DNA of 64,000 nucleotides from Psychrobacillus sp. FSL K6-4046 (GTDB taxonomy: Bacteria > Bacillota > Bacilli > Bacillales_A > Planococcaceae), in NCBI RefSeq assembly GCF_038624605.1, contig NZ_CP152020.1, positions 744,001-808,000 on the forward strand, read 5' to 3'. Below are positions 1 to 64,000 of the stretch, piece after piece. Made by a program: the position numbers and the translations under genes. The notes under the pieces are model-generated. The model did no database searches. It saw nothing but the letters and a program-made list of their open reading frames with translations, and was not told the DNA's origin. How positions within the stretch are numbered: position 1 is the stretch's first letter; each line of letters opens with the position of its first letter.

Positions 1-1322
1 GGCATTTGGTCCACACGATACGTAGGAATGTCATTGATCATGACACCACCAACCTCTAGAAGCTTAGCCGCTTTAAAGGCTGTCTTAATATCATTTGTGA
101 AAATGCCGGCCTGTAGACCGAAGCTGGAATCATTGATCGCTTCAATTCCTTCTTCAATAGAAGAAATGCGACTTACGCCAACAATCGGTGCGAATACCTC
201 CTGACAAGAAACCTTGGAAATTGCATTCACATTTTTCAAAATGGTAGGCTGGAATACATCGTCTTCAATCTTCCCACCAGTAATAATTTCTGCGCCATGG
301 CCAACTGCTTCCTCAACCCACTCTAGAGCACGTTCCGATTCTGTAGCAGCAATCATTGCGGATATATCTGTAGCTGGATCGAAGGGACTACCCACGACAA
401 GCTTTTTTGTCATCTCACTAAATTGTTCAATAAACTCATCGAAAATCTCATCCATTACATACGTACGCTGCAAGGAGATGCACACTTGGCCTTGATTAGA
501 GAAGGCACCCATCACACACTTTTGTACGACGTTAGCAAGATCTACATTTTTATCGATAATCAAACCAGCATTAGAGCCAAGCTCCAGTGCAACCTTCTTC
601 AAGCCAGCCTTGTTGCGGATTCCTTTACCTACAGCAGGACTACCAGTGAACGTAATCATCTTCACCTTGTCGCTTTCGACTAAAGCATCGCCAACCTCAC
701 GACCGCTACCAGTTACGACGTTAAAAGCGCCTTTTGGAAGAGCCGTTTGTTCAATCAATTCTGCTAAAAATAAAGCAGAAAGTGGAGTCTGAGACGCAGG
801 CTTCAACACGATCGTATTCCCGGCTGCAATCGCAGGTCCCACTTTATGAGCTACTAAATTTTGTGGGAAGTTGAACGGAGTGATGGCACCGATGACACCG
901 ATCGGCTCCTCGATCGTATAGCCAAATCGATCCGCGCCGTTTTTTGCAGCGTCCATTGGAATCATCTCTCCAGTTAAACGCTTCGCTTCCTCGGCAGCAA
1001 ACTTATACGTTTCAATCGTACGGTCAATTTCCCCATACGCATATTTCAGTGGCTTTGCGGCCTCTAATGAAATAATTTTTGCAGCCTCTTCACGATGTAC
1101 GGCGAACAGCTGAGCAATTTGCTCCAAAATAGCTGAGCGCTCGAATGCTGTTAAAGCCGCCATTTTTTCTCGTGCACCGTGTGCCACTTCAATTGCTTCA
1201 TCCACTTCCTCACGAGTCGCCTGAGGAATTTTCGCGATTAGCTCTTTTGTATGTGGGGAGTAAAGCTCCGCAAATCTTTCAGAAGTTCTCCATTCACCGT
1301 TTACATAATAGTTTTTTTCCAT
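1..1322 (-). CDS. NAD(P)-dependent aldehyde dehydrogenase (3' end beyond window)
   Basis: The visible 440 codons encode an aldehyde dehydrogenase, which oxidises an aldehyde to the acid with NAD(P)+ in the cytoplasm. The cofactor-domain motif TPFNFPQN, the general-base glutamate in LELGSNAG (about residue 247) and the catalytic cysteine in GQVCISLQR (about residue 280) are all present. The ATG at 1322 is preceded by AAAGGATG. The C-terminus lies outside the window. The gene follows the permease by 65 bp on the same strand, so the two are probably co-transcribed under the LacI-type regulator. The substrate is unknown; the family includes lactaldehyde-, sulfoacetaldehyde- and GAPN-like enzymes. 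Confidence 0.93.
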   Translation of the reverse strand, partial: MEKNYYVNGEWRTSERFAELYSPHTKELIAKIPQATREEVDEAIEVAHGAREKMAALTAFERSAILEQIAQLFAVHREEAAKIISLEAAKPLKYAYGEIDRTIETYKFAAEEAKRLTGEMIPMDAAKNGADRFGYTIEEPIGVIGAITPFNFPQNLVAHKVGPAIAAGNTIVLKPASQTPLSALFLAELIEQTALPKGAFNVVTGSGREVGDALVESDKVKMITFTGSPAVGKGIRNKAGLKKVALELGSNAGLIIDKNVDLANVVQKCVMGAFSNQGQVCISLQRTYVMDEIFDEFIEQFSEMTKKLVVGSPFDPATDISAMIAATESERALEWVEEAVGHGAEIITGGKIEDDVFQPTILKNVNAISKVSCQEVFAPIVGVSRISSIEEGIEAINDSSFGLQAGIFTNDIKTAFKAAKLLEVGGVMINDIPTYRVDQM

Positions 1323-1387
1323 GTCGATCATCCTTTCATTCGTTACAGTTGTAACACTATTTTACCATGCGAGGATGCCATATATGT

Positions 1388-2761
1388 TTAGTCCGCCTTC
1401 TGATCCTTCATGAAGGTGTTGTCGACCTCACCTCTAAAGAAATGCTTACCGTAGATTAATAAACAAAGAATGATTCCTACAGCAAACGCCCAAGCAGCAC
1501 CCTTTATGCAAAGCACGGCACCAATAATACCAGCGATACCTAAATCACGTTGACTGCGTGATTCTAAAATACCGACCTTAACACTAACATACCCTTGAAT
1601 GAGTAAAGTTAAAGCCAAAGCTACCCCTAAAATTGGTTCTACTAAACTAACAATTGGAAGTAATAGTAAACCAGTATTAGTACCCCAACGGAAGGAGCCA
1701 ACTCCGCCAAAGATCGAATCCATTGCTTTTCGTCCTTTTTTAAAACGTTCGATCATCACTACCTGCATAGCTGACCATAATGGACCACACATCGTTACGT
1801 CTGGACCTAAAATACTCATCGCACTATTACGAATTCCAAATATCAAGTGAGCACGACTAGGATTGTATTCTACTTTTTCATCAGGACGTGCCGCAGCCCC
1901 TTCTTCCACTAAAGCTTTCGTTTGTAGCACATCTCCGAACAACACGATATACGCTGCTAGCACTGTTGGTAAACCAGTTAGGAACATCATCAGTGGTGGG
2001 AACCCTAAACCAAATATTGTATATTCGTTCCACAGTGTGACAAAATCAGGTGTTGAAAAGCCCCATTGAAGTGTTGGCCATGGTGCTTCTCCAAAAATCG
2101 GCGCGATGACCACCGCCAAAATAATTACAGGGAATATCCCGAGCTTAGCAATCGTCCCCCAAAACGGATTTCTATTTTGGAAAGTAGCAAAATGGTTAGA
2201 GAATAATAGATAGAAAGCTATGCCGATTGCAATTGTGATCGTCCATGGGAAGGTTTCAAATCTTCCTCCGATTTGGAAAACAGAGATAACAGCTGCAAAA
2301 CCTGCCCCAAGGATAACCCCTGATTTAATGGCAGGTGGGATTAGCTTAACAACCTTAGATGCGAGACCGGTTGAACCGAGCAGCAAGGAAAGAATCCCTA
2401 GCGTCATCTGGAAGGCAATCAAGGCATGAACCCGTTCTGCACCTTCAGGGAACTGCTGGCAATAAAGCATAATCAGCGGTATAGCTGGAGTAATCCATCC
2501 CGGAACTGCTGGGTCACCAAGTAAATGATGTAACAAATAAAAGATTCCGTTTAGTAATACGATTGCCATAGCAACCTCAAATGGCATTCCCAGCAACTCG
2601 ATTAAAAGTGGAATAGCAGATAAGTCGACTGCACACATGAGCAAGCCTTGCACATAATCTGGCCATTCAAAACGGTAGTGAATAAAAGGTAAGCGGATCT
2701 TAAAAGGGCCCGCTGGTATGTATGGGGATTCCTCTCCATACTTTCGGTTTTTCCATAACAT
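1388..2761 (-). CDS. Multi-spanning permease, NCS2 (xanthine/uracil)-like
   Basis: This 457-residue protein is almost entirely hydrophobic, with about 12 predicted membrane segments, and should be a secondary transporter of the cytoplasmic membrane. The glycine- and proline-rich segments (for example GDPAVPGWITPAIPL near residues 82-96, and PPAIKSGVILGAG near 142) suggest the NCS2/SLC23-like transporter fold, but I cannot name the substrate. The start has GGGAGGAG upstream. It sits between a LacI-type regulator and an aldehyde dehydrogenase, so an organic acid or aldehyde precursor is as likely as a nucleobase. Confidence is high for a transporter and moderate for the family. Confidence 0.8.
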   Translation of the reverse strand: MLWKNRKYGEESPYIPAGPFKIRLPFIHYRFEWPDYVQGLLMCAVDLSAIPLLIELLGMPFEVAMAIVLLNGIFYLLHHLLGDPAVPGWITPAIPLIMLYCQQFPEGAERVHALIAFQMTLGILSLLLGSTGLASKVVKLIPPAIKSGVILGAGFAAVISVFQIGGRFETFPWTITIAIGIAFYLLFSNHFATFQNRNPFWGTIAKLGIFPVIILAVVIAPIFGEAPWPTLQWGFSTPDFVTLWNEYTIFGLGFPPLMMFLTGLPTVLAAYIVLFGDVLQTKALVEEGAAARPDEKVEYNPSRAHLIFGIRNSAMSILGPDVTMCGPLWSAMQVVMIERFKKGRKAMDSIFGGVGSFRWGTNTGLLLLPIVSLVEPILGVALALTLLIQGYVSVKVGILESRSQRDLGIAGIIGAVLCIKGAAWAFAVGIILCLLIYGKHFFRGEVDNTFMKDQKAD

Positions 2762-2786
2762 AAACTAAATCTCCTCCCAATTTTTA

Positions 2787-2802
2787 ATGTAACCCCTTAC
2801 AT
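2787..2802. promoter_or_regulatory. LacI-type operator candidate
   Basis: The sequence ATGTAACCCCTTACAT is a perfect 6+6 inverted repeat around CCCC. It resembles the TGTAANCGNTTACA form of many LacI-family operators and lies about 26 bp upstream of the permease start. It is probably bound by the adjacent LacI-type repressor (inference). Confidence 0.5.
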
Positions 2803-2814
2803 AAAACCCCTTTT

Positions 2815-2858
2815 GAATACGTAACCATTTTATTGGAAAGTAAAATGGTTACGTATTC
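2815..2858. promoter_or_regulatory. 44-bp perfect inverted repeat upstream of permease
   Basis: Two 18-bp arms (GAATACGTAACCATTTTA and its exact complement) flank an 8-bp centre. No T-run follows on either strand, so it is not a standard terminator. Both arms carry the GTAACC half-site also found in the 2787-2802 palindrome, which suggests a double operator for the LacI-type regulator. A regulatory RNA hairpin is the alternative. Confidence 0.5.
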
Positions 2859-2868
2859 ATTGTTAGAG

Positions 2869-2905
2869 AAAAAATAAAACAAACCTGGCTTCATTAGTTT
2901 GTTTT
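2869..2905 (-). terminator. Intrinsic terminator of the LacI-type gene
   Basis: On the minus strand AAAACAAAC pairs with GTTTGTTTT and is followed by A and six T residues. The gene's stop codon lies in the loop. It separates the regulator from the permease, which therefore probably has its own promoter. Confidence 0.6.
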
Positions 2906-3895
2906 AAGTGCTCTCGTCGTGCTTCTTTTAAATACTTTAACAGACTCCGTAATTTGTGTGCAACTATTTTTTTTATTTTCAATCATTTCTATTAATTCCT
3001 GAATAGCTAAAAATCCTAGATTCTCTTCAGAGATGCTACCCACTGTTGTAAGCTGAATCGACCCGTGCATACTCATATCCACGTTATCAATTCCTATAAT
3101 ACTCAAGTCATTTGGGATTGATAGCCCGTGCTGAAAAGCTTCGTCCATTAAAAACAACGCGAGCGAATCCGAGCCCCCGCAAATCGCAGTAGGACGATTT
3201 TCTAAATTCTTCAGCTTTTCAAAAGCCAAGGCAATATCCTGTTTGGAAGTATCCGTATTAAAAATATACCTCTCAGATACATGTAGTTCAAAATCCTCCA
3301 TAGCCTTCTTGTAACCAAGATAACGATTACGGAAGGTACTTACAGACAATGGGCCACCAACCCAAGCAATCCTTGTATGGCCCAGCTCCACCATATGCTT
3401 GACTGCTAAATAACCAGCTTGAAAATTATCGATTTCCACAAAATACTCATTGTTTTTATGCTTGCGGTTATAGGTGATAAAAGGAATGTTCATCCGCTTG
3501 AGCTTATCAAAAATAGGGTCATCCAATAAAATACAAGATAAAATAATGCCGTCAATCTTATGCTCAAATGCAGTCGCATACGCTTCACTAAGCTTTTCAT
3601 CGTTTACAAACTGTACGCTTACACGATATCCCATCTCATTGGCATAATTGACGATAGCAGTAGTACTGTCCACAAAAAATGGGTTATGTAGCGGTCCTGA
3701 TAGAAGGGCAATCGAACCGGTCTTATTTTGAACTAGTGAGCGCGCATGAAGATTCGGCATATAGTTTAACTCATCAATCGCCTTCATTACTTTTTCAAGT
3801 GTGGGCTTCTTAACTAACTCCGGTGTATTTAAAACACGAGATACTGTCGTTTGGGAAACACCCGCATGCTTTGCAACGTCTTTTGATGATACCAA
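2894..3895 (-). CDS. LacI-family transcriptional regulator
   Basis: This 333-residue protein has an N-terminal LacI helix-turn-helix (SKDVAKHAGVSQTTVSRVLN, residues 3-22), the hinge region to about residue 60, and a periplasmic-binding-like ligand domain (IALLSGPLHNPFF onward). The length is normal for the family. It should bind DNA as a dimer and respond to a sugar or metabolite. Its nearest targets are the permease and aldehyde dehydrogenase just downstream, where operator-like palindromes occur. It is transcribed divergently from the thioesterase gene. The ligand cannot be read from the sequence. Confidence 0.93.
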   Translation of the reverse strand: MVSSKDVAKHAGVSQTTVSRVLNTPELVKKPTLEKVMKAIDELNYMPNLHARSLVQNKTGSIALLSGPLHNPFFVDSTTAIVNYANEMGYRVSVQFVNDEKLSEAYATAFEHKIDGIILSCILLDDPIFDKLKRMNIPFITYNRKHKNNEYFVEIDNFQAGYLAVKHMVELGHTRIAWVGGPLSVSTFRNRYLGYKKAMEDFELHVSERYIFNTDTSKQDIALAFEKLKNLENRPTAICGGSDSLALFLMDEAFQHGLSIPNDLSIIGIDNVDMSMHGSIQLTTVGSISEENLGFLAIQELIEMIENKKNSCTQITESVKVFKRSTTRALKTN

Positions 3896-3995
3896 GACAA
3901 AACCTCCTTTTAGGTCTATTCTATATCGTTTCTCCCAGAAAAAGAAGGATTATAAATACCCTTGTGGAAATAAAGGAAGGAGGGGAGAGGAAGAA

Positions 3996-4406
3996 ATGTT
4001 CCAAACTATAATAGAACCAAGAGTCTCAGAAACCGATGGAGTAGGGCATATCAACAACACCACCATTCCTATTTGGCTAGAGGGTGGCAGAAACCAATTA
4101 TTTACCTTCTTCAACCCGGATTTAAGCTTTCAAAACTGGAAGATGATTATCCTAAAAACAACTGTAGAATATAAAGCGCAAATCTATTACGGAAAACAAG
4201 TAGAAATCAAATGTTGGATCAAACGAATCGGCAACTCCAGCCTCGAGCTATACGAGGAAATCTGGCAGGAAGGAAAGCTAACTGTCCAAGCCACCACCAT
4301 TTACGTAAATTACAATGTACAAGAGAATAAAAGCGAGGTAATCCCAGACGAGATTCGAAGAGAGCTGGAGAAGCATATGTATGAAGAAAATGAGGGTACG
4401 CCATGA
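3996..4406 (+). CDS. Acyl-CoA thioesterase, hot-dog fold (4HBT family)
   Basis: A 136-residue protein of usual length for YbgC/4-hydroxybenzoyl-CoA thioesterase relatives. The family motif with the catalytic aspartate and following HxNN is visible as SETDGVGHINN near residues 11-21, followed by the helix WLEGGR. It should hydrolyse acyl-CoA thioesters in the cytoplasm. I chose the ATG at 3996 because GGAGGGGAGAGG lies just upstream; an open frame extends further 5' into the regulator's promoter region but lacks a ribosome binding site. The natural substrate is unknown. Confidence 0.85.
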   Translation: MFQTIIEPRVSETDGVGHINNTTIPIWLEGGRNQLFTFFNPDLSFQNWKMIILKTTVEYKAQIYYGKQVEIKCWIKRIGNSSLELYEEIWQEGKLTVQATTIYVNYNVQENKSEVIPDEIRRELEKHMYEENEGTP

Positions 4407-4624
4407 AGTGAATAGTGGGAGTCGCCAAAAGGGCTTTGAAAGTGTCACCATCTATTAACTGAATGCAACATTATCAAGTGGTGACGTATTTATTTTCCTA
4501 GTACCCCATTTCTAAATATTAAAATATCTATTTTCATTTATAGAATAATATATTACATAAATATCCCTTCACTACTACTTAATAGAATACGAGGAATGAC
4601 CTAGTATTATCATAGTAGTATTTG

Positions 4625-4633
4625 TGATATAAT
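4625..4633 (+). promoter_or_regulatory. Extended -10 promoter element for the SLAP-domain gene
   Basis: TGATATAAT is a consensus extended -10 box (TGN-TATAAT) 36 bp upstream of the start codon at 4670. No clear -35 hexamer is visible. The 263-bp gap from 4407 also contains a weak GTCACCA/TGGTGAC inverted repeat (around 4442-4485) that may end the thioesterase transcript. Confidence 0.45.
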
Positions 4634-4669
4634 GTCTATAAAGTTCGGATATTTGAAAGGAATGTTTTC

Positions 4670-5503
4670 ATGTTTAAGACAAATCAACCAAAGACATCCA
4701 ATAGATTAAAGACATTATTAGAATTCAGTGAAAATTGGGAGCTAGACCAACAAGAACGCTATGTTTTTCAATATTATCACAACAAGTTAAAGGGTCTAGA
4801 TCCAAATCAAATTAATATCCACGGTGTAGCATTACACAAAAACAACGATGGATTTATTATGACTGCAATCATTCGCCATTCCCTACAAAAAAAATTAAAT
4901 CTACAAGACATTAGATTAGTAGTTAGAGATTTAGATGGAAAAGAATTAGCACGTAAGGATTTCAACATGGAATACTTTGGTGTATTGAATTCGTTGAGAG
5001 CACGTCCATGGATCTTCGAGTTTGATAGTGAATCATTGCTCGTTTCAGATGATGAAATTAAAGATAAAATGGAATTCGAAGTATTATTTGAAATCCAAGA
5101 GCCAGCTGTATCTGACTTTTCTTTACAATTAGATGAAAACTGGTCTAATGGATTATCGGAAGAGCAAGTGTCATCACTTGAAACTTCTTTAGCTGGGATG
5201 GAACCAGTGACACAAAACGAGATTTCAGTTTCTGCCTTTAATCTTGAAGAAGCAGAAGAAAGCGTAAATGTTTTCGTTATAGTACGTAATGCTTTCGAAG
5301 AGGAAATCACAATCAGCAACCTGCCGTTGCAATTGTTTGATGCTTCAGGAGATTTAGTAGCACAATTAGGCTTTCCACTCGAGCAGTTTGTAGTTGGCTC
5401 TCGCCAAGCCCGACCAATAAGCCTAAGTTTCCCAAAAAATGTATTCAAAAAAGAATCTCCTGACTTTACTAACTGGAACATCCAGTTAACTCAACAAGGA
5501 TAA
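4670..5503 (+). CDS. SLAP-domain protein, S-layer assembly (SlaP-like)
   Basis: The 277-residue protein consists of two related beta-rich repeats (about residues 25-140 and 150-277), each with the pattern of SLAP domains known from accessory Sec S-layer assembly proteins of Bacillus (GVALHKNNDGFIMTAIIRHS in the first; ISVSAFNLEEAEESVNVFVI in the second). Both halves end with a similar RPWxFxF / RPISLSFP strand. No signal peptide is visible, as in SlaP of B. anthracis, which helps SecA2-dependent export of S-layer proteins. No secA2 or slaQ is adjacent. The ribosome binding site is GAAAGGAATG. A single-gene transcript is likely, since a strong terminator follows. Confidence 0.75.
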   Translation: MFKTNQPKTSNRLKTLLEFSENWELDQQERYVFQYYHNKLKGLDPNQINIHGVALHKNNDGFIMTAIIRHSLQKKLNLQDIRLVVRDLDGKELARKDFNMEYFGVLNSLRARPWIFEFDSESLLVSDDEIKDKMEFEVLFEIQEPAVSDFSLQLDENWSNGLSEEQVSSLETSLAGMEPVTQNEISVSAFNLEEAEESVNVFVIVRNAFEEEITISNLPLQLFDASGDLVAQLGFPLEQFVVGSRQARPISLSFPKNVFKKESPDFTNWNIQLTQQG

Positions 5504-5515
5504 TGGATAAATGAA

Positions 5516-5550
5516 AAACTCCTCACCAAACACTGGTGGGGAGTTTTTTT
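5516..5550 (+). terminator. Intrinsic terminator
   Basis: AACTCCTCACCA pairs with TGGTGGGGAGTT around a short loop, followed by a run of T. It lies 13 bp after the SLAP-domain gene. Confidence 0.85.
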
Positions 5551-5953
5551 ATGCTACAAGAAAAATCCTTAACTTGAAAATATTACATAGGAAATTTTCA
5601 TGATATAATTTCTTTATTGAGGACAATCGCAATCCAGTAGGGTCCTCCAAATGGAGCCCGATTTACGCCAATCAAGGCAATATTTACGACAATGGCCACT
5701 TAGAATACAACAATCAAGCGATATTTTACTATAATCAAATTCCAGCTCGCCAAGTGGAGCCTGATTTACGACAATCAAAGCAAAATTTACGACAATGGCC
5801 ACTTAGATTACAACAATCAAGCGGTATTCTACTACAATCAAGTCCCAGCTCTCCAAGTCGAGCCCGATTTACGACAATCAAGGCAAAATTTACAACAATG
5901 GCCACTTAGATTACAACAATCAAGCGATATTTTACTACAATCAAATCCCAGCT

Positions 5954-7449
5954 GAGAACGTATAAAATTTTGTGTAAATGACCATAACTTTCCTATAGGA
6001 GATGATCATTATGCAAAATTACGAAAATATGAGAATCAAGGATTTAGCTAGAGAGTGTCAATCTGTTGATGACATCATCGAGATGATGAAAAATCTTTTT
6101 AAAGAAACATTACAGCTTGTATTTGAGGCCGAAATCGAAGACCACCTTGGCTACTCCAAACATAGCCCGACAGGAAATAATACCGGAAACAGTAGAAATG
6201 GCTATCGTTCAAAGGTGATTCGAACAAAGTTTGGAAATACAGAATTAAATATACCTAGAGACCGCAATGGTGAATATGAACCGCAAATCGTGAAGAATTA
6301 CGAGTCGTCCATCAATGGCTTAGAAGAACAGATTTTAGCTTTGTATTCCAAAGGAATGTCCACAAGAGATATCGAGTCACATATGAAAGATATATATGGT
6401 GTCGAAGTATCTCCTAGCTTGGTTAGTAAGGTAACAGATAAAATTTTACCTCAGATTTTCGAATGGCACTCCCGCCCTTTAGACCGTGTGTATCCAATTG
6501 TTTATTTGGATGCGGTCCACTTCAAGGTGAAGCACGAGAACCGTATTATTAATAAAGCTGCTTATACTGTTCTCGGCATTAATTCCGATGGAATTAAGGA
6601 TATCCTTGGTATATGGGTAGGTGAAAATGAAAGCGCGAGCTTTTGGCTAGGTGTCTGTACAGACCTTAAAAGTCGTGGTGTAGAAGATATCTTTATTGCG
6701 TGTAAGGACGGACTTTCTGGCTTTACAGAAGCGATCCAGAGCACCTTTCCAAAGACGCATATTCAGTTGTGTGTGATCCATCAATTACGAAATACCATGA
6801 AGTATGTGCCTTCAAGGGAACGAAACCCGTTTATGACCGATTTAAAGAAGGTATACAAGGCTTCTACTTTGGAGCAAGCTGAACTTGAGTTTGGAAAAGT
6901 AAAGGCATCATGGAAAGATAAATATCCGAAGGTTATTGGTTCTTGGGAGGAACATTGGTTGGAGCTTACAGCTTACTTTTCCTACCCGACGGAGATACGG
7001 AAAATCATTTATACGACCAATACAGTGGAAGGATTCCATCGCCAACTGAGAAAGGTAACAAAGACAAAAACAGCCTATCCTACGGACAATTCACTAAAGA
7101 AGATTCTTTATTTGGCCACGATGGATGCCATAAAAAAATGGAATAAGCCTATTCCAGGATGGCTAGAGTGTGAGGGACAATTCAAAATTATTTTTGAGGG
7201 GCGGATTTAGTAGGATTATCCCTTGTTCATGTACAGTCGTGTTGGGCTCCGCTACGCTACACCCAAAAGTTTTACGCTTTATTTAGACCAAAAAGATAAG
7301 AAAAAGAGAGAGAAAAACCCTCTCCTTTTTGGCCATCGGTTAAGTGCTCAGGTTGCTCTTCAGCAGAGCCTTATCCCCTTAACGGATAAAGTAAGTATGT
7401 GTTTAGAATAAAGATAGTAATACATTTACACAAAATATTTTACATTCCC
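5954..7449 (+). mobile_element. Intact IS256-family insertion sequence, 1,496 bp
   Basis: The element is flanked by direct repeats TCCCAGCT at 5946-5953 and 7450-7457 (8 bp, as expected for IS256). Imperfect terminal inverted repeats of about 26 bp match at 22 positions; the shared inner part is ATTTTGTGTAAAT. One transposase gene fills most of it. The 239 bp after the transposase contain a GAGAG/CTCTC hairpin with flanking A and T runs (about 7300-7335) but no other gene. It inserted inside one unit of the 103-bp array, and the matching duplication suggests a recent, undisturbed insertion. Confidence 0.93.
6011..7210 (+). CDS. IS256-family (mutator-type) DDE transposase
   Basis: The protein of about 399 residues cuts and joins the ends of the surrounding element. 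It has the family's N-terminal segment (EAEIEDHLGYSKHS and RNGYRSKVIRTKFG), then the three acidic catalytic residues: D in VYLDAVHFK, D in ACKDGLSGF and E in TTNTVEGFHRQLR. Length is normal and there are no internal stops, so it should be active. I chose the ATG at 6011 because ATAGGAG lies 9-10 bases before it; an in-frame ATG at 6002 overlaps that site. Confidence 0.95.
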   Translation: MQNYENMRIKDLARECQSVDDIIEMMKNLFKETLQLVFEAEIEDHLGYSKHSPTGNNTGNSRNGYRSKVIRTKFGNTELNIPRDRNGEYEPQIVKNYESSINGLEEQILALYSKGMSTRDIESHMKDIYGVEVSPSLVSKVTDKILPQIFEWHSRPLDRVYPIVYLDAVHFKVKHENRIINKAAYTVLGINSDGIKDILGIWVGENESASFWLGVCTDLKSRGVEDIFIACKDGLSGFTEAIQSTFPKTHIQLCVIHQLRNTMKYVPSRERNPFMTDLKKVYKASTLEQAELEFGKVKASWKDKYPKVIGSWEEHWLELTAYFSYPTEIRKIIYTTNTVEGFHRQLRKVTKTKTAYPTDNSLKKILYLATMDAIKKWNKPIPGWLECEGQFKIIFEGRI

Positions 7450-7762
7450 TCCCAGCTCTCCAAGTAGAGCCCGATTTACGACAATCAAGGCAAAATTTAC
7501 GACAATGGCCACTTAGCTTACAACAATCAAGCGATATTTTACTACAATCAAATCCCAGCTCTCCAAGTCGAGCCCGATTTACGCCAATCCCGGCATATTT
7601 TACGACAATAGGCAGCTAGATTACTACAATGAGCGTCTAATTTACTACAATCCAGCATTACTTTACTACAATTCGAGCAAACACGAAAAGAAGCTCTTCA
7701 ACTAAAGTGTTACTACTAAAAGTGATGCTCTTCAAGAGACAATCCCAATGAGGAGGACGACC

Positions 7763-8431
7763 ATGACACACATTTTATACATAGAAGACGAAATAGATAT
7801 AGGCACTTGGGTGACGAAGGATTTAACGGAAAGAGGATATGAGGTGACGTGGCTGAAGTCTGGGGAGGATGCGGAAAAGTACGTTTCGCAGGTGGATCTT
7901 GCTATTTTGGATGTGATGATTCCAGGGCTGGATGGCTTTTCGATTGGAAGGCGGATGAAGAAGGAGAAGGGGGACCTGCCTATATTAATGCTTTCGGCTC
8001 GGACGGCGGTGGAGGATAAGATAGAGGGGCTTCATTTTGCGGATGATTATTTGACGAAGCCGTTTCATCCGGATGAGCTGGCTGCTCGGGTCGAGGTCCT
8101 ATTACGGAGATACCAAAAGAATGACGATGTATTGAAGCTTCAGCATCTGACCATACATACTAAGGATATGCGCATCGTGGACAATGAGACGAATGAAGAA
8201 ATCCAGTTAACTGGAAAGCAGTATCATCTGCTACAATTTTTTATTCGTCATCTCAATCAAATCCTAACGAAGGAACAGCTGTATGAGGGAGTTTGGGGAG
8301 AGCAATACATGGAGGGGGATAAGACGCTGATGGTTCATATACGTTATTTGCGTGAAAGAATTGAGCGGAATCCGGCAAAGCCGACCATTATTGAGACCAT
8401 TCGTGGCATCGGATATAGGGTAAAACTATGA
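7763..8431 (+). CDS. OmpR/PhoB-family response regulator
   Basis: This 222-residue protein has a receiver domain (acidic pocket EDE at 8-10, phospho-acceptor D50 in ILDVMIP, S78, and K99 in YLTKPF) and a C-terminal winged helix (TGKQYHLLQFF and GIGYRVKL). The start at 7763 follows GAGGAGG, which overlaps a further upstream ATG at 7748. It overlaps the sensor kinase by 4 bp (ATGA), so translation is coupled. The linked ABC transporter and esterase genes, whose upstream region has direct repeats, are its probable targets (inference). Confidence 0.95.
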   Translation: MTHILYIEDEIDIGTWVTKDLTERGYEVTWLKSGEDAEKYVSQVDLAILDVMIPGLDGFSIGRRMKKEKGDLPILMLSARTAVEDKIEGLHFADDYLTKPFHPDELAARVEVLLRRYQKNDDVLKLQHLTIHTKDMRIVDNETNEEIQLTGKQYHLLQFFIRHLNQILTKEQLYEGVWGEQYMEGDKTLMVHIRYLRERIERNPAKPTIIETIRGIGYRVKL

Positions 8432-9792
8432 AGAGATTATTCCAATCCTTACTAGCGAAGTATATGCTACTGATTTTGTTAGCGATGTTTATCGTTCAGG
8501 CTGCATACTTGATTATTGCCTTGTTTGTGTTTGGTGTTTCCTATAATTCTGGGGTAACGCAAAATAAAGGTGCGGTTGAGGAAAGTGCAGTAGAGGACAA
8601 ATGGCATCAGGAAGCAAACGCAATGCAAAACGCCACGACCGAATCCGTTCAACAGGTGTTTGACCGTTGGAAGGAGCAGTATCCGCGAGCATCCATGTTT
8701 TGGGTGGATGGACAAGGGAAGCTTGCGAGCCAAAAGGACGTACAGGAGCAACTCCCTACTGAGTGGTCGCCCGCCTATACTGCAAAGTTTATCAAACAGC
8801 GTTATGGAGGGAACCCTTTTACGGTTATTGCGTTTGTTGAACAAGATGAGACGAACGGCTTCGTTGTACTCGAGCTGCCAAGGTCCGAGTTTGATCCGCC
8901 ACTTGCCAATATGTATGACAGATATGGACTCATTTTCATAACAGGTGTTATGGTTATCATTTTCCTGTTCTTATTCATGTCCTTTCTATTCTTTAGAAGC
9001 ATTCGAAAGCGGTTATTGCATTTACAGGAGGCAATGGAAATACGGGATGTAGACGGGCTGCCAATTGGGATTCCGGTGAAAAAGAAGGACGAAATCGGAC
9101 AGCTTGAAAAGACATTCAATCAAATGGTAGGCGAGTTAAGGGAGAGCAAGCAACGCGAACAGAAGGAGGAGCAGCTACGTCGAGAGCTGATCGCCAATCT
9201 GTCTCATGATTTGCGAACTCCGTTAACGAAAATAAGAGCTCAAGCGTATTCGATTGCAAAAGAGGATTTATCAGACGAAGGAAAGAAAGCGATCCAATCG
9301 CTCGAGTCCTCGGTTGTGAATGTGGACAGGCTCATTGAAAATCTGATGTCTTACACGCTACTCATGGCGAGTAAATATAAATTTGAATCGAAGGAAATGG
9401 ACGTTGTCCGCTATGTAAAGGAATGTCTAGCTTTATGGTATCCTGTATTCGAAAAGGAAGGGTTTGAAGTGGACGTCCACTTGGTCCCTTTTGAACAAAA
9501 TAACTGGAGGATCGACCCGATTTGGTTAGGGAGCATACTAGATAATTTATTGCAAAACGTGCTTCGACATGCAAAAAATGGGGCTTATGTTTGCGTCAAA
9601 ACGGAAACTACCGACCAATACGATGCTATTGTTATTTCCGACAGAGGAAAAGGCATGAAAAACGAATCCGATGAAGCTGGAGCAGGAATCGGATTGTCCA
9701 TCGTCGATATGATGGTGAAGGGCATGAAGCTGGACTGGGACATGGAGTCTAGTGAAAATGGAACGACTATCAAATTGAAAAAATACAAGTAA
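8428..9792 (+). CDS. Two-component sensor histidine kinase
   Basis: The 454-residue membrane kinase has two transmembrane helices (about 12-36 and 167-189) enclosing an extracellular sensor of about 130 residues. A HAMP linker follows (to about 235), then the H-box NLSHDLRTPL with phospho-acceptor H260. The ATPase domain has an N-box (LDNLLQNVLRHA), G1 (SDRGKGM) and G2 (GAGIGLSIVD). It should phosphorylate the response regulator encoded just upstream. The gene's last bases, with the following terminator, are duplicated about 290 bp downstream. The signal is unknown; the nearby ABC transporter suggests a membrane-active antibiotic or envelope stress. Confidence 0.94.
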   Translation: MKRLFQSLLAKYMLLILLAMFIVQAAYLIIALFVFGVSYNSGVTQNKGAVEESAVEDKWHQEANAMQNATTESVQQVFDRWKEQYPRASMFWVDGQGKLASQKDVQEQLPTEWSPAYTAKFIKQRYGGNPFTVIAFVEQDETNGFVVLELPRSEFDPPLANMYDRYGLIFITGVMVIIFLFLFMSFLFFRSIRKRLLHLQEAMEIRDVDGLPIGIPVKKKDEIGQLEKTFNQMVGELRESKQREQKEEQLRRELIANLSHDLRTPLTKIRAQAYSIAKEDLSDEGKKAIQSLESSVVNVDRLIENLMSYTLLMASKYKFESKEMDVVRYVKECLALWYPVFEKEGFEVDVHLVPFEQNNWRIDPIWLGSILDNLLQNVLRHAKNGAYVCVKTETTDQYDAIVISDRGKGMKNESDEAGAGIGLSIVDMMVKGMKLDWDMESSENGTTIKLKKYK

Positions 9793-9824
9793 TGGTGTAG
9801 GAGAATAACTGAATAAGTAACCGA

Positions 9825-9856
9825 AAAACGCATAGATCCTTACGTCTATGCGTTTT
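9825..9856. terminator. Terminator after the two-component genes (copy 1)
   Basis: AAAACGCATAGA and TCTATGCGTTTT form a 12-bp perfect stem with flanking A and T runs, so it can work on both strands. A near-identical copy lies at 10120-10151. Confidence 0.85.
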
Positions 9857-9955
9857 ATTCTGCATATTTCAGACTGTACAATCGTGATCTTGTTAACACT
9901 CTAGGTACCAGAATCTACAAGGGTGATAGCCTACCATGGTGGCCTTTTTAATTGA

Positions 9956-10058
9956 AATCGGTCGGTTTTTGCTCATAATCGGTCGGTTCGGTCAATAATC
10001 GGTCGGTTTCCTCGAATAATCGGTCGGTTATCTCGAATAATCGGTCAGTCAACGAAGG
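9956..10058. repeat. Five-copy 20-21-bp tandem repeat (AATCGGTCGGTT)
   Basis: AATCGGTCGG starts at 9956, 9977, 9997 and 10018; a variant, AATCGGTCAG, starts at 10039. The second half of each unit varies. It lies between the two copies of the duplicated terminator region and has no open frame of note. Confidence 0.85.
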
Positions 10059-10119
10059 TCAAATAGAAGAAATACAAGTAATGGTGTATGGTAATAAATA
10101 TAACTGAATAAGTAACCGA

Positions 10120-10151
10120 AAAACGCATAGATTATTACGTCTATGCGTTTT
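10120..10151. terminator. Terminator (copy 2), shared by converging genes
   Basis: The same 12-bp stem as at 9825-9856 but with a different loop (TTATTACG). It is 16 bp beyond the stop of the minus-strand membrane protein gene and can end that transcript. Confidence 0.75.
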
Positions 10152-10166
10152 AGTCGTGACCTTTGT

Positions 10167-10529
10167 TCAGATATAGCCAACTATTACTATACTAAAGAGT
10201 ATGCAAAAGGTTCCAAGATCGACAAGGGTGATCATATATTGTCTTTCTTCTCGTTCGTATTTATATGATACAAAAGCACGGTGACACAATATAACAAGAG
10301 TGACAGCCATTAGTAAATAGACGAATACCCAATCCTCCATAATCCAAAAAAGAACAAAGAGAACACTGCCTAAAACAATTAAGATTATTTCTATCCATTT
10401 GTGTGTAGTATTTACAAAGAACCTTAGAGGAGTACTAATGTTATATTTCTGTCTAATGAAGTACTGCAGCAAAACATAGATAACCAGTAATAAAAAGATT
10501 AAAGCAATATACATATCGACAGTCATCAT
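10167..10529 (-). CDS. Small four-helix membrane protein, DUF4181-like
   Basis: The 120-residue protein has four hydrophobic segments (about residues 5-24, 45-63, 66-84 and 98-119) separated by short charged loops such as YKYEREER. It has no recognisable catalytic motif. The layout and length recall the DUF4181 family of Bacilli, but this is a weak match by eye. Translation should start at one of two adjacent ATGs after AAAGGGGTG. It is transcribed away from the ABC operon. Function unknown. Confidence 0.65.
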   Translation of the reverse strand: MMTVDMYIALIFLLLVIYVLLQYFIRQKYNISTPLRFFVNTTHKWIEIILIVLGSVLFVLFWIMEDWVFVYLLMAVTLVILCHRAFVSYKYEREERQYMITLVDLGTFCILFSIVIVGYI

Positions 10530-10663
10530 TCAACACCCCTTTCTACCTGTAACGTTTATTTCTATATAATGTATTTTAACACAACCTAAATATTCAAATA
10601 CTTTCGATATAACATGCTCCCATTGTACAGCACCCCATTTCCACCGCCATTTTTTAAACAAAA

Positions 10664-10699
10664 TTTAACCTTTACCCTTACGTTCTTTTAACCTTACAT
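10664..10699 (+). promoter_or_regulatory. Direct repeats upstream of ABC operon, regulator-site candidate
   Basis: TTTAACC occurs at 10664 and 10687 (23 bp apart, about two helical turns). A related TTTACCCTTAC lies at 10671, similar to TTTAACCTTAC at 10687. Direct repeats are typical binding sites of OmpR-family regulators, and one is encoded 2.3 kb upstream. The region also precedes the GAGGTGAGGG ribosome binding site of the ABC ATPase. Inference only. Confidence 0.4.
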
Positions 10700-10727
10700 C
10701 TCTAACATAGAAATAGAGGTGAGGGAA

Positions 10728-11639
10728 ATGGAATATGTAGTACAAACAAACAATTTATCGAAGCGTTTTGGAAAGGAAGTAGCCGTAGAAGGGCTGAATA
10801 TGAAAATACGTAAAGGAGAGATTTACGGGTTTTTAGGACCGAATGGAGCAGGGAAGACAACGACCATCCGTATGCTGCTAGGGCTGATGAAGGCGTCGTC
10901 CGGCACAATTCAAATCTTTGAAAAGGATTTACATAAAGAGCGCATCAACATTTTAAAAAGAGTAGGATCTCTAGTAGAGAACCCGTCGTACTATCCCCAT
11001 TTAACGGCATATGAAAACTTAGAGGCATTACGGAAGATCCTAGGGGTACCGAAATCAAGAATCCATGAGGTATTAGAAATTGTCCGATTATCCGAAGTAG
11101 CCAATAAAAAGGTTAAAGGATTCTCGCTAGGAATGAAACAACGCTTAGGAATAGCGGCTTCCCTATTGAACAGTCCGGAGCTTTTAATCCTAGATGAGCC
11201 AACAAACGGATTAGACCCATCCGGCATTATCGAAATTCGCAATCTGATCAAACAGCTTCCCGCTGAAACTGGGATGACTATTCTAATCTCCAGTCATTTA
11301 TTATCCGAGATCGACCAAATGGCGACGACCGTTGGAATCGTGACAAAAGGAAAAATGATTTACCAGGATTCCATCGAGGCTCTCCGCATGCATGCCAAGC
11401 AAAAAATTTTACTGAAGGTGAGCAATAGTGAGCAGGCATGGCGTTCGTTATTAGGGAACGGCATAAAAGCAGAATGGCAGGAAGGGGTTATCCTACTGTC
11501 CGAGCATTCTGATGAAAAAGTAGCGAAGGCAATCAAGACCCTCGTGCACGGAGGCTACTCCATTTACCGTGTGGAAGAGGAAAAAAGATCGCTAGAAGAT
11601 ACGTTCCTTCAAATGACCGCAGAGGAGCAGTTTGTATGA
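10728..11639 (+). CDS. ABC transporter ATP-binding protein (bacitracin/lantibiotic type)
   Basis: The 303-residue ATPase has Walker A GPNGAGKTTT (38-47), signature FSLGMKQRLG, and Walker B LLILDEPTNGLDPSG, followed by a C-terminal accessory domain. This is the BcrA/LanF layout. It should power the two small permeases encoded immediately downstream. The ATG at 10728 is favoured because GAGGTGAGGG lies upstream; an in-frame GTG at 10719 lies inside that site. The stop overlaps the next gene by 4 bp. The likely role is removal of a peptide antibiotic or another membrane-active molecule. Confidence 0.94.
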   Translation: MEYVVQTNNLSKRFGKEVAVEGLNMKIRKGEIYGFLGPNGAGKTTTIRMLLGLMKASSGTIQIFEKDLHKERINILKRVGSLVENPSYYPHLTAYENLEALRKILGVPKSRIHEVLEIVRLSEVANKKVKGFSLGMKQRLGIAASLLNSPELLILDEPTNGLDPSGIIEIRNLIKQLPAETGMTILISSHLLSEIDQMATTVGIVTKGKMIYQDSIEALRMHAKQKILLKVSNSEQAWRSLLGNGIKAEWQEGVILLSEHSDEKVAKAIKTLVHGGYSIYRVEEEKRSLEDTFLQMTAEEQFV

Positions 11640-12346
11640 TTGGAAAACTAATAAAGGCAGACTTTTTGAAGATCAAACGAAAAGGGTTATGGTTCCTAGC
11701 ATTTTTAGGGCCGTTCGGAGTGATTGCGCTGCAAATGGTCAACTACGGCGTTCGGAAAGATTATTTACTAAAGCAAAGTGACGATGATTGGGGCTATTAT
11801 TTAGCAAACGTACACTCGCTTACCCCATTAGCACTTGTATTAGGAATCGCTATTTTAACTTCATTTATAGCAAGTATAGAAAATGAGACGAATGCTTGGA
11901 AGCAGCTGATTTCATTGCCGGTCTCCAAAATGGGCGTGTATTTATCGAAGTTCACGGTTCTCGCAAGCCTGCTATTTGTATCCTCATTGCTTGTAGGAAT
12001 ATTTTCTTTAGTATATGGCATTTTTCTGAACTTGGGAGATGACATTCCTTACTTGGAGCTTTTGAAATATAGCTTTTATCCTTATTTGGCAGCTTTGCCA
12101 GTACTAGCGCTACAGTTATGGATTGCGTCCGTCAGTCAAAACCAAGGTATTCCCATTACAACAGGAGTGCTAGGTGTCATTTTTGCCTATTCGGCCTTCT
12201 TTTTACCGGACTGGATGATTTGGAAGTGGCCATCTTTGATGAACGAGTGGGATGAGCCAATCATTAATGCCCTGCTTGGAGTTGGGGTAGGGCTTGTATT
12301 GTATATCGCAGGAATGCTCGACTTTATGAGAAGGGACGTGAAATAA
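11636..12346 (+). CDS. ABC-2 type permease (lantibiotic immunity type), first subunit
   Basis: A 236-residue membrane protein with about six helices and an N-terminal amphipathic stretch (LIKADFLKIKRKG) typical of BcrB/LanE-LanG-type permeases. The conserved short motif with NAWKQLISLPVSK lies near residues 84-96. It overlaps the ATPase gene by 4 bp and abuts the second permease, so it should form a heterodimeric channel with it. Confidence 0.88.
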   Translation: MIGKLIKADFLKIKRKGLWFLAFLGPFGVIALQMVNYGVRKDYLLKQSDDDWGYYLANVHSLTPLALVLGIAILTSFIASIENETNAWKQLISLPVSKMGVYLSKFTVLASLLFVSSLLVGIFSLVYGIFLNLGDDIPYLELLKYSFYPYLAALPVLALQLWIASVSQNQGIPITTGVLGVIFAYSAFFLPDWMIWKWPSLMNEWDEPIINALLGVGVGLVLYIAGMLDFMRRDVK

Positions 12347-13072
12347 ATGCTCTCGATTTTACAATCAGAATGGTTTAAGTTTAGACATTCCAAAATTTTG
12401 TTCATGATTTTGACCGTGCCCCTTGTTGGTATTTTTCTTGGATTGACTAACGGTTTGTCAGATGACCGTGTAAATGAATGGTATCTGCCCTTGCTGACGA
12501 TGAATTTTACGTATGGCCTACTATTTTTACCTCTGTTAACTGGAGTTTTAGCAAGTGTGATTTGTAGATATGAGCATCAGGCGGGGGGCTGGAAACAGCT
12601 GCTGGCATTGCCAGTGACAAGAGGAAAAGTATTTGCGGCGAAGTATATATTGTTACTATTGCTAGTGCTAGTCATTCAATTATTATTTTTCTCCTCCCTT
12701 TACGTAGTTGGTATCATGCAGGGGTTCACCGATCCATTCCCCATGCAAATTGTATGGAAAAGCTTAGTCGGGGGATGGGTGGCAACCTTGCCGTTAGTCG
12801 CATTACAGCTATGGATGGCCATCATGTTCAAAAGCTTTGCAGCGCCCTTTGCCGTTAATGTGATTTTAACATTGCCTACGATACTAATTGTAAACTCTGA
12901 GCGTTTAGGGTCCTTCTATCCGTGGGCTCAGCCATTTTTGATGATGTATATCGGAGGGGACACGAGTGATACGTTCTTCGTTCCATGGGAGCAATTATTA
13001 ACGGTAGTTGGCGGAAGCTTTTTATTATTCTTCATTGGAGGATATATCTATTTTCAAAGGAAGGCGGTATAA
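12347..13072 (+). CDS. ABC-2 type permease (lantibiotic immunity type), second subunit
   Basis: This 241-residue, six-helix membrane protein is a paralogue of the preceding permease. It shares the start LQSEWFKFRHSK and the motif GGWKQLLALPVTRGKVF (about residues 77-93). It begins right after the stop of the first permease, with AAGGGACGTGAAATAA as a weak ribosome binding region. Both belong with the ATPase at 10728. Confidence 0.88.
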   Translation: MLSILQSEWFKFRHSKILFMILTVPLVGIFLGLTNGLSDDRVNEWYLPLLTMNFTYGLLFLPLLTGVLASVICRYEHQAGGWKQLLALPVTRGKVFAAKYILLLLLVLVIQLLFFSSLYVVGIMQGFTDPFPMQIVWKSLVGGWVATLPLVALQLWMAIMFKSFAAPFAVNVILTLPTILIVNSERLGSFYPWAQPFLMMYIGGDTSDTFFVPWEQLLTVVGGSFLLFFIGGYIYFQRKAV

Positions 13073-13075
13073 AAA

Positions 13076-14326
13076 ATGGAACGGAATTTTATAGTAGTTA
13101 TGGTTATCTTGCTTGCAGTTTTATTGACAGGGTGCAGCAGTAAAGCAGCCGATAATGCAGAATCATTTATTTCAACCGTAGAAGCGATCAATATCCCAGA
13201 CGGTGTGAAGGTCATCGGCTTAGGGGAAGCGACACATGGGAATGTGGAGTTTCAAGAGCTGAAAAAAGATGTATTTGAATCGCTAATCAAACAAGAAAAC
13301 GTTCGTGTATTTGTCATCGAGGGTGACTTTGGTGGCGGCCAGCAAATAAACGATTTCATCTTAAATGGAACGGGCACAGCCGAAGAAGCGGTAAACACGC
13401 TGGACTACGCAATTTATAAAACAGAGCAAATGGTCAATCTCGTACAATGGATGCATGATTACAACGCAATCGCAAACGAGGAAGAAAAGCTATACTTTTA
13501 CGGAAACGACATGCAGCGCTATGACTATAGCAAAAAAGGTGTGCTGGACTTTTACCAAACGGTTAACGAGAATGCCTTCAAGAATTATGAATCAAAGCTG
13601 GAGCACGTTTCTAATGAGAACATGCGTGAACTAACAACTGATCAATTAAATGATATCAATCAAACAGTAGAAGAGATTATTCAAGATTTACAATCTAACG
13701 AAGCAGCTTATATAGAGAAAACAAATAAAGAAGCTCACTCTCTTGCGCTACAATACGCTCAAATCATGAGGCAGCGTACTCAGCTATTCTTAAATGAAAA
13801 GGATTATATGCAGCTGCGAGATGAATACTTGGCACAAAACTTACAATGGATCATGGAGTTCGAGACAGCCCGTGGCAACGAGAAGGTTTTCTTTAATGGC
13901 CATAACGGACATGTGGAAAAAACGTCCGCATCGTTAGCTGGCTACAAATCGATGGGACATTATTTAGACGAGCAATATGGAGAAGCGTATTTTGCAATTG
14001 GAACGGACTTCACCAAGAGCAAGTTTCAGTCCAAAAATGGCAGTGGAGAGCGTAAAGACTATAAAGTAAAAAACAACAATGACTTAACCGATGCCTTTAG
14101 CAAGGTAGAGTCCAATATTTTCTATGTGGATTTTGAAAAAGCAGGAGAGTCGGAGGTTTTAAAGGATATTATATCGAAGAAACAAAAGATGGCTAATATC
14201 GGGGATGACTTCCGTTACTGGTACAAGTTTTTGAAGATGTTCTACACAATCGAAATGGTGCCAAATGAAGCTTATGATGGTGTCATTATCGTAAAGGAAG
14301 CAACACCGACAAGTGTAAACGAATAG
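13076..14326 (+). CDS. Erythromycin-esterase-family lipoprotein
   Basis: The 416-residue protein has a lipoprotein signal (hydrophobic residues 5-17, lipobox LTGC with C20), so the domain should sit outside the membrane. The core has the erythromycin esterase (EreA/EreB)-type motifs GLGEATHGN (E51, H54), VFVIEGDFGGG and NGHNGHV, which hold the proposed catalytic histidines and acids. The family hydrolyses ester bonds, but most lipoprotein members are uncharacterised and macrolide inactivation should not be assumed. It follows the ABC permease by 3 bp and is probably the last gene of the operon. Confidence 0.85.
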   Translation: MERNFIVVMVILLAVLLTGCSSKAADNAESFISTVEAINIPDGVKVIGLGEATHGNVEFQELKKDVFESLIKQENVRVFVIEGDFGGGQQINDFILNGTGTAEEAVNTLDYAIYKTEQMVNLVQWMHDYNAIANEEEKLYFYGNDMQRYDYSKKGVLDFYQTVNENAFKNYESKLEHVSNENMRELTTDQLNDINQTVEEIIQDLQSNEAAYIEKTNKEAHSLALQYAQIMRQRTQLFLNEKDYMQLRDEYLAQNLQWIMEFETARGNEKVFFNGHNGHVEKTSASLAGYKSMGHYLDEQYGEAYFAIGTDFTKSKFQSKNGSGERKDYKVKNNNDLTDAFSKVESNIFYVDFEKAGESEVLKDIISKKQKMANIGDDFRYWYKFLKMFYTIEMVPNEAYDGVIIVKEATPTSVNE

Positions 14327-14333
14327 AAGTGGC

Positions 14334-14368
14334 AAGAATCCATTTTATTTTTAGAATGGATTCTTTCT
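14334..14368. terminator. Bidirectional terminator between converging genes
   Basis: AAGAATCCATT pairs perfectly with AATGGATTCTT, with T-rich sequence after it. It lies between the esterase-family gene and the converging minus-strand gene. Confidence 0.8.
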
Positions 14369-14370
14369 AT

Positions 14371-14772
14371 TCATTCAACGATAACTGAAAAAGCATAGTT
14401 GCCGTCTCCTTTGTTCCACGTAGCAGTCATCCAGTAGACGTAGACCCCTTTTTCCTTTGGAGCTTCAATCATATGGTCTTTTATCGGAATTGGAACGACA
14501 TTATTTTCGCCGAGCAATTGCTCCACCGTCAAGGATTCTTCAATTGGTTTTTTCCAAAAATCTATGTTAATTTCCTCGCCTGGGGAAACCGAGGTAGGCG
14601 AATCTAATGGATGATAGTTTGGGTTTACACATTTAGTAGACAAAATTCCACTCCAACAATAGGAACCTTGTGAAGTAGCAACTTTTGTGTTGTTTACCAT
14701 TACAGCAGGTAAGGGAGGCTCGGTACGAAAAGGCTCGAACACGAGCAACCCCATGATAATTAATCCAATCAT
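14371..14772 (-). CDS. Small membrane-anchored or secreted protein of unknown function
   Basis: The protein of about 133 residues has an N-terminal hydrophobic helix (IGLIIMGLLVF), then a soluble domain with two cysteines (YCWSGILSTKC) that could form a disulphide outside the cell. It ends in a beta-rich segment (GVYVYWMTATW and NYAFSVIVE). I do not recognise a family. No ribosome binding site precedes the ATG at 14772; the frame stays open 15 codons upstream but has no ATG, GTG or TTG there, so the true start is uncertain. It lies downstream of the GT2 synthase on the same strand and may belong to that operon. Confidence 0.65.
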   Translation of the reverse strand: MIGLIIMGLLVFEPFRTEPPLPAVMVNNTKVATSQGSYCWSGILSTKCVNPNYHPLDSPTSVSPGEEINIDFWKKPIEESLTVEQLLGENNVVPIPIKDHMIEAPKEKGVYVYWMTATWNKGDGNYAFSVIVE

Positions 14773-14850
14773 ACTAATTACAGTGAATATCTCTCTAATT
14801 GCAATCGCCTCATTATCTACAGTCTAAGTTTATTTATCTATCACTTTAGT

Positions 14851-16200
14851 TTATTGGGCAATTACCTTTGCAGGCTCGATGTCTTCAAAATGTACTGCAC
14901 CGCTTCTAGTCAGCTTGTTCCAATTCGTTCTGCTTCCGAAAAAGTATAAAATAGTACCGTAAGTAAAGAAAAAGGTATCCAAAAAGCGATAGGTGATAGA
15001 TTCCCACATTGTGAAGAGGATGATACGAAGCCAGTGTAAAATAGAAAATTTATAGCCGTAATATCCTGCTCTTTGAACTGCCACTAAACGTAGTATAAAT
15101 TCGCTTAACCAAGCGATAGCCATCAACAGAAATGTAATGCCGGATACGTTTCCGAGTACGATGGAGATTGGGAATATGACCAGTGCTACTGTCCCCACTA
15201 TACTAAGAGTGATGGATTCAAATAAGAGAAAGCTAGAAAATTTCTTACCCAAATTGATGAAAAAGTCTTTCTTGTATAGATTTATGCAATCGATGAATCC
15301 TTTTTGCCAGCGAATACGCTGATGCATAAGGGATGCAAAATTCTCTGGGACCTCTGTGTAACAGACAGCCTCCGGTATAAAAATCATTTTTTCTCCCAAA
15401 TTTCTTTTGTGCATATATTTTTGAAGTCGGAAGGTAATCTCCATATCCTCACCAAGCGTATCCCGATAACCACCAATTTGTTGAAGGACATCTCTTCTAA
15501 ATGCCCCGAAGGCCCCAGACACTACATTTAACACATTTAGTTTCGCTTGTGTGACCTTCCTTACGTAAAAGGATGAAAGATAACCAGAAACCTGATACTT
15601 TATAATCCAGTTTTTAGTGTAATGAATAAGGCCCTGTTTATTTATTTGCTGTCCGACGTGGACCATCCCGCCACCGGCTATCACCTTTGGATCAACAAAT
15701 GCTTCATTGATCTTGTTTAAGCTATTCTTTTCTAATATAGAGTCAGCATCCAAGGTGATGACAATTTCACCAGTCGCTATAGATATTCCTGTGTTTAAGG
15801 CTGCTGATTTCCCGCCGTTATACTGATCCACAACTAGAATATCAGGATATTTTTTACTTAGGTAAACATTTTTAATGCCCACTGTATTAAAGAGGATAGT
15901 AGAGTCTCTAGGCGTCACTTCTAAATCGAGCATTTCCTGTAATACGTGTAAGGTGGCATCCGTCGACCCATCATTTATAAATATGGCCTCTTTACTCGTA
16001 TAATCTAACCTAAACCAGCTATCTAAGCATTGTTTCAAAACGAGCTCTTCATTGTAAGCTGGTATTAACACAGAAATCTTTTTCTCTGGCAAAATAAGAA
16101 GCTTCGTTTTAGTTGTGTTCAGAGAGCTGTATATATACTTTAATTGTAGGAGCAAATAAAGTATAAAAATTATGATTAAGCCAATAGATAGTAAATCCAA
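14851..16200 (-). CDS. Processive GT2 glycosyltransferase (PgaC/IcaA- or beta-glucan-synthase-like)
   Basis: The 449-residue membrane enzyme has an N-terminal helix (5-21), a GT-A domain with DGST (77-80) and DADS (151-154), the acceptor-site GEDMEI (250-255) and the QRIRW motif (294-298) of processive synthases. Three or four C-terminal membrane helices follow. It should polymerise a nucleotide sugar and extrude the chain. The motif set fits poly-N-acetylglucosamine, hyaluronan or beta-glucan synthases and does not tell them apart. The start is TTG at 16200 after AAGAAGGA. The GH16 glucanase gene is 24 bp upstream, which favours a beta-glucan product (inference). Confidence 0.87.
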   Translation of the reverse strand: MDLLSIGLIIIFILYLLLQLKYIYSSLNTTKTKLLILPEKKISVLIPAYNEELVLKQCLDSWFRLDYTSKEAIFINDGSTDATLHVLQEMLDLEVTPRDSTILFNTVGIKNVYLSKKYPDILVVDQYNGGKSAALNTGISIATGEIVITLDADSILEKNSLNKINEAFVDPKVIAGGGMVHVGQQINKQGLIHYTKNWIIKYQVSGYLSSFYVRKVTQAKLNVLNVVSGAFGAFRRDVLQQIGGYRDTLGEDMEITFRLQKYMHKRNLGEKMIFIPEAVCYTEVPENFASLMHQRIRWQKGFIDCINLYKKDFFINLGKKFSSFLLFESITLSIVGTVALVIFPISIVLGNVSGITFLLMAIAWLSEFILRLVAVQRAGYYGYKFSILHWLRIILFTMWESITYRFLDTFFFTYGTILYFFGSRTNWNKLTRSGAVHFEDIEPAKVIAQ

Positions 16201-16224
16201 ATAAATCCTTCTTTCTCTATTTTA

Positions 16225-17091
16225 TTATTTTAAATAAATTCTTACGTAATCCACTTCCATATAGGCTGGAAATTGCGTTGTTGCGTTCGGGTCACCAACC
16301 CAAGTACCACCCACTGTCACGTTCATTAGTAGATACATGCTTGTATGAGAGATATTGCTTGTTCGAAAGGTTATTTCACCGTCAATATAAAAAATCAGCT
16401 CATCCGGTGACCAATCGAGCGTATAGGTATGCCACTCAGACCCATCTATTTGTTCGTTCAGATGAAATGCTCGATTACCTTCCTCCTGGTGAGCGACATG
16501 CCAAAGTTCATTTGGCAATTGGCCTAGCATTTCCACTATGTCAATTTCTGGATAAGAAGAATGGTCAGTGGGGAGCAGCCAGATCGCAGGGAATAGCCCT
16601 TGACCTTTTGGGAATTTAGCCCTTATTTCAAACTTTCCATACATTTGCTCGTGTAAGCCTTGTGTCGTCACAGCTCCGGAGCGATAAGGATAGCTTTGAT
16701 AGGGGGAATCGCTAACCTCTAGCTTTAGAACACCAGAATCGGAGGTTACTTGTTCTGGTAAGTAGTGATGTAATCTACCATGTGCTTTGTAACCAGTATT
16801 TAAGAGATTCCATTTAGAAGCAGAGACGTGATCCTGATCAAATTCATCACGAAAGGTAACTTCCCAACCATTTACAGTGTGATGATCCTCATGGGGAATT
16901 TCTACGATTGTTGGTTCTGTTGGATGTTTTATAATTCTCATCTCTTCTTCCTTTTCATATATTTCTTTTACCTCTTCCTTAGTTATTGGATTATTGCTGA
17001 CCGGGTCACTATTACAACTGCATAATAAAATTATGAAAACAATAAAAAATGCCCTGATTAGTTGCCCCTCCTCAATGAGAAGTGAATTCAT
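16225..17091 (-). CDS. Glycoside hydrolase family 16 lipoprotein (beta-glucanase type)
   Basis: The 288-residue protein has a lipoprotein signal (hydrophobic 14-23, lipobox LCSC with C26) and a single GH16 domain (about 75-288). Its catalytic motif is EIDIVEM (nucleophile E182, helper D184, acid/base E187). GH16 enzymes cleave beta-1,3 or mixed beta-1,3/1,4 glucans outside the cell. Translation start is odd: the ATG at 17091 has no ribosome binding site, while GAGGAGGGG lies inside the frame 6 bases before an ATC at 17058. Starting there gives a textbook short signal peptide, so AUC initiation is possible. It probably trims the product of the adjacent GT2 synthase. Confidence 0.88.
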   Translation of the reverse strand: MNSLLIEEGQLIRAFFIVFIILLCSCNSDPVSNNPITKEEVKEIYEKEEEMRIIKHPTEPTIVEIPHEDHHTVNGWEVTFRDEFDQDHVSASKWNLLNTGYKAHGRLHHYLPEQVTSDSGVLKLEVSDSPYQSYPYRSGAVTTQGLHEQMYGKFEIRAKFPKGQGLFPAIWLLPTDHSSYPEIDIVEMLGQLPNELWHVAHQEEGNRAFHLNEQIDGSEWHTYTLDWSPDELIFYIDGEITFRTSNISHTSMYLLMNVTVGGTWVGDPNATTQFPAYMEVDYVRIYLK

Positions 17092-17271
17092 AAAAATGGT
17101 TTTTAAGAATTTCTAAGAGTACAAAATGGCAAATGAATGATAAATAAAACATTGCTATTTCTTAAGTACTTACTAATATTAAAATAGTTTTTAATTTACT
17201 AAAACTGAGTTTTGTTAAGAGTTTTTCAATTAATATACTGAGTAATGTTAAGGTACAAGCCATAATCGGAT

Positions 17272-17303
17272 AAAAAGAGCACTCCAATTGGAGTGCTCTT
17301 TTT
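17272..17303. terminator. Strong bidirectional hairpin terminator
   Basis: AAAAAGAGCACTCC pairs with GGAGTGCTCTTTTT around AATT. It lies in the 413-bp gap between the GH16 gene's upstream region and the NlpC/P60 gene, with no coding potential around it. Which transcript it ends is unclear, because both neighbours read leftward. Confidence 0.75.
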
Positions 17304-17460
17304 AGTATTTTAAAATAATAAATTTAATGGGATATATAATCGGAATATAGTATATTTTGTAGATTTTTGACTACTCTTCTTAGCGAGATGTGCGTATTTT
17401 GCTGAAAAACAGCCTGTCACTAGAGGGGAAGGTAATATCATAGCGAAAGATTGAAAAACA

Positions 17461-17488
17461 TAAAAAACCCTCCACAAAAGTGAAGGGT
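17461..17488 (-). terminator. Terminator of the SLH-NlpC/P60 gene
   Basis: On the minus strand ACCCTTCAC pairs with GTGGAGGGT and is followed by six T residues, 17 bp beyond the stop codon. Confidence 0.8.
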
Positions 17489-17504
17489 CTAAAAGTGTTA
17501 ATTA

Positions 17505-19079
17505 TTAATCCAAATATCTCCGTGCACCTGCATAATTTGTTTTAAAAGTCCCAGTATTCATCGACTCAATTCTTACTTTGGAGGATGAGCTAGGGGCGTG
17601 AAGCATTTTACCGTCGCCCACATATAGCCCTACATGATATACCTTTCCTTTGCCACGGTTACCAGCAAAGAATACTAGATCTCCCGGCTGCAGGTTAGCT
17701 TTTTTTACGGCTTTTCCTTTTGTTGCTTGAACAAAGGAATCCCTTGGAATGATGATTCCGTGGTTTTTGTAAACAGAGTAGATGATACCTGAGCAATCAT
17801 AGCCGTAAGAAGAAGTACCAGCCCATAAGTATGGGAGGTTTAGAAACATTTTAGCGCTGTTGACGATATTCTTTTGAGTCGGCTTCGGAATAGATTTGTA
17901 GTTTTTGAAAACCTTTGCATCTTTCTTATGCATATACTTCACACCATTTTGAGGAGTCTGTACATGTAGCCAATCGCCTTCCTCTTTTACTACTGGAAGG
18001 ATAGTAGAGTAGCTAATGCTGATGTATTTATTCTTTTTAGCTGTGTCGCTATAGAGTGTTGTGCTTTTTGCATTTACAACGGCAATGGCACAATCGGAAT
18101 AATCCTTTGTAGTTTCATAAATATGTGATTTTGGAACCCATCCTGGATAGCCTTCCTTTTGGTGAGGGACATATTGATCCTTGATGGCGATTTTGACCCA
18201 GTTGCCACTCTTCTTTAAAATCGTTACCTCATCACCAAACAATGCTTGGGTATCAACTTTATTTACTAGCCACCATTTTTCCTTGATGCTCATATTTTTT
18301 GTCCATTTATGGATATCCACTGGAGCAGAAATAGACGGCTTATCTACTGCACGATATGCGTTTGGCGTCTTCCAAAGGGAGGTTACCTGCACATTTACCT
18401 TCACTATTTTCTTATTACTTGGCTTCTCGCAAGATTTTGCAGGAGGGACGGGCTGGGCTGGTGGAGCAGTTACCTTACGTAAACTTGGCTCCATACTGCG
18501 AGCTAACCAAACGACGAAATCTCCTTTTGTCACATTTTCGAGTGGTCGAAATGTATTGTCGGTAGTCGAGCTTATAATGTTGTGGGATTGAAGAGTTTTG
18601 ATAGCATCCGATACCCAATAACCCGGTAGCACGTCTTGAAAAGTCTTCGAAACCGTTCCAGTCAAACCAAAGCCTTGAACTAAAAAGACGGCAGCCTCGC
18701 CACGAGAAAATGGCTGGTCCCTATTAAATGCATGATCTCCATCGAGACTCATGATTCCTTTTTCAACTACAGCAGCTACGATCGGATAACTAGGATGGTC
18801 TCGATCGAAATCGGAAATGAGCACATCAAATTGCTTGGCTGTATCTATATCCAATGCTTCGACAAGTAGCTCGGCAGCCTCTAATCGAGTTATTTCCTTG
18901 GTGACTCCAAAATTACTAGTGGCGTTAGTGACGATAAGACCCTTTGTAGCTAGAAAATCGTAGGCGGCTTTGTCTGGATGGGAGTCATCCACATCCTTGA
19001 ACAATGCAGCGGCAGAGGCGGTAGTGAAGGTAGACAACAGCAAAATAAACAAGGTGATGATCATGGTGAGTTTTTTCAA
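17505..19079 (-). CDS. SLH-anchored NlpC/P60 peptidoglycan endopeptidase
   Basis: The 524-residue secreted protein has a signal peptide (1-24, ending ASAA), then three SLH repeats (about 25-195; conserved VTKEITRLEAAELL, FSRGEAAVFL and VTKGDFVVWL). A proline-rich linker and bacterial SH3-like segments follow (about 220-400). The C-terminal NlpC/P60 domain has C429 in YDCSG, H482 in YHVGLYVG and H494 in LHAP. It should bind secondary cell wall polymer through SLH and cut peptide stems. The start is TTG at 19079 after GAGAGGAG; a TATAAT -10 lies at 19114-19119 on the minus strand. The gene is monocistronic. Confidence 0.92.
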   Translation of the reverse strand: MKKLTMIITLFILLLSTFTTASAAALFKDVDDSHPDKAAYDFLATKGLIVTNATSNFGVTKEITRLEAAELLVEALDIDTAKQFDVLISDFDRDHPSYPIVAAVVEKGIMSLDGDHAFNRDQPFSRGEAAVFLVQGFGLTGTVSKTFQDVLPGYWVSDAIKTLQSHNIISSTTDNTFRPLENVTKGDFVVWLARSMEPSLRKVTAPPAQPVPPAKSCEKPSNKKIVKVNVQVTSLWKTPNAYRAVDKPSISAPVDIHKWTKNMSIKEKWWLVNKVDTQALFGDEVTILKKSGNWVKIAIKDQYVPHQKEGYPGWVPKSHIYETTKDYSDCAIAVVNAKSTTLYSDTAKKNKYISISYSTILPVVKEEGDWLHVQTPQNGVKYMHKKDAKVFKNYKSIPKPTQKNIVNSAKMFLNLPYLWAGTSSYGYDCSGIIYSVYKNHGIIIPRDSFVQATKGKAVKKANLQPGDLVFFAGNRGKGKVYHVGLYVGDGKMLHAPSSSSKVRIESMNTGTFKTNYAGARRYLD

Positions 19080-19778
19080 AATATTGCTCCTCTCAAGTTT
19101 TACAACCTCTTCAATTATATGGTTTAAATTGGTAAAAAGGAATGTTTTTTATCCCTAAAAGTTAAAGTAAAATAATTTTAAAAAGCTTGTTAAAGTTATT
19201 GGTGGATTTTGACTAATAATTCTTTTTTTATAGTAACTGTAAACATCAAGAAAGGAACTCTGTTTATGCGAGTAAATTTATAAGCAATTTATCGATGCAA
19301 CAAAGATGTTCCTATTTATTGATTGGAGCCCAGAAGGCGACTCCTACGGGATGAGTGAGAAAGATAAGCCAACGCAACCACGCGCGATAGCGATGAGTGA
19401 TGGCTCCCCTCCCCCCCCCCGCAAAAAAGCGTCTGGCTGGTGCGAAAGATCAATTCTACTCTCTGATTTAAAGTTTTCTTTGCATTATAAATCAACCCTA
19501 CCCTTTAACATGGCCTTTTAAAATTACATATCCTACTAATTACTAAAATTAAATTTATATATCCTAATCATATAGAAGTAAAATTAACCCTATAAATGAA
19601 TTTTAAAATAAGGATAAAAGGACTAAAAAATAATTAATTGTACATATAAATGGTATTAAAATTGTGAAATTATGGAGTTTTTGTTTGAATTTTGTCGAAA
19701 CGGATAGTAGGATGAAGTTGTTGAAATATATTGGTAATTCTCAACGAAATTTTACTATTAGTTAAGAGGAGGAGTAAT
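19080..19778. other. 700-bp intergenic region with one repeat copy
   Basis: It contains the promoter region of the leftward NlpC/P60 gene (TATAAT at 19114-19119, minus), one degenerate copy of the Bacillales hairpin repeat (19321-19455), and an AT-rich stretch (19500-19760) leading to the ribosome binding site GAGGAGG of the next gene. Open frames inside the repeat copy have no start signal and are not called. Confidence 0.6.
19321..19455. repeat. Degenerate copy of the intergenic hairpin repeat
   Basis: It shares GCGACTCC, GGGATGAGTGAGA, GATAAG, CAACCACGCGCG and GTGATGGCT with the two copies near 57.1 and 57.4 kb, but the right end is decayed. A C-rich homopolymer run lies at about 19407-19420. 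Confidence 0.75.
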
Positions 19779-20924
19779 ATGACAAGGAGATTTTGGAAAC
19801 AAACAGCAGCAGCAGTATTGTTAACATCTTCAGTTCTATCATTTTCATCCATTGCTTATGGGGATACATCGAAGGTGAATCGATCCTTTGAGGCAACAAA
19901 AGCTGAATTGAATCGCAGCACTACACATTATGTCTATCCAGCTTTAGAAAACAAATTAGTAACAAGTCAAGCGTTATACTCGTCGCTAAATAGTGCAAAG
20001 AAGAATTATCAGCAAACTAGGAATCTGATAAATTCATCTACTTATTCTTCTTCTCAAAAGCAAAGTTATCTAAGAGACTTAGATGCGCTCTACAATGAAA
20101 AAGTTTCAAAAGGATTAGTTCCATATATTGATGCTTATAATTATGCGACAAAATATCTCGATCCGATTATGAATAATATTACTAGTGCTCAATCTAGGAA
20201 TGATTTTGCCGCAGTTGAAAAAGAATATCATAAATTATCCTACCAATTAAAAGGTAGAACAGCTATTTTATATAGATTTTCCGGTAAAGCGGCTCGCGAT
20301 TTATTATTAGAGCAATATAAAAAGCCAGCTGATGCTAAAAGAGCAGAGCTAATGATCCCTGTGACGATTTATATGGAAATTGTCAAAATCAAGGATTTTT
20401 TAAATGCAGGTAAACTTGAAGAGGCTCAAGCTTCGTACAATGAAATTAATGCTCTATTAAGTAGCCTGCCATCTGCAACGAGTAATCCGTTTATAGCGGC
20501 TTTGTTAGAGGAGGTTGCTAAAGTCAAAAATGCAATTGATAATACAGCTAACCCTATTCAGCAAGAGATACTTAACTCTAAAATTGCTAACTTAGTGACT
20601 ACTCTAAATGCTGCTCAAAGTAATATTGCTACAATTGAATCAACTGGACTCAATGCTATATCTGTTGCAGTGAAAGCAGATGCAAAACCAGAGGATATAG
20701 CGAATTATTTAGGGGTAGATCTATTTAATAATGTGGTTAGTCAATTAGGTGTAACTCATGTTAATGGTTTCACTCCTCTTTCACCAGAGGGACTAGCTTA
20801 CATTAAAGCACAGGTTCCCGGAGCAGATTCATTGGATGATGTAAAAGGAAAGACAGTTTCACTTCCTTTAACAGTAAACAATGGTGTGCCGATGAATGTG
20901 GATTTTACCATTACTTTTAAATAA
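19779..20924 (+). CDS. Secreted helical surface protein, SbsC-like
   Basis: The 381-residue protein has a signal peptide (TRRFWKQTAAAVLL... to about residue 28, ending YGD) followed by a long alpha-helical region (about 35-300) of the kind seen in the N-terminal part of the SbsC S-layer protein. A short beta-rich C-terminus ends VPMNVDFTITFK. It should sit outside the membrane, bound to cell-wall polymer. The ATG at 19779 follows AGAGGAGGAG. It has its own terminator. The SbsC relation rests on overall pattern, so the exact role is uncertain. Confidence 0.72.
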   Translation: MTRRFWKQTAAAVLLTSSVLSFSSIAYGDTSKVNRSFEATKAELNRSTTHYVYPALENKLVTSQALYSSLNSAKKNYQQTRNLINSSTYSSSQKQSYLRDLDALYNEKVSKGLVPYIDAYNYATKYLDPIMNNITSAQSRNDFAAVEKEYHKLSYQLKGRTAILYRFSGKAARDLLLEQYKKPADAKRAELMIPVTIYMEIVKIKDFLNAGKLEEAQASYNEINALLSSLPSATSNPFIAALLEEVAKVKNAIDNTANPIQQEILNSKIANLVTTLNAAQSNIATIESTGLNAISVAVKADAKPEDIANYLGVDLFNNVVSQLGVTHVNGFTPLSPEGLAYIKAQVPGADSLDDVKGKTVSLPLTVNNGVPMNVDFTITFK

Positions 20925-20940
20925 GTTGCTAATCTATTAG

Positions 20941-20972
20941 ACCCACCACGTATAAAAAGTGGTGGGTTTTTA
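20941..20972 (+). terminator. Intrinsic terminator
   Basis: ACCCACCAC pairs with GTGGTGGGT, followed by a run of five T, 17 bp after the SbsC-like gene. Confidence 0.85.
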
Positions 20973-21050
20973 TACATAATGTTGCTACTTTATGTACTAT
21001 TAAAATATTTATCATGCTAAACTAAGGTTACTTTTTGGGAGGGATTTATT

Positions 21051-21773
21051 ATGAGGAAATTTAAAATTTTTGCTATTATTGTCCTTGTTCTAATTATTGC
21101 AGGCGGCAGTTACTTACTGTATATGTTTAAATTTAAAGAATATGATGTTGCAGACGAGGAAGTAAAACAGATTGTAGAAAAAGAACCATATAAAGTAGAT
21201 TTACCGGGCGGTGGTACTATTTTTATGGATGAGAACGGTGAAGTAGTAGAAGAAGAGGGGATATCTACAAATGGAGAGAGTGGTAGCGAAGCTGTTGCTG
21301 ATGGAAACAGTGAAACTAAGAATGGCAATGGTGAGAGCTCCAATTCTAATAATGTAAAGAATGATACTAATAAGTCTTCTGAAACAGATGCTAGTACTGG
21401 GAGCACTACTGCCTCCAATGAAATGACGGTAACTACAATAAAGGAAAAGTATAGACCAGCTCTAGAAGGATTAGAGGAACAAGCGGATGTTAAAGTAAAC
21501 GCATTAATTGTTAGAGCTAAAAAAGAATACGTAGAGAAGCAGGCTAACGGTGAAAAGATCGATCTTGGTTACTTTTACAACAAGTATATGGCTGCTGCTA
21601 AGGATTTGGAAAGTAATACTGACAAAGTATTTGATGCAGTTTTAGGTGCGGTAGAAAAGGATTTAGCAGCAAATGGCTTTGACAAGGCTGAAGCTAAAGC
21701 TATGGAAGAAGAATATGAAGCGAAAAAGAAAGCACGACGAGATAGCATAATGAAAAGAGTGGTAGGAAGTTAA
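21051..21773 (+). CDS. Membrane-anchored protein with low-complexity linker and helical domain
   Basis: The 240-residue protein has one N-terminal transmembrane helix (7-28) and a charged segment. An asparagine/serine/glycine-rich linker follows (about 70-125), then a highly charged helical C-terminal domain (about 128-240) that may form a coiled coil. No catalytic motif or known family was recognised. The topology puts the C-terminus outside the cell. The ribosome binding site is GGGAGGGA. It lies just upstream of the eps regulatory genes, so a role in exopolysaccharide or envelope assembly is possible but unsupported. Confidence 0.75.
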   Translation: MRKFKIFAIIVLVLIIAGGSYLLYMFKFKEYDVADEEVKQIVEKEPYKVDLPGGGTIFMDENGEVVEEEGISTNGESGSEAVADGNSETKNGNGESSNSNNVKNDTNKSSETDASTGSTTASNEMTVTTIKEKYRPALEGLEEQADVKVNALIVRAKKEYVEKQANGEKIDLGYFYNKYMAAAKDLESNTDKVFDAVLGAVEKDLAANGFDKAEAKAMEEEYEAKKKARRDSIMKRVVGS

Positions 21774-21919
21774 AAGAGACCATTAGTAATTTGGTAAATC
21801 CCATTATTTTGGGGAAATGATATTAGTAGTTATCTCAAGTCTGTATATGATAGAATAATAGAAACTTTTTAGCAGTACCTAAATTAGTAATAAAAAGATA
21901 GAAGGAGTTATCAATTTGA

Positions 21920-22648
21920 ATGAAAGAAACAATAACAATTCAAGATATTTTTAAAACAATTAAGAAACGATTATCATTAATTGTTATATTGACGATAATT
22001 GCCTTAGCTATTAGTGCAATCGTAAGCTATGTTGTTTTAACCCCTATATACCAATCATCAACACAGATTTTAGTGAGTCAAGAAAAAACAGAAGTGAATT
22101 CGTTTAGCTCACAAGATATTGAAACGAATCTTCAACTTATTAATACATATAATGTAATCATCAAAAGTCCAGCAATCTTGTCACTAGTGATTGATGAATT
22201 GGAATTAAATACTACTGCTGCAGCCTTAACCAATAAGATTACAGTAAGCAATGCAGAGGATTCGCAAGTAGTTAATATTACAGTTCAGGATCCTGATCCT
22301 CAAAAAGCAGTTGATATTGCAAACAAAACTGCAGAGGTTTTCCAAGCACAAATAAAAACGCTCATGCAAGTAAACAATGTTAGTGTATTAACCCCTGCTG
22401 TTCTTGGGGATAATCCTACTCCAGTTAAGCCTGATCCGATGTTGAATATGGCCATAGCAGCGGTAATTGGAATGATGCTAGGGGTAGGACTGGCATTTTT
22501 ATTAGAGTATCTAGATACAACTGTCAAAACAGAGGAAGATATAGAGGAACTATTACAATTACCTGTTTTAGGTTTAATTAGTAATATTTCCGAAAAAGAT
22601 CTTCAAAGCACCAAACTAGAAGTAATCGATAGACGAAAGAGGTTGTGA
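21920..22648 (+). CDS. Wzz/CapA-type polysaccharide co-polymerase and kinase activator
   Basis: The 242-residue protein has two transmembrane helices (about 20-40 and 174-195) enclosing an extracellular Wzz domain, with the family's PxxPxxPxP-type motif before TM2 (NPTPVKPDPMLN). Such proteins (YwqC, EpsA, CapA) control chain length and activate the cytoplasmic tyrosine kinase through their C-terminal tail. The kinase gene begins 1 bp after this stop. GAAGGAG precedes the start by a long spacer. Confidence 0.9.
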   Translation: MKETITIQDIFKTIKKRLSLIVILTIIALAISAIVSYVVLTPIYQSSTQILVSQEKTEVNSFSSQDIETNLQLINTYNVIIKSPAILSLVIDELELNTTAAALTNKITVSNAEDSQVVNITVQDPDPQKAVDIANKTAEVFQAQIKTLMQVNNVSVLTPAVLGDNPTPVKPDPMLNMAIAAVIGMMLGVGLAFLLEYLDTTVKTEEDIEELLQLPVLGLISNISEKDLQSTKLEVIDRRKRL

Positions 22649-22649
22649 A

Positions 22650-23360
22650 ATGTCCAATAATAAAAAGAAAAATAAAACTTTATTGACTGCTGCTAGAAAG
22701 CTAATTACCACAGCCAATTCGAAAGCAATCGTTTCCGAACAATTTAAAACGCTTCGAACAAATATCAATTTTTCTATGCCTGATAGGGAAACGAAAACTA
22801 TGCTGTTTACTTCTGCCTCTCCTAGTGAGGGGAAATCTACAGTGGCTGCAAATAGTGCAGTGGTTTTTGCTCAGGAAGGAAAGCGAGTGCTTTTAATTGA
22901 TGGGGATATGCGTAAGCCGACAGTCCATTATACCTTTCATCTGACTAATACTTCAGGTCTCTCCAATTTACTTACAGGTCAAGCTCATCTAGAGGGAGTG
23001 ATTAAGCATCATGAAATAGAAAATCTAGATATTGTAACTTGTGGTCCAATACCTCCGAATCCAGCAGAATTGCTAGGTTCTAATAGGATGGAAAAGATAA
23101 TTGGAGATTTGAAAGAAAAATACGATATGATTATTTTCGACGCTCCTCCGGTATTGTCGGTTACTGATGCACAAATATTATCTAATTTATGCGATGGGAC
23201 AGTTATTGTATTAAGTGCAGGGAAAACACAAAAGGATGCATTGTTAAAAGCCAAGGAAGCATTGATTGCTTCAAAGGCTAATATTTTGGGAGTAGTATTA
23301 AATAATTATGTACTTCAAAAAGATCATTATTACTATCAATATTATGGAGTTGAAGAGTGA
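22650..23360 (+). CDS. CpsD/CapB-family tyrosine autokinase
   Basis: The 236-residue BY-kinase has Walker A SPSEGKSTVA, Walker A' VLLIDGDMRKP and Walker B MIIFDAPP. The C-terminal tyrosine cluster YYYQYYG is autophosphorylated. It corresponds to YwqD/EpsB and works with the upstream co-polymerase to control exopolysaccharide synthesis. The phosphatase encoded downstream should reverse the modification. Confidence 0.94.
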   Translation: MSNNKKKNKTLLTAARKLITTANSKAIVSEQFKTLRTNINFSMPDRETKTMLFTSASPSEGKSTVAANSAVVFAQEGKRVLLIDGDMRKPTVHYTFHLTNTSGLSNLLTGQAHLEGVIKHHEIENLDIVTCGPIPPNPAELLGSNRMEKIIGDLKEKYDMIIFDAPPVLSVTDAQILSNLCDGTVIVLSAGKTQKDALLKAKEALIASKANILGVVLNNYVLQKDHYYYQYYGVEE

Positions 23361-23412
23361 TTGGGAATTGTCCTAATCACTCATTTTTCTATTAAAAAAT
23401 GGAGGTTAGATT

Positions 23413-24183
23413 ATGGTAGATATCCACGGACATATACTTCCGGGAGTTGATGACGGTCCTGCGTCTATGGTAGAATCGCTTGGTCTTTTACATCAAGCAG
23501 AGAAAGAAGGAATTACGGATATTGTTGTGACACCACATGCTTACCACCCCCAATATAACGTAAGGAAAGACCTAGTGATAGAGAAATACAATAATGTTAA
23601 GGAGGAATTAGCAAAATTAGATTTGCAAATAAATTTACATTTAGGACAAGAGATAAGAATTGGAGACTCAATTGTAGAACAAATAAAAGAGGGGAAGGCA
23701 TTGACCTTAGCCAACTCGAAATATGTTTTGTTAGAGCTGCCTTCATCAAATGTCCCTAACTATACTATAGCTATTATTCAAGAATTACTAGGTTTGGGGA
23801 AAGTACCGGTTATTGCACATCCGGAAAGAAACAAGGCTATTGCAGAAAAACCGAGTAGACTGCTAAAACTTATAACTCATGGAGCGATCTCTCAGATAAC
23901 CGCAGGCAGCTTAGCTGGACACTTTGGAAAAAGTATTCAAAAAACCTCCATGCAACTAATAGATTGTAATCTGATCCATACGTATGGTTCTGATGTACAT
24001 AGTAGGAAAACTAGGCCTTTTTTATTTGATGCGGGTCTATGTTATTTGGAGAAACATAAAAAACAGGATACAGTAGATATCTTTTTAGAAAATAACGCTA
24101 GAATTATCGAAAATAAAGAAGTCATTATTTTAGAACCAATAGAGCCACCAAGCTCTAAAAAATGGTGGAGTTTTATCGGCTAA
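23413..24183 (+). CDS. CpsB/CapC (YwqE)-type PHP-family tyrosine phosphatase
   Basis: The 256-residue PHP-domain phosphatase has metal-binding motifs MVDIHGHILPGVDDGP (2-16), TPHAYH (about 44-49), HPERN (about 137-141) and GSDVHS (about 194-199). The length is normal. It dephosphorylates the CpsD-type kinase encoded just upstream and so completes a kinase-modulator-phosphatase trio. Start ATG after GGAGG. A strong terminator follows. Confidence 0.93.
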   Translation: MVDIHGHILPGVDDGPASMVESLGLLHQAEKEGITDIVVTPHAYHPQYNVRKDLVIEKYNNVKEELAKLDLQINLHLGQEIRIGDSIVEQIKEGKALTLANSKYVLLELPSSNVPNYTIAIIQELLGLGKVPVIAHPERNKAIAEKPSRLLKLITHGAISQITAGSLAGHFGKSIQKTSMQLIDCNLIHTYGSDVHSRKTRPFLFDAGLCYLEKHKKQDTVDIFLENNARIIENKEVIILEPIEPPSSKKWWSFIG

Positions 24184-24230
24184 TTTAAAAGTATGAAGGT
24201 ATATTCATTTATAATGTGGCCTTTTAAAAA

Positions 24231-24275
24231 GCGAGCAAAAAGTCAACTCGATTTGACTTTTTGCTCGTTTTTTTT
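24231..24275 (+). terminator. Very strong intrinsic terminator
   Basis: A 15-bp stem (CGAGCAAAAAGTCAA with its complement) around a 6-base loop is followed by eight or more T. It separates the regulatory trio from the biosynthetic eps genes. Confidence 0.9.
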
Positions 24276-24692
24276 ATAGGAACACGTTGTTAATATTTTC
24301 CGGTCTGTAAGTAATTGAAATCAGTAACCAATTTATTCTATTAAAATACTAATGATAATACCCTTATTTTCCGTAAAGTAAACGTATAAATATTCTAAAA
24401 AAATTTAGAATCAAATGAACTATCGAGTGCAAATATGTATTTAGGTAATTTAATTTTATTACGAAATGCAGTAATAAATAATTTTAAAAATGGATTTATA
24501 AGTAAACAAACAGGGATTTATTTGACTGAATTAAAAGTAAGAAATACCTAGATAACAGTTATATTTCAATTGCATTACAATAAAATTACAACAAATTTAT
24601 ATCTAAAGTGCTATAATTGTGACCAGCTGGAATGGAATTATACATAAGTAAAAGAAATAGCTTACATAGGAAAAGAATAGGAGAGTGACACG
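24276..24692 (+). other. 417-bp AT-rich leader of the eps biosynthetic operon
   Basis: No gene is seen. A TATAAT box at 24612-24617 lies 75 bp before the first start codon, without a clear -35. The position matches the B. subtilis eps region where the EAR antitermination element lies (between epsB and epsC), but the sequence is AT-rich and I found no EAR-like GC-rich folding. Confidence 0.5.
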
Positions 24693-26525
24693 ATGTCATT
24701 AAAGCGAAGAATGTCGATGCTGATATTAGTCGATTCTTGTATAGTGTTGTTTTCAATATACATTGGCTACTTTCTGCTACATCCGATCGATAATCCATTT
24801 ACGGATGTATTGTTATTGATTAGTTCGCTTGCGATATTTGTAGCGCATCACAGTTTTGCAATGTATTACGGGCTGTATCGGAAGGTATGGGAGTATGCAT
24901 CCGTGAAGGAATTATTGTCGATATTCAAGGCTGTAACTTTCTCTATATTGATTGTTGCTCTTATCCAAGCAATTGTAACGGGAGGAGTACTTGGTAGAGC
25001 ACTATTTGTTACTTGGATGTTGCATATGTTGCTCATAGGAGGTACTAGATTATCCTGGAGAGTGCTAAGGGATACGTTCATAAGTGAGAAGAATTCTAAA
25101 GGGTCAAAAAAAAGGACACTTATAATTGGAGCTGGGGCAGCTGGAACAATGATTGCTCGACAATTGTTAAAGAATACAAACTCACCACTTCAACCAATAG
25201 CTTTTTTAGATGATGATTTAGCTAAAAAGGGATTGGACATCTTTAATATGAGGGTGTTGGGAGGTACAGACATAATAGAGGATGTTGTGTTGGATCAAAA
25301 CATTGAGCATATCATAATTGCTATACCTTCAATGGAAAAGACCAGACGGGCAAGGCTTTTACAACAATGTCTAGATACTGGTATACGTACACAAACGATG
25401 CCTCTGATAGAGGACTTGCTAACTGGAAAGGTATCGATCAATGAAATAAGAGATGTAAAGATTGAAGACTTGCTTGGTCGAGACGAAGTAGAGTTAGACT
25501 TAGAAATAATTTCTTCAAAACTAACAAATAAAACAATACTTGTGACAGGAGCGGGTGGCTCTATTGGTTCAGAGATTTGTAGACAGGTGGCTAGGTTTAA
25601 TCCAAAGGCAGTAATTCTACTCGGGCACGGAGAAAATTCTATTTATACTATAGACATGGAACTTAGACAAAAGGTTTCAAGAGATACAAAATTAATACCA
25701 ATTATTGCAGACGTTCAGGATCGAGGTCGTATTTTTGACATTGTATCCGAATATAAACCGGATGTAATTTATCATGCAGCTGCGCATAAGCATGTTCCAT
25801 TGATGGAATATAATCCAATGGAGGCTGTAAAGAACAATATATTTGGTACGAAGAATGTTGCTGAGGCAGCTGATGTATTCGGAGTAGAATACTTCGTTAT
25901 GATTTCTACTGATAAAGCAGTAAACCCACCAAATATCATGGGGGCGACAAAACGCTTTGCAGAAATGGTGGTTCAAAATCTTGCAAAAGAAAGCAAAACT
26001 AAATTTGCTGCGGTTCGTTTTGGTAATGTTCTTGGTTCACGTGGAAGTGTAGTACCACTTTTCAAAAAGCAAATAGCTATTGGTGGACCAATAACAGTTA
26101 CGGATCCAGAAATGACAAGATATTTTATGACAATACCCGAAGCTTCAAGACTTGTTCTTCAAGCAGGTAGCTTAGCAAGCGGGGGTGAGGTATTTGTTTT
26201 AGATATGGGAGAGCCGGTTAAAATAGTTGACCTTGCAAAAAATTTAATAAAACTTTCTGGGTACAGAGAAGACGAGATAGGTATAGAGTTTTCAGGTATA
26301 AGACCAGGGGAGAAATTATATGAGGAACTCTTAAGTGAAAATGAAATTCAAAGTAGGTTTGTATTTCCGAAAATCCATATAGGTAAGGCGAATCCAATCA
26401 GTCAATCTGAGCTAAAATATGTGATGGAGAAGCTTCCTCATATGAATAATGTAACGCTAAAAGAAACATTAATAGGATTGGCAAATCATAAGTTTGTCGA
26501 CTCACAAATTAAGGAAAAAGTTTGA
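24693..26525 (+). CDS. epsC: Membrane nucleotide-sugar 4,6-dehydratase (PglF/EpsC/CapD family)
   Basis: The 610-residue protein has four N-terminal transmembrane helices (to about 110), a first Rossmann domain (GAGAAGTMIARQL, about 148-160) and a C-terminal SDR domain (VTGAGGSIGSEIC, about 284-296). The active-site segment is STDKAVNPPNIMGATKR, where the usual SDR tyrosine is replaced by methionine, as in long PglF/WbpM-type enzymes. It should convert UDP-GlcNAc to the 4-keto-6-deoxy sugar, the first step to UDP-diNAc-bacillosamine. Start after GGAGAG. It leads the biosynthetic operon. Confidence 0.93.
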   Translation: MSLKRRMSMLILVDSCIVLFSIYIGYFLLHPIDNPFTDVLLLISSLAIFVAHHSFAMYYGLYRKVWEYASVKELLSIFKAVTFSILIVALIQAIVTGGVLGRALFVTWMLHMLLIGGTRLSWRVLRDTFISEKNSKGSKKRTLIIGAGAAGTMIARQLLKNTNSPLQPIAFLDDDLAKKGLDIFNMRVLGGTDIIEDVVLDQNIEHIIIAIPSMEKTRRARLLQQCLDTGIRTQTMPLIEDLLTGKVSINEIRDVKIEDLLGRDEVELDLEIISSKLTNKTILVTGAGGSIGSEICRQVARFNPKAVILLGHGENSIYTIDMELRQKVSRDTKLIPIIADVQDRGRIFDIVSEYKPDVIYHAAAHKHVPLMEYNPMEAVKNNIFGTKNVAEAADVFGVEYFVMISTDKAVNPPNIMGATKRFAEMVVQNLAKESKTKFAAVRFGNVLGSRGSVVPLFKKQIAIGGPITVTDPEMTRYFMTIPEASRLVLQAGSLASGGEVFVLDMGEPVKIVDLAKNLIKLSGYREDEIGIEFSGIRPGEKLYEELLSENEIQSRFVFPKIHIGKANPISQSELKYVMEKLPHMNNVTLKETLIGLANHKFVDSQIKEKV

Positions 26526-26611
26526 TACGTTAAACTAACTTTAATTAAGATTCAAAATGAAATTATTATAATTTCTAACCATGCTATTTAAATAGGAAGG
26601 AAGTCTAGTAA

Positions 26612-27727
26612 ATGAAAGAAAGAATTTTCCTTTCATCCCCTCATATGAGTGAGGAAGGATATGAAATGCAATATGTGAAAGAAGCTTTTGATACTAACTG
26701 GATAGCTCCATTAGGTAAAAACGTAAATGAATTTGAAAAAGAGCTTGCTCTAAAGGTAGGATCAAAGGCAGCAGCAGCTCTATCAGCTGGAACTGCTGCA
26801 CTACACCTAGCGCTTAAAGCAGCTGAAGTGGGGGCGGGGGATATTGTATTTTGTCCAACCCTAACTTTTTCTGCAACGGCCAATCCTATTATTTATCAAA
26901 ATGCTACACCTGTCTTTATAGATAGTGACTATGAAACGTGGAATATGTGTCCAAAAGCTTTAGAAGAGGCTTTTGAAAAGTTCCCTCAAGTGAAAGCTGT
27001 TATAGTTGTTCACTTGTATGGTTTATCAGCCGATATGGATAAAATAGTTGCGCTTTGTAAAAAGTATAAGGTTACTTTAATAGAAGATGCTGCTGAGTCT
27101 CTCGGAACATATTATAAAGGTCAGCATACAGGAACTTTTGGAGATTACGGTATATTTTCTTTTAATGGAAATAAAATTATCACCACTTCAGGTGGAGGTA
27201 TGTTGGTGTCTAACAATGTAGAAAGAATCGAAAAAGCAAGATTTTGGGCCACACAGTCTAGAGATCAAGCTAGACACTATCAGCATAGTGAGCTTGGTTA
27301 CAATTATCGAATGAGCAACGTGGTTGCTGGAATAGGTAGAGGCCAGCTAAAAGTTTTGGATAAGAGAGTAGACAAGAAAAACTACATATATAATTTTTAT
27401 AAACGGGAGCTTGGGAATCTAGAGGGTATTGAATTTATGCCTAATAACGAATGGGATAGACCAAACTATTGGTTAAGCGTTATAACGTTGAACGGTAAAA
27501 TAAGACCTATTGATATAATGCAAGCTCTCGAAAAAGAAAATATAGAATCAAGACCAGTCTGGAAGCCAATGCATCTACAACCATTTTTCGAGAAGTATGA
27601 CTACATCGGTAATCATGTATCAGAAGACTTATTTAATAATGGAGTTTGCTTACCATCTGACTCGAAGATGACAGATTCCGAACTAGAGAGAGTTACTAAG
27701 ACTATTAAGGGAATATGGGAGGCATAA
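26612..27727 (+). CDS. epsN: PLP-dependent sugar aminotransferase (PglE/EpsN type)
   Basis: The 371-residue DegT/DnrJ/EryC1-family enzyme shows the sugar aminotransferase motifs SAGTAALHLALKA, EDAAESLG and FSFNGNKIITTSGGG (the lysine binds PLP), then HSELGYNYRMSN. It should aminate the 4-keto sugar made by the preceding dehydratase to give UDP-4-amino-4,6-dideoxy-GlcNAc. It lies between the dehydratase and the phosphoglycosyltransferase, which supports the bacillosamine route. Confidence 0.92.
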   Translation: MKERIFLSSPHMSEEGYEMQYVKEAFDTNWIAPLGKNVNEFEKELALKVGSKAAAALSAGTAALHLALKAAEVGAGDIVFCPTLTFSATANPIIYQNATPVFIDSDYETWNMCPKALEEAFEKFPQVKAVIVVHLYGLSADMDKIVALCKKYKVTLIEDAAESLGTYYKGQHTGTFGDYGIFSFNGNKIITTSGGGMLVSNNVERIEKARFWATQSRDQARHYQHSELGYNYRMSNVVAGIGRGQLKVLDKRVDKKNYIYNFYKRELGNLEGIEFMPNNEWDRPNYWLSVITLNGKIRPIDIMQALEKENIESRPVWKPMHLQPFFEKYDYIGNHVSEDLFNNGVCLPSDSKMTDSELERVTKTIKGIWEA

Positions 27728-27730
27728 ATC

Positions 27731-28366
27731 ATGAGGCAAAAAGATGGGATGTATAAAAAACTCATTAAAAGACCATTAGATTTTATCGTTTCCCTTACGA
27801 TGCTTATCATTCTTAGTCCTTTGTTGTTAGTTGTAGCAGTTTTTGTAAAAAATAAATTAGGGAGCCCAATTTTATTTAAACAAAATAGACCGGGCTTAAA
27901 TGAAAAGATTTTTACAATGTATAAATTTAGAACGATGACAGATCAAAGAGATGAACATGGAGAGCCATTACCTGATCATGTAAGACTCACGCGTTTCGGA
28001 AAGCTCCTGCGTTCTACTTCGATTGATGAATTACCAGAGCTATTAAATATATTAAAAGGAGATATGTCCTTTATTGGTCCTCGCCCTCTATTAGTAGAAT
28101 ATCTAAAATTTTATAATGAAGAGCAAAGAAAAAGGCATAATGTCCGACCAGGTTTGTCTGGTCTTGCTCAGGTGAGTGGTCGAAATTCACTTAGTTGGGA
28201 AGAAAAATTTGAGTTAGATGTTAAGTATGTTGATAATATATCCTTTCTAGAGGATGTAAAGATTCTATTTTTGACTATAAAAAAAGTATTTGTAAAAGAA
28301 GGTATAAACTTCGACAATACTAAAAAGAACAATAGATTTCAAGGAACCAGTAATAATCCAAAATGA
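27731..28366 (+). CDS. epsL: Initiating phosphoglycosyltransferase (PglC/EpsL type)
   Basis: The 211-residue monotopic membrane enzyme has one hydrophobic re-entrant segment (about 16-37) and the conserved core GSPILFKQNRPG, YKFRTM, STSIDELPELLN and SFIGPRPLL. The D-E pair in SIDELP is catalytic in PglC. It transfers the phospho-sugar, probably diNAcBac-1-phosphate, from UDP to undecaprenyl phosphate, the first membrane step. It starts 3 bp after the aminotransferase and is followed by the acetyltransferase. Confidence 0.93.
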   Translation: MRQKDGMYKKLIKRPLDFIVSLTMLIILSPLLLVVAVFVKNKLGSPILFKQNRPGLNEKIFTMYKFRTMTDQRDEHGEPLPDHVRLTRFGKLLRSTSIDELPELLNILKGDMSFIGPRPLLVEYLKFYNEEQRKRHNVRPGLSGLAQVSGRNSLSWEEKFELDVKYVDNISFLEDVKILFLTIKKVFVKEGINFDNTKKNNRFQGTSNNPK

Positions 28367-28392
28367 CCCATATTTGAATTTGAGGGATACAT

Positions 28393-29025
28393 ATGAAAAA
28401 GGTTTTTATAATAGGTAGTGGTGGTTTTAGCAAGCAGGTTATAGAAATTGTTGAAAAACTAAACAAGAATGAAAATAAATATAAGCTTATGGGCCTGATT
28501 GATGATAATGAAAGTCTTGTTGGTAGTAAAGTAATGGGTTATGAAATTCTCGGAAATACTGACTATCTAAGAGAATATTCAGAGGAGAATCAAGTTTTTG
28601 GTGTAATTGCTATAGCTAATTGGAAAGTGAGAAAATTGTTAGAAACGAAACTAACAGCAGTTAATTGGTTAAACCTAGTTCATCCAAGCGCTATAGTAAG
28701 TAATTATATTCAAATGGGAGAAGGTAATGTTATTTGTGCTGGTGTGGTGATAAATCCAGATTGTCGAATTGGAAGTCATTGCCACATTAATATAGGTACG
28801 ACCATGGGGCATGATATAGACATGCGAAACTTCGTAACAGTTATGCCTGGCAGTAGAATATCAGGGAATGTCACTTTAATGGATTGCTCAATGATAGGAA
28901 CTGGATCCACTATTTTGCAAGGGTTGACTGTCGAAGAAAATGTAATAGTTGGGGCTGGTGCAGTCGTAACCAAAAATACGAGTCCTAATGGTTTATATTT
29001 GGGTGTACCGGCTAATAAAAAATAG
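28393..29025 (+). CDS. epsM: Sugar O/N-acetyltransferase (PglD/EpsM type)
   Basis: The 210-residue protein has an N-terminal Rossmann-like domain (KKVFIIGSGGFSKQ, UDP-sugar binding) and a C-terminal left-handed beta-helix of hexapeptide repeats (about 95-205, with NIGTTMGHDIDM, where H is the catalytic base). It should acetylate the 4-amino sugar with acetyl-CoA to give UDP-diNAcBac. Together with the three preceding genes it completes that pathway. Confidence 0.92.
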   Translation: MKKVFIIGSGGFSKQVIEIVEKLNKNENKYKLMGLIDDNESLVGSKVMGYEILGNTDYLREYSEENQVFGVIAIANWKVRKLLETKLTAVNWLNLVHPSAIVSNYIQMGEGNVICAGVVINPDCRIGSHCHINIGTTMGHDIDMRNFVTVMPGSRISGNVTLMDCSMIGTGSTILQGLTVEENVIVGAGAVVTKNTSPNGLYLGVPANKK

Positions 29026-29063
29026 ATATAAATAAGAAGCGAATTAAATGAAGGGTGATTATA

Positions 29064-30353
29064 ATGGCAAGAAAGACTCTTAGAGGAACTGTGTTTTGGG
29101 GAGTAGATGCATTAAAAGGTAAAACGATTAAACAACACTATCAACATATAAAACAAATAATGGAAAGTAATACTTCGAATAACAAACAACTACTGTCCAT
29201 TTGTAGTCATGCTTGTAATACCGTTCCTTTCTATAATTCCTTTAAATCATCCAACTTTAATGATTTACCTGTTGTCACAAAAAAACATTATAAAGAAATG
29301 TATTCATCCTTTCAATCTGAAATACATTTGAATAATGTATTTCATCAAATGTCCACTAGCGGTTCTACTGGTACACCCTTTACTGTCAACCAAGACAAAG
29401 CAAAACGTGAAAGAACGATGGCAGAGGTAATCTATTTTAATGAAATAGAAGGACAGACACTTGGTCAAAAATATATGTACTTTAAAGCTTGGCCAGAAAA
29501 GAAGACTAAATTAGAAAAGCTTAAACAAAATCTAGTTCCTGTCGACGTATTACGATTAGATGAAGAGGCATTAGAGAGTATTAGAGATACATTAAAAAAG
29601 GATAAACAAATTAATAGTTGTTTAGCTTATGCTTCTTCCTATGAAATTCTAAGTAATTATATATATAACAAAGGTGACACTCCGGATATGTATAATTTAA
29701 AGGTTATCTTTTCTAGTTCCTCGTTATTAAAGGAAGAAACGAGAGAAAAGCTAGAGAAGATTTTTGGTTGCCCTATTATTGATAGATACTCCAATCAGGA
29801 AAATGGCATTTTAGCACAGACAAAATCTAACGACAAAGTATTTAAAGTAAATCGTGCAAGCTACCATATTGAATTATTAAGGTTAGATAGTGATGAACCA
29901 GCTAAACCGGGCGAGCTAGGTAGAATAGTGGTCACAGATTTATATAATCATGCGATGCCTGTTATACGCTATGACACAGGAGATCTTGCAATATCAGATG
30001 ATTTAGATCGTCAAAATATCTTTACTTTAAGAAGCATTCAAGGAAGAAGAATTGATATGGTATATGATACGCAAGGAAATGTTCTAACTCCTCATACTAT
30101 AAGTGTACATATGAAAAAATATAAGCAGTTAAAACAATGGCAATTTATTCAAGAGGATAAAAATTACTATATTTTAAAGGTTAATGGAGCAGAGGGTATT
30201 TATATGAAAGATGATTTTGTAGATTCATTTAAGAAAATTTTAGGTGAAGATGCCCTCGTAGAAGTGATGTATGTAAATGAAATCCCTGTTTTATCTTCAG
30301 GTAAATTTAAGAACACTATATGTAATTATAAAATTCCAGAAAAAATAAAATAA
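29064..30353 (+). CDS. CapK/PaaK-like adenylate-forming enzyme
   Basis: The 429-residue protein belongs to the phenylacetate-CoA ligase-like superfamily found in capsule loci (CapK). The ATP-binding loop MSTSGSTGTPF (about 95-105), SRYSNQENGILAQ-like A5 region and VIRYDTGDLA (about 297-306) are visible. In capsule clusters such enzymes probably activate an acyl or amino acid group for attachment to a sugar, but the substrate is unknown. The ATG at 29064 follows GAAGGGTG. Confidence 0.85.
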   Translation: MARKTLRGTVFWGVDALKGKTIKQHYQHIKQIMESNTSNNKQLLSICSHACNTVPFYNSFKSSNFNDLPVVTKKHYKEMYSSFQSEIHLNNVFHQMSTSGSTGTPFTVNQDKAKRERTMAEVIYFNEIEGQTLGQKYMYFKAWPEKKTKLEKLKQNLVPVDVLRLDEEALESIRDTLKKDKQINSCLAYASSYEILSNYIYNKGDTPDMYNLKVIFSSSSLLKEETREKLEKIFGCPIIDRYSNQENGILAQTKSNDKVFKVNRASYHIELLRLDSDEPAKPGELGRIVVTDLYNHAMPVIRYDTGDLAISDDLDRQNIFTLRSIQGRRIDMVYDTQGNVLTPHTISVHMKKYKQLKQWQFIQEDKNYYILKVNGAEGIYMKDDFVDSFKKILGEDALVEVMYVNEIPVLSSGKFKNTICNYKIPEKIK

Positions 30354-30380
30354 TTACAACGAACAGAAGAGGACATGACA

Positions 30381-31619
30381 ATGCAAAAAAAAACAGTATG
30401 GATTTTCAATCATTATGCTCACGGTACATTCTTTAATAAGGGTGGGCGACATTATTGGTTTGCTAAAAATCTTATAAACAAAGGTTATGAGCCTACTATT
30501 TTTTGTGCTAGTACTAAACATAATAGTGATTCTTATATACCAATACAAAATGGAAGTTACGAATTAAAGTCAGTAGAGAAAATACCGTATGTCTTTGTGA
30601 AGACTACTAGATATAAAAATGGGATAGAACGTCTACAAAATATGTGGAACTTTTACCGAAACCTTTTCCCCTCTAGTAAGCAGTATAGTAAAAAGTATGG
30701 TAAACCAGATGTAATCATAGCTTCTAGTGTGCACCCACTAACTCTACTAGCGGGGATTAAAATAGCTAAAAAATTTAATGTCCCATGTATTTGTGAGATT
30801 AGAGATTTATGGCCAGAGACAATTGTCCAGTACGGAACTCTAAAAAAGAATAGCTTTGTGGCAAAGCTTTTGTATAAGGGTGAAAAATGGTTATACAAGA
30901 AAGCAGACAAGCTTATTTTTACTATTCCAGGAGGAAAGGATTACGTTGAGGAAATTGGACTGGACTCATCAAAGGTTAGGTACATTAATAATGGTGTTGA
31001 TTTAGAAGAGTACAATACAAACAAAAAAGAGCTCATATACTCTGATGAGCATCTAGATGATCCTTCTACATTTAAAATTCTTTATACAGGCACCATGGGT
31101 GTTGCTAACGAATTAACTTATTTAATTAAAGCAGCAGAGGAAATACAAAGAAAAGGTATTCATGATATTCAATTCATCTTATTTGGTAACGGTAGTCAAA
31201 GAGAAAAGTTAGAGCAGTATACAGTTAGTAAAGGATTAACTAATATCGTTTTTAAAGGTAAGGTAGATAAAAAACTAATCCCAAACATTTTAAGTAAGTC
31301 TAATTTAAACGTTTTCACTGGAAAACATATCCCATTGTATAAGTATGGTCTGAGTCTAAACAAGCTCTTTGACTATCTGGCATCTGGAAAACCTACCTTA
31401 TCTAATATGGAAAACGGCTACGATATTCTAACTAAATATAATTGCGGGAAAACCGTAAAGGGTGGCTCAGTGGACGCTTTAGTTCAAGGGATTTTAGAAT
31501 TTTATCATATGGATGACCAAGAATACAATCAGTATTGTCTTAACTCCTTATCTACCATACAGGAATATGATTTTAAAACGTTAACTGACAAATTAGAGAA
31601 TATTATTATTGAAAGCTAA
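30381..31619 (+). CDS. GT4 glycosyltransferase, WbuB-like
   Basis: The 412-residue GT-B enzyme has the WbuB-family motif CEIRDLWPETIV (about residues 136-147), with IFNHYA near the N-terminus and a C-terminal nucleotide-sugar site (LSLNKLFDYLASGKPTLS). WbuB-type enzymes add amino-deoxy sugars such as FucNAc or QuiNAc to the lipid-linked unit. The ATG at 30381 is favoured by spacing from AGAGGA over the ATG at 30375. It should use the undecaprenyl-linked diNAcBac as acceptor (inference). Confidence 0.88.
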   Translation: MQKKTVWIFNHYAHGTFFNKGGRHYWFAKNLINKGYEPTIFCASTKHNSDSYIPIQNGSYELKSVEKIPYVFVKTTRYKNGIERLQNMWNFYRNLFPSSKQYSKKYGKPDVIIASSVHPLTLLAGIKIAKKFNVPCICEIRDLWPETIVQYGTLKKNSFVAKLLYKGEKWLYKKADKLIFTIPGGKDYVEEIGLDSSKVRYINNGVDLEEYNTNKKELIYSDEHLDDPSTFKILYTGTMGVANELTYLIKAAEEIQRKGIHDIQFILFGNGSQREKLEQYTVSKGLTNIVFKGKVDKKLIPNILSKSNLNVFTGKHIPLYKYGLSLNKLFDYLASGKPTLSNMENGYDILTKYNCGKTVKGGSVDALVQGILEFYHMDDQEYNQYCLNSLSTIQEYDFKTLTDKLENIIIES

Positions 31620-31662
31620 TAAAATGTTTTCATTTTGAGGAGTAAATAAGGAGGGAGTAAAT

Positions 31663-32787
31663 ATGCAAATTTTACATATAAATTCATATTACGGTGGCGG
31701 AATGCTTTATAAAAATATTTACGATCGCCAAGTAAAAAATGGCATTCCTATTGATGTTTATGTCCCCACTCCTTTTACTACGGATTTATCTCACTTGCAG
31801 CTAGGAGATTATACAACCGTTAGAAAAAATCATCATAAATTCGATCGTTACTTGTTTTATGTGAAGCATCAGAAAATCTATAGGGATTTAGTAAAAAATT
31901 TCGAAATACAGAAATATTCAATAGCCCATGCACATACTCTTTTCTCTAATGGGTATATTGCTTTACAGACAAAGAAAAATTTCGGCATCCCATATGTAGT
32001 AGCAGTTAGAAATACAGACGTAAATCAGTTTTTCAAAAAAAGAGTTTTTCTTCGTAAACTAGGTGTTGAAATATTAAAGGAAGCTGAATCTATTATTTTT
32101 CTATCTGATCCGTATAAAAATATTGTGATGGAAAAGTATATCCCACAGAAAGATAGAGAAACGATAATCAAAAAGTCTATCATTATTCCTAATGGTATAG
32201 ATGAATTTTGGTTTAATAATTTAGGGAAGCCAAAAAGTCTATCTCAACCTCTGTGCATAAATGCTGTTTTCGTAGGGGCTGTAAACAATAATAAGAATCT
32301 TTTAACCTCGGCAAAAGCATTAGAAACTTTACAAGGTAGGGGCTTTAACGTTAATTTTACTGTTGTTGGGAAAATTAGTAATGAGCAGGTATTTGAAGAG
32401 CTAATGAAGTTTTCGTTCGTAAATTATTTAAAGCCACTGCCAAAAGAGAGGTTAATAGAAATATATCGTTCCAATGATATTTTTATTATGCCCTCTTTAA
32501 CTGAAACTTTTGGGCTCGTGTATCCAGAAGCAATGAGTCAAGGCTTACCGCTAATTTATTCAAAGGGACAAGGATTTGATGGTCAATTTGATGAAGGGAA
32601 AGTTGGATATCACGTGGATGCTCACGACCCTACTATGATAGCGGATCGAATAATAGATATCATGAAAAATTATGAGGATATATCTAAAAATTGCTTGGAG
32701 TTAGTAGACATCTTTAATTGGGATAGATTGTTGACTCAATATGATGATGTGTATGCTAAAGCATTAAAGAATGAATCCAAACGATAA
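31663..32787 (+). CDS. GT4 glycosyltransferase
   Basis: The 374-residue GT-B fold enzyme has an N-terminal domain with IAHAHTLFSNG, a linker region FVGAVNNNKN and the GT4 EX7E-like region MPSLTETFGLVYPEAMSQG (about 284-302), where the glutamates contact the donor. It should add one sugar to the repeat unit at the cytoplasmic face. The donor is unknown; UDP-GlcNAc or UDP-diacetamido-glucuronate are candidates from the gene context. Confidence 0.9.
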   Translation: MQILHINSYYGGGMLYKNIYDRQVKNGIPIDVYVPTPFTTDLSHLQLGDYTTVRKNHHKFDRYLFYVKHQKIYRDLVKNFEIQKYSIAHAHTLFSNGYIALQTKKNFGIPYVVAVRNTDVNQFFKKRVFLRKLGVEILKEAESIIFLSDPYKNIVMEKYIPQKDRETIIKKSIIIPNGIDEFWFNNLGKPKSLSQPLCINAVFVGAVNNNKNLLTSAKALETLQGRGFNVNFTVVGKISNEQVFEELMKFSFVNYLKPLPKERLIEIYRSNDIFIMPSLTETFGLVYPEAMSQGLPLIYSKGQGFDGQFDEGKVGYHVDAHDPTMIADRIIDIMKNYEDISKNCLELVDIFNWDRLLTQYDDVYAKALKNESKR

Positions 32788-32805
32788 GAGGAATGTGAAT
32801 AATTT

Positions 32806-33990
32806 ATGGTAAAAAATAAATCAGATGATCAAAAAATAAGCATAGCAATAATGGCGTCCTTTATAGTCCTGACTATTCAATATTTTCTTCTGATTTATTT
32901 TAATCTTATTGGTACGGGTATCGGCTCAGGAATACAACTGTTTTCTAAAATAATGGTTGGAGTATTATTTTTGTATGCACTACCTGCTGTGTTAAAAAGA
33001 AGTTTAGGGAAGTTTATCGGAGTATATTTTGTTGCTATTCTAATTTTCCTTATAAATTATCTGTTTTTCCCACAGAATCATCTCTACTTAAAACAATTAA
33101 TTTTTCCATTGTTTGGTATGTGCTTGCCCGCGTTCATATATACAATGAGCCTAAGAGATTTAGATGTTTTTAAAAGAGTTATGGTTAAGGCGAGCTATCT
33201 AGTTTTCTTTTTTGGTGCATTACTAGGAATCATCATTGTTACTGGAAATGCTAGTGCCGGGTCTTATAGTATGGCTCTATCCTATTATATGCTACTCCCA
33301 GCTATTCTATTTTTAGATAGCCTAATAAATAAATATTCAAATAGGGCACTACTTTTTTCTCTAATCTCTATTTTTGTAATACTAGCCCTTGGTTCTCGGG
33401 GCGCCATATTATGTATTGTTGTGTTCATTGCATTAAAAATGATTCGTTTAATCTTTCAGGTTTCCTATTCCAAAGTATTTTACAATCTTTTAGTAGTTGT
33501 AGGTTTAGTTTTTATAAGTCTAAACTTAGATAAGTTATTTAATATGCTTTATGAAATATTAAACAAATACGACATCAATAGTAGAAGTATAAAATTATTT
33601 TTGAGCGGGGAAGTTCATCTAAGTGGAAGAGATTACATATATGAAAATCTTATAAAAGCTGTAATGAACAATCCCTTCCTAGGACTTGGTTTAGGAGCAG
33701 ATCGTCGAATTATTGGTAAAGAGGGAGGATATGCACATAATTTCTTTCTTGAGATAGTTGTTAACTTTGGCGTAATCGCTGGAGGAATAGCAATTTTGAT
33801 TATCTTGTTTTTATTAATAAGAAGTCTCTTATCCCAAAATTTAAATAATTATTATTTAATAATTATTTGGATATGTTTAGGGTTCATCCATTTGATGATA
33901 AGTAGTTCCTATATTACAGATATCAAGTTTTGGATTTTATTAGGGTTGCTTATCAAACTAAATATAGAAAACGGTGAGAGATTAACATGA
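32806..33990 (+). CDS. O-antigen/exopolysaccharide polymerase (Wzy-like)
   Basis: The 394-residue protein has about ten transmembrane helices and the large extracellular loop near residues 250-310 that is typical of Wzy/ligase proteins (GLGLGADRRII and YAHNFFLEI, resembling the Wzy_C pattern). It should polymerise lipid-linked repeat units outside the membrane. It overlaps the flippase gene by 4 bp. A ribosome binding site AGAGGA lies 14 bp before the start. Confidence 0.85.
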   Translation: MVKNKSDDQKISIAIMASFIVLTIQYFLLIYFNLIGTGIGSGIQLFSKIMVGVLFLYALPAVLKRSLGKFIGVYFVAILIFLINYLFFPQNHLYLKQLIFPLFGMCLPAFIYTMSLRDLDVFKRVMVKASYLVFFFGALLGIIIVTGNASAGSYSMALSYYMLLPAILFLDSLINKYSNRALLFSLISIFVILALGSRGAILCIVVFIALKMIRLIFQVSYSKVFYNLLVVVGLVFISLNLDKLFNMLYEILNKYDINSRSIKLFLSGEVHLSGRDYIYENLIKAVMNNPFLGLGLGADRRIIGKEGGYAHNFFLEIVVNFGVIAGGIAILIILFLLIRSLLSQNLNNYYLIIIWICLGFIHLMISSSYITDIKFWILLGLLIKLNIENGERLT

Positions 33991-35207
33991 AAAAAAAACA
34001 ATTTCTCGTGGATTCCCTGCTAAATATTATATCAGCTGCATTACCACTGCTTATTCTTCAGCTAGTTTCCTATCCTTTAATCGCCAGGGCACTAGGAGGG
34101 GAAGAATACGGGTTAATAATAACCTTGATTAGTGTGTTTACCGTTGTCAGTTTTCCACTAGGGAATGTATTGAATAATATTCGTTTATTGAGGGACAAAG
34201 AATATAAAAACGAAAACTTAGAAGGAGATTTTAATCCTCTATTAGTAGGGTCTTCTTTTATAAGTATTCTTCTAATTATCATTATTTCCTTTTATATCGA
34301 TTCTAGCTTAAGTATTCTGGATTACCTATTATTATGTTTGATCACGGTTGGGTCTATTTGGAAGGAATATTTAGTAGTAACTTTCCGGTTGGTATTGAAT
34401 TATAAGGGGATTCTTTTAAATAACATATATATGAGTGTAGGTTATTTAATAGGTTCAATCATATTTTTGTATTTAGAATACTGGCAGATTATCTATTTCG
34501 TAGGATTGTTATTTAGCTTAATCTATATTATCCGTCATACTAGCTTACATAAGGAAAAGTATAAATTATCTACATTATTTAAGGATACAGCTTCAAATGG
34601 GGTATCATTGTATATCGCAAACCTATTGAAAAATGTTTTTTCCTATGCGGACAAATTAATTTTACTACCTTTGCTTGGACCTGTGAGTGTTGCTATATAT
34701 TATAGCTCTACTATTTTGGGGAAAATTATATCGATGATGATTAACCCAGTAAACTCTGTCATTTTAAGTTATTTAGTTAAAGTAGATAATATAAGCATAA
34801 AAAAAGTAGTGAAAATGTTTAGTGTTTCTTTAGTATTAGGTGCGGTAGGCTATATCACTACTATTTGGATTAGCCCGTACTTCTTAGGATTTTTCTATAA
34901 TGATTGGGCCGAAGAGTCGTTAGAGCTAGTTTATATAACTACAGCTACAGCCATTATAAGTGTACTGTCTACAGTAGTTCAGCCCTTCAACCTTCGATTT
35001 AACAAAATTAGCTGGCAAATTTACATGAGTGGTCTTCATTTGTTCGTATATGTTGCAGCGGCGTTCTACTTTTATAAAATTGATGGATTAAAAGGATTTA
35101 CATTTGGCGTTCTCGTAGCTGCAGTATTTAAACTAATTATGCAGTTAGGTGTATTTATGCTTAATTATCGAAGAAGCCAAACAGTGAAAGGTTCCAAAGG
35201 GGGGTAA
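33987..35207 (+). CDS. Oligosaccharide-lipid flippase (Wzx-like)
   Basis: The 406-residue protein has about 12 hydrophobic helices and the polysaccharide-transporter (PST/MOP) layout with PLLILQLVSYPLIARALG at the N-terminus. It should flip the undecaprenyl-linked repeat unit across the membrane for the Wzy-like polymerase. The two genes overlap by 4 bp. Confidence 0.88.
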   Translation: MKKKQFLVDSLLNIISAALPLLILQLVSYPLIARALGGEEYGLIITLISVFTVVSFPLGNVLNNIRLLRDKEYKNENLEGDFNPLLVGSSFISILLIIIISFYIDSSLSILDYLLLCLITVGSIWKEYLVVTFRLVLNYKGILLNNIYMSVGYLIGSIIFLYLEYWQIIYFVGLLFSLIYIIRHTSLHKEKYKLSTLFKDTASNGVSLYIANLLKNVFSYADKLILLPLLGPVSVAIYYSSTILGKIISMMINPVNSVILSYLVKVDNISIKKVVKMFSVSLVLGAVGYITTIWISPYFLGFFYNDWAEESLELVYITTATAIISVLSTVVQPFNLRFNKISWQIYMSGLHLFVYVAAAFYFYKIDGLKGFTFGVLVAAVFKLIMQLGVFMLNYRRSQTVKGSKGG

Positions 35208-35290
35208 GTCCTGTTCACCAGGCTTTCCTAATTTGGCACTTAATAATTTACATAAAAATAAAAACGATAGAAGAAAGTAGGACATATAAG

Positions 35291-36604
35291 ATGAAAACAA
35301 AAATATTAAATAAAATTGAAAATAAACAAATAACAGTAGGTGTAATCGGACTAGGATATGTTGGACTTCCATTAGCGGTTGAAAAAGCGAAAGCTGGCTT
35401 TAAAACAATAGGCTTTGATGTACAACAAGAAAAAGTAGATATGGTTAATAAAGGGCAAAATTATATTGGGGATGTAGTCGAGACAGAATTATCAAGTATA
35501 GTCGAGAGTGGTTTGCTGTCAGCAACTATAGACTTCAGCTTTATTAAAGAAGTAGACTTCATCGCTATTTGTGTGCCAACTCCTTTAGATGAATATCAAC
35601 AACCAGATGTGAGTTATCTTGAGAGCTCTTCAAAAGAAATAGCGAAGTATCTTACAAAAGAGACGATGGTAGTCCTTGAATCTACAACTTACCCTGGGAC
35701 AACAGAGGAATTAATTAAACCAATTTTAGAAGAAGGTTCGGGCTTAGTGTGTGGAACTGATTTCTACTTAGGGTTTTCTCCAGAACGTGTAGATCCAGGG
35801 AATTTAGTCTATAAAACAAATAATACACCTAAAGTTGTTGGTGCTATTGGTGAAGAGGCTACAGAAGTAATTGCAGAAATGTACCGTGCTGTTTTACAAG
35901 GAGAAGTAATAACTGTTTCCTCTCCAGCAATAGCTGAAATGGAAAAAATTCTGGAAAATACATATAGAAACGTTAATATTGGGCTTATTAATGAGCTTGC
36001 AATGTTAAGTAATAAAATGGGAATCAATCTATGGGAAGTAATAGACGCAGCTAAGTCAAAGCCTTATGGTTTCCAAGCATTTTATCCAGGTCCAGGATTA
36101 GGTGGACATTGTATTCCTCTTGACCCTTACTATTTATCTTGGAAAGCACGTGAATTTGGATTCCATACATCTATGATTGAATCTTCCATGATGGTTAATG
36201 ATCGTATGCCTGAATATTGTACAGAGCGAGCAAGTAAAATATTGAATAGAGATAAAAAACCAATGAATGGTTCTAGAGTTTTAGTTTTAGGTGTTGCTTA
36301 TAAACAAGATATAGAAGACTTCAGAGAAAGTCCTGCTATTCGAGTAATTGAAGAATTAGAGAAAGAAGGAGCAGATGTAGTGTACTTTGATCCTTTTGTT
36401 CCTGAATATCGCGAGAATGGAATAGTGAAAAAAGGAGAACCTGAGTTAACTGCAGAATTATTAGGTAGTGCAGATTTAGTAATTATAACAACCGCTCACT
36501 CAACTGTTGATTATGAATTTGTTCAGAAACATTCAAAATCCATTTTTGATACGAAGAACGCAATGAAATCAATTACTAATAGAGATAATGTGGAATTGTT
36601 ATAG
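35291..36604 (+). CDS. Nucleotide-sugar 6-dehydrogenase (WbpA/UDP-GlcNAc dehydrogenase type)
   Basis: The 437-residue enzyme of the UDP-Glc/GDP-Man dehydrogenase family has the NAD-binding motif VIGLGYVGLPLA (about 19-30), VPTPL, ESTTYPGTT and the catalytic cysteine in GPGLGGHCIPLDP (about 271-283). It oxidises C6 of a UDP-HexNAc to the uronic acid with two NAD+. The neighbours encode WbpD- and WbpE-like enzymes, pointing to UDP-GlcNAc as substrate. Confidence 0.9.
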   Translation: MKTKILNKIENKQITVGVIGLGYVGLPLAVEKAKAGFKTIGFDVQQEKVDMVNKGQNYIGDVVETELSSIVESGLLSATIDFSFIKEVDFIAICVPTPLDEYQQPDVSYLESSSKEIAKYLTKETMVVLESTTYPGTTEELIKPILEEGSGLVCGTDFYLGFSPERVDPGNLVYKTNNTPKVVGAIGEEATEVIAEMYRAVLQGEVITVSSPAIAEMEKILENTYRNVNIGLINELAMLSNKMGINLWEVIDAAKSKPYGFQAFYPGPGLGGHCIPLDPYYLSWKAREFGFHTSMIESSMMVNDRMPEYCTERASKILNRDKKPMNGSRVLVLGVAYKQDIEDFRESPAIRVIEELEKEGADVVYFDPFVPEYRENGIVKKGEPELTAELLGSADLVIITTAHSTVDYEFVQKHSKSIFDTKNAMKSITNRDNVELL

Positions 36605-36631
36605 TCTGCAAGATAGGACGGAGGTTTGTTC

Positions 36632-37195
36632 ATGAATTTTTTTGTACATGAAAGCAGCTACGTAGACGAAGGTGTGGAAATAGGTTCTGATACGAAAATT
36701 TGGCATTTTAGCCATATCCAAAAAGGTGCAAGAATCGGTGAAAAGTGTTCTATTGGTCAAAATGTAAATATTTCTAATAACGTTCAAATAGGTAATGGCG
36801 TGAAAATCCAAAATAATGTCTCCATATATGAAGGAGTAGTGTTAGAGGATTACGTCTTTTGCGGACCATCTATGGTTTTTACAAATGATTTAACTCCTAG
36901 AAGTAAGTATCCTAAAGGGACTGAAGGATATAAAAAGACGCTAGTAAAATACGGAGCATCCATCGGAGCAAATGCAACAATCGTTTGTGGTAATTCAATT
37001 GGTCGTTGGGCCATGATTGCTTCAGGTGCTGTAGTAACTAAGGATGTTCCAGACCATGCTTTGATGGCAGGGGTACCTGCCAAACAAAAAGGCTGGGTCT
37101 GTGAGTGTGGTCATGTGCTAAAGGAACAATTGAAATGTAGTGAATGTGAAAGAGAATATAATCTTTCTAACGGAGTACTATCAGAAACTCTATAG
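36632..37195 (+). CDS. Hexapeptide acetyltransferase (WbpD-like) with zinc-ribbon tail
   Basis: The 187-residue left-handed beta-helix protein (NISNNVQIGNGVKIQNNVSI and further repeats) is similar to WbpD, which acetylates the 3-amino group of UDP-GlcNAc3NA. A short C-terminal tail has four cysteines in CECG and CSEC (about 157-176) that can bind zinc. The ATG at 36632 follows GGAGG at good spacing. It is placed between the 6-dehydrogenase and aminotransferase genes, as in UDP-diacetamido-uronate pathways. Confidence 0.87.
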   Translation: MNFFVHESSYVDEGVEIGSDTKIWHFSHIQKGARIGEKCSIGQNVNISNNVQIGNGVKIQNNVSIYEGVVLEDYVFCGPSMVFTNDLTPRSKYPKGTEGYKKTLVKYGASIGANATIVCGNSIGRWAMIASGAVVTKDVPDHALMAGVPAKQKGWVCECGHVLKEQLKCSECEREYNLSNGVLSETL

Positions 37196-37231
37196 TTTAA
37201 TTAACTAAAAAGTATAGAAAGCTGGGTTATC

Positions 37232-38359
37232 ATGGAATTTAGAGATTTAAAAACTCAATATGAAACATACAAAAATGAAATTGATTCGGCTATACAGAAG
37301 GTTTTAACTAACACGAACTTCATTGGAGGCAATGAAGTAAAAGAATTAGAAGAACAATTATCAAATTATACAGGAGTAAAGCATACTATTACATGTGCTA
37401 ATGGAACAGAGGCGTTATCTCTTGTATTAATGGCATGGGGTATTAAAGAGGGAGATGCAGTCTTTTTACCTGACTTTACTTTCTTTTCAACAGGTGAAGT
37501 AGTTTCATTTGTTGGAGCAACTCCCATTTTTGTCGATGTAGACAGAAACACATTTAATATAGACACCCAAAAATTAGAACAAGCAATCGTTCAAACAATT
37601 GAGGAAGGAAAATTAACTCCTAAAGTCATCATTCCTGTCGATCTATTTGGACTTCCAGCCGATTATCCTGAAATCGAAAAGATTGCACAAAAATATAAGT
37701 TATTAGTACTGGAAGATGGAGCTCAAGGCTTTGGTGGTAACATTGGCGGTAAACGGGCATGTAGTTTTGGTGATGCGGCAACTACATCGTTCTTTCCCGC
37801 GAAACCATTAGGAGGCTATGGTGATGGAGGGGCTATCTTTACGGATGACGATAATTTAGCAGAATTGTTGAGATCCCTAAAAGTACACGGAAAAGGTAGT
37901 AATAAATATGACAATGTTAGAATTGGTGTGAACTCGAGGTTAGATACCATTCAGGCTGCCATCCTTCAAGTGAAACTAAAGGCCTTTGCTAATCATGAGG
38001 TTACAGATGTCAATCGAGTAGCTGGTCATTACAATGAACGCTTAAAGGATGTCGTTGAAATTCCTTATATGCCAGAAGGCTATATTTCTAGCTTTGCTCA
38101 ATACACGATTAAACTTAAGAACAAAGCAGAAAGAGATAATCTTCAAACCAAGCTAAAAGAAGAAAATATCCCAAGCATGGTCTATTACGTCAAACCGATG
38201 CATAAACAAGAAGCATTTAAAGACCTTGGTTATAATGAGAATGATTGTCCGGTGACCAATGAGTTATGTGATACAGTACTATCATTACCAATGCATCCTT
38301 ATTTGAGTGAGGAAGAGATCGAACAAGTTTGCAAAGTAATCAAAGAATTTATGAACTAA
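37232..38359 (+). CDS. PLP-dependent sugar aminotransferase (WbpE-like)
   Basis: This second DegT-family enzyme (375 residues) has CANGTEALSL, EDGAQGFGG and SFFPAKPLGGYGDGG (PLP lysine). It is close in pattern to WbpE, which aminates the 3-keto group of UDP-GlcNAcA. No WbpB-like oxidoreductase, needed to make that ketone, is encoded in the window. A terminator follows, so it closes the main eps transcript. Confidence 0.9.
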   Translation: MEFRDLKTQYETYKNEIDSAIQKVLTNTNFIGGNEVKELEEQLSNYTGVKHTITCANGTEALSLVLMAWGIKEGDAVFLPDFTFFSTGEVVSFVGATPIFVDVDRNTFNIDTQKLEQAIVQTIEEGKLTPKVIIPVDLFGLPADYPEIEKIAQKYKLLVLEDGAQGFGGNIGGKRACSFGDAATTSFFPAKPLGGYGDGGAIFTDDDNLAELLRSLKVHGKGSNKYDNVRIGVNSRLDTIQAAILQVKLKAFANHEVTDVNRVAGHYNERLKDVVEIPYMPEGYISSFAQYTIKLKNKAERDNLQTKLKEENIPSMVYYVKPMHKQEAFKDLGYNENDCPVTNELCDTVLSLPMHPYLSEEEIEQVCKVIKEFMN

Positions 38360-38366
38360 AATTATG

Positions 38367-38396
38367 AGCAGTCGATGTAATAACTCGACTGCTTTT
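38367..38396 (+). terminator. Terminator of the main eps operon
   Basis: AGCAGTCGA pairs with TCGACTGCT, followed by TTT. It lies 8 bp after the WbpE-like gene. Confidence 0.75.
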
Positions 38397-38463
38397 CTAT
38401 ACCTGAGAGTTTTTCAGATATAAAGTGGTTACTATTTTTATACAAAAAGGTGGAAGTGCTTTC

Positions 38464-39519
38464 ATGATAAAAGATAAGGCTATGAATGTATATCGTCAGG
38501 CGAATATTTATCGGACGTTTATTAGAAAAAACTTAAAATCATCCGTTAATAAAGGAGTTAGCAAAAAAATTTCTAACTCGAGGTTAGGTTTCTTAAGTGA
38601 GTCAGAAATAATTTATAATTTTAAGGAAAATAATCCTCAAGAATACTTATCTGATATACAAAGACTAAATACAAGATATTTAAATAGCCCATATAGTTTT
38701 GTTTTAGATGAAAAGCTAGTATTTGAATCCATGTATAAGCAATATATCAACGTTCCTAAGAATTTGAGTTTAATTGAAGCAGGGAAGTTTTTATGTTTGG
38801 AAGAAGTAGAAAAGATTGATTCTCCTATGAAAATTTTAAAATACTTAGACAGACATTCAGCATGCGTTATTAAACCAATACGTAACGGTGGAGGTTATGG
38901 GATACTTGTTTTGAAGAAGACAGAAGGAAATTACTTTCTAAATGGAACGCAGATAGATGAAGCTGGACTCGAAAAAGTAACTTCCAAGCTAAATAATTAT
39001 ATAGTTAATGAGTTTGTTGAACAAAGTAATTTTAGTAAAGACTTTTATCCGAAGACAACGAATACGATTAGAATTTTAACTATGATAGATCCTCTTACGA
39101 ACAAACCTTTTATACCTATAGCTGTCCAAAGAATGGGGAATTTAACATCTATACCTGCTGACAATTGGACGCAGGGAGGATTAAGTGCAGAAATTGATTT
39201 AGAGACTGGTGAGCTAGGCAAGGGTGTTTCATATCCTAAAAATGGGAAACTACAATGGTATAGTGAACATCCTGAAACAAAGTCACAAATTGAAGGAAAG
39301 TTAGTTCCGAAATGGAATGAAATGAAAGAAAGTATACTAAATGCAGCCTCTATCTATCCATATATTAAATATGTGGGGTGGGATATCGTTATTACTAATG
39401 AAGGATTTTCTGTTCTAGAAGGAAATAATTTTAGTGATGTGAATTTATTGCAGGTGCATAGACCCTTACTTAGAGATGATAGAGTGAAAAGATTTTATAG
39501 ACATTATGGAATTATTTAA
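38464..39519 (+). CDS. ATP-grasp protein, sugar-transfer-associated type
   Basis: The 351-residue protein has an ATP-grasp core (CVIKPIRNGGGYGILVL, NEFVEQ, WDIVIT and LEGNNFSDVN, about 130-345), like the sugar-transfer-associated ATP-grasp family found in capsule loci. It may ligate an amino acid or other carboxylate to a sugar. I chose the ATG at 38464 because AAAGGTGG precedes it; the frame is open from an ATG at 38425. It lies after the operon terminator, so it may have its own promoter. Confidence 0.8.
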   Translation: MIKDKAMNVYRQANIYRTFIRKNLKSSVNKGVSKKISNSRLGFLSESEIIYNFKENNPQEYLSDIQRLNTRYLNSPYSFVLDEKLVFESMYKQYINVPKNLSLIEAGKFLCLEEVEKIDSPMKILKYLDRHSACVIKPIRNGGGYGILVLKKTEGNYFLNGTQIDEAGLEKVTSKLNNYIVNEFVEQSNFSKDFYPKTTNTIRILTMIDPLTNKPFIPIAVQRMGNLTSIPADNWTQGGLSAEIDLETGELGKGVSYPKNGKLQWYSEHPETKSQIEGKLVPKWNEMKESILNAASIYPYIKYVGWDIVITNEGFSVLEGNNFSDVNLLQVHRPLLRDDRVKRFYRHYGII

Positions 39520-39645
39520 AGAAGGAGTTTCCGATAAAAACATTGAGTAACAATTTTTGAAGGAAGAGTATAAATAGAGATATATCATAAGATGGTTAAA
39601 GAATTAATAGATAAAATGTTCATGATTAAATAATATAATGGAAGA

Positions 39646-39687
39646 AAGAAGCAGTATTTTTATTAGCAGGTTAAGCTGCTTCTTTTA
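39646..39687. terminator. Candidate bidirectional terminator
   Basis: AAGAAGCAG and CTGCTTCTT form a 9-bp stem, with a 21-base loop and a T-run. It separates the ATP-grasp gene from the converging small minus-strand gene. Confidence 0.5.
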
Positions 39688-39690
39688 AAC

Positions 39691-39879
39691 TTATTTTTTA
39701 GAGTTAAAATCAAACCGTTTTATATAGTTACACCCCTCACAAGCCATACCAATTTGTTTATTTGTTTCAGGATCTATAAAATAAAACTCATTATAACCAC
39801 AAATCTCACACTCTTTTATATGCAGAATTTTTCTTGGTCCTATCTCCTCGTCTAACTTAGTGCTAAAGTCTGACAACAA
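39691..39879 (-). CDS. Small zinc-ribbon protein
   Basis: The 62-residue protein has two CxxC pairs (CEICGYNE and CEGCNY) that can bind zinc. The start is TTG after GAGGTG. There is no known family match by eye; it may be a nucleic-acid-binding or regulatory factor. Confidence 0.6.
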   Translation of the reverse strand: MLSDFSTKLDEEIGPRKILHIKECEICGYNEFYFIDPETNKQIGMACEGCNYIKRFDFNSKK

Positions 39880-40301
39880 TTACTACACCTCATAACATCA
39901 TATTCTTTTACTCCCTTTAACTTCGGTAGAATTCTTAAATATTTAATAGTATTCATTAAAGATTACTAAGAAAGTGTCTTTTATTTCTATTATTTATAGG
40001 ATAAAAAATATCATTATATCCGTATATCATTATTAATTAATACAATATAAATATAAAAACCTTTTTCATGAAAATACATAGTAAAATAGTTTTGTGTTTT
40101 TCTGATAAAAGGTAAAAAGAAATAGTTCTACCAATAAAAGTATAAAACGAAAGTCCTTGGTGGTCAATCATATTTTGTGTAAGTTAAGCAAAAGAAGATG
40201 AAATATAAATTAAATATAAAATAATAAAAGGTATTTAAAGGTATTTTTAAGTGTATATAGAATTACTTAATTAGACTGATATTTTTGCTAAGGAGGAGTC
40301 T
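39880..40301. other. AT-rich intergenic region, no gene seen
   Basis: About 420 bp with no coding frame or clear repeat. It ends in the AAGGAGGAG ribosome binding site of the next gene. Confidence 0.5.
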
Positions 40302-40973
40302 ATGTTAAGTAGAATGGTATTAAATGAACAATTTATCGTCATGGCTAAATTTGAGTATAGGCAATTTGAGATACACCAGGTTATTACTAGGCCAGAGGCA
40401 AGAATTATAAGAAAGGGAGCAACCATCCCAGATGATTTAAGTAATAGAAAAGCTAATGCGTTAATTGTTATGCAAAACCCTGGGAGCTGCCTACCGAGAG
40501 AAGAATCAAAAGATGGATGGCAGGAAAGTATTCCGGATAAAACGCAATATCAGCTTATGCGATTAATGGAACGTATGGATTGGGATGAACTAATAATTGT
40601 TAATCTATCGGATATGTGTGAGGGAGATTCCTTTGAGTTCCTGCGATTGCTTAAAATATGCGAGCTCCAAAATGTTCCAAATTCGCGTTATGCTAATAAT
40701 ATAAAAGAATTTATTGAAATGACTACTTTAGTGGAGCATGTGTTGTATGGTTGGGGATCTAGACCTGAAGCTAAGCGACTTGCGGAAGAACATGGTTTTT
40801 TACCGTTGAGTGGATTGGACTTGAATGGTAAAGTACCAAAGGCATACTGGCATAAAACGAGAAACTATCCAAGACATCCATTTCCTTATCTGCCTAATAG
40901 GTGTATAGAGTGGATTGAGGAAATGACTGCTATTATAAAGGAACAATCAGAAGTTACTATTAAGGAATTTTAA
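40302..40973 (+). CDS. DUF1643-like protein of unknown function
   Basis: The 223-residue protein has features like the DUF1643 family: ALIVMQNPGS (about 65-74), a KTQYQLMRLM segment and LIIVNLSD (about 107-114), and a C-terminal motif with HPFPYLP. The function of the family is unknown. The ATG at 40302 follows AAGGAGGAG. It lies alone between the eps region and the DUF2628 gene. Confidence 0.7.
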   Translation: MLSRMVLNEQFIVMAKFEYRQFEIHQVITRPEARIIRKGATIPDDLSNRKANALIVMQNPGSCLPREESKDGWQESIPDKTQYQLMRLMERMDWDELIIVNLSDMCEGDSFEFLRLLKICELQNVPNSRYANNIKEFIEMTTLVEHVLYGWGSRPEAKRLAEEHGFLPLSGLDLNGKVPKAYWHKTRNYPRHPFPYLPNRCIEWIEEMTAIIKEQSEVTIKEF

Positions 40974-40984
40974 CATGCTTGTAG

Positions 40985-41042
40985 TTGAACCAAAGGAGCA
41001 GACCTCCTTTAACGAGTAGTTAAACTGCTTCTTTTGGTTGAA
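40985..41042 (+). terminator. Inverted repeat after the DUF1643-like gene
   Basis: AACCAAAGGAGCAG and CTGCTTCTTTTGGTT form an imperfect stem. It may end the upstream transcript. The rest of the gap to 41255 shows nothing else. Confidence 0.45.
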
Positions 41043-41255
41043 CTATAGAACTACAATAAAATACTTCTTCAAATTACTCTCCCCTACATGGCCTCCCAAT
41101 TAACTTAATTGTTCATAGACTAAGTAATATACCATATAGCATCAATAAAATCGTATTGATAGATTTTTAGGTTTATACAATATTTAAAATAGACATAGAC
41201 AAAGTGTAATATCCATACAATAGAGCACTTCAGATAAAAAAGGAGGAATACATAG

Positions 41256-41732
41256 ATGGATAAGAAATATCCGGAGTTAGATGAGTCGTTACATGGGGCA
41301 TTTGTAGGAGCTAGCAAATGGGAGTATTATTCCCGAAAGTGGAATCAGGGGCTATCCTGGAATTGGGCAGCTTTTTTCCTTTCGTTCTTTTGGCTAGGCT
41401 ATCGGAAAATGTATGCGTATATTTTAATCATACTAGGTCTTTTTCTTTTATATGATCTGATCATTGTCTTGAGTGGGATCGATTTTGGGGTAGATTCGAC
41501 CATAGGAATTACAGTAGGGGTCATCTGTGGTTTTTTAGGAAACTACTTATATCTGATGCATGCGAATAAGGAGATTAAGAGAGTCACGGAGCAGCAACAT
41601 GGCAGTGAGGAATTCGTGCAGTCAGAGCTTCAACTGCGTGGGGGTACTAGCTGGCTTGGAGTGTTGGCTGCCTTTGGGTTGCTGATTGTTTATGGGGTTC
41701 TTGCTGGGATGATTTATGGGTTTGGGGGATAG
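41256..41732 (+). CDS. DUF2628-family membrane protein
   Basis: The 158-residue protein has the DUF2628 pattern WNWAAFFLSFFWLGYRKMY (about 35-53) with three or four hydrophobic segments. The function is unknown. The start follows AAAGGAGG. A 115-bp REP array begins 6 bp after the stop. Confidence 0.8.
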   Translation: MDKKYPELDESLHGAFVGASKWEYYSRKWNQGLSWNWAAFFLSFFWLGYRKMYAYILIILGLFLLYDLIIVLSGIDFGVDSTIGITVGVICGFLGNYLYLMHANKEIKRVTEQQHGSEEFVQSELQLRGGTSWLGVLAAFGLLIVYGVLAGMIYGFGG

Positions 41733-41737
41733 CGTGC

Positions 41738-42068
41738 GTCCCTGTGTCAGACACAATTCTTTTGGGTGAACCCTTGTGTAGGTGGGTTTTTTGTGGAATT
41801 GTGTTTGTCCCTGTGTTACACACAATTCGCTACAATTCGGAGGGGTGACGTCATCCCTGTGTCAGACACAATTCTTTTAGGTGAACCCTTGTCAGAGGTG
41901 ATTTTTTGTGGAATTGTGTTTGTCCCTGTGTCGCACACAATTCGCTACAATTCGAAGGTTTGACTTCATCCCTGTGTCAGACACAATTCTTTTGGGTGAG
42001 CCCTGTGATAGGTGGGCTTTTCGGGGGATTTTGTTTGTCCCTGTGTTACACACAATTCGCTACAATTC
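41738..42068. repeat. REP-like array, 115-bp period, three units
   Basis: TCCCTGTGT-type cores occur at 41738, 41807, 41853, 41922, 41968 and 42037. The two alternating kinds repeat with an exact 115-bp period. The palindrome TGTGTCAGACACA and the outer GAATTGTGT/ACACAATTC arms can fold into hairpins. The same unit forms the array at 51.6-52.1 kb next to the RAYT gene. Confidence 0.93.
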
Positions 42069-42096
42069 AAAGGACATACGATCAACAAATTTTCGG

Positions 42097-42125
42097 AGCA
42101 TCTTGATTATAAGATGCTTTTTTTA
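42097..42125 (+). terminator. Intrinsic terminator after the REP array
   Basis: AGCATCTT pairs with AAGATGCT, followed by seven T. It ends transcription from the DUF2628 gene through the array. Confidence 0.85.
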
Positions 42126-42239
42126 TTTGTCCTTGTGATTTTATTAGCAAAAATCGGGTGTGTTATCACAAAAGTACTAATGATAATAAACTATTAAGTT
42201 AAAATATAACTATTTTTCTGAATGTTAAAATATATACTA

Positions 42240-42261
42240 CCATACAAGTATACAATTATGG
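42240..42261. promoter_or_regulatory. GntR-operator-like palindrome
   Basis: CCATA-N4-GTATAC-N4-TATGG style symmetry over 22 bp (16 of 22 positions symmetric) lies just upstream of the GntR gene. Likely autoregulatory site for the uronate operon (inference). Confidence 0.4.
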
Positions 42262-42282
42262 TAATATGACTTTAGTAAAGGG

Positions 42283-42975
42283 GTGAGTATTCTGCTAGCA
42301 GATAATTTTAATAAGAGAAAGAATGTCTCTACTCGAGATCATGTGTATGAGACGTTAAAGGAAAGCATCATTAAATTAGATTTGAAACCGGGGCAGAGTG
42401 TCTCGGAAAAAGAGATTTCGGAGTTGCTTAGTGTCAGCCGTACGCCTGTTAGAGAAGCGTTTGTGAAGCTTGCGCAGGAGGAGCTGCTGGAGGTTTACCC
42501 TCAGCGTGGCACGTTTATCTCTTTAATAGACTTAGAGCATGTGGAAGAGGTTCGTTTTATTCGAGAGTTGCTAGAACGTGCATCGGCTAAGCTTGCTGCG
42601 GAGCGTCCAGAAAACGTGGACTTTGTTTCTTTGAGAGAAAATTTACAGAGGCAGCGGTATTGTATAGAAGAAAAAAACTATACGAAGCTTTTCGAGCTGG
42701 ATGAGGAATTCCACTATATTATTTCGATTGGTGCAGAAAAGCCGAGAATCTGGTCCGTGCTCCAAAATTTTAATTCCCATCTTAATAGAATTAGAATGTT
42801 GAGCCTGGCAGCTAACTATAATTGGGAGCAAATTTTGTCTCAGCATATGGTGATTGCTAACGCAATAGAGAATGGGGATCCTCAGCTTGCAGATGAGGCG
42901 ATGGGAGAGCACTTAAGGAAATTACGCTTTGAACTTGATTCATTAAAAGAGGAATATCCGGATTATTTTAAGTAA
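42283..42975 (+). CDS. GntR/FadR-family regulator of the uronate operon
   Basis: The 230-residue regulator has an N-terminal winged helix (KEISELLSVSRTPVREAFVKL, helix near 46-66) and an FCD effector domain with the metal-binding histidines (HYIISIG and the later H residues). FCD regulators of this kind (UxuR, ExuR, KdgR types) usually respond to uronate intermediates. The start is uncertain: GTG at 42283 lies within AAAGGGGTGA, and a CTG at 42292 has better spacing. It leads the uronate genes. Confidence 0.88.
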   Translation: MSILLADNFNKRKNVSTRDHVYETLKESIIKLDLKPGQSVSEKEISELLSVSRTPVREAFVKLAQEELLEVYPQRGTFISLIDLEHVEEVRFIRELLERASAKLAAERPENVDFVSLRENLQRQRYCIEEKNYTKLFELDEEFHYIISIGAEKPRIWSVLQNFNSHLNRIRMLSLAANYNWEQILSQHMVIANAIENGDPQLADEAMGEHLRKLRFELDSLKEEYPDYFK

Positions 42976-42992
42976 TTTTTTTTAAAGGGAAA

Positions 42993-43006
42993 TGTAAGCG
43001 CTTTAT
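42993..43006. promoter_or_regulatory. cre box (CcpA site) upstream of the TRAP gene
   Basis: TGTAAGCGCTTTAT matches the cre consensus TGWAANCGNTNWCA except for the last two bases. It lies 24 bp before the TRAP substrate-binding protein gene, suggesting carbon catabolite repression. Confidence 0.65.
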
Positions 43007-43029
43007 TCAAAAAACAAGGGGGCTTTTCA

Positions 43030-44043
43030 ATGAAAGGGAAAAAGTATTTACTATTAAGTTTGGTTTTCATGGTGTGCACATTGCTTGCAGCATGCTCGGA
43101 TGGGAACGATGGTAAGACGACGGCTAGTGCGGATAAGGTTTATACACTCAAGATTAATACTGCATTGGCTTCAACTGACCCAATTTATCAAGGTATAGAA
43201 GCTTTTAAAGATCGCGTTGCAGAAAGAACAGATGATAAAGTCATCGTTGAAATTTATGGGAATGGTTCACTTGGCGATGATAGCGATGTATTGGAGCAAG
43301 CGAAGGTAGGAGCGAATGTAGCTGTGCTAGTAGACTCCGGTCGTTTAGCGGAAATGGTTCCGGAAATCGGTATTCTTTCGGCTCCGTATATTGTAGACAG
43401 CTATGATGAGGCAAACAAGGTAGCTCAGTCAGACCTATTTAAAGGATGGGAAGAGAAGCTTGCGAGTGAACATAATTTACAAATTTTATCGTTTAACTGG
43501 TATCAGGGAGATCGTCACTTTTTAACGAACAAAAAAATCGAGAAGCCATCTGATTTGAAGGGCTTAAAAATTAGAACACCGGGAGCTACTGTATGGACAG
43601 AAACCATTTCTGCAATGGGAGCTAGTCCTGCTGGTATGGCATTCTCCGAGGTATACCCAGGGATTCAACAAGGGGTTATCGATGGTGCTGAGGCACAGCA
43701 TCCAGCGTCGTATGGAGCTAACTTACACGAGGTTGTGAAGTATATTGCAAAGACTGGTCATTTCCAGTTAATCACTGGCATTGTAGCTGGAGCTGATTGG
43801 ATGGCTGAGCTACCAGAGGACTATCAGGCAATCATTTATGAAGAGGCTCAAAAGGCTGGAGAAGAAGCTTCTGAAAATACAATCGGACAGCTAGCTGACT
43901 TTGAAGAAAAGATGAAAGCGGCTGGCGTGGAGATTAACGAAGTAGATCTCGAAGCATTTAAAAAAGCGACAGAGGTTGTGTATGAAAAGATAGATGGCTA
44001 TGCAGATTTGAAGGATGAAGTGAACAATATTCTAGGAAAGTAG
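43030..44043 (+). CDS. TRAP transporter substrate-binding lipoprotein (DctP family)
   Basis: The 337-residue protein has a lipoprotein signal (lipobox LAAC with C22) and a DctP-type binding domain. The ligand-contact region GLKIRTPGATVWTETISAMG (arginine about 181) binds the carboxylate. It should deliver an organic acid, here probably glucuronate, to the DctQ/DctM permease. It overlaps the start of the small permease gene. Confidence 0.92.
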   Translation: MKGKKYLLLSLVFMVCTLLAACSDGNDGKTTASADKVYTLKINTALASTDPIYQGIEAFKDRVAERTDDKVIVEIYGNGSLGDDSDVLEQAKVGANVAVLVDSGRLAEMVPEIGILSAPYIVDSYDEANKVAQSDLFKGWEEKLASEHNLQILSFNWYQGDRHFLTNKKIEKPSDLKGLKIRTPGATVWTETISAMGASPAGMAFSEVYPGIQQGVIDGAEAQHPASYGANLHEVVKYIAKTGHFQLITGIVAGADWMAELPEDYQAIIYEEAQKAGEEASENTIGQLADFEEKMKAAGVEINEVDLEAFKKATEVVYEKIDGYADLKDEVNNILGK

Positions 44044-44051
44044 TGATTGCA

Positions 44052-44543
44052 ATGATCAATAGAGTTGCAGGAGTATATGTGAGGTTTGAAAACTTCCTGA
44101 CAAACTTTTTAATGATTGGAATTGTGTTCTTCGTCTTTTTAGCAGCGGTTATGAGGTGGGCTGGCTGGCCCCTCTCATGGTCGGTTGAATTTGCTCAATT
44201 GCTGTTTGTTTGGGCTATCTTCTTGGGGGCCAACCGAACGTTAAGAGAGCGAAAACACATTACCGTAGATGTAGTTGTGAAGGCCATGCCTCAAAAAGTA
44301 AGGAATGTCATTGAGGTGTTTACTAAATTGCTCGTCCTAGCTTTTTTAGTTTTTTTAACAAAGTATGGTTTCCAATTAAGTATGGAGAATTCAGCGCGTC
44401 AAATCAGTAATCTTCCGTTGAGCTACTCTTTTATTACGTCTGCTGTCCCCGTTGGAAGTGTGTTGATGATCCTAACTATTCTGGGTCAGTTAAAAGATGA
44501 AGTGAGCGGGTTTAAATCTACATCAAACGAGCTGAAATCATAG
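44052..44543 (+). CDS. TRAP transporter small permease (DctQ family)
   Basis: The protein of about 163 residues has four transmembrane helices and the DctQ motif FVWAIFLGANRTLRERKHI. It partners with the DctM protein. An in-frame GTG at 44043 overlaps the upstream stop; the ATG at 44052 is equally plausible. Confidence 0.9.
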   Translation: MINRVAGVYVRFENFLTNFLMIGIVFFVFLAAVMRWAGWPLSWSVEFAQLLFVWAIFLGANRTLRERKHITVDVVVKAMPQKVRNVIEVFTKLLVLAFLVFLTKYGFQLSMENSARQISNLPLSYSFITSAVPVGSVLMILTILGQLKDEVSGFKSTSNELKS

Positions 44544-44555
44544 GGAGGGAATCAC

Positions 44556-45836
44556 TTGTTAGTAGTTGCTATTGTATTTTTTATTTTACTTCTGCTCAAT
44601 ATGCCTGTTGCTTTTGCTATAGGTATTGGGAGTCTCATGTACTTTTTAATAGGCTCCGACTTACCTATTGAAATAACAACACAGCGAATGGTAGCAGGGA
44701 CCCAATCCTTTCCGCTTTTAGCTGTCCCTTTCTTTATACTGGCTGGGAATCTGATGAATGCATCAGGGATTACAGAGCGTCTAATTCGGTTTTCCAATGC
44801 GTTAACTGGGCATTTGAAGGGGAGTCTAGCGCATGTATCCATTGTGCTTAGTACAGTGATGGGAGGAGTATCTGGTTCAGCCAATGCAGATGCAGCCATG
44901 CAGAGCCGTATACTTGGTCATCAAATGATTGCACGTGGCTATTCAGGTGGATATTCTGCTTCCGTTATAGCGATTAGTTCGTTGATCACTGCTACTATTC
45001 CACCGAGTATTGGTCTGATTCTCTATGGCTATGTTGGGCAAGTGTCTATTGGAAAACTGTTTTTGGCAGGGATTATCCCAGGCTTTTTAATGATGACATG
45101 TCTGATGGTCATTTCTTATGTGATAGCAAGAAAACGTAATTATGACAGCAACATCGTTCAAAAAAGAGCAACTTTTAAAGAGATTATGATTACCTTAAAA
45201 GAAAGTATTTGGGCGCTTATGTTCCCAGTCATTTTAGTAGTAGGAATTCGCTTTGGTATATTTACTGCCTCAGAAGCAGGTGCTTTTGCAGTTGTTTATG
45301 CGTTAATCGTTGGTTTCTTTATTTACAAGGAGTTAAACTGGAAAAATTTCAAAGAGGCACTTTCCCAATCGGTGACAGACAATGCTTCTATTCTATTAAT
45401 AATTTCCGTTTCTTCTATTCTAGGTTTCTTAATTACATACGATCGCTTACCACAAAATGCGGCTGACTTTTTAATAGGGATCACGACAAACGAACATCTG
45501 ATGATCATTTTAATATTACTCTTCCTTGTTATTGCGGGAATGTTCATCGAGTCTACGGTATTGGTTCTGTTACTGACGCCTATTTTCCTACCAATTGTTC
45601 AGCAAGTAGGAGTGGACCCGGTACATTTTGGGATCTTGATGATGACAATCGTTACGTTTGGAGGAATGACTCCACCAGTTGGTGTCACGATGTATACGAC
45701 AACCTCGATTATGAAGGTGCCATTAGAGGATTATATAAAAGAGTCGATTCCTTTTATATTAGGTGTATTCGCATTGGTTCTTTTATTAACCTTTGTTCCT
45801 TCTATTGTCATGTTCTTACCAGATCTGTTTATGTAA
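44556..45836 (+). CDS. TRAP transporter large permease (DctM family)
   Basis: The 426-residue protein has about 12 membrane segments, with the family motifs PLLAVPFFILAGNLM, GSANADAAM and TPPVGVTMYTT. It couples substrate uptake to a sodium gradient. The start is TTG at 44556 after GGGAGGG. Confidence 0.93.
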   Translation: MLVVAIVFFILLLLNMPVAFAIGIGSLMYFLIGSDLPIEITTQRMVAGTQSFPLLAVPFFILAGNLMNASGITERLIRFSNALTGHLKGSLAHVSIVLSTVMGGVSGSANADAAMQSRILGHQMIARGYSGGYSASVIAISSLITATIPPSIGLILYGYVGQVSIGKLFLAGIIPGFLMMTCLMVISYVIARKRNYDSNIVQKRATFKEIMITLKESIWALMFPVILVVGIRFGIFTASEAGAFAVVYALIVGFFIYKELNWKNFKEALSQSVTDNASILLIISVSSILGFLITYDRLPQNAADFLIGITTNEHLMIILILLFLVIAGMFIESTVLVLLLTPIFLPIVQQVGVDPVHFGILMMTIVTFGGMTPPVGVTMYTTTSIMKVPLEDYIKESIPFILGVFALVLLLTFVPSIVMFLPDLFM

Positions 45837-45863
45837 GAGAATAATATGTTTGGAGGGTATCTC

Positions 45864-46622
45864 ATGTTTTCATTTACAGACAAGGTTGTTTGGGTGACAG
45901 GTAGCAGCACGGGAATTGGCAGCTCTATTGCTAAAGCGTTTGCGGAGGCTGGGGCAAAGCTAGTGGTTCATGGCAATTCGAATGTAGACGCAGCAAAGGA
46001 AACATTGAGCGCCGTGCAGGCATCGGGAGCAGAGGCTTTACTAGTGACTGGCGATGTGACAAAGCCTCTTCACATACAGGAAATGGTGGAGCAAATAAAT
46101 GCTCGGTTTGGACGTCTAGACGTTTTAGTCAACAATGCAGGAACGATGGTAAAGCGTTCTAAAATAGAAGATCTCGATCATGACACATGGAATAACATCT
46201 TTGATATTAATGTATCCTCTGTCTTTCATGTGACAAAGGCAGCCCTTCCGCTTCTAAAGAAATCTGCAAATGGAAATATCATTAATATAACCTCTATTGC
46301 AGCGAGAAATGGAGGAGGCGGTGGTGCGGTGGCCTATGCATCGGCGAAAGGCGCAGTGAGCACATTGACTAGGGGGCTTGCCAAGGAGCTGCTAGAATAC
46401 AATATTCGTGTCAATGGCATTGCCCCTGGAGTTATTGAAACGCCATTCCATGAAAGATACTCTTCTCAGGAGCTAATGGATAAGATGACGGCACAAATTC
46501 CATTGGGAAGAACGGGAACACCAGACGATATTGCAGGGGTAGCGCTGTTTCTAGCATCCGATTATTCTAGCTATCTAGTAGGAGAAATAGTGGAGGCTAA
46601 CGGTGGAATGCTAATGGACTAA
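45864..46622 (+). CDS. Short-chain dehydrogenase/reductase
   Basis: The 252-residue SDR has the NAD(P) motif TGSSTGIG (12-19), NNAG, and the S-Y-K active site in ITSIAAR and YASAKGA. It lies between the TRAP permease and glucuronate isomerase genes. The specific reaction is not clear; it may act on a uronate or on another sugar acid brought in by the same transporter. The ATG at 45864 is favoured by GGAGGG; an ATG at 45846 is upstream of that site. Confidence 0.85.
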   Translation: MFSFTDKVVWVTGSSTGIGSSIAKAFAEAGAKLVVHGNSNVDAAKETLSAVQASGAEALLVTGDVTKPLHIQEMVEQINARFGRLDVLVNNAGTMVKRSKIEDLDHDTWNNIFDINVSSVFHVTKAALPLLKKSANGNIINITSIAARNGGGGGAVAYASAKGAVSTLTRGLAKELLEYNIRVNGIAPGVIETPFHERYSSQELMDKMTAQIPLGRTGTPDDIAGVALFLASDYSSYLVGEIVEANGGMLMD

Positions 46623-46634
46623 GGGAGGATACGT

Positions 46635-48032
46635 ATGAAAGCATTTATGGATGAGCAGTTTTTATTGAAAACAGAGACAGCTCAAAAGCTATATCACGAG
46701 TATGCGAAGGATATGCCAATCATCGATTATCATTGTCATCTATCTGCAAAGGAAATAGCAGAGGATAAAGCTTTTGCAAATTTATATGAGATTTGGCTGG
46801 AGGGCGACCATTATAAGTGGAGGGCACTTCGAGCAAATGGAATAGAGGAGCGCTTTATAACAGGTGATGCAACCGACAAGGAAAAGTTTGAAAAGTGGGC
46901 AGCTACTGTTCCTTATACACTCGGTAATCCGTTGTATCATTGGACTTCATTAGAATTAAAACGGTATTTCGGGTTAGAAAAGTTGCTGAACAAGGAAACG
47001 GCTGATGAGATTTGGGCGCATTGCAACAAGCTTTTACAAACGAAAGAGTTCACGGCACGTTCCCTTATTCAAAAGTCGAATGTGCAAGTGATTTGCACAA
47101 CAGACGATCCAATAGACGATTTGCAATATCATAAGGCAATCCAAATGGATGATAGCTTTCCGGTAAAGGTGCTTCCAACCTTTCGACCAGATGGTGCGCT
47201 TGGAATAGAACTGGATACTTTTTCGGAGTGGGTTGAAAAGCTAGAGAAGGCAAGTGGGGAGAACGTCCGTACCTTTGACGATTTTTTATCCGGGTTACAT
47301 AAACGAGTTGCATTTTTCCATGAGGCTGGCTGTCGCTTGTCAGACCATGGGCTCGACAGTTCTTTTTATAGAGATTTTCAGCAAGCTGATATAGAGACTA
47401 TTTTTCAAAAGGGACTAAATAATGACGTGTTAACTGATGAGGAAATTGTTCAGTTTAAAACAGCAACAATGATCGAGCTTGGGAGGATGTACGCTCAACA
47501 AGGCTGGGCGATGCAGCTGCATATAGGGGCTATTCGCAACAATAACAAAAGGATGCTAGGGATTGCAGGACCTAATACCGGCTTTGATTCGATCAATGAT
47601 TTTTCCTATGCTTCCGATTTGTCTAATCTATTGAATGCTTTAGATTATACGGATGAGCTGCCGAAAACGATTATCTATAACTTAAATCCAAGAGACAATT
47701 ATATGGTAGGAACTATGGTTGGGAATTTCCAAGGGGATGTGCCTGGGAAAATTCAGTTTGGAACTGCCTGGTGGTTTGGAGATCAACGGGACGGCATGCT
47801 GGAGCAATTGAAGGTGCTTTCTAACACAGGATTATTAGCACGCTTTATCGGGATGCTGACTGATTCCAGAAGCTTTCTTTCCTATATCCGTCATGAATAT
47901 TTCCGAAGAATTTTATGTGACTTGATCGGGGATTGGGTGGAAGCAGGCGAATATCCACCAGACTTTGAATTATTAGGTCAGATTGTAAAAGATATTTGCT
48001 ATAACAATGTTCAAAACTATTTAGAAATATAA
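46635..48032 (+). CDS. uxaC: Glucuronate isomerase
   Basis: The 465-residue UxaC enzyme converts D-glucuronate to D-fructuronate (and galacturonate to tagaturonate). The metal-binding motif DYHCHLSAKEI lies near residue 30; other conserved segments are TTDDPIDDL, MQLHIGAIRNNN and DSRSFLSYIRHEYFRRI. Length is normal. It is the first catabolic step in the operon. Confidence 0.96.
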   Translation: MKAFMDEQFLLKTETAQKLYHEYAKDMPIIDYHCHLSAKEIAEDKAFANLYEIWLEGDHYKWRALRANGIEERFITGDATDKEKFEKWAATVPYTLGNPLYHWTSLELKRYFGLEKLLNKETADEIWAHCNKLLQTKEFTARSLIQKSNVQVICTTDDPIDDLQYHKAIQMDDSFPVKVLPTFRPDGALGIELDTFSEWVEKLEKASGENVRTFDDFLSGLHKRVAFFHEAGCRLSDHGLDSSFYRDFQQADIETIFQKGLNNDVLTDEEIVQFKTATMIELGRMYAQQGWAMQLHIGAIRNNNKRMLGIAGPNTGFDSINDFSYASDLSNLLNALDYTDELPKTIIYNLNPRDNYMVGTMVGNFQGDVPGKIQFGTAWWFGDQRDGMLEQLKVLSNTGLLARFIGMLTDSRSFLSYIRHEYFRRILCDLIGDWVEAGEYPPDFELLGQIVKDICYNNVQNYLEI

Positions 48033-48051
48033 GGATTGTTAGGTGATATAA

Positions 48052-49128
48052 ATGGAAATGGTTTTTAGGTGGTTTGGTGAAGAAAATGATCATGTGAAGT
48101 TAGAGCATATTCGACAGATCCCTGGTGTCAAGGGCATTGTATGGTCGTTGCATCATGTGGCAGCGGGGGAAAGATGGTCCATTGAGGAGATAAAAGCGGA
48201 GCAGCAGAAGATAGAGTCTCATGGCTTGCACATAGAGGTAGTAGAAAGTGTGAACATCCATGAAGATATAAAGCTAGGCTTGCCGACTCGCGATCAATAT
48301 ATAGAGCATTATATAGAAACGATGCAGGAGCTGGCAAAGGTAGGAGTAAAGGTCATTTGCTATAATTTTATGCCCGTGTTTGATTGGATTCGAACGGATT
48401 TAAAAAAGGAACTAGAGGATGGCTCGACTGCATTGTTCTATGAAAAGCAGCTGATCGAAGGTATAGAACCTACGGAGCTGGTGAATCGAGTATTACAGGA
48501 CAGCAGTTTTACGCTTCCAGGCTGGGAGCCAGAAAGATTGGAGCAGTTGAAGGAAATATTGGCTGCGTATAAGGAAGTAAATGAAGATAAGCTGTGGGAG
48601 AATTTAAAGTATTTCCTAGAGGCGGTTGTTCCTGCTGCTGAAACATGTGGAATTAAGCTAGCTATTCATCCGGATGATCCACCATGGCCGGTTTTCGGGC
48701 TTCCTAGAATTATTGTGAATGAAGAGAATCTTGGTAGATTACTAGGATTAGTAGACAGCCCTTCTAATGGTCTGACCTTCTGCAGTGGCTCTTTAGGGGC
48801 AAATCCGACAAATGATTTACCAGCTATTATTCGTACATATGGTGACCGAATTCACTTCGCGCATGTACGTAATTTAAAGCGTTATGAGAATGGAGACTTT
48901 ATCGAGACATCTCATAAAATGTCTGAAGGTTCTGTTGATATGGTAGGTGTGATGAAAGCTTTCCGCGATATCGGCTATACAGGCTATATACGGCCAGACC
49001 ATGGGAGAGATATATGGGGCGAGGTAGGAAGACCAGGCTACGGCTTATACGACCGTGCCCTTGGCGTCATGTACTTATGGGGTCTGTGGGATGCCTTGAA
49101 ATCTACTGGAGGTGAAGAAAATGCTTGA
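48052..49128 (+). CDS. uxuA: Mannonate dehydratase
   Basis: The 358-residue UxuA enzyme dehydrates D-mannonate to 2-keto-3-deoxygluconate. The TIM-barrel metal-site motifs are visible: [48 protein letters not shown] and RPDHGRDIW. It overlaps the following SDR gene slightly. Confidence 0.96.
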
Positions 49129-49969
49129 GGTACATGAGAATCTATCGGGTAAGGTGGTCGTCATTACAGGCGGCAGTGGCGTGTTATGTAGTGCGATGGC
49201 AAGAGAAATGGGACGCCAGGGTGCGAAGGTGGCGATCTTAAACCGGACGCTAGAAAAAGGAGAAGCGGTTGCAGAGGATATTCGTAGTGGAGGCGGGGAG
49301 GCACTTGCGCTTTCTTGTGATGTATTAGATAAGGAATCGATTATGGAAGCGAAGAAACAGGTAAACGAGGCGTTTGGTTTTTGTGACATTTTAATCAACG
49401 GAGCTGGCGGTAATCATCCTAAAGGAATTACAACGAAGGAGATTTTTGCAAAAGATGATTTGCAGGATGATTCTATTCAAACATTTTTTGATTTAACAAA
49501 AGAAGGTTTTGGGTTTGTATTCGACCTTAATATAATGGGGACATTGCTGCCGACTCAAGTATTTGCTGCCGATATGATTAATAAAGAACACGCGACAGTT
49601 ATTAATATGTCCTCGATGAGCGCACCGTCTCCAATGACGAAGGTTCCTGCCTATAGTGCGGCAAAGGCTGGCATTGAGAATTTAACTAAATGGTTAGCGG
49701 TCCATTTTGCGGATGCAGGTATTCGCGTGAATGCGATTGCACCAGGGTTCTTTTTAACCGAGCAAAATAAAAACTTATTAACGAATGAGGACGGCTCTTT
49801 AACGGAGCGCTCGAACAAGATCATTACTCATACGCCGATGCGTCGTTTTGGGAAACCAGAGGACTTACTTGGAACACTGTTATGGCTTGCAGATGAAAAA
49901 ATGTCTGGGTTTGTAACGGGAATAACTGTACCAGTAGATGGTGGGTTTATGGCTTATTCTGGAGTGTAG
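49121..49969 (+). CDS. SDR-type D-mannonate oxidoreductase (fructuronate reductase)
   Basis: The 282-residue SDR has [12 protein letters not shown] (NAD binding), GAGGNHPKG and an active site in [21 protein letters not shown]. In many Firmicutes this SDR replaces the classical UxuB long-chain enzyme and reduces fructuronate to mannonate, giving the UxaC to UxuA link. The ATG at 49121 follows GGAGGTG. Confidence 0.88.
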
Positions 49970-49978
49970 GGGGTAGTA

Positions 49979-50920
49979 ATGATGGATGTAGTGACGATAG
50001 GCGAGTCAATGGTTTTATTTACACCTGAATCCGTAGGCTCCATGACATATGCAGCGAAGTTTAACAAGACGATTGGCGGCGCTGAATCTAACGTAGCAAT
50101 CGCCCTTTCTCGACTTGGTCATCAGGTAGGATGGATTTCGTTGTTAGGGCAGGATGACTTTGGGATCTATGTCAGGAACACGATTCGAGGAGAAGGAGTA
50201 GACACGTCACAAGTAAAGTTTCTAAGTGATTGTCCTACTGCTGTCTTCTTTAAGGAAAGAAAGATGGAAGGCGAGCCTAAGGTTTATTATTACCGAAAAG
50301 GCTCTGCAGCTTCAAAGTTGACGCCTAACGATATACGTGAGGATTACATCAAGCAGGCGAAGTACTTACATATAACAGGTATTACTCCTGCCCTCAGTGC
50401 CTCCTGTCTAGAAGCCGTACATCATAGTATCGATATTGCTAGAAAACATGGGGTGCAGGTAGTCTTTGACCCAAATATTCGTTTGAAGCTGTGGACAAAG
50501 GAAGAGGCTGCCCCAGTACTTAGAGATATAGCTAGTAAATGTGATGTAGTCTTGCCGGGTATTGAAGAAGGAACTATGCTCACTGGAGAGTCGGAACCAG
50601 AAGCTATTGCTAAAGCGTTTTTGTCTGACGTGACGAAAACGGTAGTAGTGAAGTTGGGGAAAAGTGGCGCTTACTATGGGACTACGAGTGAATCAGGGTA
50701 TGTGGAAGGGTTTGTAGTAGAAAAGGTAGTCGATCCGATTGGTGCTGGCGACGGCTTTGCAGCAGGTTTTTTATCAGGGATGCTGCGAGGCTATCCAGTA
50801 GCGGAATCTGTGAAGCTAGCTAACCGTGTAGCTTCGTTTGCTCTAACCGTACCTGGTGATGCAGAAGGGTACCCGTATGAAAACCAGATTGACCCTAGTT
50901 TTGTAGAAGTTCAACGATGA
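49979..50920 (+). CDS. kdgK: 2-keto-3-deoxygluconate kinase (PfkB family)
   Basis: The 313-residue PfkB-family kinase has GGAESNVAIALSRLG, PTAVFFKERKM, VFDPNIRLKLW and the catalytic aspartate motif DPIGAGDGFAAGF. It phosphorylates 2-keto-3-deoxygluconate to KDPG. Two adjacent ATGs (49979 and 49982) follow GGGGGTAG. It precedes the aldolase gene. Confidence 0.93.
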   Translation: MMDVVTIGESMVLFTPESVGSMTYAAKFNKTIGGAESNVAIALSRLGHQVGWISLLGQDDFGIYVRNTIRGEGVDTSQVKFLSDCPTAVFFKERKMEGEPKVYYYRKGSAASKLTPNDIREDYIKQAKYLHITGITPALSASCLEAVHHSIDIARKHGVQVVFDPNIRLKLWTKEEAAPVLRDIASKCDVVLPGIEEGTMLTGESEPEAIAKAFLSDVTKTVVVKLGKSGAYYGTTSESGYVEGFVVEKVVDPIGAGDGFAAGFLSGMLRGYPVAESVKLANRVASFALTVPGDAEGYPYENQIDPSFVEVQR

Positions 50921-50938
50921 GTGAGGGGGGAGAGGCTT

Positions 50939-51556
50939 GTGAGTGTCTTGGACCAGTTAAAGGATTGTCCTATTATACCTGTACTTAGAAAGATTCCTTA
51001 TGAGAAGAGTGCTGGTATCATACAGGCGCTATATGAGGGTGGAATCAGAGCAGTAGAAATTACGATGGATAGCGAGAACGCAGAAGCAATGATCCGGGAA
51101 GCGTTGGATCGTTTTTCGGGGAAGCTGCTTGTTGGAGCGGGAACAGTTCTGACGATAGCAGATTGTGATCGTGCTATGGATGCAGGAGCACAGTTTCTTG
51201 TAGCACCAAATTTCAATTCTGACGTGTTGGCCTACGCCGTAGAGAAAAATGTTCCTTTTATACCTGGGGTGTTTACACCAAGCGAAATGGTTCTGGCAGA
51301 TCAGGCAGGAGCAGCCATGGTCAAGCTGTTCCCAGCATCTACACTTGGTCCAGGGTTTATCAAGGACGTGAAGGGGCCACTTGGTCATATTGATATTCTG
51401 ACGACTGGCGGGATTACGAAGGAAACAGTGAAATCGTATTTGGACGCCGGGGCAGTTTCCGTTGGAGCCGGTAGTGCCCTTGTGCGGAAAGAGTTTGTGG
51501 AGCGTGAGGACTGGCCTGGGTTGAGTGCGGAGGTCCGGGGGTGGCTTGGGGGGTAG
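50939..51556 (+). CDS. 2-keto-3-deoxy-6-phosphogluconate aldolase
   Basis: The 205-residue aldolase cleaves KDPG to pyruvate and glyceraldehyde-3-phosphate. The catalytic lysine lies in MVKLFPAS, the glutamate in AVEITMDS, and the phosphate site in TTGGI and GAGSAL. The GTG at 50939 is favoured because GAGGGGGGAGAGG precedes it; the frame opens at 50921. A REP array follows the stop. It completes the uronate pathway. Confidence 0.93.
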   Translation: MSVLDQLKDCPIIPVLRKIPYEKSAGIIQALYEGGIRAVEITMDSENAEAMIREALDRFSGKLLVGAGTVLTIADCDRAMDAGAQFLVAPNFNSDVLAYAVEKNVPFIPGVFTPSEMVLADQAGAAMVKLFPASTLGPGFIKDVKGPLGHIDILTTGGITKETVKSYLDAGAVSVGAGSALVRKEFVEREDWPGLSAEVRGWLGG

Positions 51557-51621
51557 TGTTTGGGGGGCGTGGTGTTGTGTGCTGTTTTTGTTGTGCGCGT
51601 CCCATTCGGAAAGTTGTGCGT

Positions 51622-52135
51622 GTCCCTGTGTCAGACACAATTCTTTTTGGTGAGACCTGTGGTAGATGGGGTTCTGGTGGAATTGTGTTTGTCCCTGTGT
51701 GAGACACAATTCTCTACAATTCGGAAGATTGACTGCAATTCGGAAGATTGACTGCATCCCTGTGTCAGACACAATTCTTTTTGGTGAGCCCTATGGTAGG
51801 TGCGGTTCTGGTGGAATTGTGTTTGTCCCTGTGTGGGACACAATTCTCTACAATTCGGAAGGATGAACCGATCCCTGTGTCAGACACAATTCTTTTTGGT
51901 GAGTCCTGTGGTAGATGGGGTTCTGGTGGAATTGTGTTTGTCCCTGTGTCAGACACAATTCTCTACAATTCGGAAGGGTGACTCGATCCCTGTTTCAGAC
52001 ACAATTCTCTACAGTTCGGAAGGTTTGACTTCATCCCTGTGTGACACACAATTCTTTTTGGTGAACCCTGTGGTAGGTGGGGTTCTGGTAGAATTGTGTT
52101 TGTCCCTGTGTGGGACACAATTCTCTACAAAGGCG
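51622..52135. repeat. REP-like array, 115-bp period, beside RAYT
   Basis: Cores occur at 51622, 51691, 51756, 51825, 51871, 51940, 51986, 52033 and 52102. The same 115-bp period as at 41.7 kb applies in most of it (51756 to 51871; 51825 to 51940). A 19-bp internal duplication (CGGAAGATTGACTGCA type) shifts the phase at 51720-51755, and a shortened unit lies at 51986-52033. It begins 66 bp after the KDPG aldolase stop and ends 283 bp before the RAYT start. The remaining gap to 52418 shows no gene. Confidence 0.93.
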
Positions 52136-52418
52136 AGTCCCTGGATTACTTCTACCAAAAGTAGATTTAATATTTTGGAAACTAGGTATTGATAGTTTAT
52201 AATGGGTTTGTAGAATAAATTTATTAGGAAGTAGGGATGACTATAAGTGGTTAGAAATTTATTTGGCAGAGATACTGATATGCAGTTTAGTGGTTTACTT
52301 TCCCCCTCGATTTTTCTTAGTATGGTTAATACCTCGCGTGACTCTTTTCTATCTGTATATTTTTTTTCCCGCAATTCTCTTTTGTCGGTGCTTGCTTGGT
52401 GTGGTTGGGTGAGGTGAA

Positions 52419-52997
52419 ATGACAAGGAGAAGAAATTTTAATCCCCATTCGTATTATCATGTAATTATGCGAGGTAATAATCGTGAGGCTATTTTTAAGT
52501 CGCACGAGGATATGGTGGAGCTTATGCGTGCTCTTTTGCATGTGTATGATAGGTATCCATTTACGGTTCTTGCGTATTGTTTTATGAGTAATCATTATCA
52601 TATTTTAATTAAACCGACTAAGGATCAGCTTAGTAAGATTATGGCTCTTATTAATAGAAGGTATAGTGATTCTTATTCTAAGCGTTATAATCATGTTGGC
52701 AGAATTTATCAGAAGCGATATTTTGCAAAAGAGGTGAGATCTCGAAAAGGTTTGCTTGTGGTGAGCAGTTATATTCATCGTAATCCAATTGATACTAAAA
52801 AGCCTATGGTTGATCGATTAGAAACCTACCCTTATAGCTCCTATCCCTTTTATTTCCACGAAATTAAAGAATCTCCTCGATTTCTTGATAGAAACCTCTT
52901 AAAAGATTTGCTACCTCCTCCTATGGAAAAGACTAATCAAGCGTATTGCCAGTACTGTTTAGAATCTCGTGAGCTGGTGGAAGAAGATATTAAGTAG
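52419..52997 (+). CDS. REP-associated tyrosine transposase (RAYT)
   Basis: The 192-residue Y1-transposase protein has the HUH motif SNHYHILI (H59, H61) and a candidate catalytic tyrosine in SSYIHRNP (Y118), with the typical N-terminus RRRNFNPHSYYHVIMRGNN. RAYTs are single-copy, domesticated relatives of IS200/IS605 enzymes that process REP hairpins. It starts at ATG after GAGGTGA and lies next to the 115-bp array. No second IS200-type gene or terminal repeats are present. Confidence 0.93.
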   Translation: MTRRRNFNPHSYYHVIMRGNNREAIFKSHEDMVELMRALLHVYDRYPFTVLAYCFMSNHYHILIKPTKDQLSKIMALINRRYSDSYSKRYNHVGRIYQKRYFAKEVRSRKGLLVVSSYIHRNPIDTKKPMVDRLETYPYSSYPFYFHEIKESPRFLDRNLLKDLLPPPMEKTNQAYCQYCLESRELVEEDIK

Positions 52998-53109
52998 TGT
53001 TTATTCTTGAACTGTATTTTTATTTAACAGAAAATTTAATATATTCATTTAAATTATATCGAAATTATGATAGCCTTTTTATATAGATAGATTGATAAGG
53101 AGGAAGACT

Positions 53110-54057
53110 ATGAACGTTCAAACAGCAAAAATCCATCATTTTCCGGAGGAGGTTGTTCACTATGCTTGGGAGAAGGATCCTAAGCCGGTCCTGACGATTG
53201 AGAGTGGAGACACGGTTATATTTAAGACGAGAGAGGTCACTGACAACCAGTTTTCGATTGATTCTACTACTGAATCTATTGCTAGCTTAGATTGGGACAA
53301 GGTGTATCCACTTGCTGGTCCAGTGGCCATCGAGGGGGCAGAGCCTGAAGATACGCTTGAGGTGGAAATTGTAAATTTAGAGACAGGAAGCTGGGGCTGG
53401 ACGGCTATTTTGCCTGGACTAGGGTTGCTGCCAGAGAAGTTTCCAGATGCGTATTTAAGAACCTTTGATTTGACCGACGGTGAGTTTATTCATTTCCGAG
53501 AGGATATTAAAATTCCAATCGAGCCGTTTTTAGGGACGATGGGAGTTAGTCCTAAGGATGCTAGTGGTCAGCCGATTATGCCTCCAGGAACGTTTGGAGG
53601 GAATATGGACGTTCGCCAGCTGACGATTGGAACGAAGCTATATCTACCAGTGCAAGTGGCAGGAGCGTTGTTTAGCTGCGGAGATGCCCATGCAGCGCAA
53701 GGAGACGGGGAGGTTTGTGTTTCCGCATTAGAGTGCCCGATGACCGCTACCTTAAAGTTCAACCTTATTAAAGGTAAAACGATTCCTTCACCTCAGTTTT
53801 TAACGAGTGGTGAGCTTACTCCTAAGGTGAACCATAAGGGGTTCTTCGGTACCACTGGTGTTGGTCCGGATTTGATGAAGGCTTCTCAGGATGCGCTTCT
53901 CGCGATGGTAGACCACATTTCAACTACATATGAAATGGAGCCAAGGGATGCATATTTATTGTCTAGCCTTTGCGTGGATTTAAAAATCTCAGAGATTGTA
54001 GACGCAGGACAATATATCGTTAGTGCAGTATTGCCGCTGGCGGTGTTTGAGGATTAA
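53110..54057 (+). CDS. Acetamidase/formamidase-family amidohydrolase
   Basis: The 315-residue FmdA/AmdA-family protein has the conserved core GPVAIEGAEPEDTLEVEI, MPPGTFGGNMDVRQL, CGDAHAAQGDGEV and the DAYLLSSLCVDLKIS region. The enzymes hydrolyse formamide or short amides to the acid and ammonia. The ATG at 53110 follows AAGGAGG. It is close to peptide transport and M20 genes, so the substrate may be an N-formyl or amide product of their pathway (inference). Confidence 0.9.
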   Translation: MNVQTAKIHHFPEEVVHYAWEKDPKPVLTIESGDTVIFKTREVTDNQFSIDSTTESIASLDWDKVYPLAGPVAIEGAEPEDTLEVEIVNLETGSWGWTAILPGLGLLPEKFPDAYLRTFDLTDGEFIHFREDIKIPIEPFLGTMGVSPKDASGQPIMPPGTFGGNMDVRQLTIGTKLYLPVQVAGALFSCGDAHAAQGDGEVCVSALECPMTATLKFNLIKGKTIPSPQFLTSGELTPKVNHKGFFGTTGVGPDLMKASQDALLAMVDHISTTYEMEPRDAYLLSSLCVDLKISEIVDAGQYIVSAVLPLAVFED

Positions 54058-54208
54058 TGGAGAATACAACAAAAGGAAAGATAACTAGACCATAAAATGG
54101 AAAACTATTCTTGACTAAAGAAATTATCTAAACTAATATAAAAATAATAGTCAGAAAATAGAATTATTTCATAATATTATGCCGAAATATAGTGAAGAGG
54201 AGGATTAC

Positions 54209-55414
54209 ATGAAAGAAACAGTAGTAGAAGAGAACGTCTTACTTAAGGAAGCCTTAGACATAAAGGATAATTTAATACAGTGGCGCAGACATCTTCACGT
54301 GAATCCAGAACTATCATTTGAAGAATATGAAACTTCCAAGTTTGTTTTAGAAAACTTAAAGGATCTTGGTTATGAGATTCAAGCACCGGTTGCGAAAACT
54401 GGAATTGTGGCTCTTCTAAGAGGCACTGAGCCAGGTCCGACAGTTGCATTAAGAGCAGACATGGATGCACTTCCTATACAAGATGAGAAATCTGTCTCAT
54501 ACGCCTCGTCGGTTCCTGGTGTTGCACATTTATGCGGACATGATGCCCATACTTCGATGCTGCTGGGAGCAGCGAAAATACTAAGCAAGCATAGACCGAC
54601 AAAGGGAAATATCAAGTTGATATTTCAACCAGCAGAGGAAGGGTTAGCAGGCGCCTTACATATGGTTCAGGAAGGGGTTCTTCAAAATCCCGATGTGGCT
54701 GTGATTGCTGGCTTGCATGTACATCCTACAGCACATACAGGTTTTATAACGGTTGCGAAAGATGTCGCAATGGCATGTGCGGATTCTTTTGATATAGAAG
54801 TGATTGGAGAGGGGGGACATGCGGCTCATCCACATATGTCTATCGACTCCATAACGGTGGCAGCGGAAGTAATCTCTTCATTACAACAAATTGTGAGCCG
54901 TTCAATTGATCCTTTAAAGCCAGCTGTTTTGACAATAGGGAAAATTGAAGGTGGCTTTAAACGAAATGTCATCGCACCGTCCGTTCGACTCGAAGGAACG
55001 GTTAGAGTGTTAGATCCTTCACTGCGAGAGGTCATTTCCAAAAGAATGGAGCAATATATTAAAGGCGTTTGCGAAGGGATGGGGGCTACTTATAAGTTCG
55101 ATTATCAATTTGGCTATCCTTCCGTGAAAAATGATAATCGATTGATTCCATTATTAGATTCAGTTGCTGAAAAAATATTGGGAGCCGATACATTATCGAT
55201 TATTAATCCGAGCATGGGAGGAGAGGACTTTGCTTACTATGCTGAGAAGGTGCCAGGGATCTTCTTCCGATTAGGTACTTACAATGAGACGAAGGATTGT
55301 ATCTATCCCAATCACCATCCGAAATTCGATATTGATGAAGATGCGCTGCCATATGGCTCGGCTTTATTGGCCCAGTTCGCTCTTGATTACATAGAGAGTA
55401 ATACGAACGAATAA
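54209..55414 (+). CDS. M20-family amidohydrolase (IAA-amino acid hydrolase type)
   Basis: The 401-residue zinc enzyme has the M20D pattern: ALRADMDALPI, HLCGHDAHTSMLLGAA, FQPAEEGLAGA and MGGEDFAYYAEKVPG (metal-binding C, H, E, H). It removes an acyl group from an N-acyl amino acid or similar amide. The ATG at 54209 follows GAGGAGGA; the frame opens at 54179. The Dpp-type transporter gene follows by 45 bp. Confidence 0.92.
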   Translation: MKETVVEENVLLKEALDIKDNLIQWRRHLHVNPELSFEEYETSKFVLENLKDLGYEIQAPVAKTGIVALLRGTEPGPTVALRADMDALPIQDEKSVSYASSVPGVAHLCGHDAHTSMLLGAAKILSKHRPTKGNIKLIFQPAEEGLAGALHMVQEGVLQNPDVAVIAGLHVHPTAHTGFITVAKDVAMACADSFDIEVIGEGGHAAHPHMSIDSITVAAEVISSLQQIVSRSIDPLKPAVLTIGKIEGGFKRNVIAPSVRLEGTVRVLDPSLREVISKRMEQYIKGVCEGMGATYKFDYQFGYPSVKNDNRLIPLLDSVAEKILGADTLSIINPSMGGEDFAYYAEKVPGIFFRLGTYNETKDCIYPNHHPKFDIDEDALPYGSALLAQFALDYIESNTNE

Positions 55415-55458
55415 TAAGTATAGGTTCAATGAAATTATATATATAAAGGGGAATGACT

Positions 55459-57006
55459 ATGAGGAAATGGGTAGGATTAGCAAGTTCTGTACTTTTGACA
55501 GTAGGATTGCTGGTAGCTTGTAGTGGAGATGATTCATCTACTTCTACGACCAAAAAAGAGGACGACAGGACATTGACGATTGCGATGGGAACGGACATGG
55601 TAACATTTGACGTTCATAACCATGTTAATACTTCTACAGAAGCAATTCACGTGAATATGTTTAACTATCTTTTTAAGCGTGATAATGAGACTGGCGAGAT
55701 TTTACCAGACTTAGCAGAGGGGTACGAAAAAATAGACGATAAGACTTGGGAAGTGAAATTAAAAGAAGGAGTTACTTTCCATAACGGCGAGGCGTTAGAT
55801 TCGGAGGATGTTAAATTCTCACTTGAACGTGTTGCGCATGATTCCACGTTATTAGACCACATAAACTATAACTCTATTAAAGAGGTACAAGTTGTGGATG
55901 ACTTAACGTTACGTATCGTTACAAATGAGCCAGACCCGGCTTTATTAAATAGAATTTCAAGGATTGCTTCTAGTATCCTTCCTTCTGAATATATTGAAGA
56001 AAACGGAATGGATCACTTCTTGGAAAATCCAGTTGGGACAGGACCATTTAAATTTTCGAAGTGGGTACGTGACGATCGTATCGTGCTAGAAGTCTATGAT
56101 GATTATTTTGACGGTAAAAATGAAGAATGGGATGAGGTTGTATTCCGTGTCATTCCAGAAAACTCTACACGTGTATCTGAGCTATTAACAGGTGGAGTGG
56201 ATATTGCAACAAACATGCCACCAAGTGAGTGGAAACGTATTGATGAAAACGAGGGTACGCATTTATCTCAAGGTACCTCTAACCGAACGATGATGATATT
56301 TGTACGTTCAACAGAAGGATATCCAACCTCTGATCCTAGAGTTAGAAAAGCTTTGGACTTGGCTATTGATAACAAGGCGATAACCGATAACCTGTTAAAT
56401 GGAGCAGGTATACCAACGATTACACGTGTCGCACCAGGGAACTTTGGTTTTGCAGAAGATCTTTATGACACGTATAACTATGACGTGGAAGAAGCAAAGA
56501 AATTATTGGCAGAAGCAGGATATCCAGATGGTTTTGAAATGACCTTCCATTCTCCAAAAGGGCGTTATTTACAAGATGCTGAAATAGCGGAGATGGTTGC
56601 GGGAATGTGGAGTGCAATTGGGGTAAAAGCAAACGTAGAATTCATGGAGTGGAGTAATTTCGTTGAACTTCGTAATTCAGGAAAAAATAAGGATGCTTAT
56701 TTACTAGCTCTAGGTAACTCTATGTTTGACGCTGCGAACGCATTAGATTGGTATAACTATGAGAGATTCAAAGGTCAAATTGATTATCATAACGAAGAGG
56801 TAGAAGAACTATTAGCAGCAGCTGCTCAAAATATGGACCCAGAAGAAAGAGCAGAACAATATATTAAAGCACAGCATTTATTAGCTGAAGACACGGCTCA
56901 TATCGTATTACACCAAGAATCTATTAACGTAGGTGTAAGTGATGCAATTGATTATACTCCTACAATGGATGAAATCATTTACGTAGAATCTATCAATAAA
57001 AAGTAA
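55459..57006 (+). CDS. Dipeptide/oligopeptide ABC transporter substrate-binding lipoprotein
   Basis: The 515-residue SBP_bac_5 protein has a lipoprotein signal (lipobox LVAC with C22) and the usual peptide-binding core (RTLTIAMGTDMVTFDVHNH, WEVKLKEGVTFHNGEALDSEDV, GTGPFKFSKW). It should capture the substrate outside the cell for the permeases encoded at 57557-59387. The ATG at 55459 has better spacing from AAAGGGG than that at 55453. A weak hairpin after the gene may reduce expression of the downstream permeases. Confidence 0.93.
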   Translation: MRKWVGLASSVLLTVGLLVACSGDDSSTSTTKKEDDRTLTIAMGTDMVTFDVHNHVNTSTEAIHVNMFNYLFKRDNETGEILPDLAEGYEKIDDKTWEVKLKEGVTFHNGEALDSEDVKFSLERVAHDSTLLDHINYNSIKEVQVVDDLTLRIVTNEPDPALLNRISRIASSILPSEYIEENGMDHFLENPVGTGPFKFSKWVRDDRIVLEVYDDYFDGKNEEWDEVVFRVIPENSTRVSELLTGGVDIATNMPPSEWKRIDENEGTHLSQGTSNRTMMIFVRSTEGYPTSDPRVRKALDLAIDNKAITDNLLNGAGIPTITRVAPGNFGFAEDLYDTYNYDVEEAKKLLAEAGYPDGFEMTFHSPKGRYLQDAEIAEMVAGMWSAIGVKANVEFMEWSNFVELRNSGKNKDAYLLALGNSMFDAANALDWYNYERFKGQIDYHNEEVEELLAAAAQNMDPEERAEQYIKAQHLLAEDTAHIVLHQESINVGVSDAIDYTPTMDEIIYVESINKK

Positions 57007-57017
57007 ATATGGTGATT

Positions 57018-57047
57018 GGTAGGGAGAGCTTGCTCTTCCTTCCTTTA
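57018..57047 (+). terminator. Hairpin after the SBP gene (partial terminator)
   Basis: AGGGAGAGC pairs with GCTCTTCCT (one G-U pair), followed by T-rich sequence. It may lower read-through into the permease genes, which need less protein. Confidence 0.5.
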
Positions 57048-57091
57048 CTATATAGGTAGAAAATTTAGTTGGTTTGTTCAAGTTCATAGAA

Positions 57092-57236
57092 GATTGTAGC
57101 GGAAGGTGGCGACTCCAGCGGGATGAGTGAGACAGATAAGACATCACAACCACGCGCGTAAGCGATGGGTGATGGCTTATCGCTCCCCCCGCGGAAAGCG
57201 CCCACCTGAAGCGGAAATCCATACTACTTTCTTATT
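57092..57236. repeat. Bacillales hairpin repeat, copy 1
   Basis: The segment with GTAGCGGAAGGTGGCGACTC at the left and GCGGAAATCCATAC at the right is nearly identical to the copy at 57337-57483. The body includes GGGATGAGTGAGACAGATAA and GGCTTATCGCTCCCCCCGCG. Internal self-complementary parts suggest RNA folding. No gene is seen in it. Confidence 0.88.
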
Positions 57237-57336
57237 TTAAAAGGATATTTTTATAGGAAAAACTATGAAATTAATAGTTAATTCAATTTCTTAAAATAAT
57301 GTTTAACTGATTAGACATGACCATTATCTTCGTATG

Positions 57337-57483
57337 GATTGTAGCGGAAGGTGGCGACTCCAGTGGGATGAGTGAGACAGATAAGACATCGCAACCGCGC
57401 TTGTTGTGCTGTGGGTGATGGCTTATCGCTCCCCCCGCGGAAAGCGTCCACCTGAAGCGGAAATCCATACTACTTTCTTATTC
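57337..57483. repeat. Bacillales hairpin repeat, copy 2
   Basis: Nearly identical to copy 1 (differences include GTTGTGCTGTGG for GTAAGCGATGG). It is preceded by GTATG, so that GTATGGATT and AATCCATAC form inverted ends. It ends 73 bp before the first permease gene. A more decayed copy lies at 19.3 kb. Confidence 0.88.
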
Positions 57484-57556
57484 TAAATAGATAAAAAGGA
57501 CTATGAAATTAATTCAGTCTACAAATCATTTCAAAATATGTGTGAGGTGACAATTA

Positions 57557-58474
57557 ATGAACAATTACTTCGTTAGGCGAATACTACAAATAATACCCGT
57601 ATTATTAATCATTTCATTTATTGTCTTTGCACTAGTCTTTATAGCAGGAGATCCAGTGGCATTAATGCTACCAGATGACGCTTCTCAGGAAGATGTAGAG
57701 CTATTAAGAGAATCCTTAGGCTTAAATGAATCCTTTATCGTTCAATACACTACATACATTATGAATCTTGTACAAGGTGACTTTGGAGAATCGTATCGTT
57801 ATGGGCAGGATGCGATGTCCATCGTCTTAGAGCGTCTCCCCGCAACACTTGAACTAGGTATTGCAGCACTTCTAATAGCAATTGTTGTTTCGATTCCACT
57901 TGGTATTTGGTCAGCTACAAAACAAAACTCTAGTCTAGACTTAGTGGCGACAGGAGCGGCGGTATTAGGGAAAGCGATGCCTAACTTTTGGCTAGGGATC
58001 ATGCTAGTTTTATTATTTTCCGTTACGTTAAGCTTCTTCCCTGTTTCAGGGAGAGGGACGCTTATGCACTTGGTTCTCCCTGCCATCACTCTTGCTACTG
58101 GGATAGCGGCGGAAATGACGAGACTCATCCGGTCGAGCATGATTGAAACCTTAAACCAGGATTACGTACGAACAGCAAAGAGTAAAGGTTTAAAGGATAG
58201 AATCGTAGTTTATAAGCATGCTTTCCGAAACTCACTTATTCCGGTTATCACAATTACTGCACTGCAAACCTCTACTGTGGTAGGTGGCGCATTGATAACT
58301 GAAACTGTATTTTCGTGGCCGGGTTTAGGTCAACTATTAATACAGGCAGTAAATACACGTGATATGGCAATTGTTCAAGCCAGTGTTTTTGTTATCGCAA
58401 TACTCGTAATTCTTATGAATCTAGTAGCAGATATTCTTTACCGACTATTAGATCCGCGGATTAAATATAGCTAG
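57557..58474 (+). CDS. Dpp/Opp-type ABC permease (DppB family)
   Basis: The 305-residue membrane protein has six transmembrane helices and the BPD motif RTAKSKGLKDRIVVYKHAFR (about 205-224, EAA-like loop). The N-terminal segment RRILQIIPVLLIISFIVF is typical of DppB. It forms the membrane channel with the DppC-like protein. Confidence 0.94.
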   Translation: MNNYFVRRILQIIPVLLIISFIVFALVFIAGDPVALMLPDDASQEDVELLRESLGLNESFIVQYTTYIMNLVQGDFGESYRYGQDAMSIVLERLPATLELGIAALLIAIVVSIPLGIWSATKQNSSLDLVATGAAVLGKAMPNFWLGIMLVLLFSVTLSFFPVSGRGTLMHLVLPAITLATGIAAEMTRLIRSSMIETLNQDYVRTAKSKGLKDRIVVYKHAFRNSLIPVITITALQTSTVVGGALITETVFSWPGLGQLLIQAVNTRDMAIVQASVFVIAILVILMNLVADILYRLLDPRIKYS

Positions 58475-58487
58475 GGGGGAAGTTAAG

Positions 58488-59387
58488 TTGACCCAATCAC
58501 AGACAGTAAGCATTACACAAAACAAACCCTCTTCTTTTAAAAGGTGGAGTAGATTACTACTTAGAAGCAAGACAGGTACCGTAGGATTCTTTATCGTATT
58601 ATTTGTTGGTATAGTGTCCATTCTTGCGCCATTACTAGCACCGCATGATCCTGCTGCTATAAATGCAGCTAATATGCTAAAGCCTCCTTTCTGGATGGAG
58701 GGTGGTAGTACTGCAAATCTATTGGGAACGGATAATCTTGGTAGAGATATTCTTAGTCGAATTATATATGGTTCTCAAATTTCTTTATTAGTAGGTATTA
58801 CATCTGTAGTTGTTGCCGGAATTATCGGTGTGACGATTGGTTTAATCGCAGGGTATTACGGAGGTTTTATCGACAATGTACTGATGCGCCTTGTAGACTC
58901 CTTCCTTGCAATCCCTACTATTCTTTTTGCGCTAGTAATACTTAGTGTTTTTGGCCCTAGTGTGATTACGCTTATCTTCGTTCTCGGTGCTACGAACTGG
59001 GTAAATTATGCACGGCTTGTTCGTGGAGAAGTGTTAACTATAAAGGAACGTGATTTCGTAAGAGCTGCTCGTTCCATTGGAGTGAAAAACCATAAGATAA
59101 TTACTCGTCATTTATTGCCAAATGTTATTTCCTCTTTTATCGTAATTTCCACGTTAAGTGTGGCAACAACGATCATTCTAGAAGCGTCACTTAGCTTTTT
59201 GGGACTTGGTGTTCAACCACCTACTGTTTCATGGGGATCTATTTTGAGTGACGGAAGAGATTATTTAGCGACTAGCTGGTGGCTGGCAACTTTTCCGGGT
59301 CTAGCCATTACGGTAACAGTGCTTGGAATCATATTCTTGGGTGATTGGTTAAGAGATGTTCTTGATCCACGCTCTATCAAAAAGTAA
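58488..59387 (+). CDS. Dpp/Opp-type ABC permease (DppC family)
   Basis: The 299-residue protein has six helices with the DppC features LGTDNLGRDILSRIIYGS, an EAA loop RDFVRAARSIGVKNHKI and FLGLGVQPPTVSWG. The start is TTG at 58488 after AGGGGGGAAG. It pairs with the DppB-like protein. Confidence 0.94.
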   Translation: MTQSQTVSITQNKPSSFKRWSRLLLRSKTGTVGFFIVLFVGIVSILAPLLAPHDPAAINAANMLKPPFWMEGGSTANLLGTDNLGRDILSRIIYGSQISLLVGITSVVVAGIIGVTIGLIAGYYGGFIDNVLMRLVDSFLAIPTILFALVILSVFGPSVITLIFVLGATNWVNYARLVRGEVLTIKERDFVRAARSIGVKNHKIITRHLLPNVISSFIVISTLSVATTIILEASLSFLGLGVQPPTVSWGSILSDGRDYLATSWWLATFPGLAITVTVLGIIFLGDWLRDVLDPRSIKK

Positions 59388-59405
59388 TCTAAAGGAGGAA
59401 TCCCA

Positions 59406-60416
59406 ATGGCGGAAGAAGTACTGAATGTAAAAAACCTCAAAACTTATTTCCATACTGAAAATGGGGTTGTTCCCTCAGTCGATGACGTTTCTATAAGGAT
59501 AAATAAAGGCGAAACAGTAGCGATAGTAGGTGAATCGGGCTCAGGGAAGAGCGTAACATCTCTATCCATTATGCGTTTAATCGAATCGCCAGGAAGAATT
59601 GAAGATGGACAAATTTTGTTTAAAGGAAGAGATATTGTACCAATCTCGATGAAAGAGATGCGTCATCTTCGTGGTAATGAAATTGCGATGATTTTCCAAG
59701 AGCCTCTTACTTCCTTGAACCCTGTTTTCACAATAGGAAATCAAATGGCAGAATCGATTATGCTGCACCAAAAGAAGAATAAGAAGGAAGCACGTCAGAT
59801 AAGTATTGAAATGCTGAAAAAGGTTGGAATACCAAGGGCTGAGAAGGTCATTGACTCCTTTCCCCATTCCTTAAGTGGAGGGATGAGACAGCGTGTCATG
59901 ATTGCGATGGCACTCTCCTGCAATCCGGAATTGTTGATTGCAGATGAACCAACTACTGCTCTAGATGTAACGATTCAGGCTCAAATTCTTAAATTGATGA
60001 AGGGCTTAATCACGGAGTTTGATACATCTATTTTGCTAATCACCCATGACTTGGGCGTCGTGGCTGAAATGGCAGATCGTGTAGTAGTGATGTATGCAGG
60101 TCAGGTAGTAGAAGAAACGGATGTATTTACATTGTTTAGAGAACCTAGACACCCATACACGAAAGGTCTGATGGATAGTACTCCTAAAATCCATGAATTA
60201 AAGGATGAACTAACCTCTATACCGGGTACTGTCCCAAGTCCGTTAAATTATCCAACTGGTTGTCGGTTTATGGATCGCTGTCCATACGCCATGCAAAAAT
60301 GTGCTGAGGCTCAACCAAAGCTTGAAGAAATTCTGACAAATCACAAGGTCAGATGCTGGCTCCATGAAGAAAAGGTGGTTGATTTGTATGAAACAAAATC
60401 ATTTGCTGGAAGTTAA
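59406..60416 (+). CDS. Dpp/Opp-type ABC ATP-binding protein (DppD family)
   Basis: The 336-residue ATPase has Walker A GESGSGKSVTSLS, signature LSGGMRQRVMIA, Walker B LLIADEPTTALD and the C-terminal cysteine-containing oligopeptide domain (CRFMDRCPYAMQKC) that can hold an iron-sulphur cluster in this family. It overlaps the partner gene by 29 bp. Confidence 0.95.
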   Translation: MAEEVLNVKNLKTYFHTENGVVPSVDDVSIRINKGETVAIVGESGSGKSVTSLSIMRLIESPGRIEDGQILFKGRDIVPISMKEMRHLRGNEIAMIFQEPLTSLNPVFTIGNQMAESIMLHQKKNKKEARQISIEMLKKVGIPRAEKVIDSFPHSLSGGMRQRVMIAMALSCNPELLIADEPTTALDVTIQAQILKLMKGLITEFDTSILLITHDLGVVAEMADRVVVMYAGQVVEETDVFTLFREPRHPYTKGLMDSTPKIHELKDELTSIPGTVPSPLNYPTGCRFMDRCPYAMQKCAEAQPKLEEILTNHKVRCWLHEEKVVDLYETKSFAGS

Positions 60417-61413
60417 AGGGCTGAAAAAAGCTTTTGATATATCTGAAGGTTTCTTAAAAAGAAAAAAACAGTTTCTTTATGCAGTCGACGGCTTGGACTT
60501 TTATGTAGACGAGGGAGAAACACTAGGGATAGTTGGAGAGTCAGGATGTGGGAAGTCGACTACTGGGAACCTGATAGGTCAGCTATTGGATGCCACGGAA
60601 GGAGAAATTTTATTTGAGGGAGAAGATTTGACGAAGCTAAAAGGAGAGGTGTTAAGAAAGAAACGAGCCGATATCCAAATGGTATTTCAAGACCCTTTCT
60701 CATCCTTGAATCCACGTATGCGCGTGTTTGATTTGATAGCTGAGCCTTTAAGAACTCATAAATCTCTCCATAAAAAAGAGCTCACTGAACGAGTAATGGA
60801 GCTGATGGACCTAGTTGGTTTGAATCGTGCTTATGTCAATCGATATCCACATGAATTTAGTGGAGGGCAAAGACAACGAATTGGAATTGCTCGTGCTATT
60901 TCCTTAAATCCCAAGCTCATCATATGTGATGAGCCGGTTTCGGCACTAGATGTATCGATTCAGTCCCAAATATTAAACTTACTGGCTAAGCTACAAAAGG
61001 AACTCAATCTAACGTTCATTTTTATTGGACATGGATTGCCGGCAGTAAAGCATATCAGTGACAGAATTGCCGTGATGTATCTTGGTAAAATCGTGGAGCT
61101 GACGACAAAGGAAAAGTTGTTTTTACATCCTATGCATCCTTATACAGAGGGTTTATTGTCCGCTGTGCCAGTTCCCGATCCCACTCAACGGAACATCGAG
61201 GGAAGACAGCTTTTAGAAGGCGACATCCCGAGTCCGGCAAATCCACCACCTGGCTGTAATTTCCATACAAGATGCCCTTATGCTCAGGACATATGCAGTA
61301 AAACGGAGCCTGTATTTGAGGAAAAAGCGTCAGGTCAATTTGTAGCTTGTCATTTCCCGCTTGAAAATGGTAAAGGAATTATCAATGAAGAGAAAGTGAA
61401 GGTAGATGCGTGA
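60388..61413 (+). CDS. Dpp/Opp-type ABC ATP-binding protein (DppF family)
   Basis: The 341-residue ATPase has Walker A GESGCGKSTTGNL, signature FSGGQRQRIGIA, Walker B LIICDEPVSALD and a C-terminal cysteine motif (CNFHTRCPYAQDIC). The H-loop histidine region reads FIGHGLPAVKHIS, where most relatives have ISHDL; this may be a benign variant. The ATG at 60388 follows AAAGGTGG; the frame opens at 60364. The stop overlaps the next gene. Confidence 0.94.
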   Translation: MKQNHLLEVKGLKKAFDISEGFLKRKKQFLYAVDGLDFYVDEGETLGIVGESGCGKSTTGNLIGQLLDATEGEILFEGEDLTKLKGEVLRKKRADIQMVFQDPFSSLNPRMRVFDLIAEPLRTHKSLHKKELTERVMELMDLVGLNRAYVNRYPHEFSGGQRQRIGIARAISLNPKLIICDEPVSALDVSIQSQILNLLAKLQKELNLTFIFIGHGLPAVKHISDRIAVMYLGKIVELTTKEKLFLHPMHPYTEGLLSAVPVPDPTQRNIEGRQLLEGDIPSPANPPPGCNFHTRCPYAQDICSKTEPVFEEKASGQFVACHFPLENGKGIINEEKVKVDA

Positions 61414-62552
61414 TGGACTATCTGAGGAGAAACCTTGAGCCCATGCTTGAGCTCATAGAAAAGCTAGTGAATATAGATAGTGGTTCAACGTGTAAAACGG
61501 GAGTAGATAAAATAGGGGAAATCCTAATAGATGAATATAAACAAATGGACCTCTCTATTGAAATTAAAGAAAATGAGGAATTTGGTAATAACATTGTCAT
61601 CAAACATAAAGAAGCCTTGAAGCCTGAAATACTGCTAATCGCTCATATGGATACGGTGTTTCCAATTGGAACGGCAGCAGAAAGACCGTTTACCATTAAA
61701 GATGGCCTTGCATTTGGTCCAGGAGTAGCGGATATGAAGGCAAGTCAGGTAACCTTATTGTATGCTATGAAGTATTTGTACGAGAAACACGATGCTGCTT
61801 TGAAAAATGTCATCATTATTTTAAATAGTGATGAGGAAATAGGTTCTCCAACATCAAGGGAACTCATTGAGGAAATTTCAAAGGATGTTAAATATGCCTT
61901 GGTGATGGAGCCTGCCCGTAAGGATGGATCGATTGTGTCCTCACGAAGAGGGGGCGGCAGATATACGCTACATGTACATGGAAGATCTGCACACTCCGGA
62001 GTAGCGCCAGAAGAAGGCAGAAGTGCTATTGAAGAGCTTGCATATAAAACGATAAAGCTCAATCATTTAACTGACCATGAACAAGGGATATCAGTAAGTG
62101 TAGGGATAGTGGAAGGCGGAGACGCGGTAAATATGATCCCAGACAGCGCCACTGGATATGTAGATGTACGCATCGAAAGTGATGAGCAAAGCTTAGAAAT
62201 TGCTAAGCAAATCGAAAATATTTGCTCCGTACCAGATGTACCAGGAACCACAATCGACCTAGAAGGCGGCATCACCCGTCCACCAATGGAGCTTGATGAT
62301 AAGAATCAGAAACTCCTAGAAATCGTGAAGGAAGTCGGAAACTCCTTTGGCCTAAAAGTAACCGATTCTCATACCGGTGGAGGATCAGATGCATCCTTTC
62401 CATCTCACCTAGGCGTAGCCACCATTGACGGTGTAGGACCAATCGGTGGAAAGCTGCACAATGAAGGAGAATATCTCGAAATAGAATCACTGACGGAAAG
62501 GTGCTTTTTGTTGGCTGAAACGGTGTCGAGGTTGTCGGGAACTGGTGGGTAG
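61410..62552 (+). CDS. M20-family metallopeptidase (glutamate carboxypeptidase type)
   Basis: The 380-residue M20A-type zinc peptidase has LLIAHMDTVFP, FGPGVADMKASQ, NSDEEIGSPTS (catalytic and metal glutamates) and SDASFPSHLG. It resembles carboxypeptidase G2/ArgE-type enzymes that cleave C-terminal residues from peptides or acyl amino acids. It directly overlaps the DppF-like gene, so imported peptides are the likely substrate. GTG at 61410 or ATG at 61413 may be the start. A REP copy follows the stop. Confidence 0.9.
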   Translation: MMDYLRRNLEPMLELIEKLVNIDSGSTCKTGVDKIGEILIDEYKQMDLSIEIKENEEFGNNIVIKHKEALKPEILLIAHMDTVFPIGTAAERPFTIKDGLAFGPGVADMKASQVTLLYAMKYLYEKHDAALKNVIIILNSDEEIGSPTSRELIEEISKDVKYALVMEPARKDGSIVSSRRGGGRYTLHVHGRSAHSGVAPEEGRSAIEELAYKTIKLNHLTDHEQGISVSVGIVEGGDAVNMIPDSATGYVDVRIESDEQSLEIAKQIENICSVPDVPGTTIDLEGGITRPPMELDDKNQKLLEIVKEVGNSFGLKVTDSHTGGGSDASFPSHLGVATIDGVGPIGGKLHNEGEYLEIESLTERCFLLAETVSRLSGTGG

Positions 62553-62563
62553 GGGATGCTGGT

Positions 62564-62640
62564 GTGTCCCTGTGTCAGACACTATTCTGACAATTAACTA
62601 CAATTCTCGGTAATTGCATCCCTTTGTTATACATAACCGG
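62564..62640. repeat. Single degenerate REP unit
   Basis: GTCCCTGTGTCAGACAC is followed by TATTCTGACAATTAACTACAATTC, matching one unit of the 115-bp arrays in shortened form. It lies 12 bp after the M20 stop codon. Confidence 0.8.
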
Positions 62641-62721
62641 CAGTGAGCAGTCATGTATTTAACCCTCGGAAGCGTGTAGGCCCAAGGAGACTGATTGCTA
62701 TTTAAGAAGGATTAATTAGAG

Positions 62722-62750
62722 GTCGCTCATTAGTGAGTGGCTTTTTTTTT
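62722..62750 (+). terminator. Intrinsic terminator
   Basis: GTCGCTCA pairs with TGAGTGGC, followed by nine T. It ends the peptide-transport operon. Confidence 0.85.
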
Positions 62751-62882
62751 ATGTAAATAGGAAAAGCGGCGAAACTATAAAAAGCAGGATTTTTTCGTGT
62801 CTATTGCGAATGAATAACGAAGGATGTTAGGAGGGGCATGTATGAACAATATCAAAGTATAGAAGTAAAGGAGAATATATAT

Positions 62883-63347
62883 ATGATTAAGCTTAGAGAA
62901 ATGAATGACCATGAATTTAATAACTACTTAAGTTTTATGATACCGGATTATGCGAAAGATATTTCGGACAACTATAATCTTCCGATAGATAAAGCTATGG
63001 AAGAATCAGAAATGATGATGAAGGATTTGCTTCCAGATGGTTTATCCACCGAGGGACAATTTTTATACAACCTTTATGATCCTGTAATAGCTAAGGAAGT
63101 AGGAATAATCTGGTTTAGTATAAATATGGAAATTAATCGCGCCTATCTTTACCACCTTTATATTAAAGAAGCATACAGGCAAAAGGGTTACGCAACAAAA
63201 GCCTTAGAGGAATTACAAGATAGAGTAAGAGGGCGTGGAATAGATTCAATTGCCTTGAGCGTATTCGGAAATAATGAGCATGCTTATCGACTATATTCAA
63301 AGCTGGGGTTTACTTCATCTGCTATTTCCATGCACAAACTGTTGTAG
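62883..63347 (+). CDS. GNAT-family N-acetyltransferase
   Basis: The protein of 154 residues has the GNAT fold, with the acetyl-CoA loop EAYRQKGYATKALEELQ (about 97-113) and the C-terminal GNNEHAYRLYSKLGF. The ATG at 62883 follows AAAGGAG at 9 bases and starts the protein where GNAT domains usually begin; a second start at 62838, after TTAGGAGGGG, would add 15 residues and is also credible. The substrate is unknown. Confidence 0.85.
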   Translation: MIKLREMNDHEFNNYLSFMIPDYAKDISDNYNLPIDKAMEESEMMMKDLLPDGLSTEGQFLYNLYDPVIAKEVGIIWFSINMEINRAYLYHLYIKEAYRQKGYATKALEELQDRVRGRGIDSIALSVFGNNEHAYRLYSKLGFTSSAISMHKLL

Positions 63348-63349
63348 GT

Positions 63350-63380
63350 GTCCCTGTGTCAGACACTATTCTGATAATTG
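63350..63380. repeat. Single REP unit
   Basis: GTCCCTGTGTCAGACACTATTCTGATAATT lies 2 bp after the GNAT stop codon. It is a short copy of the REP core. Confidence 0.8.
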
Positions 63381-63527
63381 ATTTTTAAATAATTTCTACA
63401 TATTTCGTACCACAGACTTTAATATTCAAACGCTAGAGAGTAGCGGTGTTTAAGCATTTTCTTTAAGCGAGATAAAGCGGTCTTCCAATTTGAATAAAAA
63501 AATTTTAAATAAATATTGATAAAAGAT

Positions 63528-63552
63528 GTTTAATGATTTTTTAGCGGGGTAT
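63528..63552 (+). promoter_or_regulatory. Sigma-B-type promoter, first RNA unit
   Basis: GTTTAA and GGGTAT separated by 13 bp match the Bacillus sigma-B consensus (GTTTAA-N12-15-GGGTAT). An almost identical element lies 409 bp downstream. A weaker GTTTAA at 63448 may be an older copy. Confidence 0.75.
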
Positions 63553-63598
63553 ATTAATAGTACAAGGCGGAACTACCGAAGGAAAGGACTGGTAAACA

Positions 63599-63697
63599 AT
63601 GTGTTTACAAGAAACTCCAAAGGATGATTTGCACAGCCTTGGCGGAAGATTTGCTTTACTGACGAAAGGTACTCTCGTCGGGAACCGATATATTTAG
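63599..63697 (+). CDS. Possible 32-residue small peptide gene
   Basis: ATG at 63599 opens a frame to TAG at 63697 encoding MCLQETPKDDLHSLGGRF and a further 14 residues ending VGNRYI. The start codon lies in the loop of the GTAAACA/TGTTTAC hairpin. AAGGAAAGG lies about 15 bases before it, longer than usual. The coding call is tentative. Confidence 0.3.
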   Translation: MCLQETPKDDLHSLGGRFALLTKGTLVGNRYI

Positions 63698-63854
63698 GTT
63701 TCGATTCAGTGTATTGTTTTTGCAAGTGAAAGAAAAGTTTTTTGTTTTAAGTGCACCTAAATGTCTGGTTCATTAACAGACGGATTGTCAGTTACGATTT
63801 ACAACGCAACATAAAGTGAATTTTCCGAGTGTATTCCCTTTATAGGGAAAGAAG

Positions 63855-63887
63855 AAGCGTAATCCGAAATTTGGATTACGCTTTTTT
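63855..63887 (+). terminator. Intrinsic terminator of the first RNA unit
   Basis: AAGCGTAATCC pairs perfectly with GGATTACGCTT around GAAATTT, followed by TTTT. Confidence 0.9.
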
Positions 63888-63897
63888 CTGTATGTCT

Positions 63898-63922
63898 GTC
63901 CTTGTGTCAGAAATAATTGCTC
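63898..63922. repeat. Decayed REP core
   Basis: GTCCTTGTGTCAGAAATAATTGCTC resembles the REP core, 11 bp after the terminator. Confidence 0.5.
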
Positions 63923-63936
63923 AGCTAATAAAAGAT

Positions 63937-63961
63937 GTTTAAGTATTTTCCGGCGGGGTAT
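63937..63961 (+). promoter_or_regulatory. Sigma-B-type promoter, second RNA unit
   Basis: GTTTAA, 13 bp, GGGTAT, as at 63528-63552, embedded in GATGTTTAA and GGCGGGGTATAT. Confidence 0.75.
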
Positions 63962-63967
63962 ATAAAT

Positions 63968-64000
63968 AGTACAAGGCGGAACTACCGAAGGAAAGGACTG
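63968..64000 (+). ncRNA. Second sigma-B-driven RNA unit (cut by window edge)
   Basis: The sequence after the promoter, from ACAAGGCGG to GGAAAGGACTG, is identical to the first unit over all 30 visible bases. The rest lies outside the window. Confidence 0.5.

Follow-up and report, generated by a model that had tools for sequence, protein, structure and literature searches.

The window analysed here is a 64,000-nucleotide stretch (G000:C1:744001-808000) of the 3.89-Mb chromosome of a Psychrobacillus strain. Near its right edge lies a tandem pair of RNA units, flanked by an acetyltransferase-like gene (our own reading of the open reading frame at 62838-63347) and by a glutamate dehydrogenase family gene on the opposite strand (L005:3339-4748:-), which follows unit 2. 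A first-pass annotation, made from the window's letters, had described two copies 409 bases apart, each with a GTTTAA-N13-GGGTAT promoter, and the coordinates of both units bear this out. With its promoter, unit 1 spans 63528-63888; unit 2 starts at 63937 and ends at G000:C1:808298, which is ~64298 in window numbering and ~300 bases beyond the right edge. The common 5′ segment of at least 30 bases reported at that stage is likewise present, and the likeness between the units runs through three ungapped blocks (96% over 182 nt, 97% over 97 nt, and 98% over a 49-nt terminator part). Unit 1 is complete, as had been claimed, and ends in a terminator stem of 11 perfect pairs (63855-63883). A protein-coding leader beyond the right edge, which had been raised as a counter-explanation, is not found there; unit 2 is a second complete unit with its own terminator, followed by the opposite-strand gene. 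The features of the locus are collected in Table 1.

Table 1. Features of the tandem RNA locus in window coordinates; the helices of the first copy were placed by hand
Feature	Position	Strand	Remark
-35 element GTTTAA, unit 1	63528..63533	+	sigma-B type
-10 element GGGTAT, unit 1	63547..63552	+	13-base spacer after the -35 element
RNA unit 1	63560..63888	+	ends inferred from promoter and terminator
P1 5′ strand CAAGGC	63563..63568	+	RNA 5′ end
P2 outer stem 5′ strand	63576..63583	+	pairs with 63616-63623; internal loop in this copy
P2 apical hairpin GTAAAC-AATGT-GTTTAC	63592..63608	+	around ATG; 7 of 8 pairs changed on both sides
32-codon open frame MCLQETPKDDLHSLGGRFALLTKGTLVGNRYI	63599..63697	+	probably incidental
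P2 outer stem 3′ strand	63616..63623	+	pairs with 63576-63583
23-base conserved core TGCACAGCCTTGGCGGAARATTT	63630..63652	+	kept across genera
Pseudoknot (PK) 5′ strand TGCAC	63630..63634	+	start of core
P1 3′ strand GCCTTG	63636..63641	+	within core
P3 5′ strand GCGGAAGATTTG	63642..63653	+	in core
P4 hairpin CTGACGA...TCGTCGG	63659..63681	+	63659-63665 with 63675-63681
P5 hairpin GAACC...GGTTTC	63682..63702	+	from sequence; outside the 26-row pair count
U-tract TTTTTTG	63738..63744	+	proposed alternative partner of core CGGAARA (P3*)
PK 3′ strand GTGCA	63751..63755	+	after U-tract
P6 hairpin GTCTG...CAGAC	63763..63781	+	short in this genome; P7 of other copies missing here
P3 3′ strand TGAATTTTCCGA	63817..63828	+	near RNA 3′ end
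P8 small hairpin TTCCCT...AGGGAA	63834..63849	+	after P3
Intrinsic terminator, 11-bp stem and T run	63855..63887	+	unit 1
Sigma-B-type promoter GTTTAA-N13-GGGTAT, unit 2	63937..63961	+	-35 at 63937-63942, -10 at 63956-63961
RNA unit 2, first 32 bases	63969..64000	+	runs on to ~64298 outside the window

Both window units lack the same ~30 nt that make the 5′ arm of helix P7 in other Psychrobacillus copies, so this deletion is either older than the tandem duplication or was spread by conversion. The window also contains an intergenic repeat, TGTCCCTGTGTCAGACAC, with 17 matches of at most three mismatches (0.01 expected). These lie at 41737-42053, 51621-52118, 62565, 63349 and 63897, forming two regularly spaced arrays and three single copies; two of the single copies flank the acetyltransferase-like gene and one lies between the RNA units. 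Elsewhere in the window (56908-57468, minus strand), two adjacent open reading frames with stretches such as SAGGAISHHP and LIPLESPPSATI in common constitute a duplicated intergenic repeat.

Distribution and genomic setting

We compared 120 distinct copies of the RNA, the window's units among them. A DNA query matched 16 of 61 relatives, namely 12 of the 18 Psychrobacillus genomes and four other genera. Psychrobacillus contributes 19 full-length copies, several in tandem, and the remaining six of its 18 genomes lack the RNA. One genome of the window's own species carries an acyl-CoA dehydrogenase gene at the site of the RNA pair, which marks the RNA as accessory. Within the window's family, a 23-base core sequence (at most three mismatches) is found in 122 of 261 genomes and five of 19 genera (Psychrobacillus, Sporosarcina, Planococcus, the Bhargavaea group and the Indiicoccus group); the reversed pattern occurs in 2 of 261. 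The core scan of named genomes gave 106 stretches, with carriers that include Oceanobacillus, Ornithinibacillus, Halolactibacillus, Streptohalobacillus, Amphibacillus and Natronobacillus. The family that includes Oceanobacillus and Halolactibacillus has the core in 21 of 159 genomes and 10 of 46 genera, with one degenerate copy (G769), and the RNA is also carried by Bacillus wudalianchiensis and B. thermotolerans. Because the search was anchored on the core, it may have passed over relatives whose core has diverged. With a covariance model of the 5′ domain, 26 of 398 genomes from across the class matched at E <1e-7 (25 from the window's family and one from that of Oceanobacillus and Halolactibacillus); the other 11 of the 37 matched genomes gave E values of 0.005-0.097, which we took for noise. 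Two stretches, L068 and L103 (NZ_JADHDX010000001.1), are labelled Arthrobacter beigongshangensis. Their GC content of 0.40-0.41 and the neighbours they have in common with Sporosarcina indicate that this record is probably a mislabelled Sporosarcina.

Flanking genes are constant within groups, and no gene family is found throughout (80 of the 106 stretches). Planococcus has thioesterase and M3 peptidase genes near the RNA, and one or both, rearranged, lie near the Bhargavaea-group and Indiicoccus copies; a common thioesterase-family and/or M3-peptidase neighbour, in changed order or orientation, thus links Planococcus, Bhargavaea, Edaphobacillus and Indiicoccus. Parts of Sporosarcina have a DNA/RNA helicase-like gene or HPr kinase at this place, and Oceanobacillus a PadR regulator. 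These neighbourhoods bear on whether the RNA could be a cis-acting leader or riboswitch with a conditional terminator. A complex fold followed by a terminator is a riboswitch-like layout, and in Planococcus the thioesterase-family gene is often downstream on the same strand. In Bhargavaea, however, the same gene is on the other strand, while Sporosarcina, Oceanobacillus and Halolactibacillus have different neighbours; the window itself has unit 2 downstream of unit 1 and, past that, a gene in the opposite orientation. Orientations change, and no constant downstream gene in the same transcript was found in the 80 of 106 stretches, nor was any alternative helix overlapping the terminator. Since flanking genes differ between most genera, we rejected the leader reading and regard it as very unlikely. 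Together with the RNA's own terminator, the differing flanks argue for a stand-alone gene.

A dispersed repeat or mobile element without a function of its own would also leave behind several copies, some in tandem, along with decayed 3′ ends (L030 and L031) and presence or absence between close strains. To this idea we give the least credence of all. Conserved pairing with compensatory base-pair changes speaks against a mobile element, the promoter keeps a fixed place, and genomes mostly carry one to three copies. The degenerate core had no exact match in viral contigs, and blastn, with one RNA copy as query in each case, found no match in plasmids or phages.

Promoter and coding potential

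Promoters were scored against GTTTAA-N12..15-GGGWAT, whose hexamers we take to be the sigma-B consensus. For the 118 copies whose sequence includes 50 bases upstream, the match is perfect in 34, has one mismatch in 60 and has two in 20. A sigma-B-type promoter at the RNA start, one criterion of the SigB-dependent sRNA class, is therefore found in 114 of 118 copies with no more than 2 mismatches in 12 positions, its -10 element ending 8-10 bases before the conserved ACAAGGC start. The same search gave 0 of 112 in control stretches lying another 300 bases upstream and, among letter shuffles, 16 of 590. The exceptions are L055, with three mismatches; L028, with a replaced upstream region; L154, with a mis-anchored start (in L220 this RNA shows a -10 element CGGGAAT); and L218 (G728), a diverged copy from a metagenome bin with a TATAAT-like -10 element and no sigma-B promoter, in which P1 pairing is kept by a compensatory change. 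L028 is the second copy of Psychrobacillus sp. OK028. The loss of its sigma-B promoter region, along with L030 and L031, which are 3′-end remnants, points to duplication and decay of the RNA gene.

A SigB gene scored over the NCBIfam cut-off in all 21 RNA-bearing genomes tested and also in all nine RNA-less genomes tested, so sigB alone does not explain the presence of the RNA. From its promoter, the RNA would be expected to accumulate under general stress via sigma-B.

Earlier emphasis had fallen on a small start codon enclosed by a hairpin. This emphasis was misplaced, as the ATG in the P2 hairpin occurs only in Psychrobacillus and two relatives and the stem is kept without it in other genera (e.g., ATAAACGA..TCGTTTAT in L018). 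The ATG opens a 32-codon frame, and the RNA might accordingly be a small-protein mRNA, or a dual-function RNA, with the frame translated under stress. The frame is open at equal length in 21 of 21 copies from Psychrobacillus (19) and two Bacillus species, one with TAA for TAG, and a G-rich stretch lies upstream of its ATG. Yet within these 21 copies the amino acid is changed at 15 of the 20 variable codons, the variable columns spread 8/9/12 over the three codon positions, and the ATG itself sits within a stem-loop. In other genera the RNA helices persist without a counterpart of this frame, and the frames that run through the core differ from copy to copy in start, length and phase. This copy-by-copy check, which revealed no protein-level constraint, led us to reject the frame as the conserved feature, and we consider a coding role, which might be confined to Psychrobacillus, improbable.

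A fold that meets on the conserved core

Three long-range helices meet on the 23-base core: P1 with the RNA 5′ end, a pseudoknot (PK) with the middle, and P3 with the 3′ part, the last pairing the core's GCGGAAAATTTG with CAAATTTTCCGC near the 3′ end. The loop of P1 contains P2, and P3 encloses P4 to P7; downstream come P8 and then the terminator. Folded as a single strand, 63560-63892 has a z of -4.66, with 0 of 100 shuffles as good, and the lowest-energy fold of the window copy includes P1, part of P2, P3, P4, P8 and the terminator without comparative input. Two of the stems in the first-pass annotation, GTAAACA-ATG-TGTTTAC and CTGACGA/TCGTCGG, are present and kept in relatives. The third, CGG/CCG, is absent from the conserved model; its bases fall in or beside P1 and P2. 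In the folded RNA, the strands TGCAC, GTGCA, GCGGAAAATTT and AAATTTTCCGC would be expected to be protected.

A covariance analysis of homologues, proposed with that annotation, supports the structure through compensatory changes and through slid and shuffled controls. In an alignment of 26 chosen rows (A3), 84.5% of cells pair, compared with 32.5-40.5% when partners are slid by 1-3 columns, an advantage to which the drawing of the structure from one of the rows contributes. Changes on both sides occur in 25 of 66 pairs (18.0 shuffled), the covariation score is 0.173 (0.136 shuffled, sd 0.006; 0 of 500 shuffles as high) and there are 78 further pair types (68.9 shuffled; 1 of 500 shuffles), in a shuffle test inflated by related rows. 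Double changes fall mostly in P2, P6 and P7, and PK has none within A3. The outer stem of P2 is the weakest helix because only 66% of its cells pair. RNAalifold picks P1 and P3 unaided; of the 21 pairs that it reports, 2 show changes on both sides.

The long-range helices can also be followed in the larger set. Among 119 copies, which leave out the window's first copy because fuzzy matching put its U-tract in the wrong place, every pair of P1 forms in 118 and every pair of PK in 116, and P3 has at least 10 of 12 pairs in 118; one set of pair counts leaves out 23 partial core matches, most of them at contig ends, in Amphibacillus or in the insert-bearing Bhargavaea group. Part of the constancy of these elements is built in, because the copies were searched for by their core, and fuzzy matching located both the U-tract and the 3′ strand of P3. 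A survey of changes in 120 copies, which leaves out L201 and L221, found substitutions outside A3 that keep the pairing. For P1, CAAGGC/GCCTTG becomes CAAGGT/ACCTTG and TAAGGT/ACCTTG, once each; for PK, TGCAC/GTGCA becomes GGCAC/GTGCT in two related copies. The inner end pair of P3 is G-C, U-A, A-U or G-U, and its outermost pair is mismatched in ~36 of the 120 copies (including the window's). With so little variation in two of the three long-range helices, few events underlie the support for them.

Copies from Bhargavaea and Edaphobacillus (L072, L079, L098, L111, L122, L129, L146 and L149) carry a ~300-nt insert between the core and the U-tract, with two or three GGACACCAGGAGGACA-like units spaced ~110 nt from one another. 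One can still recognise P1, PK and the 3′ motifs in these copies, and the search did not find the P3 3′ strand in L098 and L122.

Proposed role and relation to known RNAs

At the level of sequence, comparison among the copies establishes the promoter, P1, PK, P3, P2, P4, P6 and P7, together with the absence of a widely conserved frame. The initial description of the units as sigma-B-driven, self-contained and structured RNAs is thereby strongly supported across genera. That the fold and the stress promoter are kept and a protein is not suggests an RNA with its own job in the general stress response, and the RNA is probably stress-induced and regulatory. We favour, with a probability of roughly 0.55, a stand-alone structured noncoding RNA of ~330 nt that is transcribed by sigma-B, ends at an intrinsic terminator, has a fold contacting its core from three sides and acts in trans under stress. 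Sigma-B RNA polymerase would transcribe each unit up to the intrinsic terminator, and the RNA would then fold around the 23-base core, which is contacted by the 5′ end (P1), the middle (PK) and the 3′ part (P3). The working part would be this compact fold and not an unpaired antisense patch, and we conjecture that its most likely binding partner is a protein or the machinery of translation or transcription, much as in OLE and other stress ribonucleoproteins.

A different possibility, which we hold only tentatively, is a sigma-B-dependent base-pairing sRNA resembling the RsaA and Sbr RNAs of Staphylococcus. An exposed stretch (for example the U-tract/GUGnAAGUGCA region or loops) would repress or activate mRNAs, and the rest would serve as a stabilising scaffold. 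The seed regions of sRNAs are usually exposed, whereas the most conserved bases here lie in helices internal to the RNA. The near invariance of the U-tract is in favour of base pairing with mRNAs, as are a sigma-B promoter, an intergenic position, a terminator and the lack of an open reading frame, the criteria by which SbrA-C are reported to have been found (PMC9266662). The same paper describes the SigB-dependent sRNAs of Staphylococcus aureus (RsaA, RsaD, RsaF and SbrA-C) as likewise intergenic, with a sigma-B promoter, their own terminator and no conserved open reading frame (PMC9266662). The present RNA seems set apart from them in that Rfam scans of the window and 14 loci gave no match at the RNA and that it would have a long-range double-pseudoknot core in place of exposed seeds.

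No RNA family had been recognised at first sight, and the suggested Rfam search agrees, with 0 matches in the window at gathering score in Rfam 15 (4227 families) and nothing at the RNA on its strand in 6 + 8 further loci. A sub-threshold ohsC match close to where the Bhargavaea copy L020 ends, on the strand opposite the RNA, is taken as chance (25.7 bits against a gathering score of 50, E 3.9). 6S RNA and tmRNA are abundant under stress or in stationary phase and fold with long-range pairing or pseudoknots; the present RNA differs from both in having no Rfam match, and ARAGORN found 0 tmRNA genes in eight loci. Neither the core sequence nor a description of the RNA was found in the literature, in a search that covered subscription journals thinly and does not prove absence from print. 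The RNA gene thus appears to be undescribed so far, with copies in many soil and marine Bacillus relatives.

Two large structured RNAs are close in character. OLE (Ornate Large Extremophilic) RNA is likewise a large structured bacterial RNA with alternative secondary structures, according to a recent account, and titles in the OLE literature cited there refer to alcohol tolerance and a stress-responsive RNP (PMC12286853). It has 577 nt in the same account, compared with ~330 nt here, and Rfam gives no match at our RNA (PMC12286853). The raiA motif RNA is also stand-alone and structured, of similar size (205 nt) and with its own 3D fold according to that account, and a reference title there states that its disruption affects sporulation and aggregation (PMC12286853). 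The present RNA departs from it in having a sigma-B promoter, no constant neighbour gene and no Rfam match. The gene layout therefore resembles that of SigB-dependent sRNAs and the large stand-alone fold that of OLE or raiA, and membership in any of these groups is not supported; a likeness in how they work is conjectural.

Sigma-B is a textbook stress regulator, and to our knowledge structured RNAs of its regulon are known from few genera. With its sigma-B promoter and knotted core kept in at least two Bacillales families and two further Bacillus species, the RNA is a candidate for an arm of the general stress response that is common and yet has been overlooked. It is small as well as accessory, and bacteria that carry it are harmless and grow easily.

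A suggestive feature of the stand-alone RNA is a possible switch between P3 and an alternative pairing, P3*. The U-tract is nearly invariant and could form seven pairs with core CGGAAAA in 114 of 119 copies, to the exclusion of P3; the other five lose one or two P3* pairs. Rough duplex energies, with a few rows mis-anchored, are -5.7 kcal/mol for P3*, -15.3 for P3 and -2.1 for shuffled sequences. With P3 far more stable on these rough values, P3* would be a folding intermediate. During transcription, core CGGAAAA may pair first with the internal U-tract (P3*); the 3′ strand would then take the core over (P3), and the pseudoknot would close only once the RNA is nearly complete. More speculatively still, the RNA could represent a new class of sigma-B-induced pseudoknotted folding-switch RNA, in which P3* followed by P3 would join the 5′ end, middle and 3′ end into a stress ribonucleoprotein without described counterpart. 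U-to-C changes opposite the core's two G's are present in Halolactibacillus/Streptohalobacillus, in Natronobacillus (fully Watson-Crick) and in one Psychrobacillus, and one U-to-C change lies opposite an A (L155). A triple helix of the U-tract with P3, prompted by the U6 run beside A-U pairs, was set aside because the U-to-C changes, in about three lineages, agree with Watson-Crick pairing to the core in antiparallel orientation but do not suit a third strand running parallel.
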